From contig JAJRYZ010000001.1 in NCBI GenBank assembly GCA_024275515.1, positions 1 through 36,962 of the forward strand: 36,962 bases of DNA. The letters run 5' to 3'. Positions 1 through 36,962 of the stretch are shown here, piece by piece. The position numbers were made by a program, and so were the translations under genes. The notes under the pieces are model-generated. The model saw only the letters and a program-made list of their open reading frames with translations. It searched no databases and was not told where the DNA came from. How positions within the stretch are numbered: position 1 is the stretch's first letter; each line of letters begins with the position of its first letter. This DNA comes from Spirochaetota bacterium. Lineage in GTDB: Bacteria > Spirochaetota > Spirochaetia > ARS1246.

Positions 1-2808
1 AAGAGCCGTTATTCCGATTTCGATCGTCAATCGGCTTACCGGTTTCACAGCGCGCGTCTGGGCCCGGAGAATCCGGTCGCGGTCGACGACTACCTCTCCG
101 ACGGCGACCCGGGAGACGCCTCCTCCTCCTCGTCCCCGCCGGAGAAGCCCGCCCCGGTTTACCTCGGCATAGACATCGGGTCCACGAGCACAAAGGCCAT
201 CGTCATCCGCCCCGACGGCGCTCCCGTGGCCGGTTTCTACGCGCGCACCGCCGGAAAGCCGTTGGCGGCGGTGCAGGGAGTATTCGAGGCGATCGCTGCT
301 TTTTCCGAATCGCGATCGCTTCCGTTCCGGTTTCTGGGAGCCGCGACCACCGGATCGGGGCGTAAGTTCATCGGCGCTCTCATCGGCGCCGACCTCATGC
401 TCGACGAAATAAGCGCGCACGCTCGCGCCGCCTACGAAATCGACCCGCAGGTGGACACGATCATCGAGATCGGTGGGCAGGACAGCAAGTTCACCACGCT
501 GCGAAACGGAATGGTCACCTTTTCTCAAATGAACACGGTGTGCGCCGCCGGCACGGGGAGCTTTCTCGAAGAGCAGGCGGCGCGTCTCGGAGTGTCGCTC
601 GATGCGTTCTCCGAGCGAGCCACCGGAGTGCAGGCGCCGCTTACCAGCGATCGATGCACGGTTTTCATGGAGCGTGATATCAATCATCTGCTCGGCCGCG
701 GTTACGCGATCGATGAGCTCCTCGCGGCATCCGTGATCGCCGTCCGCGAAAACTACCTGCTCAAGGTGGCGTCGATCGGCGCGATCGGCGATCGCGTCTG
801 CTTTCAGGGCGCCACCGCGAAGAACCGGGCGCTGGTCGCCGCGTTCGAGCAAAGGCTCGGAAAACCGATTCTCGTCTCGCCGTACTGCCATCTTACCGGC
901 GCTTTCGGCGCGGCTCTCGCCCTGGCCGAAGAGCCCGCCCGTCACCGCGATACGACGTTCCGCGGGATCGGGATCGCACACGAGCGGATACCGGTTCGCA
1001 ACGAAGTGTGCGATTTCTGCGCAAACCACTGCAAGCTTCGGATCGCTCATGTCGGTGGAGAGGACGTGGCATTCGGCTTCCTCTGTGGGCGCGACTACGA
1101 GACGCGACGTTTCGTTCCCGCGAATGCAACGCGGTTCGATCTGACCGGCGCGTGGCGCGGCTACTTCCTGCCCCGCCGCGGAAGGTTTCCCCGCCGCGCC
1201 CCGGTGGGGATCCCGGCGGCGCTTCATCTATTCGAAGAGCTGCCGCTGTGGCTCGACTTGTTCGAACGGCTCGGTATCGAGTGCACGACCAGTCTCGGGA
1301 GCAAAACGGCGCTCGCCGCCGGCAGGCGGCGAGCGGGCGCCGAGTTTTGTGCGCCGGCCACCGCGATTCACGGACACGCGACGGATCTCGCCGAGCGTGT
1401 GGAGTGGATCTTCTGTCCGGTTCTTATCGAAGGTCGGTCGGCGCCCGACCGTCGGGATCCCGGATCGCAGGTACGAAAATATTGCTACTACACTCAGTTC
1501 GCCCCAGCGCTCGTTTCGCAGTCGCTCGAACGCCGCGGCTTCGACCCGCAAAGGATGCTCCGTCCGGTGATCGATCCGGCGCGCGGCCGCTCGCAGGCGG
1601 TGCGGGCGCTTTTCGCCTCGCTGAAGCCGATTCTGCCGGATACGATGAGCTTCGAAGGGTTCAATCGAATCTACCGGGAGAGCGAAGATGCGGTTCTGGC
1701 TCGACGTGATCGATGGAAGGCGCTGTTCACTCAACACGCCCGAGGAACCGAACCCGAAGTCGTTCTTTTCGGGCGGCCCTACACCGTGCTCGACGACGCG
1801 ATGAACAAACGCATTCCCGATCTCGTCTCGCGCCGGGGCGTGCGGGTCTGGTATTACGACATGCTTCCGGACGATGAGAGGCGGAACTCCCCGGTCCGCG
1901 ACCTGCTCGCGGTTATCCACTGGCATTTTGCCGCGGCGATCCTGTCGGCCGCCGACCGGTGCGCTCGTTCGGCGGGGCTCTACCCGATTCTCATTACCAG
2001 CTTCAAATGCAATCCCGACTCGTTCATGATCGAGTATTTCAAGCGCATCATGGAGTCCGCCGGGAAGCCGTACCTGATTCTTCAGATCGACGAGCATGAT
2101 TCGAACGTCGGTTATGAAACTCGCATCGAAGCCGCCGTTCGCGCATTTCAGGCTCACTACCGCACGAGCATGGGCTCGACTGTGCGATCGACCGAGCCGG
2201 TCGACGGCCCGCCGGTTATCGCGAGCACGGAGAACCGGTTGAAAGACCGAATCGTACTTTTTCCCGACTTCGACCCGATCACGGCTCCTCTGCTCGTCGC
2301 GAATCTCACGCGGTGCGGGCTGGACGCCCGGCTGCTCGAAGAGGACGCGACGGTCATTCGCAAGAGCATGCGACACAACACCGGTCAATGCCTTCCGTTG
2401 AACATCATAGCGGAGGAATTGGTCCACTACGTCAAGGCGCACGGAATAGACCCGGTCCGAACGACGTTGTGGATGCTGCAATCGCGCGGCGCGTGCTCGA
2501 TCGGTATGTATCCTTCCTACATCAAAACGCTCATCACCGACATCGACCCGACTCTTTCCGAAATCGATGTCTACCGTGGCGAATTGACCTTCCACGACAT
2601 TTCGGTCGTCGCCGCCGTGCGCGCCTATTGCGCCTACCTTCTCGGTGGAGCGCTGCGGCGGCTCGGGTGCAGAATCCGGCCGTACGAGCGGGAAGCGGGC
2701 GCGACGGATCGGACCATCCGGGAAGCTCAGGCGATGCTGATGCCCGCGTTTCGCGGGGATGTCCCGCTTCGCGAGGCGGTCTCACGAGCGTTGAGGCTGT
2801 TCGACTAG
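1..2808 (+). CDS. Acyl-CoA dehydratase activase-type protein, 5' end outside window, ends at in-frame TAG
   Basis: BcrA/BadF/HgdC-type ASKHA ATPase followed by a DUF2229-like region. This family uses ATP to drive low-potential electrons from a [4Fe-4S] cluster into 2-hydroxyacyl-CoA dehydratase-type enzymes; the large multidomain members are poorly characterised. The frame is open from base 1, so the true start is upstream. A GTG at 226 would remove the phosphate-binding motif IDIGSTSTK (bases about 169-195) and is not credible as a start. Other motifs are EIGGQDSKF, the cluster cysteine motif CAAGTGSFLEEQ with a second Cys in DRCTVF, GATAKNRALV, then a Cys-rich stretch (CDFCANHCKL, FLCGRDYE). 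The residues before the ATPase motif look like the end of a preceding domain plus a Ser/Pro-rich linker, fitting the tandem-activase architecture. The frame ends at TAG 2806-2808, but homology continues in the same frame to 3414. Family call is firm; the exact substrate is unknown. Confidence 0.9.
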   Translation, partial: KSRYSDFDRQSAYRFHSARLGPENPVAVDDYLSDGDPGDASSSSSPPEKPAPVYLGIDIGSTSTKAIVIRPDGAPVAGFYARTAGKPLAAVQGVFEAIAAFSESRSLPFRFLGAATTGSGRKFIGALIGADLMLDEISAHARAAYEIDPQVDTIIEIGGQDSKFTTLRNGMVTFSQMNTVCAAGTGSFLEEQAARLGVSLDAFSERATGVQAPLTSDRCTVFMERDINHLLGRGYAIDELLAASVIAVRENYLLKVASIGAIGDRVCFQGATAKNRALVAAFEQRLGKPILVSPYCHLTGAFGAALALAEEPARHRDTTFRGIGIAHERIPVRNEVCDFCANHCKLRIAHVGGEDVAFGFLCGRDYETRRFVPANATRFDLTGAWRGYFLPRRGRFPRRAPVGIPAALHLFEELPLWLDLFERLGIECTTSLGSKTALAAGRRRAGAEFCAPATAIHGHATDLAERVEWIFCPVLIEGRSAPDRRDPGSQVRKYCYYTQFAPALVSQSLERRGFDPQRMLRPVIDPARGRSQAVRALFASLKPILPDTMSFEGFNRIYRESEDAVLARRDRWKALFTQHARGTEPEVVLFGRPYTVLDDAMNKRIPDLVSRRGVRVWYYDMLPDDERRNSPVRDLLAVIHWHFAAAILSAADRCARSAGLYPILITSFKCNPDSFMIEYFKRIMESAGKPYLILQIDEHDSNVGYETRIEAAVRAFQAHYRTSMGSTVRSTEPVDGPPVIASTENRLKDRIVLFPDFDPITAPLLVANLTRCGLDARLLEEDATVIRKSMRHNTGQCLPLNIIAEELVHYVKAHGIDPVRTTLWMLQSRGACSIGMYPSYIKTLITDIDPTLSEIDVYRGELTFHDISVVAAVRAYCAYLLGGALRRLGCRIRPYEREAGATDRTIREAQAMLMPAFRGDVPLREAVSRALRLFD

Positions 2809-2877
2809 ATCGAGCGAGAGGACGGATCACGTCCGAAAGTCGCCGTCTTCGGCGACCTCTACGCGCGCGACAACGAC

Positions 2878-3414
2878 GTGTTCAACCAGGACTTGATACG
2901 CTCTATCGAAGCGGCCGGAGGCGAAGTAGTGACCACTCCCTACAGCGAGTACCTCAGGCTCATATCGTCGGCTTACTTCAGGCGGTGGTGGAAAGACGGC
3001 GAGTTGTCGCGGCTCGTCGTATTCAAGACGATGCTCGGCATCGTCGACGTCGTTGAACGGTACCTGAGGCGCTACATACCGGCGGAAGCGGCTCGATGGT
3101 TTCCGGCGTCGAACCCGAACGTGGAGAGCGACCTGGAACGATTCCACGTCAGTCTGTTCAACGAAGGCGAAAGTTACGACAATATCCTCAAGATCTGCCA
3201 CCTGCTCAGAGAGCACCCCGATCTCGCGCTTCTCGTACAGGCGAGTCCCGCCTTCTGCTGCCCGTCGGTTGTTACCGAGGCGATGAAAAGCGAAATCGAA
3301 GCGGTCACCGGTGTGCCGATGATCTCGATTACCTACGACGGTACGGGAACGGTACAGAATGACGTGATCGTTCCTTATCTTCAATCGCATCGAGCGCCCG
3401 TCGCTTCGCGATAA
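2878..3414 (+). CDS. C-terminal segment of the same CoA-activase-type protein, separated by in-frame TAG
   Basis: This open frame is in the same reading frame as the preceding one. Codons from 2809 onward already read as family sequence (RPKVAVFGDLYARDND at about 2833-2880), and the GTG at 2878 falls in the middle of that conserved block with no ribosome-binding site. It is therefore best read as the C-terminal 200 or so residues of the upstream protein, resembling the HgdB/HgdC-related C-terminal domain of the large activase proteins (conserved pieces NQDLIRSIEAAGGEVVTTPYSEY, SPAFCCPS, ITYDGTGTVQNDVI). Only the TAG at 2806-2808 separates the halves; there is no frameshift. If the stop is real and not suppressed, this part is untranslated or made only through internal initiation. 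It ends at TAA 3412-3414. Confidence 0.75.
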   Translation: MFNQDLIRSIEAAGGEVVTTPYSEYLRLISSAYFRRWWKDGELSRLVVFKTMLGIVDVVERYLRRYIPAEAARWFPASNPNVESDLERFHVSLFNEGESYDNILKICHLLREHPDLALLVQASPAFCCPSVVTEAMKSEIEAVTGVPMISITYDGTGTVQNDVIVPYLQSHRAPVASR

Positions 3415-3516
3415 GGCATCGATCGGAATACTTGCGGAGCGATTCCCATCGTCCCGACGCGGGGTCCGACCGAAAGTGTTGTTGCGCGGGAGCCCGGCCG
3501 GTAGTACGGTGTCGGG

Positions 3517-4419
3517 GTGAGAGTATGCATGATCGTAAACCCGAACGCCGGCAAAAAACGCGGGCGGGAGGTCGCCGAAACCGCAGCGGATATGCTTCGT
3601 CGGCGTGCGGTCGACGTCGAAGTGCTCGTTTCGAATTTCCCGGGGCATATCGTCGATCTCGCCCGCGGGCTTGAGCCGGACGTGTGGGACGGAGTCGTGG
3701 TGGTAGGAGGCGACGGATCGCTGTTCGAGGCTGTCAACGGACTGTTCGGCGGCCGGGGTGACGTTGAGGCGGGGACACTCGCACGACCACCCATAGGTCA
3801 AATACCCGTCGGCACCGGGAACTCCTTCATTCGCGATCTCGGTGTCGAGTCGGTGGATGATGCTGTTGAAATGATCGTACGCAATCGATCCAAAAACGTC
3901 GACGCGGGCCGATTCATCTGTTCCGAAGGCGAGTTTCTCTTCGTCAATCTGCTCGGCGCCGGGTTCGTCTCGAACGTCGCCTACCGTGCGCGGAGGTACA
4001 AAAGACTGGGGGCGTTGAGCTACGTCGTCGGAGTGTTCGGAGAGTTGGTCGGGCTCAAGGCGCATACCGTCGACATGACGATCGACGGAACACTCCACCG
4101 CCGTCAAGCGATCTTCGTTGAGATATGCAATTCACGGTATACCGGAGGGACGATGATGATGGCGCCGGAGGCCGACATTACCGACGGCCTCTTCGACGTG
4201 GTCGTGCTCGGGCCGATCACTCGCCGGAAGCTGCTCAGACTCTTCCCGAGAATCTTCGACGGAACCCATATCCTTGACGACTCGGTCGAAGTAATCCGCG
4301 GTCGTCGGGTATCGCTCTCATCCGACACGCCGCTTGCGTTGACGCCCGACGGCGAAACCTTCGGAACGACGCCCATTGAAATCGAGCTGATTCCGGGGAT
4401 GATTCGAATGTTCGCGTAG
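3517..4419 (+). CDS. Diacylglycerol kinase-family lipid kinase (YegS/BmrU type)
   Basis: Soluble lipid kinase of the DAGK_cat family, about 300 residues, the usual size for bacterial YegS/DgkB-like enzymes that phosphorylate diacylglycerol or related lipids at the membrane face. Visible motifs are the N-terminal nucleotide-binding VNPNAGKKRG (residues about 8-17), the catalytic GGDGS (64-68) and GTGNS (99-103), and a C-terminal beta-sandwich typical of the family with TPDGE near the end. The start used is GTG 3517, giving MRVCMIVNPN; an in-frame ATG at 3529 is an alternative, and neither has a strong ribosome-binding site. It follows the split activase gene on the same strand after about 100 bases. 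The exact lipid substrate cannot be read from sequence. Confidence 0.88.
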   Translation: MRVCMIVNPNAGKKRGREVAETAADMLRRRAVDVEVLVSNFPGHIVDLARGLEPDVWDGVVVVGGDGSLFEAVNGLFGGRGDVEAGTLARPPIGQIPVGTGNSFIRDLGVESVDDAVEMIVRNRSKNVDAGRFICSEGEFLFVNLLGAGFVSNVAYRARRYKRLGALSYVVGVFGELVGLKAHTVDMTIDGTLHRRQAIFVEICNSRYTGGTMMMAPEADITDGLFDVVVLGPITRRKLLRLFPRIFDGTHILDDSVEVIRGRRVSLSSDTPLALTPDGETFGTTPIEIELIPGMIRMFA

Positions 4420-4497
4420 TCGGACGGTTTTTGACGCGGTCGGCTCAACGGGGATGGACGAGAGCGCATGATTCGGACAGACTGACACGCGCAGGTT

Positions 4498-5556
4498 ATG
4501 AGCATCGGATCACACACGATTATCGAACATACGGCCGACTATCGGCAATTCCTTCGCGCGCTGCGCAGACGCGAGCGTCCCGAGCATCTGCCGTTCTACG
4601 AGCACCTCGCAAGCGCAGGTTTCTTCGCCGCGCGCACCGGGTTGTCTCGCTCGGAACTCTCGAACGACAATCCCGAATACCCACGCCGCTATGTTGAGTT
4701 TTGGATCGGTATGGGGTACGACGTCGTTCCGCTCGAGATACCGCTCAACTGTCCGCTCCCGAACGAACGGCGCGGAGTATCGGAGGGCAGCGAGGCGCAC
4801 GTCGTCATCCGCGACTGGAGCGATTTCGACTCCTACGATTGGCCTTCGCCGGAGAACGCCGTTGATTTCTCCGCCTTCGAGTCGGCCGCGCGATACCTCC
4901 CGGAGGACGCTCGAATCGTCGGGGGAGTAGCCATGGGTCCCTACGAGTGGGTCTCGAGGATGATGGGTGTGGTCGGTCTCTCCTACGCGTTACAGGATCA
5001 GCCCGATCTCGTGGAAGCGGTTTTCGAGCGGATCGGCCGGCTTCTTGCAGCCGGACACCGGGCGATCGCCGACATGGACTTCGTGTGCGCCACTCGCCAG
5101 GGAGACGACCTGGGATTCAAGACGTCGACCTTTCTTCCGCCCGAAACGCTTCGCGCCTACGTCCTTCCGGTGTATGCCGATCTGGCTCGCGTCGCCCACG
5201 AACGGGGCAAACCGTTCGTGCTCCATTCGTGCGGCAACCTCGAAGAGATATACGACGATCTGATAGACGTGTGCAGGATTGACGGGAAGCACTCTTTCGA
5301 GGACGTGATTATGCCGGTAGTCGAGTTCAAGAAACGTTACGGCGATCGCGTGACTCCGCTCGGCGGTCTGGACGTCGACTTCATCTGCAGGGAAAGTGAA
5401 GAGAACATCCGGCGCTACACGAGGGAACTCATCGACGCGTGTTTCGCCGACGGTTTCTGGACCCTTGGAACCGGAAACTCGCTGACCGACTATATGCCGG
5501 TGGAAAACTACTTGGCCGTGCTCGACGAAGGGCGGAAATACACCCACGCCGGGTAG
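4498..5556 (+). CDS. Uroporphyrinogen decarboxylase-like (MtaA/CmuA-type) methyltransferase family protein
   Basis: A 352-residue TIM-barrel protein of the URO-D superfamily. It carries LHSCGN at residues 242-247, the His-x-Cys pair that in corrinoid-linked methyltransferases (MtaA/MtbA) binds catalytic zinc. It is therefore more likely a corrinoid or thiol methyltransferase than a haem-pathway HemE. GGLDVDFI near residue 285 and a C-terminal LGTGNSLTDYMPVENYLAVLDEGRKY also fit this family. It lies downstream of the lipid kinase in the same orientation (78-nt gap). Its stop codon sits inside the first unit of a short degenerate tandem repeat (5545-5644). No dedicated corrinoid protein gene is beside it, so the substrate is unassigned. 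Confidence 0.85.
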   Translation: MSIGSHTIIEHTADYRQFLRALRRRERPEHLPFYEHLASAGFFAARTGLSRSELSNDNPEYPRRYVEFWIGMGYDVVPLEIPLNCPLPNERRGVSEGSEAHVVIRDWSDFDSYDWPSPENAVDFSAFESAARYLPEDARIVGGVAMGPYEWVSRMMGVVGLSYALQDQPDLVEAVFERIGRLLAAGHRAIADMDFVCATRQGDDLGFKTSTFLPPETLRAYVLPVYADLARVAHERGKPFVLHSCGNLEEIYDDLIDVCRIDGKHSFEDVIMPVVEFKKRYGDRVTPLGGLDVDFICRESEENIRRYTRELIDACFADGFWTLGTGNSLTDYMPVENYLAVLDEGRKYTHAG

Positions 5557-5644
5557 GAACCCATGCGGGTAAGAGCCCATGTGGGTAAGGCTCCGCGTCG
5601 GGTAAGCCCTCACGCCGGGCAGAATCCGCCGCCGGCAAAACCCA
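5545..5644 (+). repeat. Degenerate 16-17 bp tandem repeat, about six units
   Basis: Units read CACGCCGGGTAGGAACC (5545), CATGCGGGTAAGAGCC (5562), CATGTGGGTAAGGCTC (5578), CGCGTCGGGTAAGCCCT (5594), CACGCCGGGCAGAATCC (5611), and a decayed GCCGCCGGCAAAACCCA (5628). Most contain a short dyad of the form CCCAYG-NGGG followed by TAAG or TAGG. The first unit includes the last codons and TAG stop of the URO-D-like gene, so the array looks like expansion of the gene's own 3' end. It lies 225-325 bases upstream of the ammonium transporter. Function is unknown. Confidence 0.6.
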
Positions 5645-5818
5645 CCTATCCGTTTCTTCCACTTCAAAATCCTACATAAATGTCACGTTGATACGGATAT
5701 CACACCATTCAGTAGGGCAGATTCGGGTTGCACGTTCCGACCGGATCGGCGGCAACTCACGGCATTCGAACGCTTTACGCGCTTAATTCAGACACGCGAA
5801 CCGGCGGCCTCACGGTGT

Positions 5819-5834
5819 CGGCACGGTTCTTGAT
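5819..5834 (+). promoter_or_regulatory. Possible sigma-54-type promoter upstream of amt
   Basis: CGGCACGGTTCTTGAT matches the -24/-12 consensus TGGCACG-N4-TTGC in spacing (GG at 5820-5821, ten bases, then GA at 5832-5833), but has A in place of the strongly conserved C of the -12 GC and C in place of the first T. It lies about 25-35 bases upstream of the ribosome-binding site of the ammonium transporter, a gene commonly under NtrC/RpoN control. No NtrC box was found. This is a weak candidate only. Confidence 0.25.
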
Positions 5835-5868
5835 TCCGTTTCTCGTGGATACCACACCAGGAGGGACT

Positions 5869-7119
5869 ATGGAATCGCTTCAGGACATCATCACCGGAAT
5901 CGACACGCTCTGGGTACTCATCGCGGCCTTTCTCGTGTTCTTTATGCAAGCCGGATTCGGAATGGTCGAGGCCGGATTCGTCAGAGCCAAAAACGCTACG
6001 AACATACTGACCAAGAACTTTCTCGACTTCTGCATGGCGTCGCTCGGCTTTTTTCTCTTCGGATACGCCATCATGTTCGGAACCGGAAACGGCTTTATGG
6101 GATTCAGCGGCTGGTTTCTGCGGGGCGCCGAAAGCGGCGCGGCGGTCCCGCTCTTCGCTTTCTGGCTTTTCCAGGCCGCCTTCTGCGGCGCGGCGGCGAC
6201 GATTGTCGCCGGAGGAATGGCTGAACGGATGAGGTTCCCCGCATACCTCATCTATTCGTTTCTTATCTCGGCACTGATCTACCCGCTCGTGGGACACTGG
6301 ATATGGGGCGGCGGCTGGCTCGCTTCACTCGGGTTCGCCGATTTCGCAGGATCGACGGTCGTTCATACGACCGGCGGCGTCGCCGCACTCGTCGGAACGA
6401 TGGTGCTCAAGCCCCGGATCGGCAAATACCGGACGGACGGTTCGCCGAACCTCATCGCGGGTCACAATATCCCTCTCGCCTCTCTCGGTGTCTTTATCCT
6501 CTGGTTCGGGTGGTTCGGATTTAACCCCGGATCGACGCTGTCGGTCGGGAACGGGGCACTCATCGCCCGGGTGGCGATCAACACCAATCTTGCCGCCGCC
6601 GCGGGCGGGATGGTCGCGATGGGGACGATCTGGATCCTGACGCGGAAGGCCGATCTGTCGATGGCCATGAACGGCGCGCTCGCCGGACTGGTGGCGATAA
6701 CGGCGCCGTGCGCGTATGTCGACCCGTGGGCGGCGATCGTCATCGGCGCGGTCGGGGGAATCGTCGTCGTGTTCGGAACCGAGCTTCTTGATAAGATAAA
6801 AGTCGACGACCCCGTCGGCGCCGTTCCGGTCCACGCGATCAACGGAGTGTGGGGCACCCTCGCGGTCGGCCTGTTCGGGAAGGGGTCATTGGGCCTTTCA
6901 CGAGCAGGTCTTTTCTACGGCGGTGGAATCACCCAGCTTGGTGTTCAGCTTCTTGGGGTTCTCAGCGTCGCCGCCTTTGTCTTTGTGACGATGGGGATAA
7001 TCTTCAAAGTGATAGACGCGACCATCGGCCTGCGGGTATCGACGGACGAAGAGTACCGCGGCCTCGACATCGGCGAGCACGGCATCCAGTCGTACTCGGG
7101 GTTTCAGATCATCGACTGA
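5869..7119 (+). CDS. amt: Ammonium transporter, Amt/MEP/Rh family
   Basis: Integral membrane ammonium channel, 416 residues, about 11 hydrophobic helices. Family landmarks include FFMQAGFGMVEAGFVRAKNATNI near the N-terminus, the first pore His in GHWIWGGGWL, DFAGSTVVHTTGGVAALVG, FILWFGWFGFNPGS, and the second pore His in VPVHAINGVWGTLAVGLF. The chosen start is ATG 5869 because a strong AGGAGG (5859-5864) lies 4 bases upstream. The reading frame stays open upstream to 5728, but that extension has no membrane-protein or family character. The PII gene follows after 17 bases, the usual amt-glnK arrangement, in which PII binds and blocks the trimer when nitrogen is plentiful. Confidence 0.95.
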   Translation: MESLQDIITGIDTLWVLIAAFLVFFMQAGFGMVEAGFVRAKNATNILTKNFLDFCMASLGFFLFGYAIMFGTGNGFMGFSGWFLRGAESGAAVPLFAFWLFQAAFCGAAATIVAGGMAERMRFPAYLIYSFLISALIYPLVGHWIWGGGWLASLGFADFAGSTVVHTTGGVAALVGTMVLKPRIGKYRTDGSPNLIAGHNIPLASLGVFILWFGWFGFNPGSTLSVGNGALIARVAINTNLAAAAGGMVAMGTIWILTRKADLSMAMNGALAGLVAITAPCAYVDPWAAIVIGAVGGIVVVFGTELLDKIKVDDPVGAVPVHAINGVWGTLAVGLFGKGSLGLSRAGLFYGGGITQLGVQLLGVLSVAAFVFVTMGIIFKVIDATIGLRVSTDEEYRGLDIGEHGIQSYSGFQIID

Positions 7120-7136
7120 CGGGAGAGGATATAGTC

Positions 7137-7478
7137 GTGAAAATGGTAACTGCGCTCATTCAGCCGAACAGACTCGAGGCGGTAAAAAAGGCGCTCTTCG
7201 ACGCGAACGTGCACAAGATGACCGTCACCTCCGCGCTCGGGTGCGGACAGCAGAAGGGCTACACCGAGACGTTTCGCGGTGTACGTTCCGAGATCAATCT
7301 GCTGAACAAGATTCGAATCGACATTGCCGTGAATGACGACTTCGTCGAAACGACGATCGACGCGGTCACGCGCGCCGCACGGTCCGGGACGATCGGCGAC
7401 GGCAAGATCTTCGTCACCGAGCTCGCCGAATGCATTCGAATACGAACGGGCGAACGCGGGTCGAGCGCGATAGGCTGA
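7137..7478 (+). CDS. PII nitrogen-regulatory protein (GlnK/GlnB family) with atypical T-loop
   Basis: Small trimeric 2-oxoglutarate/ATP/ADP sensor, 113 residues, expected to gate the adjacent Amt channel. Start is GTG 7137, preceded by GGGAGAGG (7121-7128); this gives MKMVTALIQP, matching the family N-terminus. Ligand residues are kept: Gln39, Lys40, Lys58, the GDGKIFV block and Arg101/Arg103 in IRIRTGE. The T-loop is odd. Where E. coli has ELYRGAEY (Tyr46 and uridylylated Tyr51), this protein has TFRGVRS, so position 46 is Phe and position 51 is Ser. GlnD-type uridylylation at Tyr51 is therefore impossible. Control may be by ligand binding alone or by another modification. It is probably co-transcribed with amt. 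Confidence 0.93.
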   Translation: MKMVTALIQPNRLEAVKKALFDANVHKMTVTSALGCGQQKGYTETFRGVRSEINLLNKIRIDIAVNDDFVETTIDAVTRAARSGTIGDGKIFVTELAECIRIRTGERGSSAIG

Positions 7479-7573
7479 ACGCCCGATTCGGCCGGCGATG
7501 AGACGTCACGCACGGAGGTCCGATCCGTTCGGAGCCCCTCGGTCGCCGCCGGGCAGTCGGCCCGAACGTCGGT

Positions 7574-9748
7574 TCATCCACCGTCACCGTCACCGTCACC
7601 ACGACCGGTGCCGTCGCGCCCTTTCGATCGTCCGCCGATGAGCGTGGGAAGAAGGGTCAGACTGAAAAACGCGCTCGAGCTCATGGTCACCCACATCAGC
7701 ACCGAAAGCGTCACGTGAATCTGCAGCGGGGATAACAGCATTGCGGTGAACCCGACGGCGAGGCCCATTGCATTCGCGAGTACCGGGGTCGCGACGAAGC
7801 GCAACGCGGTCTCCGTGGGGTCGACGTCTCCCCGCTGCTTGGCCCGTCGATACAGCGAAACGTAGTGGATTGCGTAGTCGATTCCGACACCGATCGTCAG
7901 CCCGCTCATGATGCCGGTTATGATGCTAAGATCGATCCTCGCGTACCCCATGACGCCGAACATGGCGACCAAGGTGATCGCGATCGGAACAGTCGAAGCG
8001 AGTCCGAGGAGGAGACTTCGTTGAGTGACCGCAGTGATGAGAAATACCAGGAATGCGGCGAGGGCGAGGGAGCCGAGTTGCTGCGGAATGATCTGATCGT
8101 TCATCTCCTTCATCACGAACGCGCTTCCCACCGGTTCCAGCGCGACGCCTGAATCTTCGGAGACCGCCTTCGCCGTGTCTTCGAATTGCTGCAACGTTTC
8201 GTCGTCAAGATCACGCAGAAAAAACACCGCGCGGCCCGTCCCGTCGTCGGCAAAGAAACTGGTCAGAAACTCCGGGTTAAGGGATCGAATCGCGGCAACC
8301 GCGCCCGAAACGGCCGCTCGGGTGCGAGGGTACCCCGGACTTCCCGATATCTCCTCCCAGAGGCCCGCGATCAGGCCGTACGCCGATATGCTTCGCCCGG
8401 CGAGACCCGCTTCCGCGGTTTTCCGTTGCAATTCCAGCACCGCGTCGGCCACGGCGGGATCGAAACGGTTCTCGGCGTCGAAGGTGACGTATACGGGGAT
8501 CGATCCGCCGAGCACGCGGACCGAAGTGTCGATGCTCTTGCGCACCGTCGTACGTGGCTTGTATACGTCGATCATCGAGAAGTTCGCGCGTAAAGAGAGC
8601 GCCCCGGGGAGCAGAGCGCCGACTGTCGCGACCGCGATGATCACCGACGGTGTTCCACGAAGGCGCGAGAGCGCGTGATAGACGGTCCCTTGCCGCCGGC
8701 GGTCGACCTTCCCGAGCGGCTTCTGATGCAACAGAATCGTGGGAAGAATCAACCACGTCGCGATCCCGGCCAGGAGAATACCCGCGGCGGCCGAAACGCC
8801 GAGTTCGCGAATCGCACGGCTGTTGATGATCGTCAACGAGAGAAAGCCGGCCATGGTGGTAACCGTGGTCATGATAATCGGCACACCGACCGCTTTCAGC
8901 GTCGTGCTTACCGCGTCCCGATTGTCCGCTCCCTCGTTGAGATTGTCGATGATGTGACTTGTCACATGCAATCCGTCGGCGCTTCCGAGAACGATGACGA
9001 ATATGGGGACGAGAATGCTTACGACCGACACCGACCCCTGGATCCATCCGATACTGCCGAGGGTGATCGCGGCGCCGACGACCGCGGGCACGAGAGAGAG
9101 CACCGTGGCGCGCACGTTACCGATTCTGATGCGAAAAACGACGAGCATCAGGAGAACGGCGATAGGCGGTATCGTCAGGATGATCCTGAGTACGTAGCTG
9201 AATATTTCCGCCTCGAGATACGGTTCTCCGGAAAACGTAACGACGAGTCCCGCCGATTCGAAGACTCTCCGCGCCTCCGCGATGACCCGCTTCAGGTCGG
9301 CGTCGGCCGTAAGCCTGAGCCGAAACACGCCGTAGGTGGTTCCGTCCACCTCGACAAGGGCCGCTCCTCCTGAGATTCGCTCCATTCGCTCGAGAACGAC
9401 CGCCCGCCGCTCGGCGTTCATTTCGACGATACCGGCCGGCACCGGAGACTCCGCCGCGTGAACGCCTTCGATTCCTTCCAGCGCGCGCGCCACGCGTGGA
9501 AGATCCGAGAGGTCCCCGCCCGCGCCGATCTCCGCCAGGGCGAGCAGTTGCCCGGCGTCTCCGAACGACTCGCTCATCCGCTGCAGCGCACGGAAGCGCG
9601 AGGAGTCGGGCGGCATGAAGATGTCGAAGTCGGTGTCGATTTTGAGCCGAAAGATCCCGGCAAGGGCAAACAGCATCGCGGCGGCGGTAAGGATCAGCAC
9701 GTACCTGCCGTACTTGGATAGGAAGCGGGTGTAGGATTCAATCGTCAC
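7574..9748 (-). CDS. RND/MMPL-family membrane transporter
   Basis: A 724-residue polytopic protein of the MMPL/hydrophobe-exporter branch of the RND superfamily. There is one N-terminal helix, a periplasmic domain (about 45-190), a block of helices, a second periplasmic domain and a second block of helices. Each block contains the family's Asp-bearing motif: LGSADGLHVTSHI in the first and GVGIDYAIHYVSLYRR in the second. Start is GTG 9748 with AGGAG (CTCCT at 9755-9759 on the plus strand) 6 bases upstream. The last residues are a Gly/Asp-rich low-complexity tail encoded by a CACCGT-type repeat (about 7577-7595). Family members export lipids, hopanoids or drugs; the substrate is not evident. 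It is divergent from the glycosylase gene across an 88-base gap with a nested dyad. Confidence 0.88.
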   Translation of the reverse strand: MTIESYTRFLSKYGRYVLILTAAAMLFALAGIFRLKIDTDFDIFMPPDSSRFRALQRMSESFGDAGQLLALAEIGAGGDLSDLPRVARALEGIEGVHAAESPVPAGIVEMNAERRAVVLERMERISGGAALVEVDGTTYGVFRLRLTADADLKRVIAEARRVFESAGLVVTFSGEPYLEAEIFSYVLRIILTIPPIAVLLMLVVFRIRIGNVRATVLSLVPAVVGAAITLGSIGWIQGSVSVVSILVPIFVIVLGSADGLHVTSHIIDNLNEGADNRDAVSTTLKAVGVPIIMTTVTTMAGFLSLTIINSRAIRELGVSAAAGILLAGIATWLILPTILLHQKPLGKVDRRRQGTVYHALSRLRGTPSVIIAVATVGALLPGALSLRANFSMIDVYKPRTTVRKSIDTSVRVLGGSIPVYVTFDAENRFDPAVADAVLELQRKTAEAGLAGRSISAYGLIAGLWEEISGSPGYPRTRAAVSGAVAAIRSLNPEFLTSFFADDGTGRAVFFLRDLDDETLQQFEDTAKAVSEDSGVALEPVGSAFVMKEMNDQIIPQQLGSLALAAFLVFLITAVTQRSLLLGLASTVPIAITLVAMFGVMGYARIDLSIITGIMSGLTIGVGIDYAIHYVSLYRRAKQRGDVDPTETALRFVATPVLANAMGLAVGFTAMLLSPLQIHVTLSVLMWVTMSSSAFFSLTLLPTLIGGRSKGRDGTGRGDGDGDGG

Positions 9749-9763
9749 GTTGCACTCCTGCGG

Positions 9764-9801
9764 GACAATAGTATCACGGGTCGCGTGATCGGGTCATTGT
9801 C
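9764..9801. promoter_or_regulatory. Nested inverted repeat between divergent transporter and glycosylase genes
   Basis: Two perfect concentric dyads. The outer arms are GACAAT (9764-9769) and ATTGTC (9796-9801); the inner arms are ATCACG (9773-9778) and CGTGAT (9784-9789) with a 5-base centre. It occupies most of the short intergenic space. On the minus strand it overlaps a TACTAT-like -10 for the transporter. It is a plausible operator for a local repressor, though no regulator gene is adjacent. Confidence 0.45.
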
Positions 9802-9836
9802 CGTCGTTGTACAAGTGTGATATCGTCACCGACGCC

Positions 9837-10481
9837 ATGGCGCGGCGGCACCTCATCGACGAGACGACATTCGAATCCGTGCTGGAAAAACTCGCCCTCG
9901 AGGCGCCGCTCGTTGCGCGCATTATCGACGCGTACGGGGCCCCTCCGCTCTGGCGCCGAGAACCCGGGTTTTCCTCGCTCGTATACGCGATTATCGAACA
10001 GCAAGTATCGCTCGCCTCGGCGCGGGCCGTCTACGAACGGCTACTCGACGCCGTCGGCGACCTGACGCCCGCCCGGTTTCTCGCCCTCGACCCCGCCACG
10101 CTGCGCTCGGTCGGGTTTAGCCGGCGGAAAACCGATTACTGCGCCGGACTCGCCCGCTGCATCGTCTCCGGCCGACTCGATCTGGACCGACTCGCCCTCG
10201 CCGACGACGATGCGGTTCGACGGGAGCTGACGGCGATTCGCGGAATCGGTCGATGGACCGCGGATGTCTATCTGCTTCACTCGCTCGGTCGCCCCGACGT
10301 CTGGCCGGTGGGCGACCTCGCGCTCAAGGTCGCCGTGCGGGAAACGCTGGATCTCGCGCGGCGACCAACGGAAGAGGAGCTTGTCGGAATCGGCCGTCCG
10401 TTCCGCCCGTGGCGCTCGGTCGCCGCGCGTGTCTTCTGGCACGCCTATCTCTCTCGACGCGGAGTCGTCGAAGTCACCTAA
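9837..10481 (+). CDS. DNA-3-methyladenine glycosylase, AlkA-like HhH-GPD family
   Basis: A 214-residue base-excision-repair glycosylase that removes alkylated purines from DNA. The helix-hairpin-helix LTAIRGIGRWTADVYLL is followed by the catalytic Asp in WPVGDLALKVAV (Asp160), and FSSLVYAIIEQQVSLASARAVYERL matches the substrate-pocket helices. The start chosen is ATG 9837; a TTG at 9807 would add 10 residues of non-family sequence. The protein is shorter than E. coli AlkA because the N-terminal TATA-box-like domain is missing, as in many bacterial members of the 200-220-residue class. It converges with the PRC-barrel gene (12 bases between stops). Confidence 0.9.
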   Translation: MARRHLIDETTFESVLEKLALEAPLVARIIDAYGAPPLWRREPGFSSLVYAIIEQQVSLASARAVYERLLDAVGDLTPARFLALDPATLRSVGFSRRKTDYCAGLARCIVSGRLDLDRLALADDDAVRRELTAIRGIGRWTADVYLLHSLGRPDVWPVGDLALKVAVRETLDLARRPTEEELVGIGRPFRPWRSVAARVFWHAYLSRRGVVEVT

Positions 10482-10493
10482 CCGGCGGCGCGA

Positions 10494-10925
10494 TCAAAAC
10501 CCGTAGGTCGAGAATCCGTCCACGCCCTCCTGCCCGGCCTGGAAAGCCCAATACGGCGAAACGCCGAACACCGAATGAAGCTCGCGTTCGGTGTCCCGGT
10601 CGATGTTTTCGCCGTCCTCGATCGCAGGCGCCATACGTACCATGTCCGGCGTGATATCGGAGGCTACCCGTCTTTCGTCGTGGTTCACGCGGCACGTGCA
10701 TACGGGCACGACGATGCTTTTTCCGTCCGTCGAGAACGGAGCGATGGTGGTGTCGACGACCATGTACCTACTCACCTTTTTTTCCGATTCAGTGAGGATG
10801 TCGACGACCTTTCCGATGATCGTCTCGGATTTTCCGACGACGATATAGCCGGTGATGTCCCGATCCAGATCCCGGCAACAATCCTCCGTGGGCATCGCCA
10901 TCTTTCTTACGCTTTTCAAACTCAT
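10494..10925 (-). CDS. PRC-barrel domain protein
   Basis: A 143-residue soluble protein with a PRC-barrel-like core at about residues 24-75 (DITGYIVVGKSETIIGKVVDILTE, then KKVSRYMVVDTT and KSIVVPV). This fold occurs in photosynthetic reaction-centre H subunits, RimM and many small bacterial proteins of unknown role. Two cysteine pairs are visible (EDCCRD near residue 16 and PVCTC near residue 75), possibly metal- or redox-related. Start ATG 10925 is preceded by GGGAG at 7-base spacing. A promoter for the divergent propeller gene lies in the 293 bases upstream. No specific function can be assigned. Confidence 0.72.
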   Translation of the reverse strand: MSLKSVRKMAMPTEDCCRDLDRDITGYIVVGKSETIIGKVVDILTESEKKVSRYMVVDTTIAPFSTDGKSIVVPVCTCRVNHDERRVASDITPDMVRMAPAIEDGENIDRDTERELHSVFGVSPYWAFQAGQEGVDGFSTYGF

Positions 10926-11031
10926 AACCTTACTCCCTCGATTGAGACGCGCTCATCGGCGCGCCCCCTCTCACAGTCGAGATCCCTCCGGGTGAGACGC
11001 CTCCGTCTTCGGCGGGATCGTCCGTACGATA

Positions 11032-11051
11032 TACCCTACCCGGGTGTAGTA
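11032..11051. promoter_or_regulatory. 20-bp imperfect palindrome in the 10926-11218 intergenic region
   Basis: TACCCTACCC meets GGGTGTAGTA back to back, with two mismatched pairs across the dyad. It sits between the divergent PRC-barrel and propeller genes, about 85 bases upstream of the propeller gene's -35 box. Apart from this element and the promoter at 11137-11165, nothing else was recognised in this 293-base gap. Confidence 0.35.
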
Positions 11052-11136
11052 CTAATATGGACAATACCGACCCGCAGGTCAACAGATTTCTCACCCTTCG
11101 GCACGGAGGTCCCCCACATCAACCACGACTCAAAGC

Positions 11137-11165
11137 TTGACTCTCGGGAAAAACCTGAGTATAGG
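11137..11165 (+). promoter_or_regulatory. Sigma-70-type promoter with dyad in spacer, upstream of propeller-rhodanese gene
   Basis: TTGACT (11137-11142), a 17-base spacer and TATAGG (11160-11165). The spacer itself is an imperfect inverted repeat, CTCGGG-AAAAA-CCTGAG, filling the gap between the two boxes. A repressor or activator bound there would control polymerase access. The ribosome-binding site GGAGG of the downstream gene follows at 11209-11213. Confidence 0.55.
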
Positions 11166-11218
11166 AGTATGGTACCCTTGACGGGTATGGTATTTCGATC
11201 CTTTGCACGGAGGCACGT

Positions 11219-12721
11219 ATGAAAAAGACCGCTATCACGGCAATCGCATGGGCGCTTTTGTCCACTTTCGTGTGGGCGCACGGAGGCGACGACCCGCCGA
11301 AGGCCGCAGCCGAGGCGCGCTCGGCGCTTCCGGACAACGCGCTGTGGGTCGCGAACGGTCTCGACGATACGATCAGCGTCATAGAGCTCGGCGCCGGCTC
11401 GGTAACGACCACACTTAGGGCCGGCGTCAACCCGCACATTATTAGTGCGGCGCCCGACGGAAGGTTGATCTATGTCGTAAACGCAGGCGTCCACGATCGC
11501 CCGTCCGCCGAACACGCCTCCGTCGCAAGCGAAATGAAGCCCAAGAGCGAATCCGACAATGACGACGACTCGGGACGGTCGGCGCGCGAAGATCGCGACA
11601 TGAACGAAAGCACCCGAATGGAGAGGACGATGTCGAACAGCCTCTGGATCTATGAGGCATCGAGCGGAGCCGTCGTCGCTACCGTTGCCGTCGGCATGGG
11701 TCCGACGCACGCGCTTCCCTCGCCGGACGGCAGATGGGTGTACGTGACAAACACCGACGAAGATTCGATAACCGTCGTCGACACCTCCACATGGACGGTC
11801 GCCGACACCATATCCGGCCTCCCCGAGCCGCATGACGGTGAATTCAACGACGACGGGACGCTCCTTTTTCTGGCAACAGCCGGCGACAACACGCTCAGCG
11901 TCGTGGACACCGCCGATCGGGCCGTTGTCGGCCGATATCCGGTGGGCGAAAAACCGCGCGGGGTCGCCGTCGGCGGCGCGAGCGGCGAAACGGTGTTTCT
12001 GACCAACAAGGCCGACGGGACGCTGAGCGTCTTCCCCCGCCCGCGCACCGACGAGACGGTCTTCACCTACCGCGTCGGCGACGGACCTCACGCGTTGCGC
12101 GTAGCGCCCGACGGGAAGACGGTCTATATTGCCTTGAGTGCGGAGAACGCCGTCGCGGTGTTTGACGTCGCGGTCGCCGCCGTGGTCGATTCGATAGCCG
12201 TAGGAGAGCTACCCGAGCAACTCGACTTGAGCGACGACGGCCGAACCTTGTTCGTCGGCAACAACGCCGACGCGACCGTTTCGATAATAGATACGGTCAC
12301 ACGCACGGTGACCGATACGATACCCGTCGGTCGGGGCGCCTACGGCGTGCAGGCGGTGGGGCCGCGCTCGACGCAATTCGTCGATCTGCCGAAAACCTCT
12401 CGAGGGTATGCCCGGATCGGCGCCGTCGAATTGAACGACGCGTTGAAAGCGAAAGAGTTTACCCTCATAAACGTGCATGTGCCGTACGCCGGCGATATCC
12501 CGGGGACCGATATGAACATCCCGTTCAACCGGATCGATGAGTACGAGGCGCGCCTCCCCGCGAAAGACCTGCCCGTCGTCGTGTATTGTCGTAGCGGGAG
12601 CATGAGTAGAACGGCCGCCGCCCGGCTCGTCGCGCTCGGCTTCACGAACGTCGTCGAGCTCGACGGGGGATTCAACGCGTGGAGAAGGGCCGGGTATTCG
12701 CTCGTCCGCCGGGACCGATGA
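11219..12721 (+). CDS. Secreted YVTN/YncE-type beta-propeller fused to a C-terminal rhodanese domain
   Basis: A 500-residue exported protein. Signal peptide is residues 1-20 (MKK..., hydrophobic core, VWA), with likely cleavage leaving His as the mature first residue (HGGDD). Residues about 40-390 are repeated YVTN-like blades (LWVANGLDDTISVIE, WVYVTNTDEDSITVVDT, LFLATAGDNTLSVVD, VFLTNKADGTLSVF, VYIALSAENAVAVFD, LFVGNNADATVSIID). An acidic, Met/His-containing insert at about 95-145 interrupts the early blades. Residues about 400-500 form a rhodanese domain with the active-site loop VYCRSGSMSRTA (Cys457) and LDGGFNAW. Start ATG 11219 has GGAGG 5 bases upstream. A methyltransferase gene begins one base after its stop. 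Such propellers often act in binding or scaffolding; the fusion implies periplasmic sulfur (or selenium) transfer, which is inference. Confidence 0.87.
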   Translation: MKKTAITAIAWALLSTFVWAHGGDDPPKAAAEARSALPDNALWVANGLDDTISVIELGAGSVTTTLRAGVNPHIISAAPDGRLIYVVNAGVHDRPSAEHASVASEMKPKSESDNDDDSGRSAREDRDMNESTRMERTMSNSLWIYEASSGAVVATVAVGMGPTHALPSPDGRWVYVTNTDEDSITVVDTSTWTVADTISGLPEPHDGEFNDDGTLLFLATAGDNTLSVVDTADRAVVGRYPVGEKPRGVAVGGASGETVFLTNKADGTLSVFPRPRTDETVFTYRVGDGPHALRVAPDGKTVYIALSAENAVAVFDVAVAAVVDSIAVGELPEQLDLSDDGRTLFVGNNADATVSIIDTVTRTVTDTIPVGRGAYGVQAVGPRSTQFVDLPKTSRGYARIGAVELNDALKAKEFTLINVHVPYAGDIPGTDMNIPFNRIDEYEARLPAKDLPVVVYCRSGSMSRTAAARLVALGFTNVVELDGGFNAWRRAGYSLVRRDR

Positions 12722-12722
12722 G

Positions 12723-13433
12723 ATGAACTTCCGCCGGGAGGCCGGGAGCGGCGGCCGCCGCCATGCGTCGCCGCCCGGAAGCTGCTCTGAAGACGTATCG
12801 TCGCGTCATTCGATATCGACCAAGTACGATCGAGCCTCGAAGAGCTACGACCGGATGGAAGCTCTCATCGAAACGCTTCTGTTTCGTAAAGCGCGGCGAC
12901 GCGCCGTCGCGCACGTTCGGGGAGAGGTTCTCGAAATCGGCGTCGGAACGGGGAAGAACCTGCCGTTCTATCCCGAAAGCGCGACCGTGACGGGCATCGA
13001 CGTCAGCTGCGGTATGCTGGAACGGGCACGTCGAAGGGCCGCACGGCTAAACAACACCGAGATTCGCCTTCGCCGCATGGATGCCGAAGCGATGCCGTTT
13101 CCCGACGACTCTTTCGACACGGTTATTTCAACATTCGTGTTCTGCACCGTTGCGAATCCTCACGCCGGGCTTGGGGAAGCTCTTCGCGTGCTCAAACCCG
13201 CGGGGAAAGCGATATTCCTCGAGCACATGCGAAGTCGACACGTTTTCCTGAACGCCGTGCTTGGATTCATGAATCTGTTTACCTTACCGTTGCTCGGCAC
13301 CTCGATGACTCGCGACACCGAGGCCAACATTCGGGCGGCGGGTTTCGTCGTACACGACGTCGAACTCTTGTTCCTTGATATCGTCCGTCTGATCGTCGCC
13401 ACGAAAAATGCGGACGCGTCGGCGAAAGCGTGA
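12723..13433 (+). CDS. Class I SAM-dependent methyltransferase
   Basis: A 236-residue Rossmann-fold methyltransferase of the UbiE/PmtA-like Methyltransf_11 group. Visible motifs are motif I VLEIGVGTGKNLPFYP (about residues 69-84), acidic motif II TGIDVS, AMPFPDDSFDTVISTFVFCTV (motif post-II) and LRVLKPAGKAIFLEH. The N-terminal 35 residues are Arg/Ser-rich and look unstructured, so the true start could be internal, but ATG 12723 fits tight coupling to the upstream gene (1-base gap). No signal peptide, so it acts in the cytoplasm while its partner is exported. The substrate is unknown; a small thiol, lipid headgroup or metalloid are all possible. Confidence 0.85.
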   Translation: MNFRREAGSGGRRHASPPGSCSEDVSSRHSISTKYDRASKSYDRMEALIETLLFRKARRRAVAHVRGEVLEIGVGTGKNLPFYPESATVTGIDVSCGMLERARRRAARLNNTEIRLRRMDAEAMPFPDDSFDTVISTFVFCTVANPHAGLGEALRVLKPAGKAIFLEHMRSRHVFLNAVLGFMNLFTLPLLGTSMTRDTEANIRAAGFVVHDVELLFLDIVRLIVATKNADASAKA

Positions 13434-13443
13434 CACGGGCTCC

Positions 13444-13470
13444 GTCGGTGCGGTCGGTACGGTCGGTGCA
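13444..13470. repeat. Short 9-bp tandem repeat, three units
   Basis: GTCGGTGCG, GTCGGTACG, GTCGGTGCA in direct tandem between the convergent methyltransferase and heparinase-like genes. It lies in the 61-base gap between the two stop codons. Likely slippage-derived; no function evident. Confidence 0.5.
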
Positions 13471-13494
13471 ATCGCCCGCCCCTTCAGGCTCGTC

Positions 13495-15795
13495 TCATAC
13501 TTCCGCCTCGCGTGTCTGCTTGGCAACGACTTCGACGCGCGTGGTAAGCGCGTGCTCGTGGCTCGCCTGACTCACCAACCGGACCAGGGTGACCGGTCGC
13601 TCCGCGCCGTCGATGCCGTCTTCCTCGACCGTTGTTTCGGCCGGAGTCCAGTCGACGGCCGCCACGACAAGGTCCGCACACTTTCCCACGATCCGAACCC
13701 CGGAGTCTTCCGCGACGACGGGCAAAGTAGTGTTTAGGCGAAACGAGACGGGAGTCGGTTCCGGACACGCCACTCGATCGCGAAACACGAAAACCCGGTG
13801 ACTTTCCGCCTCTACCGTTCTCGTGTTTCTTTGAAAAAGCCCCTCCGGCCATGCGCCGGTTACCTCGCACGCGAGCGAAAGAAGTCCGTCGGAGACTTCG
13901 GCGTGCACGATTCGCGCTCCGGGGTCGCAACTGCTCAGTTGATCGGGAAGAACTTTGCCCGGCGGTTCGGGTTGCAGCAGATTGTGTCGGCCGGAGCGTT
14001 TGAGGAGATTCGTTTCCGGGTGCGCGTAGTTGGTCACTCCCCGATCGACGGCCAACTCGTCCTCGCCCGCTTCGATGACAAAAGATCCCTTGTCGCAATG
14101 ATAGTGGCCGCCGTAGGCGGGCCCGGCGATGAAATGAAAATGAACGTGCCCGAGCTCGTCGTCCTGCACGACCCAGTCGACCTGACCGACACACGGGAAG
14201 AAGCGAAATCCCTCCTCCACGGCCGTAGAAAACTCCTCGATCTCCTCCGGAGCGATGATGAAACTGAAGTATCCAGGCTCGGTTTCCCGGTCGCGAGACG
14301 CCGTCGCGTATACCCGGCGCCATTTCGGATCGCCGGTTATGGTCGCGTACGCCGATGCCAGGTCCGGATGCACCGCGCTTCGATGACAGTCGTTGATCGG
14401 CAGCAGATAGTAGCCGCCGCCGACGGTCGAAAGCATCCCCAGCCCGAACAGACCGGTCTTGAGCAGGGCTTCGGTCGCGTATTCGTCGAGCCTCGTTCTA
14501 CGGTATCTGGCCAAAACGTAGAGCGTGGCGACCGCATTCATAAAAGTGTAGTGCCAGTACCCGGGACCCTCGAGGGTTCCTCCATCCTCCTTTACATAGT
14601 CATCTATGATTTCAAGAAGATCGCGTTCGGCCGCGCCGACCCGCTCGTTGTATCGCGGGTAAGCGCTTGCCAGAGCGAGGAGTCCGTGAATGCGTCCGGA
14701 CGAAAAGACGATCCCCTGGTTCATGTGCCGGATATACTCCGATTCAATAAAGTCCGTCTCGATTCTGGGCAGGCCTTTCGTCGCAACGGCATTGAGGATT
14801 ACCCGCCGCCCGTAATCGGTAAGACAAAACCCCGCCCAATCGAGAACCAACGCGCACGCCCGCGAATAGACCTCCTCGGTAAACGAACGATGATGCCAGA
14901 GCTTCCCCGGATGGACACCGATGTCGGACTCGAACCAGTACTCGCAGTGCGCCGCCGAGAGCGCCATCCGCGCGGCCATCCGGCAGAGCGCTTCGTCTTT
15001 TTCCATAACGCCGACGAAAGCGAGATCTTCCATCAGGTGCGCCCATGAGATCCTCGTCATGTCTCTGTCGCGGCAGAACCGTCTGTCCGGTTTCGGAATG
15101 AGCTTCCCGATCTGCCGCTCCGGGCGATCCTGCAGATGTGCCCGAGCCCGATCGACCATCCGTTCGAACCCGGCCCGATGCGGGCGCCGGTTAACTCTCC
15201 GCCTGAGCATCTCGGTCTCCCGGCCGGCACTGAAATAGATCCCGATCGTAGGTTCGAATTCGACCTCCTCTCCGACGGGCTTGAGCATCAGCGGCCATTC
15301 GGGCGTGTACGGGCTCGGCCGTGAGAGCATCGCCTCAACAGAACCGCGATTCGCCACGCCGAGCCACCGAATTTTCGCGGTAATGTCGGTCCGCTTGAGC
15401 ACGCCGAAGGTGAATCTGACTCCCAGAACACGCGAGAAAGGGAGCGGACCTGAGTATTCTTCGGTGGTGCCCTTTCCGACCGATTCGATCACGTCGATCC
15501 ATCCGTCGACCCCTTTGAGGGCGACTACCACCTGCGCCCAGCCCGGCAACGCCAGAAGCATCCGCAACTCGTCGTATTCGCTCAGATCGACGTCACAGCT
15601 CCGTTCCAATGAAACCGCCGGTTTGCCGATTTCGCCGGGCGCGATATCGACCTCTACGGCGGCGAAACCGCCGCGCACTTGTCCCGAAGCTCCCGCATAC
15701 CATTGTACGGAATACGAGCGGTGCAACCCGCTCGCGCCGGTGTCGAAGAACGGCTCGAGAAACGCCTCCGCCTCGTTGATTCGAACAGGGTTCAT
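13495..15795 (-). CDS. Heparinase II/III-like polysaccharide lyase family protein
   Basis: A 766-residue protein. An N-terminal carbohydrate-binding-like beta region (about 1-180) precedes an alpha-toroid domain containing HLMEDLAFVGVMEKDEALCRMAARM and HHRSFTEEVYSRACALVLDW, and a C-terminal heparinase II/III-type beta-sandwich with HVHFHFIAGPAYGGHYHCDKG followed by SFVIEAGEDELAVDRGVTNY, the family's His/Asp-rich signature. Start ATG 15795 is fixed by AAGGAGG at 7-base spacing (CCTCCTT at 15803-15809 on the plus strand). The frame is open upstream to 16011 without family character. No signal peptide is evident, so an intracellular role on imported oligosaccharides is plausible. Specificity (heparin, alginate or other uronate polymer) cannot be called. 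Confidence 0.8.
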   Translation of the reverse strand: MNPVRINEAEAFLEPFFDTGASGLHRSYSVQWYAGASGQVRGGFAAVEVDIAPGEIGKPAVSLERSCDVDLSEYDELRMLLALPGWAQVVVALKGVDGWIDVIESVGKGTTEEYSGPLPFSRVLGVRFTFGVLKRTDITAKIRWLGVANRGSVEAMLSRPSPYTPEWPLMLKPVGEEVEFEPTIGIYFSAGRETEMLRRRVNRRPHRAGFERMVDRARAHLQDRPERQIGKLIPKPDRRFCRDRDMTRISWAHLMEDLAFVGVMEKDEALCRMAARMALSAAHCEYWFESDIGVHPGKLWHHRSFTEEVYSRACALVLDWAGFCLTDYGRRVILNAVATKGLPRIETDFIESEYIRHMNQGIVFSSGRIHGLLALASAYPRYNERVGAAERDLLEIIDDYVKEDGGTLEGPGYWHYTFMNAVATLYVLARYRRTRLDEYATEALLKTGLFGLGMLSTVGGGYYLLPINDCHRSAVHPDLASAYATITGDPKWRRVYATASRDRETEPGYFSFIIAPEEIEEFSTAVEEGFRFFPCVGQVDWVVQDDELGHVHFHFIAGPAYGGHYHCDKGSFVIEAGEDELAVDRGVTNYAHPETNLLKRSGRHNLLQPEPPGKVLPDQLSSCDPGARIVHAEVSDGLLSLACEVTGAWPEGLFQRNTRTVEAESHRVFVFRDRVACPEPTPVSFRLNTTLPVVAEDSGVRIVGKCADLVVAAVDWTPAETTVEEDGIDGAERPVTLVRLVSQASHEHALTTRVEVVAKQTREAEV

Positions 15796-16025
15796 TCGCA
15801 TCCCTCCTTGCGTCTTGCTACTTCGTGCGTCGGGAAAGTGTATCAGCTCAAAAGATCGAAGGCGATAGACGCGTCGGACGGCGTTCCTATTCATCGGTTC
15901 TTTCGTGTACATTCGGAACGGTTCGACGAAAGAGGAGGCGGGACGAAACCGCCTGCACCGACGGAGTACATTCGATCGGTGAATAGCCGATCGATCGGCC
16001 GGTATAGTCAATCAGGAGGATTCAC

Positions 16026-16253
16026 ATGAACCGATACCTTGCGCCGGTGCTGTCGGCGCTCGTGGTAGCTGCACTCGCCGTCGGCTACGCGGTGTTCTTC
16101 TTTCTCGTTATTGAAGACATCCAAATCGAACGGGCGATCAAGATCGTTATCGCCGCGGGATCGCTGTTCGTGGTCATCGGTGTGTCGGCGGCTCTTCTGT
16201 CGCGAATCAAAGAACTGAGAGGAGGACAAGAGGATGATCTTGGTAAATACTGA
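16026..16253 (+). CDS. Small two-helix membrane protein
   Basis: A 75-residue protein with two hydrophobic segments (about 5-28 and 40-60) and a charged C-terminus (SRIKELRGGQEDDLGKY). A strong AGGAGG (about 16015-16020) precedes ATG 16026. Its last 20 bases overlap the start of the YbjQ-family gene, indicating translational coupling. No family recognised; the coupling suggests it works with, or anchors, the YbjQ-like product. Confidence 0.75.
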   Translation: MNRYLAPVLSALVVAALAVGYAVFFFLVIEDIQIERAIKIVIAAGSLFVVIGVSAALLSRIKELRGGQEDDLGKY

Positions 16254-16545
16254 CTTTGTCTCCGGAAAGGAAATCGAGACACTGAGCGTGGTTAAAGGCT
16301 CGATGATTCAGTCGAAAAACATCGGAAAGGACATCATGGCCGGCTTTAAAACCATCGTCGGCGGGGAGTTGAAAGGATACTCGGAGATGATCGACGAGGC
16401 GCGCTCGATCGCGACGAAACGCATGGTCGAGGAAGCCGAAGCATTGGGCGCCGACGCAGTGATCAATATCCGTTATGCGTCCTCGATGGTCATGCAGGGC
16501 GCCGCGGAGATGCTCGTCTACGGGACCGCGGTCAAGTTCGTATAG
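16234..16545 (+). CDS. YbjQ/DUF74-family protein
   Basis: A 103-residue cytoplasmic protein of the YbjQ (UPF0145) family, often described as a putative heavy-metal-binding domain, forming a small pentameric beta/alpha fold. Typical features are the N-terminal ILVNTDFVSGKEI, GGELKGYSEMIDEARSIATKRMVEEAEALGADAVINIRYASS, and a C-terminal VYGTAVKF. Length is standard. It starts inside the end of the upstream small membrane-protein gene, with GAGGACAAGAGG upstream. Its TAG lies in a 6-bp hairpin (ATAGGT/ACCTAT, 16542-16557). The physiological role of the family is not established. Confidence 0.88.
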   Translation: MILVNTDFVSGKEIETLSVVKGSMIQSKNIGKDIMAGFKTIVGGELKGYSEMIDEARSIATKRMVEEAEALGADAVINIRYASSMVMQGAAEMLVYGTAVKFV

Positions 16546-16553
16546 GTTGCGAC

Positions 16554-16736
16554 CTATCGCGCCGCCGCCTCGATGAACGTTCGATCCTCCGCGGCAAACG
16601 TTCGCGAGGCGGCTGCAAGGTTGGTCTTTACCTGCCGCAGACTACGGAACCCCGGGATGGCGCACAGGACGCGGTCGTGGGCCCACACGAAACCGAGCGC
16701 CGCAGCGGCGAGGTCTTCCACGGCCTCGCCGAATCG
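16554..16736 (-). pseudogene. C-terminal remnant of an aldo/keto reductase
   Basis: On the minus strand, codons from 16736 down to a TAG at 16554-16556 read RFGEAVEDLAAAALGFVWA, HDRVLCAIPGFRSLRQVKTN, LAAASRTFAAEDRTFIEAAA and R. This matches the last helices of aldo/keto reductases (the conserved ...AxxALxFVLxHPxVxCxIPGxRxxxQVxxNLAA pattern). It is immediately preceded in frame by TGA (16737-16739), and only about 75 further bases remain before the rlmN stop at 16815, so the catalytic barrel is gone. It is a decayed fragment with no start codon or ribosome-binding site, about 60 codons of a normal 300 or so. This fills the otherwise empty 16546-16814 gap. Confidence 0.7.
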
Positions 16737-16814
16737 TCACGAACGAACCGGTCGTCGAGCGCATGCGCCGAAATACTACACGCCCCGTCCGCGCGCCGGC
16801 ACGGCCGCGGCCGA

Positions 16815-17897
16815 CTACCACAATTCCTTTGTCGAGAGCAGCCCGCACGCGGCCTGCACGTCTTCGCCTCGCGACAGGCGAATCGTCGTCGGTATTCCTT
16901 TCGCCTCGAGCGCGCTCCGAAACTCCTCCATGTCGGCCGGATCGGCCGCTTCGAACGGAACGTCCGGCAACCGGTGGAAACGGATGAGGTTTATGCGGCA
17001 ACGAATCCCCCCAAGCAGCCTCGCAATCTCGTTTACGTGCGCCCGACTGTGGTTGAGACCTCGAAACACGATGTACTCGAAAGAAACGCGTCGGTATTTG
17101 CCGAGGCCGGCGTGCCGGATAAGCTCGACCACCTCGGCGATCGGACAGACGCGCTGCACCGGCATCAACGACGCGCGCTGTTCGTCGAACGGCGAGTGCA
17201 GACTGATCGCTATCCGGCAAGACGACCCTCGAAGAAGCCGTTCGAGACCGGGCAGGACGCCGACCGTCGACACGGTCACCCGCCGGCAGCCGAAGCCGAA
17301 ACCCCGGTCGGATGTGAGAATCGAAAGGCTGCGGAGCACCGCGTCGACATTGTCCAGCGGTTCGCCCATTCCCATAAGCACGACGTTGGTAACCATGTCG
17401 CGCTCGGGAAGCGCGGCGAACTGATTGAGGATCTCCCCCGCCGTCAGGTTCCCGTGCAGACCCTGCCTTCCGGTCATGCAAAACAGACAACCTCTCCCGC
17501 ACCCGATCTGCGTCGAAAGGCACAGCGTCGCCCGGCGAGCTTCCGGAATGAAGGCCGCCTCGACATATCTCGGTCGTTCGGCGGCCGAACCCCGCAGCGC
17601 ACCGCCGGCGCCGCCCGACGGTCCGCCGTAGAGGTATTTATTCGTGCCGTCGGCGGACTCGGCAACCGACACGGGGGCCTTCAAGCCCGCCTCGTATTGC
17701 TCCGACATTTTTTTTCGAAACTCGCGCGGCAGATTCGCCATCTCGTCGATCGATCCGGCCTTCTTCGCGTAGAGCCAGTCGGCGATCTGGTCTCCCCGAT
17801 AGGGCTTTTCTCCCAACGCGGTCGACAACTTCCGAAGCTCATCGCGGGTCATTCCGAGCAACGCGACCTGCGACCGATCGACGCTACGAATCTCCAT
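16815..17897 (-). CDS. rlmN: 23S rRNA (adenine-2503-C2)-methyltransferase RlmN
   Basis: A 360-residue radical-SAM enzyme that methylates C2 of A2503 in 23S rRNA (and A37 of some tRNAs). The cluster motif CX3CX2C is CGRGCLFC (Cys133, 137, 140). The two mechanistic cysteines are Cys126 in LCLSTQIGC and Cys351 in AACGLL. GMGEPLDN, VTVSTVG, AISLHSP and INLIRFH are further family hallmarks, and the N-terminus carries the usual EKPYRGDQIADWLY. A Gly-rich insert at about residues 91-103 is unusual. Start ATG 17897 lies 6 bases after the rtcB stop, with GAGG upstream, so the two genes are likely co-transcribed. Confidence 0.96.
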   Translation of the reverse strand: MEIRSVDRSQVALLGMTRDELRKLSTALGEKPYRGDQIADWLYAKKAGSIDEMANLPREFRKKMSEQYEAGLKAPVSVAESADGTNKYLYGGPSGGAGGALRGSAAERPRYVEAAFIPEARRATLCLSTQIGCGRGCLFCMTGRQGLHGNLTAGEILNQFAALPERDMVTNVVLMGMGEPLDNVDAVLRSLSILTSDRGFGFGCRRVTVSTVGVLPGLERLLRGSSCRIAISLHSPFDEQRASLMPVQRVCPIAEVVELIRHAGLGKYRRVSFEYIVFRGLNHSRAHVNEIARLLGGIRCRINLIRFHRLPDVPFEAADPADMEEFRSALEAKGIPTTIRLSRGEDVQAACGLLSTKELW

Positions 17898-17903
17898 GAC
17901 GCC

Positions 17904-19358
17904 TCAGCCCTTGATGTTCCCGATAGGGTCGAGTCTGGCCACCCGGCGGCTTATTCCGGCCCGCTCGGTCGCCTCGACGACGGCCTCGATGTCCTTGTAC
18001 GCGCCGCCGGCCTCCTCGGCGAGCCCGCTGTCCGACGGACACCGAATATAGATGCCGCGTTTCCGCATCTTTTTCTTTATCTGAGAACCTTCGAACCGCC
18101 TTTTCGCCTCCCGTCGTCCCATCGTACGTCCGCTTCCGTGCGCCGTGGTATAGAACGTTTGCGCCCCGGTGGAAACGCCGGCGAGCAGATAGGAACCGGT
18201 CTCCATGCTTCCGCCGATGACGACCGGCTGCCCCGTGCCGCGGAAAACGGCGGGAACGCCCTCCATCCCCGGGGCGAAAGCGCGAGTAGCGCCTTTTCGG
18301 TGCACCAAAAGCTCCATTTCAATTCCGCCCACGGTGTGCCGTTCGACCTTGGCCGTGTTATGCGTCACGTCGTACACCAGCTCAAGCCCGAGTTCTTTCA
18401 CGCTACGCCGGAACACGTCGCAAAAAACCTCGCGGACACGGTGAAGGATTACCTGTCTGTTGGCGAAAGCCATATTGATGGCGCAATTCATCGCGGCGAA
18501 GTAGTTCGCCCCCTCCTCGGAATCGAACGGGGCGCACGCGAGCTCACTGTCGCGAATCGGGATTCCGTACTTCTTTTCCATCACGCCGAGAAAGGAAGTG
18601 ACATACTCGCCGGCCACCTGGTGTCCGAATCCCCTGCTGCCGCAGTGAATCGTCACGACGACCTGGTTTGCGCGGTCGATGCCCATCGTTCGCGCGGCGT
18701 CCCGATCGAACACACCGTCTTCAGTCACGACCTGGATCTCGAGGTAATGGTTGCCCGAGCCGAGCGTGCCCACCTGGGCGATGCCCCGCTCGATCGCGCG
18801 CCGGCTTACCGCATCGGGGTCCGCGCCGTCGGCGCGGCCGCCGTCCTCGGTCCGGCCGAGGTCCTCCTCCGTCGCGTATCCGCATCGAAGCGCCCAAACC
18901 ATTCCGTCGCGCAGAAGCTCGAAATACTCCTCGCGCGTAAGCTTCAGCGACCCGGTTCCGCCGACACCGACCGGCACCCGCTCGAACAGCGCGTCCACCA
19001 GCTCTTCGACCCGCGGTGCGACCTCCCCGCGTACAAGATTGGTTCGTACGAGTCGCATCCCGCAGTTGATGTCGAACCCGATTCCACCCGGTGAAATGAC
19101 ACCCTCTTTCGTATCGAAAGCGGCAACGCCTCCGATCGGGAAGCCGTAGCCCCGGTGCCCGTCGGGCATGCAGAACGCCGCTTCGACGATCCCCGGGAGA
19201 CACGCGACGTTGACCGTCTGCTCGAAAACGCCGATATCCATCTCCTCGACCAATCGCTCGGTCGCGTAGATTCGCCCGGGGACCCGCATTCCGCTCCGAT
19301 AGGTGACGGGGATCTCCCAGACGCCGTCCGCGCGCCGGTTAAGGAATCGAGGAATCAT
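17904..19358 (-). CDS. rtcB: RNA-splicing ligase RtcB family protein
   Basis: A 484-residue Mn2+/GTP-dependent RNA ligase that joins 2',3'-cyclic phosphate or 3'-phosphate ends to 5'-OH ends. Family landmarks: CMPDGHRGYGFPIGGVAA, SPGGIGFDINCGMRL (metal-binding Asp and Cys), GTLGSGNHYLEIQ, TIHCGSRGFGHQVAGEY (metal-binding His), DVTHNTAKVE, RKGATRAFAPG, and the guanylated His in the C-terminal YTTAHGSGRTMGRREAKR region. ATG 19358 (MIPRFLNRR) is preferred. A GTG at 19382 would add 8 residues, and neither has a clear ribosome-binding site. Paired with rlmN downstream, it suggests an RNA-repair and modification operon. No RtcA or RtcR is present. Confidence 0.95.
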   Translation of the reverse strand: MIPRFLNRRADGVWEIPVTYRSGMRVPGRIYATERLVEEMDIGVFEQTVNVACLPGIVEAAFCMPDGHRGYGFPIGGVAAFDTKEGVISPGGIGFDINCGMRLVRTNLVRGEVAPRVEELVDALFERVPVGVGGTGSLKLTREEYFELLRDGMVWALRCGYATEEDLGRTEDGGRADGADPDAVSRRAIERGIAQVGTLGSGNHYLEIQVVTEDGVFDRDAARTMGIDRANQVVVTIHCGSRGFGHQVAGEYVTSFLGVMEKKYGIPIRDSELACAPFDSEEGANYFAAMNCAINMAFANRQVILHRVREVFCDVFRRSVKELGLELVYDVTHNTAKVERHTVGGIEMELLVHRKGATRAFAPGMEGVPAVFRGTGQPVVIGGSMETGSYLLAGVSTGAQTFYTTAHGSGRTMGRREAKRRFEGSQIKKKMRKRGIYIRCPSDSGLAEEAGGAYKDIEAVVEATERAGISRRVARLDPIGNIKG

Positions 19359-19382
19359 GACCGAACGCGGGAGGCGTCCCAC

Positions 19383-19643
19383 GCCTCGAATGTTTTCACA
19401 CGTCCATGATGGCGAAGTCGACGATTCAAGTAAACCGGGATAATCATTCCTTTTTGGTCGATTTTTTCTTGGCCGTCGGTCGCGACTTCGGTGTATTCGT
19501 CGGGCACGATTTTTTCCCTGCGTTTCCGGCCGGGACTCGACGCCTCCAAGCTCCGTCCGGACGGCGACGTGCTCTCGTTCCGGTAACCTCGCCGACCCGC
19601 CGATGTACCGATAAAACGAACGTCCGTCCCGGAAAATCCGTAT
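19383..19643. other. Intergenic stretch with no recognised gene
   Basis: About 260 bases between the MDR dehydrogenase stop and the rtcB start, both on the minus strand. Short open frames exist, including one on the minus strand (19656-19444) with a Lys/Ser/Thr-rich end, but none has a ribosome-binding site or family likeness. T-runs (around 19449-19469 and 19509-19516 on the plus strand) make it locally AT-richer than its neighbours. Nothing firm is called. Confidence 0.4.
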
Positions 19644-20669
19644 CTACGCGTGCCACTCGAAGACGACCTTTCCGGTTTGCCCGCGATCGAACAGATCGAA
19701 TGCTTCCGCGGCCCGACCGATCGGAAAGCGGTGCGTGACGATGCGATCAAGATCGAGTCCGGTCGTTCTGAGAAAGTCGATCAAACGAAAGTAGTCGGAT
19801 GTGGAGTATACCGCGTTTCCCCGGATGCACAGCTCCTGTCGAATGACACGCTCGGGATCGAACCGCATCAGCTCTTCACCGACACCGACCGCCACAAGGG
19901 CGCCTCGCACCGCAAGTATCTCAACGGCTTGAGACCTCGCAACCGCGGCGCCGGAGCACTCGAGTACGCCGCGCACGCCGACCCCGTCGGTAGCGTCGAG
20001 CACGCTCGCAACGACATCGCTCTTCGCCGCGTTGATGACTTCTCCCGCGTCACAGCGCGCGGCCTGCTCGATCCGGCAGGGATTGACGTCGACCCCGGTG
20101 CAACGAAACCCCGCCGCGGAGGCCATCAGAAACGCACTCAACCCCACCGGCCCCAGTCCGAAGACGACGACGCGGTCCCCGTGCGACAGATCGAGTTTCG
20201 ACAGCGCCGCGTAGGCGGTCCCCGCGGTGCACGCAAGCATGGCGCCGACGGAGAATGAGAGCTCGTCGGGCAACGGCATGCAGTATCGAGCCGGGGCGCT
20301 CAAATAATCGGCATGAGAACCGTCACGTGTACGTCCGAAGGCGCCTTCGTGCTCGCAAAAAACCGGCGTTCCTTCGTGGCAGTAACGGCAGCGCCCGCAT
20401 CCGAGCGAGTGATAGACCGAGACCCGCTCGCCGACGGAAACTCCCTCGACCCCCGCTCCGACCTCGCACACCACGCCGGCGGGCTCGTGCCCGGAGATCA
20501 TCCCGCTCCGCGCGGCCGCCCACCGCGTGTCCTGATGGTATTTGTGCAGGTCGCTCCCGCACAGTCCGGCGGCCCGCATCCGAACCAGAACCTCTCCGGG
20601 ACCGGCGACAGGGGTGGAATAGTCGCGGACCTCCACTTTCCCGCCTCCCAGATACGCAACACCCTTCAT
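19644..20669 (-). CDS. Zinc-dependent medium-chain alcohol/polyol dehydrogenase (MDR family)
   Basis: A 341-residue NAD(P)-dependent dehydrogenase. Catalytic zinc ligands are Cys in GLCGSDLHKYH and the GHEPAG motif. The structural zinc cluster is CGRCRYCHEGTPVFC. The Rossmann motif is VVFGLGPVGLSAFLMASAAG. It resembles threonine, sorbitol and galactitol dehydrogenases, so a sugar alcohol or hydroxy acid substrate fits the catabolic neighbours. Start ATG 20669 has an excellent GGAGGTGA 5 bases upstream. It lies downstream of the DapA-family aldolase on the same strand (129-base gap), and the two probably act in one pathway. The exact substrate is unassigned. Confidence 0.92.
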   Translation of the reverse strand: MKGVAYLGGGKVEVRDYSTPVAGPGEVLVRMRAAGLCGSDLHKYHQDTRWAAARSGMISGHEPAGVVCEVGAGVEGVSVGERVSVYHSLGCGRCRYCHEGTPVFCEHEGAFGRTRDGSHADYLSAPARYCMPLPDELSFSVGAMLACTAGTAYAALSKLDLSHGDRVVVFGLGPVGLSAFLMASAAGFRCTGVDVNPCRIEQAARCDAGEVINAAKSDVVASVLDATDGVGVRGVLECSGAAVARSQAVEILAVRGALVAVGVGEELMRFDPERVIRQELCIRGNAVYSTSDYFRLIDFLRTTGLDLDRIVTHRFPIGRAAEAFDLFDRGQTGKVVFEWHA

Positions 20670-20798
20670 GAATCACCTCCGTCGACCTTTTTGACGATAC
20701 TTTCGCGCTGGCGAGCGACGTGACGCGCTTCATCGACGTCTCGACGGCGACGATCGATGCGACACAGAGTACCGCGCATCGGCCGTGTCACAAAGTCG

Positions 20799-21674
20799 CT
20801 ACAGCATCTCAAGCCGCCTCATCGTATCGCGAATGAAATCCGCCTCTTCTTCCGTGGCCGGGGTCACGTAGTCGGGCGACCAGGAACCGCCGTAACCGAG
20901 AAGGTTCATCGCGACGGTAAACCCTTTGAACACACCTACCGATACGAAAGCATCACGCAATGCGAGGATTCCGTCGAGCCGCTCCCGGGCCTCCGCAATG
21001 CTTCCGGCGGCGAGTTTCCGATACATATCTCGCGCCGCGCGGGGTGTGCAACTGAACATACCGTCGAGATTCCTGCGAATTCCGTAGGTCCACGCGACAT
21101 CGAACGTATCAAGTCCGCTGTACATAACGAGAAAGTCCTCCGGCCGGTCCGGCGAAAACTCGACGATCCGGCACGTTCGCAAATCCCCGCTCTTGAGCCC
21201 CGCCACGTTCGGTCGGCGCGCGAGTGCCAGTACCGTTGCCGGGTCCATCGCGGTCTGCGTAACGGGGGGAAGATCGTAGAGATAGAGCGGCTTCGTCGAC
21301 GCCTCCGCTATCCGGGAGAAGAACGAGAGAATCTCCTCCTGTGTCGTCTTCAGGTAGTACGGCGCGGTCGCGACGATTCCGTCGCAATCGATATCTGAAA
21401 TCGCCTCGACGCGGTCGAGCACCCTGGCTATCGAGAGGTCGGTTACGCCGATAAGCAGCGGCACGCGTCCTCCCACGGCGTCGGCCGCCGCCTTCGCAAC
21501 CGTTGGATACACCGTGTCGCGAAGATAGGCCTCGTTTCCCATCGTCCCCATCGCCAACAGAGCCGAAGCGCCGGCGTCGACCTGGTCGTCGATGTGACGC
21601 CGATAGCTCTCCTCGGCTAAAGTTCCGTCGCTCTCAATCGGTGTACCGAGCGCCGTCACAAAACCGTCTTTCAT
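20799..21674 (-). CDS. Dihydrodipicolinate synthase/N-acetylneuraminate lyase family aldolase
   Basis: A 291-residue TIM-barrel class I aldolase that forms a Schiff base with a pyruvate-type keto acid. The Schiff-base lysine is Lys161 in VAGLKSGDL and the partner Tyr133 is in LYLYDLPP. The usual GTTGE motif appears as GTMGNE (residues 43-48). The altered LKSGD and GTMGNE motifs differ from biosynthetic DapA and suggest a catabolic 2-keto-3-deoxy sugar acid or hydroxypyruvate-type aldolase/dehydratase. Start ATG 21674 is preceded by GGGAGAG. The dehydrogenase gene downstream and the divergent sulfatase suggest sugar-acid breakdown. Confidence 0.88.
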   Translation of the reverse strand: MKDGFVTALGTPIESDGTLAEESYRRHIDDQVDAGASALLAMGTMGNEAYLRDTVYPTVAKAAADAVGGRVPLLIGVTDLSIARVLDRVEAISDIDCDGIVATAPYYLKTTQEEILSFFSRIAEASTKPLYLYDLPPVTQTAMDPATVLALARRPNVAGLKSGDLRTCRIVEFSPDRPEDFLVMYSGLDTFDVAWTYGIRRNLDGMFSCTPRAARDMYRKLAAGSIAEARERLDGILALRDAFVSVGVFKGFTVAMNLLGYGGSWSPDYVTPATEEEADFIRDTMRRLEML

Positions 21675-21906
21675 CGCGAACTCTCCCGAATCCGGTGTAT
21701 GCGCGCCGTACGACGCGAAGGCTGCGGCTCAAGTCGAGCGAACGCCGCGCCGCGTACGAGTATGCCCGGAACGGCGCCGCAGCGCCAGTGCGACCGGCCG
21801 AATCCAGGCGCGCTCCGGTACGACGCGTCTCCGGCGTCGACGCGCGGTCGCAAAACCGCGACCACGCTCTTCCGGCGTACTGCGGTTCTGCGGTACGATT
21901 CGACGC

Positions 21907-23400
21907 ATGAGCAAAGCGACACGAACCCCCGCCAATATCGTCTACATTCTCGCCGACGACATGGGATACGGCGACGTCTCCTGCATGAACCCGCGATCGA
22001 GAATTCACACCCCGCACGTCGACGAACTCGCCTCGGGCGGGATGCGGTTCGAAGACGCGCACGCGAGTTCCGCCGTATGTACGCCTTCTCGGTACAGCGT
22101 CCTCACGGGCCGATACTGCTGGCGCACGCGCCTTAAGGACGGCGTCGGGTGGGGATACTCGTCGCATCTTATCGAGGACGGGCGAACGACGGTCGCCTCG
22201 TATCTCAAATCGCACGGCTACCGGACCGGCTGCGTCGGCAAGTGGCATCTCGGAATGGATTGGCCGTGCCGCGACGGCTCCTATCCGGCGACCGAAGGAG
22301 ACGTGGATTTTGGACGACGCATCGTGAACGGCCCTTGTTCGTTCGGATTCGACTATTTCTTCGGCATCAGTGCTTCACTCGACATGCCGCCGTATGTTTA
22401 CATCGAAAATGAACATGTGACGGCTCTTCCGGACCGAGTAACCGGTAACGACGACAAAAAGCGGTTCTGGCGGGAGGGTCCCACGGGCGCCGATTTCCAT
22501 CATATCGATGTTCTCCCGACGTTGACGCGAAAAGCGGTCGAGTTCGTCCGGGCCGCCGGCAACCACTCCTCGCCTTTTTTCCTCTATTTCCCTCTCCCGG
22601 CGCCGCACACGCCGATGCTCCCGACGGCGGAGTTCGTCGGGAGGTCGAGGACGAACGCGTACGGCGACTTCGTTGCTCAGTGCTACGCGGTGGTCGGCCG
22701 GCTCATGCAGGCCGTGGAGGAGATCGGAGCGACCGCCGATACGATTTTCATCTTCACGAGCGACAACGGATGTTCACCGCGCGCGGACTTCCGCGAGTTG
22801 GCCCTGTACGGCCACAACCCCAGCTACGTTTTTCGCGGGCACAAGGCGGACATCTACGACGGCGGCCACCGTGTTCCGCTCGTCGTTCGGTGGCCGGAAA
22901 CGATCGCACCCGGCTCGACGACGCGACAAGTTGTCTGTCTCGGCGACCTCCTCGCGACCTGCGCCGACATGCTCGGAGAGGAGCTCTCGCCGAACGCGGG
23001 TGAGGATTCGGTGAGCAATCTATCGATCTGGCGCGGGGAGGCGAAAGCGGCGGTGCGCGAAGCGGTCGTTCACCACTCGGTCAACGGCTCTTTTTCGATC
23101 AGACAAGGCCGGTGGAAACTCGAGCTGTGTCCCGGTTCCGGCGGTTGGAGTTGGCCCCGCCCCGCAGAAATCCCCCGGGGAGCTCCCGCGATCCAGCTCT
23201 ACGATATGGAGGCCGACGTCGGTGAGAGGCGAAACGTGTGCGCCCGGCACCCGAAAGTCGTCGACGCGCTGACCGACCTTCTTACGCGATACGTCCGTGA
23301 CGGGAGAAGTACCCCGGGGACGCCGCAACCGAACACCGGTCCGGTCTACTGGCCACAGCTCCGTTGGCTCTCCGAGCGCGACCTCGTGCAGAGACGGTAG
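21907..23400 (+). CDS. Sulfatase, Cys-type, no signal peptide
   Basis: A 497-residue alkaline-phosphatase-fold sulfate ester hydrolase. Metal-binding Asp17/Asp18 lie in YILADDMGYGD. The formylglycine signature is CTPSRYSVLTGR (Cys58, the residue converted to formylglycine). GKWHLG, PHTPM and TSDNGCS follow in the standard order. The N-terminus starts directly with the catalytic strand (MSKATRTPANIVYILADD), so it appears cytosolic, unlike most secreted sulfatases, and would act on imported sulfated substrates. Maturation would need an anaerobic sulfatase-maturating enzyme, not seen here. It is divergent from the aldolase gene across a 232-base gap in which no other gene was recognised. Its stop abuts the truncated URO-D-like remnant. 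Confidence 0.92.
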   Translation: MSKATRTPANIVYILADDMGYGDVSCMNPRSRIHTPHVDELASGGMRFEDAHASSAVCTPSRYSVLTGRYCWRTRLKDGVGWGYSSHLIEDGRTTVASYLKSHGYRTGCVGKWHLGMDWPCRDGSYPATEGDVDFGRRIVNGPCSFGFDYFFGISASLDMPPYVYIENEHVTALPDRVTGNDDKKRFWREGPTGADFHHIDVLPTLTRKAVEFVRAAGNHSSPFFLYFPLPAPHTPMLPTAEFVGRSRTNAYGDFVAQCYAVVGRLMQAVEEIGATADTIFIFTSDNGCSPRADFRELALYGHNPSYVFRGHKADIYDGGHRVPLVVRWPETIAPGSTTRQVVCLGDLLATCADMLGEELSPNAGEDSVSNLSIWRGEAKAAVREAVVHHSVNGSFSIRQGRWKLELCPGSGGWSWPRPAEIPRGAPAIQLYDMEADVGERRNVCARHPKVVDALTDLLTRYVRDGRSTPGTPQPNTGPVYWPQLRWLSERDLVQRR

Positions 23401-23714
23401 AGCTCCTCGCCCGCCCGCTCCCTTGCGCCGGCGAGCGCCGACCAGCGGTCGGGCCGACGAATATCGGGAACGCTCAGCCGCTCCCATCCGCGCCAATCGT
23501 CGAGCGCGTGGGTCTTAACCTCGCCGAGGTTCGACACGCCGATGTTTTCTCACACGCACCCCCATTCGTCGACGCCCGAGCGCGGGCGTTCGTCGGTCGA
23601 GGGCGTCATCGACACGTGCGCAAAGTCGCTTCCGTACGGCTCGGCGAGACAATAGGGGATACGTCCGGCGCCCTCGAACCGTACCGTGCGTACTACGATT
23701 TCTCGTGACGTCAT
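23401..23714 (-). pseudogene. URO-D-like methyltransferase remnant, truncated and with an in-frame TGA
   Basis: Starts at ATG 23714 with GGAGG (CCTCC at 23724-23728 on the plus strand) and reads MTSREIVVRTVRFEGAGRIP, then YCLAEPYGS, DEWGCV, TGA at 23550-23552, and in the same frame ENIGVSNLGEVKTHALDDW and SVPDIRRPDRWSALAGARER. This is the N-terminal third of a URO-D-like protein. Homologues commonly have DEWGCVWE here, so the TGA plausibly replaces a Trp TGG. Homology stops at about 23400, exactly where the sulfatase gene ends on the other strand, so a rearrangement probably removed the remaining 200 or so codons. It is non-functional as it stands. Confidence 0.75.
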
Positions 23715-23841
23715 TGTTGCGCGCCTCCGGCCCGAATAGCGAAAAAAGGTCCACGCCTCATCGAACACCTCCGTCGGTGCTACTACACCACGGCCGGCGG
23801 CGGCGATTCTCTATTTCGTTTCCAAATCGAGAATCGCTCTC

Positions 23842-23873
23842 TTGACCCTGTACCTACCTACAGGGCGTATGAT
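23842..23873 (+). promoter_or_regulatory. MerR-type promoter/operator of merA
   Basis: TTGACC (-35, 23842-23847), a long 20-base spacer and TATGAT (-10, 23868-23873). The spacer carries a perfect dyad, CCCTGTA (23846-23852) and TACAGGG (23859-23865) around CCTACC. The over-long spacer with a central dyad is the hallmark of promoters untwisted by MerR-family activators. It lies 60 bases upstream of the merA start. Confidence 0.88.
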
Positions 23874-23933
23874 TCAGTCAGGACGACAACGGTGACAACA
23901 AAACAGCACCGTTCCGCCACAGGAGGAACTCGG

Positions 23934-24977
23934 ATGAAAAAGATAGAGATTGTGGAAATCAAGGTCACCGGTATGACTTGCGACTCCTGCCGCGACCACG
24001 TCGAGCACGCGCTTTCACGTGTCGACGGCGTGACCGCGGTGGAGGTCCCGGGGTGGCGGGAGGGCCGGGCAACGATCACCGTCGCGCCCGGTGTGACCGC
24101 CGCGCAACTCGCCGACGCGGTTGGAGAAGCGGGCTACGGCGCCGAAGAGGTCTCGCGGCGGACGGCGACACCGGAGCGGCCGACGAATGGTCGGGACGTC
24201 GATTACGATCTGGTGGTGATCGGCACCGGAGGCGGCGGAATAGCCGCGGCCATCAAGGCGGCCGAGTCGGGCCGAAGGGTCGGCATCGTCGAGGCGGGGG
24301 TGATCGGCGGCACCTGTGTGAATATCGGTTGCGTGCCGTCCAAGACGCTCATCCGCGCGGCCGAGGCCTTTCGCCGTGCAGAGCATCGGCCGTTTGCCGG
24401 AATCGCGACCCAGCCGGCGCGGCTCGACTGGAAAGAGCTCATAAAGCAGAAGGACGAACTCGTAGGCGAACTTCGACGGACAAAATACGTGGAGGTGCTC
24501 AAGTCGTACGGGGACGGTATCACGCTGATGACCGGTCGGGCGAAGCTCATCCCGGACGGCAGAGTCTCTTTGGACGGCGGAAGGATCCTCCGACCGGGGA
24601 AAATCGTCGTCGCCGCCGGCGCCGCGCCGAAGGTGCTTCCGCTCCCGGGAATCGAAGGGGTGGATGTGTTGACGAGCACGACGGTAATGGAGCTGGAAAC
24701 TCAGCCGGCATCCATCATCATCGTCGGCGGTCGGGTAATCGGTCTGGAGATCGGCGAGGCTCTCGCTCGCTTCGGGACGAAGGTAACGATTCTTCAACGC
24801 AGCCACCGGATTATTCCGGAACACGAACCTGAAATATCCGAAGCCCTCGCCGGTTATCTGCGCGAAGAGGGAGTGACTATCCATACCGGCGTTAAACTCG
24901 AAGCCGCTCGGAAAGACGGGGAAGAGAAGGTCCTCACCGCAACGGTAGAAGGCGAGCGGCGGGAGTTCCGAGCCTAA
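23934..24977 (+). CDS. merA: Mercuric reductase MerA, N-terminal part, ends at in-frame TAA
   Basis: Flavin disulfide oxidoreductase that reduces Hg(II) to Hg(0) with NADPH. Start ATG 23934 has AGGAGG at 7-base spacing. Residues 1-72 are an NmerA-like HMA domain with GMTCDSC (Cys16, Cys19). FAD binding is at YDLVVIGTGGGGIAAA, and the redox disulfide is GGTCVNIGCVPSK (Cys128, Cys133). The NADPH-binding fold is IIIVGGRVIGLEIGEALARFG. The frame stops at TAA 24975-24977 after ...EGERREFRA, but the next codons in the same frame, AILMAAGRVPN, are the expected continuation. The full protein would be 559 residues. If the stop is not suppressed, the product lacks the dimer interface and C-terminal Cys pair and should be inactive. 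Confidence 0.9.
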   Translation: MKKIEIVEIKVTGMTCDSCRDHVEHALSRVDGVTAVEVPGWREGRATITVAPGVTAAQLADAVGEAGYGAEEVSRRTATPERPTNGRDVDYDLVVIGTGGGGIAAAIKAAESGRRVGIVEAGVIGGTCVNIGCVPSKTLIRAAEAFRRAEHRPFAGIATQPARLDWKELIKQKDELVGELRRTKYVEVLKSYGDGITLMTGRAKLIPDGRVSLDGGRILRPGKIVVAAGAAPKVLPLPGIEGVDVLTSTTVMELETQPASIIIVGGRVIGLEIGEALARFGTKVTILQRSHRIIPEHEPEISEALAGYLREEGVTIHTGVKLEAARKDGEEKVLTATVEGERREFRA

Positions 24978-24986
24978 GCGATCCTG

Positions 24987-25613
24987 ATGGCCGCGGGCCG
25001 GGTACCGAATACCGAAGCGATGGGCCTGGAAGAGACCGGCATTGCGTTGGATCGGGACGGGTTCATTATCGTGGACGAGTACATGCAAACCACCAATCCC
25101 GACGTCTACGCCGCAGGAGATGTGACGACGCTCCCGAAGCTGGTCTATGTTGCCGCGGCGGGCGGAGGAATCGCCGCGGAGAACGCGTTGAACGGGAACA
25201 CGAAGAAGCTCGACCTCGCGGTGCTCCCGGAGGTGATTTTTACCGATCCGCAGGTTGCGCGGGTCGGTCTCTCCGAAGCGCAGGCGGTCGCGGAAGGATA
25301 TCAAGTGAAAATCGCGAATCTGCCGCTGGCCTACGTGCCGCGGGCGCTCGCCGCACGCGATACGCGTGGCCTTATCAAGCTGGTGGCCGACAAGAGTTCC
25401 GACCGGCTCCTCGGCGCGCACGTTCTCGCGGCCGAAGGTGGGGAAATCATCCAGACCGCCGCGTTGGCGGTTAAGTTCGGGCTTACGCACGGGTTTACGG
25501 TGACCGAGCTCAGGCAGACGCTGTTTCCCTACCTCGTGCAGACCGAAGGGCTCAAGCTCGCCGCCCAAACATTCGACAAGGACGTCGGTCTTCTTAGCTG
25601 CTGCGCGGGGTGA
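24987..25613 (+). CDS. merA: Mercuric reductase MerA, C-terminal part after in-frame TAA
   Basis: Same frame as the preceding merA segment, separated only by TAA 24975-24977. Contains the second FAD-contact region (YAAGDVTTLPKLVYVAAAGG), the dimerisation domain (VIFTDPQVARVGLSEAQA, LKLAAQTFDKDV) and the C-terminal vicinal cysteines LLSCCAG that pass Hg(II) to the active site of the partner subunit. ATG 24987 lies inside the conserved MAAGRVPN block and has no ribosome-binding site, so independent translation is unlikely. Its 3' end overlaps the convergent merR gene by 20 bases. Confidence 0.82.
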   Translation: MAAGRVPNTEAMGLEETGIALDRDGFIIVDEYMQTTNPDVYAAGDVTTLPKLVYVAAAGGGIAAENALNGNTKKLDLAVLPEVIFTDPQVARVGLSEAQAVAEGYQVKIANLPLAYVPRALAARDTRGLIKLVADKSSDRLLGAHVLAAEGGEIIQTAALAVKFGLTHGFTVTELRQTLFPYLVQTEGLKLAAQTFDKDVGLLSCCAG

Positions 25614-26010
25614 ACGACGATGAGAGAAAGCCGCATCGTTCGCCGCCGCGTGTTTTCTTGCAGGTCGCCTGAAGCGCCGCGAGCTGTTTCTCTATTCGAT
25701 GGAGTGTCTCTATGCGTTCGCGCACTTCCTCAAGCTTCGCCTCGACCTGTTCGAGAACCGAGGCGCAGCTCGCCTTGTCCTCGACCTCGAGCCCGATGAA
25801 GACGCGGATGTCGCGCAACGTGAAGCCGAGAAGTTTGGCCTGAGATATGAACCGCAGACGAGCGACGGCCTCTTCGTCGTACAGTCGGTACCCGGAATCC
25901 GACCGCCTCGCCGGAACAACCAGACCTTCACGCTCGTAGAACCGTATCGTTTCCCTGCTGAAATCGGTGCGTTCGGCGAGCCCGCCTATCGTGATCTCGT
26001 CGCTTCTCAT
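25594..26010 (-). CDS. merR: MerR-family mercury-responsive regulator
   Basis: A 138-residue dimeric regulator with N-terminal winged helix-turn-helix (ITIGGLAERTDFSRETIRFYEREGLVVPARRSDSGYRLY), coiled-coil dimer helix (EQVEAKLEEVRERIETLHRIEKQL) and the three Hg-ligand cysteines in MerR spacing: Cys in DKASCASV, then ATCKKTRGGERCGFL. It is therefore a mercury sensor, not a CueR or SoxR type. ATG 26010 (MRSDEITIGG) is chosen because the longer open frame to 26268 adds only non-family sequence; no strong ribosome-binding site is seen. It converges with merA and overlaps its end, so it is not in the classic divergent merR-merT layout. It presumably acts on the dyad promoter at 23842-23873. Confidence 0.92.
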   Translation of the reverse strand: MRSDEITIGGLAERTDFSRETIRFYEREGLVVPARRSDSGYRLYDEEAVARLRFISQAKLLGFTLRDIRVFIGLEVEDKASCASVLEQVEAKLEEVRERIETLHRIEKQLAALQATCKKTRGGERCGFLSSSFTPRSS

Positions 26011-26138
26011 ATGACGAAGATACTCACCCAACGCTTCCCGCGGAAAGGGCTCTCCACATGAAGTGATTCTCGGCGTGCCCGACTGCATCGAGTATGGCCG
26101 TGTGTGAGCGAATCGCCGGTCAACGGTCAAAACGGCGC

Positions 26139-27245
26139 CTATCGATACCGCCCGAATGCTTCGATCAGTTGCGGCAGACGAGCTATCCGCCCCCAGTCGG
26201 CGTTCGGCGGCACTTGGTCCCCGGCGGCGAGTATCAGCCGGGGCGAGTCTTCCTTCAGCTCGAGCCACTCACGTACGGCGCGGTCGAACTGCTCGCCGGT
26301 CCCGGTGGGACCGAAGACCGTCGGCGGGACGCCGCCTGAAAGAATCATCTCGGGCCCGGCTTCTTCTCGTGCGGCTTTCGGAGAGAGCGAGAACATCGGC
26401 GCCGGCGTTGCGGCGTCGATGCAATCGACGCCGCAACGCGCCAGTGCTCCGAGAAGCCCGCGCATTTCGCCGTCGACGTGCACGGCAAGCGACTTTCCGA
26501 CGCGATGCAAACGGCGAGCAATCTCGCTGTAGTAGGCGCGGCTGAAACGATCGAACAGCGCAGGTGTCTGTACGTTCCCGTCGAGATTGTCGCTCTGAAT
26601 AAGCACGTCGAAGGGGCCGTCGGCAATCGTATCGAGAATGCGAAGATTGGCGTCGTTGACCGACCGGATCAATCGTTCGACTTCATCGGCCGCGTCCTGA
26701 ATCGCGTAAACCGATTTCTCGACGCCCATGTGTCTGCTCATCAGATACCCGAGCCCGGAATAGGGCAGCTGAACATAGATAAAGGCGAGATCGCCCAGCG
26801 CGCGTTCCCACTCCTCGTATCGCTCCCACCTCGCAACGGCGCGAACGCGATCCATCGCGAATCCAACGACCTCGAAGTCGTCTACCGACTGTATCAACCT
26901 GCGAGTGATGTTGTAGGAATAACTCGCCTCCGAAAAAGTGCGTTCTTCGTACACCGTGCCGACGGGCGTCACGATCTCATGACGGTAGACGCCGCCGACG
27001 GTCTCGGCCGACTCGCTTACGCCGTCGTCGTATCGGAGATCGTAAAAGCTTCCCATTTCAACGTACGCGACGGCGCCGAGCAGCCGATGGAGCTCGACTA
27101 ATCGTCTTTCGACTCCGCGCAGCCCCGCAAGGTCGAACGGCACCGAATAGTTCTTTTTGTACCAGTGGCTCAGATCGAGAAACAACGGGACGGCGTCCGG
27201 AGTTTCGCCGCGGAACACGGCGCGTGCGCGTTGTCGTGGTGTCAT
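26139..27245 (-). CDS. Uroporphyrinogen decarboxylase-like protein lacking the HxC zinc motif
   Basis: A 368-residue URO-D-superfamily TIM barrel. Family features include the N-terminal MTPRQRARAVFRGETPDAVP, QSDNLDGNVQTPALFDRFSRAYYSEI, SGGVPPT in the late barrel, and LILAAGDQVPPNADWGRI near the C-terminus. Where corrinoid methyltransferases have HxCG, this protein has HVDGEM, so a zinc-thiolate methyltransferase mechanism is unlikely and the reaction is open. It lies upstream of merR on the same strand (128-base gap) and divergent from the DUF1349 gene. No ribosome-binding site is evident at ATG 27245, but the start matches the family. Confidence 0.82.
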   Translation of the reverse strand: MTPRQRARAVFRGETPDAVPLFLDLSHWYKKNYSVPFDLAGLRGVERRLVELHRLLGAVAYVEMGSFYDLRYDDGVSESAETVGGVYRHEIVTPVGTVYEERTFSEASYSYNITRRLIQSVDDFEVVGFAMDRVRAVARWERYEEWERALGDLAFIYVQLPYSGLGYLMSRHMGVEKSVYAIQDAADEVERLIRSVNDANLRILDTIADGPFDVLIQSDNLDGNVQTPALFDRFSRAYYSEIARRLHRVGKSLAVHVDGEMRGLLGALARCGVDCIDAATPAPMFSLSPKAAREEAGPEMILSGGVPPTVFGPTGTGEQFDRAVREWLELKEDSPRLILAAGDQVPPNADWGRIARLPQLIEAFGRYR

Positions 27246-27318
27246 CGCGTGCCGAGTATAGCATACTTCGCTTCGACGTTCGCTCGCCGAAGACCTATTC
27301 TCGCGCTATAGTGAGTAC

Positions 27319-27924
27319 GTGAAAACAGTGCATTACGATCTTCGCACGGAACCGGCCGGTTTTTCCTGGTTCAATCGTCCGCCGAAGTATCGGTTCGGAG
27401 CGGGGCTGGAAATCCTCACCGCGGGGCGCACCGATTTTTGGCAGCGGACGCACTACGGGTTTCGCAAGGACGACGGTCACGCCTACCTCAGGCGAATCTC
27501 CGAAGATTTCACGATAACGACTCACGCCACATGGGAACCGCAAGGGCAGTATGACCAGTGCGGCGTGTTCGCGCGCGTCGACGCCACGAACTGGATAAAG
27601 GCGTCGGTCGAATACGAAGGACTCCTTCCGAGCCGCTTGGGATCGGTCGTAACGAATCTCGGCTATTCGGATTGGGCGACGCAGGATTTGAGCTCGTCGA
27701 CCCGGTCGATGTGGTACAGGTTGAGCAGGAGAGAGTCCGATGTCCTCATCGAGTGGTCGAACGACGGCAAAACGTGGACGCAGATGCGAGTCGCCCACCT
27801 TCACGCGGCCGCCGAAGAGATCGAGATCGGAATCTACGCGTGCAGTCCGGTCGGCGACGGGTTTTCATGCGTATTCTCGCACATCGATATCGGCGATTTT
27901 CGCGGGCGGCCCACCTCCGATTAG
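27319..27924 (+). CDS. DUF1349 (concanavalin-like beta-sandwich) domain protein
   Basis: A 201-residue cytoplasmic protein spanning one DUF1349 domain, a concanavalin-like jelly roll found in yeast Ree1 and many bacterial carbohydrate-linked proteins. Typical pieces are GFSWFNRPPKYRF, TDFWQRTHYGFRKDDGHAYL, QYDQCGVFARVDATNWIKASVEYE and GFSCVFSHIDIGDF. Start GTG 27319 (MKTVHYDLR) is the first credible one. It sits among sugar-catabolism genes and converges with the GntR/LacI-type regulator. A role in sugar binding or turnover is inference from context. Confidence 0.82.
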   Translation: MKTVHYDLRTEPAGFSWFNRPPKYRFGAGLEILTAGRTDFWQRTHYGFRKDDGHAYLRRISEDFTITTHATWEPQGQYDQCGVFARVDATNWIKASVEYEGLLPSRLGSVVTNLGYSDWATQDLSSSTRSMWYRLSRRESDVLIEWSNDGKTWTQMRVAHLHAAAEEIEIGIYACSPVGDGFSCVFSHIDIGDFRGRPTSD

Positions 27925-27967
27925 CCGCCGACCGTCGAGCCTCGTTCTCCGACCCGATTGTCGCGAA

Positions 27968-28002
27968 AGCCGCCGGACTCGGCCGGTCTCTACCCGGCGG
28001 CT
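27968..28002. terminator. Possible terminator hairpin between convergent genes
   Basis: AGCCGCCGG (27968-27976) pairs with CCGGCGGCT (27994-28002), a 9-bp GC-rich stem with a 17-base loop, spanning the end of the regulator gene. On the minus strand it is followed by only a short T run, so it is a weak intrinsic terminator at best. Confidence 0.3.
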
Positions 28003-29201
28003 CTGCACAGCTCGACGCGCGCGACCGACTCCCGAACGATGAGGCGCGTGGGTACCGTAATGACCTGTTCCACCTGCTGCCCGTCGATAAGTCGATAGAG
28101 CGTCTCGGCCGCGAGACGCCCGAGATCGTGAAACGATTGCCTGACCGTCGTCAACGGCACCGGCAGATGCGCGCTCATCTCCAGATCGTCGAAGCCGGTT
28201 ATCGAGAGCTCCCGCGGGATCTCAAGGCCCAGCCGGCGGGCTATTTTGAATAGCTGGATCGCCGTAACGTCGTTGAGCGCCATCACACAGGTCGGCGGAG
28301 AAGCGAGTCCCATCAGCCGTTCAAGCACCGTTGCGATCGCCGAGACACCCGAACCCGAACGTTCCGGACCGGTCGGGTCGCTCATCTCGTGTTCATGCTC
28401 CCCCGTGGCCGTCACGTACTCATCGCGCACCGGAATGCCGGCCCGTACCAGGGTGTCGCAAAATCCTCGAAGTCGGTCGCGCTCCGACGGTAAGGCCACC
28501 GGATGATTCCCGAGAAAGGCAATCCTCCGGTGGCCGCGTTCGATCACGTGCGCGGTCAACTCGCAGAAACCGTCGTAGTTTCTGCAACGCACCGTCGGAA
28601 CCGATATGCAATCCACGCTCCGATCGATGAACGCGAGCGGAAACCCCTGCACCAGAAGTCGCGAAAACGTCGAAAGATTCTGTATCCCCATGCACGGATA
28701 GACCAACAGTCCGCGGCTGCCGCCCGCGACGACCTGCTCGATAATCTGCCGCTCGTGTGCGGGGTCGAATAGCGAATTGTGGTAAGTCAAATGGAATCCG
28801 CGCTCTCTCGCGACGCTCTCTATGGAAGAAAGCGTGTCGTGTCCGGCGTGTCTCCCGACCGGAAGGACGACCGAGATGATTCCCACTCCGCCGGCGACCC
28901 TGTTGTTCGCGCCTTTCGGCCCTTCGGGTTGCGCCACAAACGTGCCTTTTCCCCGGATTCTCACCACGAGTCCTTTGTTTTGAAGCTCCTTGACCGCGTT
29001 TCGCGCGGTGATCCGGCTGACACCGTATTCTCTCGCGATCTCCCGTTCGGTCGGTATCTGGTCGCCCGGGTCGTAAAAGCCGTCGACGATCTGGGTCTCC
29101 AGAGAGTGGGCGATCGAGAGATAGAGTGGACGCGTATTTGTTACATCGTTTGTCGAATCTGGTTCGGACACGTCGGGAATATGATAGCACATTTCCCCCA
29201 T
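27990..29201 (-). CDS. GntR-headed, LacI-type effector-domain transcriptional regulator (AraR-like)
   Basis: About 403 residues. A GntR-type winged helix (PLYLSIAHSLETQIVDGFYDPGDQIPTEREIAREYGVSRITARNAVKEL, RIRGKGTFVA) is fused to a LacI-type periplasmic-binding-protein fold (VGIISVVLP, GSRGLLVYPC, AFIDRS, HRRIAFLGN, MALNDVTAIQLFKIARRLGLEIPRELSITGFDD). This is the architecture of B. subtilis AraR and similar sugar-responsive repressors. Possible starts are ATG 29201, ATG 29192 and TTG 29210; ATG 29201 is listed without a decisive ribosome-binding site. It is divergent from the family-5 importer operon, whose promoter region contains palindromes it may bind. Effector unknown, probably a sugar. 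Confidence 0.88.
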   Translation of the reverse strand: MGEMCYHIPDVSEPDSTNDVTNTRPLYLSIAHSLETQIVDGFYDPGDQIPTEREIAREYGVSRITARNAVKELQNKGLVVRIRGKGTFVAQPEGPKGANNRVAGGVGIISVVLPVGRHAGHDTLSSIESVARERGFHLTYHNSLFDPAHERQIIEQVVAGGSRGLLVYPCMGIQNLSTFSRLLVQGFPLAFIDRSVDCISVPTVRCRNYDGFCELTAHVIERGHRRIAFLGNHPVALPSERDRLRGFCDTLVRAGIPVRDEYVTATGEHEHEMSDPTGPERSGSGVSAIATVLERLMGLASPPTCVMALNDVTAIQLFKIARRLGLEIPRELSITGFDDLEMSAHLPVPLTTVRQSFHDLGRLAAETLYRLIDGQQVEQVITVPTRLIVRESVARVELCRAAG

Positions 29202-29223
29202 AATACACAATGTTCAACGCGAA

Positions 29224-29235
29224 AAACCGCGGTTT
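29224..29235. promoter_or_regulatory. Perfect 12-bp palindrome, candidate operator
   Basis: AAACCGCGGTTT lies 3 bases upstream of the -35 box of the importer operon and about 20 bases from the divergent regulator start. A second small dyad, ATCAT-TTACG-ATGAT (29256-29270), overlaps the -10 box. Either or both could bind the divergent GntR/LacI-type regulator. Confidence 0.5.
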
Positions 29236-29238
29236 CAT

Positions 29239-29267
29239 TTGACACGGGCGGATTCATCATTTACGAT
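29239..29267 (+). promoter_or_regulatory. Sigma-70-type promoter of the family-5 ABC importer operon
   Basis: TTGACA (29239-29244), exactly 17 bases, then TACGAT (29262-29267). This is a near-consensus promoter about 35 bases upstream of the binding-protein start, whose ribosome-binding site AAGGAGG lies at 29289-29295. Confidence 0.75.
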
Positions 29268-29302
29268 GATATGACAAACGAACCTCAAAAGGAGGAACTC
29301 AC

Positions 29303-31300
29303 ATGAGAAAAGCACTGACGATTTTCGCTGTGCTGTTCGTGTCTCTCGCCGTCGGCGTGTTCGCCGGCGGCACAACGGAGTCGGGAGGCGCCGCAGCAAC
29401 TTCCGGCGCCGAATCGCAAATGAAAGAGGCGCCGATGCTCGCCGAGATGGTCGCGGCCGGCACGCTTCCGCCGTTGGAGGAGCGCCTTCCCGAAGACGTC
29501 CAGGTCGTCAAACCGGTCGATCAGGTCGGAACCTACGGAGGGACCCTCAGAACCGTCGACATCTCCGGAGTCGATATCGCCGGACTGATCAAGCACGGTC
29601 TGTTCGCGCTCGCGCAGGATTTCGAGACCGGCGAGCACGAATGGTACAAGGGCATCGCGGAAGGACAAATCGTCCCCAACATCGCCCGCGGCGGAGAGTT
29701 CTCGAACGACTACAAGACCTTTACGCTCTACCTGCGCAGCGGTCTGAAATGGTCCGACGGAGAACCGTGCACCGCCGACGACTACATGTTCTGGTGGGAG
29801 GACGTCGTACTGAATGAGGAAATCACCGCCGATATTCCGAGCGTCTACAAACCGGGCGGCGAAGTGATGGACGTAAAAAAGATCGACGATTACACGATCG
29901 AGTTCAACTTCTCCGTCCCGTATCGGTTTTTCAAATATTACCTCATCGATACCGCCGTCAGGCACATGCCGCTCCGGCCGAAGCACTACCTGCAGCAGTT
30001 CCACATCAAATACAACAAGAACGCCAACGACCTCGCGAAGGAAAACGGGTTCGACGCATGGTATGAGTATTTCCAGAATCGCGGGGGCGGTACCGGCGCC
30101 GGCAGCGAGTTCTATCAGAATCCGGACCTTCCGTCGCTCGGCCCGTGGGTGACCGTTCAATACGAACCCAATCTCTGGGTCGGTGAACGGAATCCCTACT
30201 ACTTCAAAGTCGACACCGACGGCAAGCAGCTACCTTACATCGACAAGATCGTATGCGACATCTCGGAGAACACCGAGGTTCTGGCCGCGAAGGTCGTCGC
30301 GGGACAGGTCGACTATTCGGCCGTTGCGCTTCCGTTTAGCGACATTCCCACGCTCAAGGACGCCGAGTCCGACGGAGATTTCACGACCTATCTTTGGGAC
30401 ACTCCGATGGGCGCAATGCCGAGTATTCTGATCAATCAGACGCTCGACCCGGCCGTCGATCCGTTCCTGAGAGAGCTTTTCAAGGACGTCCGCTTCCGCC
30501 GTGCCCTTTCGGTAGCGATAAACCGCGAAGAGGCGAACCAGGTGGCCTACTTCGGCGTCTCCTATCCCACTCAGGCCGGCGCGCTTCCGGGAAGCCGTTT
30601 TACGACTCCGGAATACGACATGGCATGGGCGCAGTACGACCCGGATCTGGCGAACAAACTCCTCGACGAGATCGGATTGAAATGGGACGGCGATCACAAG
30701 TGGCGATTGCGCCCGGACAACGGCGAGCCGGTGACGATCGTAATCGAAGACGTCGACGTCGGAGCGATTCGCGGATACTCGAAAATACGCCCGCTGCTCA
30801 AGGAGTACTGGGAAGCGGTCGGCATTCAGACGGTGCTCAAGGAACTCGAAGTATCGCTCTGGGTGGAGAGGTTCTTCAGCAACCAGGTGGAAGTGAGCAT
30901 GTGGGGCATCGATTCGATCGACGACTTCAACTTCCAGATCCTCGGCCCGTGGTTCATCCCGGGAACCGCGTACGGCGGGTCGACATGGCACGCTCACGCC
31001 TGGCATACGTGGGTCAACTCCGGTGGTGAAGAGGGCGAAGAGCCGCCTCCGAAGGTCAAGAGAATGCGCGAACTCTGGTTGAAGATGCAGCAAACCACCG
31101 ACGAAGACGAAATCACCCGTCTGGGTAAGGAAATCTTCGCGATACAGGCCGACCAGCTCTACGTGATCGGCGTCGTCGGAAGCATTAAGCAGCCGATCGC
31201 GGTCAAGAATAACATCGGCAACTTCGTGAACGACGGCGTGTGGGCGAATAACTCGTCGCTTATTGAGTACGCCTGGCCCTTCCAGTGGTATTTCAAGTAG
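29303..31300 (+). CDS. ABC transporter substrate-binding protein, family 5 (DppA/OppA-like)
   Basis: A 665-residue exported solute receptor of the SBP_bac_5 family (peptides, oligosaccharides, nickel and others). Signal peptide is about residues 1-21 (MRKALTIFAVLFVSLAVGVFA), followed by GGTTESGGAA with no lipobox Cys, a style common in spirochaetes. Core motifs are YGGTLRT, LRSGLKWSDGEPCTADDYMFWWED, DDYTIEFNFSVPYRFF, FKDVRFRRALSVAINREEAN, LLDEIGLKWD and SSLIEYAWPFQWYFK. Start ATG 29303 follows AAGGAGG. It is the first gene of an importer operon with two permeases downstream. A sugar-type regulator upstream hints at an oligosaccharide rather than a peptide, but this is inference. Confidence 0.93.
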   Translation: MRKALTIFAVLFVSLAVGVFAGGTTESGGAAATSGAESQMKEAPMLAEMVAAGTLPPLEERLPEDVQVVKPVDQVGTYGGTLRTVDISGVDIAGLIKHGLFALAQDFETGEHEWYKGIAEGQIVPNIARGGEFSNDYKTFTLYLRSGLKWSDGEPCTADDYMFWWEDVVLNEEITADIPSVYKPGGEVMDVKKIDDYTIEFNFSVPYRFFKYYLIDTAVRHMPLRPKHYLQQFHIKYNKNANDLAKENGFDAWYEYFQNRGGGTGAGSEFYQNPDLPSLGPWVTVQYEPNLWVGERNPYYFKVDTDGKQLPYIDKIVCDISENTEVLAAKVVAGQVDYSAVALPFSDIPTLKDAESDGDFTTYLWDTPMGAMPSILINQTLDPAVDPFLRELFKDVRFRRALSVAINREEANQVAYFGVSYPTQAGALPGSRFTTPEYDMAWAQYDPDLANKLLDEIGLKWDGDHKWRLRPDNGEPVTIVIEDVDVGAIRGYSKIRPLLKEYWEAVGIQTVLKELEVSLWVERFFSNQVEVSMWGIDSIDDFNFQILGPWFIPGTAYGGSTWHAHAWHTWVNSGGEEGEEPPPKVKRMRELWLKMQQTTDEDEITRLGKEIFAIQADQLYVIGVVGSIKQPIAVKNNIGNFVNDGVWANNSSLIEYAWPFQWYFK

Positions 31301-31334
31301 GGGTATACTACCGCTACCGACACTTTAACTATCC

Positions 31335-31364
31335 GGAAATCCCCCGCGCAAGCGGGGGATTTCC
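31335..31364 (+). promoter_or_regulatory. Perfect 13-bp intercistronic hairpin with GCAA tetraloop
   Basis: GGAAATCCCCCGC (31335-31347), loop GCAA (31348-31351), GCGGGGGATTTCC (31352-31364). It lies between the binding-protein stop (31300) and the first permease start (31406). There is no T tract after it, so it is more likely an RNA-stabilising or partial-attenuation stem that keeps binding-protein mRNA in excess over permease mRNA than a full terminator. The GCAA loop is a stable GNRA tetraloop. Confidence 0.75.
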
Positions 31365-31405
31365 CATCATGAGCGCCTTGCCGGCAACGAACGGGAGGAC
31401 ACGGG

Positions 31406-32401
31406 GTGGCAGCATACATCGCGCGACGACTCATCTATATGATAGCTCTCTTGCTCGTATTGTCCGTGGTGACGTTCGTCATCATCCAGCTTCCGCCGGG
31501 CGACTTCTTGTCGGCGCGCCTGGGCAGGCTCCGCGCTCAGGGCACGAACGTGACCGAAGAACAAATCGCCAATCTCACCAAGCGCTACGGGCTGGATAAG
31601 CCGTTGCACGTCCAGTTTCTCAACTGGTTCACCGGGCTGTTTCGCGGTGACTTCGGAATGTCTTTTCAGCACAACCAGCCGGTCCGGGATCTGATCGGCG
31701 AACGGCTCGCTCTGACGATCACGATCTCGCTCGTCACGCTGCTGTTTACCTATGCCGTCGCGATCCCGATCGGAATCTATTCGGCGACCCATCAATACTC
31801 GATCGGTGACTACGCGTTTACCACCGTCGGTTTTATCGGACTGGCAATCCCGAACTTTATGTTGGCTCTTATTCTGATGTTCATTTTCAACAAATACTTC
31901 GGGGTTAGCGTCGGAGGACTGTTCTCTCCCGAGTTGCGGCTCGAACCGTGGAGTCTCGCGAAAGTCTGGGACATGATCAAGCACCTTCCGGTGCCGATTA
32001 TCGTCGTGGGGACGGCGGGAACCGCGGGGCTCATCCGCGTCATGCGCGGCTGTCTGCTCGACGAGCTCGGCAAACAGTACGTCGTTACCGCACGAGCGAA
32101 GGGCGTGAGCGAGCCGGAGCTATTGTTTCGATATCCGGTCCGGATCGCGCTGAATCCGGTCATCAGCACGATCGGGTGGACGCTCCCGGCGATCGTGTCG
32201 GGGGGAACCATTACCGCGGTCGTGCTCGATCTGCCGACGACCGGACCGCTGCTGTTAAGCGCCCTGATGAATCAGGATATGTACCTGGCGGGGAGTTTCG
32301 TGTTGTTTTTGAGCGTTCTGACCGTCGTCGGCACCTTCCTGTCGGACATCCTGCTTGTCGTTGTGGATCCGAGAATCCGATTTGAAAGGATGTCGCGATG
32401 A
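31406..32401 (+). CDS. ABC transporter permease, DppB/OppB-like
   Basis: A 331-residue inner-membrane permease with about six helices. Features are the N-terminal MAAYIARRLIYMIALLLVLSVVTFVIIQLPPGD, the TRYGLDKPLHVQFLNW-like segment (here KRYGLDKPLHVQFLNWFTGL), and the EAA loop ELGKQYVVTARAKGVSEPELLFRYPVRIALNPV, which docks to the ATPase. Start is GTG 31406 with GGGAGG at 7-base spacing. Its stop overlaps the next permease's start (ATGA, 32398-32401), showing translational coupling. It forms a heterodimeric channel with the downstream permease. Confidence 0.93.
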   Translation: MAAYIARRLIYMIALLLVLSVVTFVIIQLPPGDFLSARLGRLRAQGTNVTEEQIANLTKRYGLDKPLHVQFLNWFTGLFRGDFGMSFQHNQPVRDLIGERLALTITISLVTLLFTYAVAIPIGIYSATHQYSIGDYAFTTVGFIGLAIPNFMLALILMFIFNKYFGVSVGGLFSPELRLEPWSLAKVWDMIKHLPVPIIVVGTAGTAGLIRVMRGCLLDELGKQYVVTARAKGVSEPELLFRYPVRIALNPVISTIGWTLPAIVSGGTITAVVLDLPTTGPLLLSALMNQDMYLAGSFVLFLSVLTVVGTFLSDILLVVVDPRIRFERMSR

Positions 32402-33528
32402 AGTATCGACAACGCCGAAAAGACAAACGGGCGGCGGACCCGCCCCGGGAGGAAAGCTACTTCATCGCGAATCAGTGGCAGCTCATGTGGCGCAAGTTTA
32501 AGAAACACAAACTTGCGATGACGGCCACCACGGTGCTTGCACTTCTCTATCTGGTCGCCGTTTTCGCCGAGTTTATCGCACCGTACGATCCGAACAAACG
32601 CTATCCGGACTACCCGTTCCACCCGCCGCAGCGGATTCGGCTCGTACACGATGGCAAGTTTACTCTCCGACCTTTCGTCTACGCCATCAAGAGCGAGTTC
32701 AACGCGGATCGGTTCGTAAACGAATACGTAGTCGACACCGCCGAGCGTTATCCGATCCGGCTCTTCGTCAGGGGAGACCCGTACGAGTTGTGGGGAGTCT
32801 TCAAGGGCGATCTTCATCTGTTCGGCGTCGCAGGAGGGCAGCTCTTCCTCTTTGGAACCGACGAGCTGGGTCGAGACATGGTCTCGCGCGTAGTCTACGG
32901 CTCACGTATTTCTCTTTCGGTCGGTCTTGTCGGCGTCTTCCTGAGTTTCGCACTCGGCATCGTGCTGGGAGGGGTTTCGGGATACTTCGGCGGTGCGATC
33001 GATACGGTCATTCAGCGCATCGTCGAGTTTCTTATTTCCATCCCCACCATCCCGCTCTGGATGTCGCTCGCCGCCGCTCTCCCCACGACGTGGGAGTCGG
33101 TCAAAGTCTATTTCGGAATCACGGTCATCCTTTCAATGGTCGGGTGGTGCGGAATCGCGCGTCAGGTTCGCGGTAAGCTGCTCGAGCTCCGGGAGGCCGA
33201 TTTCGCGCTTGCCGCGCTGATCAGCGGAATGAATGAATGGCAGGTTATTACACGTCATCTTTTGCCTTCGTTCATGAGTTTCATCATCGTCAGTCTCACC
33301 CTCTCGATCCCGGGAATGATCCTTGCCGAAACATCGCTCAGTTTTCTCGGGCTCGGGATCCGCGCTCCGGCGATAAGTTGGGGCGTGCTGCTGCAAAACG
33401 CGCAACGGATCCGCACCGTAACGATGAACCCGTGGATGTTGATACCGGGTCTGTTCGTTATTCTGACCGTTTTGACGTTTAATTTCGTGGGCGACGGCCT
33501 GCGCGACGCGGCCGACCCGTACAAATAA
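32398..33528 (+). CDS. ABC transporter permease, DppC/OppC-like, with extended periplasmic segment
   Basis: A 376-residue permease. There is an N-terminal cytoplasmic stretch and first helix (KLAMTATTVLALLYLVAVFAEFIAPYDPN), then an unusually long extracytoplasmic segment (about residues 65-155), then FGTDELGRDMVSRVVYGSRISLSVG, the classic OppC motif. The EAA loop is ELREADFALAALISGMNEWQVITRHLLPS, followed by FLGLGIRAPAISWGVLLQNAQ and FNFVGDGLRDAADPYK. Translation is coupled to the upstream permease by a 4-base overlap. No DppD/DppF ATPase genes follow; the next genes are a small membrane protein and a GGDEF protein, so ATPases must be supplied from elsewhere. Confidence 0.93.
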   Translation: MKYRQRRKDKRAADPPREESYFIANQWQLMWRKFKKHKLAMTATTVLALLYLVAVFAEFIAPYDPNKRYPDYPFHPPQRIRLVHDGKFTLRPFVYAIKSEFNADRFVNEYVVDTAERYPIRLFVRGDPYELWGVFKGDLHLFGVAGGQLFLFGTDELGRDMVSRVVYGSRISLSVGLVGVFLSFALGIVLGGVSGYFGGAIDTVIQRIVEFLISIPTIPLWMSLAAALPTTWESVKVYFGITVILSMVGWCGIARQVRGKLLELREADFALAALISGMNEWQVITRHLLPSFMSFIIVSLTLSIPGMILAETSLSFLGLGIRAPAISWGVLLQNAQRIRTVTMNPWMLIPGLFVILTVLTFNFVGDGLRDAADPYK

Positions 33529-33551
33529 CTGAAGAAACCGAGAGTCTCGCG

Positions 33552-33911
33552 ATGATACCGCTCGCGCTCCTCGCGGCGTTGGCCGTGGTCGTATTCTTCA
33601 TAGGAAAACTTCTCGTGGCTTACGCGACGCGATGGACGAGCATCTTCGTCGAGTCGCACATGCTGGACGCGGAGCTTATTCTCCGGACCGGTCTCGTTCC
33701 CGCGCGCTGGCTTTCCGGAGGCAGGCTGCGCCGTCGCATGAGCAAACCGCGCGCGCTTCGCAGACTGGATCGTTTGGTCAAATACTACGAGCGAACGCCC
33801 TTTGTGGAAAACGATACCGTGAGAAAAACGCTCGTCGACCGTCTCGATCACGTTCTCGACGCATGGGAAAACGCCGACTGGTCTGATATACTACCCCGTA
33901 ATAACCGTTGA
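33552..33911 (+). CDS. Small membrane-anchored protein of unknown function
   Basis: A 119-residue protein with one N-terminal transmembrane helix (MIPLALLAALAVVVFFIGKLLVAY) and a basic, mostly helical cytoplasmic part (SGGRLRRRMSKPRALRRLDRLVKYYERTPF) ending in a segment rich in Asp and Trp (LDHVLDAWENADWSDIL). Start ATG 33552 lies 23 bases after the permease stop; the ribosome-binding site is weak. No family recognised. It sits between the permease and diguanylate cyclase genes and may belong to either unit. Confidence 0.65.
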   Translation: MIPLALLAALAVVVFFIGKLLVAYATRWTSIFVESHMLDAELILRTGLVPARWLSGGRLRRRMSKPRALRRLDRLVKYYERTPFVENDTVRKTLVDRLDHVLDAWENADWSDILPRNNR

Positions 33912-33930
33912 CATAAGGAATCGAGACACG

Positions 33931-35388
33931 ATGCGTTTGACTCACAGGACAAGACTGCTCGTATCGCTCGGGGTGATTCTTTCCGTCTCATTCCTCTCGT
34001 TGAGTACGGTCAACTACCTCACGATGCGACGGACGCTGATGCGGGCGGAGGAACTCTCGGGGCTGCCGTTGATGCGCGAGAATATCTATTCGGATATCCT
34101 CAAGGATCTGCTGCCGTCGAAATACGTCGCCTCGTCGATGGCCGCCGATTCTTTCCTCATCGACTGGGTCCTTCGCGGCGAAAAGGACGTCGACGCCGTT
34201 GAACGGTATCTTCGGGATATTCAGGACCGGTTCGGCTTTTTTTCGGCGTTCTACGTCTCGGCGATCACGGGAACGTACTATCACTCCGAAGGAATCCTCA
34301 AGACGCTTTCGCGCGACGACGATCACGACGTCTGGTTCTACCGGTTTATCGAATCGGGCAAGACCTACGAGCTCGACGTCGACACCAACGAGGCCGCCGC
34401 GGGTCGACTGACGATTTTCGTCAATTTCAGACTCGAAGATTTCGACGGCAATCTTCTCGGCGTTACCGGAGTGGGTCTGGAAATGGAAGGATTCTCCCGG
34501 TTCCTGGCGGAACGACAGCGGAAATACAACCGGACGATATATCTTGCCGACGCCAACGGAACGATTCGGGCGCATTCGAACACCTCCCTCGTCGAACTCG
34601 TGTCGATGTACGAACAGCCGGGGCTAAAGGAGATCGCCGGTAAGTTGCTCCGCGCCTCCGATGAACCGGTCGACGGAAGCTACCGGGTAAACGGAACCAC
34701 GATACTCGTTACTACGCGGTACATGCCGGAGATAGATTGGTTCATCATTGTCGAGCAGAGCGAAGAAGCTCTTCTCGTTGTCCCGTTGCGCAACCTTATC
34801 AGGACATTACTCGTCGGACTCGCGACCTCCGTTGTCGTGATTGTTGTCAGCCTCCTTACGGTCAACTATTTCCAGAAGCGCGTTCAGCGTCTGGCCACGA
34901 CCGACGGACTTACCGGTCTGCCCAACCGACGAGCCTTCGAATCGGGGTTCGAACGATTCGTTTACCGCCGCGAGCGATACGGAACCAGGTTTTCGGTGAT
35001 ACTGACCGACATAGACCGGTTCAAACAAATCAACGACACCTACGGACACCTCCACGGCGACGCCGCGCTTGTCGCCGCGTCGCGGATCATGCGCCGGATC
35101 ATCCGGCCGACCGATCTTCTCGCCAGGTGGGGAGGCGACGAGTTCATTCTCCTGACCGAGTGCGATCTCCGCCGAGCGATCGGCACCGCCGAACGGCTGC
35201 GAGCCGAAATCGAATCCGCTCGAATCGACGGCGCGGCCGAAGCGGGCGGACGCATGACTATCAGCCTCGGAGTCGCCGAGTACGGCGTCGACGACACGAT
35301 CGAGACCATCGTCGCGCGCGCCGACCGCGCTCTCTACGACGCGAAGGAACGCGGCCGCGGCGGCGTTGCGAGCATTCCTCCGTCGTAG
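33931..35388 (+). CDS. Membrane-bound diguanylate cyclase with periplasmic Cache-like sensor
   Basis: A 485-residue protein making c-di-GMP from two GTP. Helix 1 is at about residues 8-30, a Cache-like extracytoplasmic sensor spans about 45-275 (FFSAFYVSAITGTYYHSEG, GVTGVGLEMEGFSRFL), and helix 2 is at about 288-312. The GGDEF domain follows: DGLTGLPNRRAFESG, DIDRFKQINDTYGHLHGD, and the intact active site GGDEF at 401-405. The product-inhibition I-site RPTD (392-395) lies exactly 5 residues before it, so feedback control is expected. Start ATG 33931 has only AAGGAA at longer spacing. It probably senses a small molecule, perhaps related to the importer's substrate given its position. Confidence 0.93.
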   Translation: MRLTHRTRLLVSLGVILSVSFLSLSTVNYLTMRRTLMRAEELSGLPLMRENIYSDILKDLLPSKYVASSMAADSFLIDWVLRGEKDVDAVERYLRDIQDRFGFFSAFYVSAITGTYYHSEGILKTLSRDDDHDVWFYRFIESGKTYELDVDTNEAAAGRLTIFVNFRLEDFDGNLLGVTGVGLEMEGFSRFLAERQRKYNRTIYLADANGTIRAHSNTSLVELVSMYEQPGLKEIAGKLLRASDEPVDGSYRVNGTTILVTTRYMPEIDWFIIVEQSEEALLVVPLRNLIRTLLVGLATSVVVIVVSLLTVNYFQKRVQRLATTDGLTGLPNRRAFESGFERFVYRRERYGTRFSVILTDIDRFKQINDTYGHLHGDAALVAASRIMRRIIRPTDLLARWGGDEFILLTECDLRRAIGTAERLRAEIESARIDGAAEAGGRMTISLGVAEYGVDDTIETIVARADRALYDAKERGRGGVASIPPS

Positions 35389-35528
35389 ATTCACAAATCG
35401 TGCCGGCGGCGGCTCCCGCGCCGGCGGAAGGCCCACCACCCGCGGTGAATCGGCTCATGGTCTCTCGTCGATCCGTGACCGTCATGCCCTCACGACCTGG
35501 TCATTTCAACGGGTTATGCGATAGAGTC

Positions 35529-36596
35529 ATGCCGATGATTCTCTACGTTCCTTCCTCCGGTCGCTCCCTCGCCGAGTTCGGCATATCGATTCCGGCTGCT
35601 CCGGACCGCGCCGCTCGGATTCTCAAAGCACTCCGCTCCGACGAAATACTGAAACCGAGAGAGGCCGAATGGCTCGCCGGCGCGCGTGTCGCTGCAACGA
35701 CGAAGGCCGATCTGCTGCGCGCGCACGAGAACGGATATGTCGAGAGGCTGTTCGGTCCCGAGGTCGAGGATATCCTCAAGGTTGTTTTCGAGCTCGTGGA
35801 CGCCGAAGGAAACTACCGCCGGTACGACCCGACACGAGCCGCGCGACCGCTGCGCGAACTTTTCGATCCCGAGCTGCGAAACCTCTCGGGCACCTACCAA
35901 GCGTGCATCGAAGCGATCGAGCGCGGTTTCTGCTTCTTTTTCGGAGGGGGCGCGCATCACGCTCACCCGGGCTTCGGCCACGGGTTCTGCGTGCTCAACG
36001 ATTCCGCGGTCGCGCTTAGACGGCTGCAGGCCGAACACCGCATCCGCCGCGCCTGGATTATCGATGTCGACGCGCACAAAGGCGACGGGACCGCCGACAT
36101 CTTTCGCGACGACCCGTCCGTCGTCACGCTCAGCGTGCACATGGCTCGTGGATGGCCGCTTGACGGGGCAAAGATCCGTCCGGACGGGACGATCAATCCG
36201 GCCTTTATTCCCAGCGATATCGACGTCCCCGTCGATTCCGAAGAAGAGCCGGAATACGTTCCGAGGCTGCAGGCGGCGCTTGAAAAACTGGACTCGTACC
36301 CGATACCCGATCTCGCGCTCGTGCTCCTGGGCGCCGATCCGTACGAGCATGACGAATTGCCGTCGACCACGCCGCTCAATCTCACCTTGGAGCAGTTGGC
36401 CGCGCGCGACCGGCTGATCTACGATTTTCTCGCCGAGCGTCGGATACCCCAGGCCTACCTCATGGCCGGCGGTTACGGCTCCCGCGCCTGGGAGCCCTAT
36501 CCCGCCTTCCTGAAATACGCGCTTTACCGTGAGCTTGGAGCATCGCCGGTTACCGCGGAGGACCGGTCGATTCACGCACGACGAGCTCCGGATTGA
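35529..36596 (+). CDS. Histone deacetylase-superfamily hydrolase
   Basis: A 355-residue zinc hydrolase of the arginase/deacetylase fold (bacterial HDAC-like, acetoin-utilisation or acetylpolyamine amidohydrolase relatives). Catalytic His pair His143-His144 is in GGGAHHAHPG. Zinc ligands are Asp181 and His183 in IDVDAHKGDG, and Asp270 in LGADPYEHD. The transition-state Tyr is Tyr316 in AGGYG. The usual second His after the zinc-binding His is Lys here (AHKG). The frame is open far upstream through the cyclase gene, but ATG 35529 (MPMILYVPSS) starts the family sequence. The substrate could be acetyl-lysine, acetylpolyamine or another amide. Its last 47 bases overlap the convergent LacI-type gene. 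Confidence 0.85.
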   Translation: MPMILYVPSSGRSLAEFGISIPAAPDRAARILKALRSDEILKPREAEWLAGARVAATTKADLLRAHENGYVERLFGPEVEDILKVVFELVDAEGNYRRYDPTRAARPLRELFDPELRNLSGTYQACIEAIERGFCFFFGGGAHHAHPGFGHGFCVLNDSAVALRRLQAEHRIRRAWIIDVDAHKGDGTADIFRDDPSVVTLSVHMARGWPLDGAKIRPDGTINPAFIPSDIDVPVDSEEEPEYVPRLQAALEKLDSYPIPDLALVLLGADPYEHDELPSTTPLNLTLEQLAARDRLIYDFLAERRIPQAYLMAGGYGSRAWEPYPAFLKYALYRELGASPVTAEDRSIHARRAPD

Positions 36597-36962
36597 ACTC
36601 CAGATGCTGGAGCACGGTAAAAGTCTTGTTCTCGATCTTTCTAAACAGCATCCTCACCGCCTCCTTGGCCATCTCCTCGGTGTGCGATTCCACCGTCGTC
36701 AAGGGCGTCGCCAAAAAGGCGCCCGCTTCGATGCCGTCTATTCCGACGATCGAGATGTCGTCCGGCACGGAGAGACCTGCCTCGGCAATCGCGCGCATCG
36801 CGCCGATCGCCACATCGTCGTAGGAGGCGAGGATCGCCGTCGGGCGGGGAGTGACGGCGAGTAGCTCTTTCATTCTCAGGTACCCGCCGAGCTCGAACCG
36901 CTCGACACCGACGCGCAGATACTCGGGGTGAGATACGATTCCGTTGGCCGCCAGCACCTCTT
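36550..36962 (-). CDS. LacI-family transcriptional regulator, C-terminal part, 5' end outside window
   Basis: The open frame runs through the right edge of the window, so only the last 137 or so residues are present. They form the C-terminal lobe of the LacI/PurR effector domain: TAILASYDDVAIGAMRAIAEAGLSVPDDISIVGIDGIEAGAFLATPLTTVESHTEEMAKEAVRMLF, ending LEFNPELVVREST. The DNA-binding head is not visible. The GTG at 36957 is internal. The gene converges with and overlaps the deacetylase-like gene by 47 bases. The ligand is probably a sugar or nucleoside. Confidence 0.88.
   Translation of the reverse strand, partial: EVLAANGIVSHPEYLRVGVERFELGGYLRMKELLAVTPRPTAILASYDDVAIGAMRAIAEAGLSVPDDISIVGIDGIEAGAFLATPLTTVESHTEEMAKEAVRMLFRKIENKTFTVLQHLEFNPELVVRESTGPPR

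Follow-up and report, generated by a model that had tools for sequence, protein, structure and literature searches.

The two genes at positions 11219-13433 of the window (the whole stretch of DNA that was analysed, 36,962 nucleotides of a Spirochaetota genome) most probably form a copper-inducible operon, in which an exported fusion of a YVTN beta-propeller to a rhodanese domain handles copper in the periplasm. The fusion gene is followed at once by a gene for a class I SAM methyltransferase. A copper-resistance operon is a known kind of system, but its propeller-rhodanese and methyltransferase parts are undescribed in the literature that we found. The 'cytochrome D1 domain' propeller, the exported NVHxPY rhodanese and the PmtA-like methyltransferase are widespread and functionally unassigned, and each is a copper-island gene in several phyla. 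Here two of these three modules are one protein under copper-type operators.

Architecture and recurrence of the gene pair

The features of the locus are as follows.

11031..11047, unstranded: predicted CsoR-type operator 1, ATACCCTACCCGGGTGT, in the interval that separates the fusion gene from the divergent PRC-barrel gene (start 10925)
11172..11188, unstranded: predicted CsoR-type operator 2, GTACCCTTGACGGGTAT, 47 bp before the fusion start codon
11219..12721, + strand: exported YVTN beta-propeller/rhodanese fusion, 500 aa (ORF, Pfam, NCBIfam, AlphaFold2)
11219..11278, + strand: signal peptide, residues 1-20, predicted cleavage between VWA and HGG (sequence; model helix 3-21, then disorder)
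11339..12358, + strand: seven-bladed YVTN propeller, residues 41-380 (AlphaFold2, Foldseek)
11492..11635, + strand: acidic Met/His insert of blade 1, residues 92-139, with HDR at its start and SLW just past its end
12407..12709, + strand: rhodanese domain, residues 397-497, of the NVHxPYxG(D/E)IPxTD plus CRSGxMS subfamily (Pfam, PDB matches, alignment A2)
12587..12589, + strand: codon of the active-site Cys457, in the loop CRSGSMS that includes Met462 (alignment A2)
12723..13433, + strand: class I SAM methyltransferase, 236 aa, with a family-specific FVFC motif (Cys141) (ORF, Pfam)

The first-pass annotation had described a secreted propeller-rhodanese fusion with Cys457 in CRSGSMS and a cytoplasmic methyltransferase starting one base later, and this description holds. 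The fusion matches the Pfam families YNCE (2.9e-18), Lactonase (5.5e-15) and Rhodanese (1.4e-11, residues 420-490), and its propeller also matches Cytochrom_D1. Scores are well above the cut-offs for TIGR02276 on the propeller (133 bits, cut-off 27.85) and for PF00581 on the rhodanese (45.1 bits, cut-off 22.2), and YNCE is above its cut-off too. Residues 1-20 (MKKTAITAIAWALLSTFVWA), followed by HGG, have the character of a signal peptide. The AlphaFold2 model (mean pLDDT 86.6) has a propeller and a C-terminal rhodanese domain; the latter is confident at 440-490, and pLDDT is low across the blade-1 insert (about 100-140), which marks the insert as flexible. Foldseek matched the propeller to 1l0q and 1ri6, with thiocyanate dehydrogenase structures also among the matches, and the PDB matches of the rhodanese domain are 1yt8, 6mxv and GlpE. 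The fusion stop codon (TGA, 12719-12721) and the methyltransferase ATG (12723) leave a gap of one base. The methyltransferase matches Methyltransf_11 (7.9e-24, Pfam) and carries no signal peptide.

The source is a metagenome-assembled genome of 4.2 Mb in 329 contigs (G000). The open reading frame of the fusion is nevertheless real: an assembly chimera is excluded because two independent genomes share the fusion and align with it across the junction at 50% identity. Contamination of the contig was also considered and rejected, as its tetranucleotide correlation is 0.89-0.97 with contigs of its own genome versus -0.14 to 0.56 with other loci. The gene pair, too, falls inside the range spanned by 2.2-kb chunks of the window.

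The fusion is not unique to its source genome. A search of GTDB genomes with the rhodanese-domain alignment found 421 relatives, of which the best 80 were kept, and among these the fusion architecture recurs in two Chloroflexota, one of the Anaerolineae (L079) and one of the Caldilineales (L098). Both are 50% identical to the spirochaete protein over about 490 aa. They start with lipoprotein-type leaders (LVAAC and VLAAC, respectively) and the spirochaete protein with a signal peptide, so all three are exported. The blade-1 insert is kept in both (48-52 residues, HDR at the start, NSLW right after the end), where it is rich in Asp and Glu, with 4-5 Met and 2-5 His. No second fusion was found within the phylum in a sample of 393 genomes. 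The remaining rhodanese relatives among the best 80 of 421 are mostly stand-alone, exported proteins. The neighbour pair is conserved as well: in four Chloroflexota loci (L099, L110, L121, L140) a methyltransferase 42-44% identical to the spirochaete one is the next same-strand gene after a stand-alone rhodanese. Its reading frame overlaps the end of the rhodanese in L121 and L140, and a DUF411 gene comes next in L140.

In the Anaerolineae locus, the P-type ATPase right after the fusion (L079:10380-13025) opens with a remnant of CsoR (DUF156; PF02583 positions 3-27).

Operators and copper islands

Eleven places in the 4.2-Mb genome match the operator motif ATACCC-N5-GGGTAT with at most one mismatch, close to the roughly 9 expected by chance (a rough figure that takes equal base frequencies), so it is the placement of the sites, not their number, that is informative. 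Two of them stand 141 bp apart ahead of the fusion gene, 47 and 188 bp upstream. Further sites lie before csoR (C18:17522), before a Cu P-ATPase gene (a perfect copy at C104:1553; the ATPase is TIGR01511) and in the divergent promoter of a Met-rich/TlpA cluster on contig C172, where weaker copies are also present; several of the 11 fall within unrelated genes. In another spirochaete (G036), a perfect site, ATACCCTACCCGGGTAT, begins 45 bp ahead of a rhodanese start codon, compared with 47 bp for operator 2 of the window, and operator 1 matches this site in its core and its 5-bp spacer (TACCC). The G036 cluster runs VDGHLF-type protein, site, TlpA, CcdA, site, rhodanese, EHEWMDEMIGGEGSESL protein, CsoR. 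Perfect sites are also found 155 bp upstream of the rhodanese gene of M. gilvum and upstream of that of M. porcinum.

The source genome encodes two well-conserved DUF156 regulators (contigs C18 and C251), both with Tyr35-Cys36-His61-Cys65 in the spacing Y-C-x24-H-x3-C, and the rhodaneses of G036 and G062 have CsoR neighbours with this same spacing. Tyr-Cys-His-Cys is the fingerprint of Cu(I) CsoR proteins, although the Cys/His pattern alone is insufficient to fix the metal of a regulator (PMC4235346). Contigs C18 and C104 have similar end sequence, but the ends differ and a join between them was rejected.

The PRC-barrel gene divergent from the pair (10494-10925, - strand) has a weak match to TIGR01150 (photosynthetic reaction centre H subunit, 35 bits, far below the cut-off). 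Operator 1 may also control this gene. On contig C172, an exported protein that is rich in Met and carries the motif (E/V)HEWMDEMMGGEGSESL (L060:2434-4055) adjoins the TlpA gene and several CsoR-type sites. Proteins with this motif also follow the rhodanese in G036 and occur with rhodaneses in G062 and G011; they are an unnamed copper-regulon family. Several Spirochaetota have a large membrane protein, similar to spermidine synthase-like proteins, near their copper clusters (L062:1953-4325, L175:7232-9559, and C18/C104 of the source genome).

The pair has no copper gene as an immediate neighbour in the window, and the copper link rests on the operators and on relatives, to which all three modules contribute. 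Of the best 80 of 421 rhodanese loci, 35 have a P-type ATPase homologue within 10 kb, and 23 have one no more than 2 kb away. The density in the source genome (5 per 4.2 Mb) leads one to expect about 1.2 for the 1.0 Mb of flanking DNA; this control is a density estimate rather than a set of matched random loci. P-ATPase homology does not itself prove copper specificity. Annotated plasmid contexts of rhodanese relatives also hold four-helix copper proteins, a Cu ATPase, CsoR-type regulators and DUF305 proteins; the context on a Pseudonocardia plasmid contained no metal gene. Cys457 and Met462 are invariant in the nine sequences of alignment A2, which predates the pattern-based scan; Met462 is part of the later scan pattern, and its invariance rests on these nine only.

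For stand-alone relatives of the propeller, all six contexts read (Polaromonas L039 and five picked from its 60 plasmid relatives without a prior look at context) are copper islands, in Proteobacteria, Actinomycetota and Deinococcota. The Polaromonas propeller sits between genes for a heavy-metal ATPase and for a copper oxidase and cupredoxin. The other islands hold CueP and a Cu ATPase (Deinococcus), a multicopper oxidase and plastocyanin (Pseudorhizobium), a multicopper oxidase, CcdA and an ATPase (Cryobacterium), a copper oxidase and a DUF305 fusion (Paracoccus), and copB/copC/copD (P. nitroreducens). The Paracoccus propeller (Paracoccus sp. AK26 plasmid pAK2, L165:4431-5939) is itself fused to DUF305, not to a rhodanese, so copper-island propellers join different copper-island domains.

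His73, His164 and His205 of the fusion open the equivalent strand of blades 1, 2 and 3, each at the start of the strand after a 'G..P' turn, and an extra His is present in blade 5 (GPHA). The three are invariant in nine copper-island propellers. As a control, 12 YVTN propellers from a search of the phylum were read, and nine lack His at the triad positions. In those properly read that lack the triad, Lys, Arg, Thr or another residue takes the place of His; the reading frame taken for L011 was wrong, and L026, read separately, has the His motif in some blades only. The sole Spirochaetota YVTN match with the full triad (L029/L167) is flanked by Met/His-rich proteins, as predicted. The triad alone is not diagnostic, as a propeller beside a two-component system (L168) has a partial 'PH' motif. 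From propeller topology, the His face and the blade-1 flap are likely neighbours, since the start of the triad strand and the insert-bearing loop share one face.

The nearest solved relative of the methyltransferase, and its best structural match, is the phosphatidylethanolamine (PE) N-methyltransferase 8ys9, with 32% identity. The likeness to PmtA-type enzymes has limits. The score against the PmtA model NF045882 is 86.3 bits (cut-off 390), the FVFC motif with its Cys invariant in nine family members is HVLS in 8ys9, and a copper-island context distinguishes the present family. Spirochaetota relatives, 41-57% identical, adjoin a copper-type P-ATPase in G008 and G033. The G011 gene has a P-ATPase as its neighbour and comes after TlpA-CcdA and a Met-rich protein, and the one in G031 lies within about 4 kb of a P-ATPase; the contig of G036 is not long enough to judge. 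On plasmids, four of seven contexts read have a heavy-metal P-ATPase or a copper-binding protein, and neighbours there include P-ATPases, TRASH proteins, a four-helix copper protein and CsoR.

Proposed mechanism and rival explanations

The copper reading suggests the following course of events. At low copper, a predicted CsoR-family repressor (the copy on C18 has the Cu(I) fingerprint) would sit on both operators and keep the operon off. Copper would release it, switching on the operon, the Cu ATPase gene, the TlpA cluster and csoR itself. Outside the cytoplasm, the propeller face with its three to four His and the flap rich in Met, His and acidic residues would bind copper. The rhodanese, through a persulfidable Cys457 beside the invariant Met, would act in copper-sulfur chemistry at the copper site of the propeller. 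It could bind Cu(I) by its thiolate, or it could deliver sulfane sulfur from which TlpA/CcdA-type thiol reductants would make sulfide, trapping copper as Cu-S. TlpA shares the operator type in the source genome, and TlpA and CcdA lie within the rhodanese cluster of G036. An extracytoplasmic sulfur transfer, as first proposed for this protein, is possible since the active-site Cys is invariant. The methyltransferase would be the cytoplasmic partner in the same stress response, its most likely substrate being a membrane lipid, a quinone or a small thiol. A bolder version, in which the fused rhodanese feeds sulfane sulfur to a His-ligated copper centre of the propeller to build a CuZ-like copper-sulfide centre or an extracellular Cu-S mineral, with the methyltransferase as a dedicated partner, is speculative and we think it rather unlikely.

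The genes could instead serve a response to reactive sulfur, with a CstR-like persulfide sensor as the regulator, the fusion detoxifying or relaying sulfane sulfur outside the cell, and the copper genes nearby through an overlap of copper with sulfide stress. TauE/SafE and TlpA among the neighbours of the Deinococcus rhodanese would fit. Yet both DUF156 regulators carry the Cu(I) fingerprint, the sulfur regulator TTHA1953 recognises TACNNTACNNNNGTANNGTA, which differs from the operator sequence of the window, and the relatives keep company with copper P-ATPases and copper-binding proteins, all of which makes this explanation improbable. The lower chances go to the other two readings. The first-pass annotation had proposed a sulfur, selenium or metalloid module with binding or sulfur transfer outside and methylation inside; the rhodanese would then mobilise sulfur, selenium or tellurium outside and the methyltransferase make volatile methyl compounds inside. 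The adjacency behind this idea is real, and the two genes are conserved neighbours; moreover, copper-dependent propellers of the SELENBP1/MtoX kind act on methanethiol (PMC10362175). Methylation of selenium, tellurium or metalloids finds no support, however: the methyltransferase is nearer to PE N-methyltransferase than to the ArsM arsenite methyltransferase models of NCBIfam, against which it scores 62.5 (cut-off 510), 55.2 (263) and 36.6 bits (240), and neither around the pair nor in most of the relatives' neighbourhoods read could ars, sel or tel genes be recognised. What is present instead is copper context, namely CsoR-type operators, Cu P-type ATPases, CopBCD, four-helix copper proteins, DUF411 and TlpA/CcdA, and we regard the methylation module as very improbable.

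An electron-transfer or lactonase-like activity of the propeller, as an enzyme of the cytochrome D1 or 6-phosphogluconolactonase type with only a coincidental link to copper, is just as hard to credit. The Pfam matches to Lactonase, Cytochrom_D1 and YNCE all point that way, as do relatives whose annotation names a cytochrome D1 domain or the lactonase family. Against it, even the top-scoring NCBIfam enzyme models stay far below their cut-offs (L-NosZ 55.3 of 700 bits, YncE 49 of 400), and every one of the propeller contexts read is a copper island. Membership in the clade III, lactonase-type nitrous oxide reductases (L-NosZ) or in the hydrazine synthase family was rejected on such scores.

Known systems and other features of the window

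The operon resembles the CsoR-controlled copper operons (csoR, copZ, copA/copB) in its operator type, in the Cu(I)-type CsoR and in the co-occurrence of copper P-type ATPases, but its effector is the propeller-rhodanese fusion with a methyltransferase, not an ATPase or a chaperone. Propellers with His-ligated copper are known from thiocyanate dehydrogenase, SELENBP1/MtoX and NosZ, the first two with sulfur chemistry. Thiocyanate dehydrogenase cleaves a sulfur compound and is a copper propeller (copper content, PMC6504805); it has a similar fold by Foldseek at about 12% identity, and its loci carry copper transport genes. SELENBP1/MtoX is a copper propeller that works on thiols (PMC10362175); its family, SBP56, is absent from the Pfam matches of the fusion at E<=0.01. 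The stand-alone copper-island propellers (Polaromonas WP_011798145.1, Deinococcus WP_104992625.1) share the three His residues, the context and, in some, the insert site, but are without the rhodanese, Paracoccus having DUF305 instead. We know of no copper beta-propeller acting on sulfur or nitrogen compounds that is fused to a rhodanese. The stand-alone exported rhodaneses have the same signature (INVHxPYxGEIPxTD ... CRSGxMS), in some the same operator, and CsoR, TlpA, CcdA or Cu-ATPase neighbours, but no propeller. A precedent for joining a propeller to a redox or copper domain is DrSOD of Deinococcus, a Cu/Zn-SOD fused to a propeller (PMC12362111), although that propeller is a six-bladed, calcium-binding SGL and comes without a rhodanese.

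The open-access literature yielded no paper tying YVTN propellers or such rhodaneses to copper resistance and no description of the fusion together with the methyltransferase, and a phage collection gave one weak, irrelevant match. Under the copper reading, genes that are poorly annotated and lie on metal-resistance plasmids gain a testable function. The union of copper with sulfur chemistry in a single exported protein bears on how copper may be disarmed outside the classical Cop/Cus systems, and on a possible source of sulfide for copper-sulfur centres.

Elsewhere in the window, positions 23935-25613 (+ strand) encode a mercuric reductase of MerA type whose N-terminus has an HMA-like segment and whose frame is broken by one in-frame TAA at 24975-24977. 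Its two open pieces match TIGR02053 positions 1-257 and 262-465, and it is either a pseudogene or an assembly error; a MerR-family regulator (25594-26268, - strand) lies at its 3' end. The window also encodes two homologues of uroporphyrinogen decarboxylase/MtaA-type methylcobamide methyltransferases (4498-5556 and 26139-27245) and a BcrAD/DUF2229 activase-like protein (226-2808).
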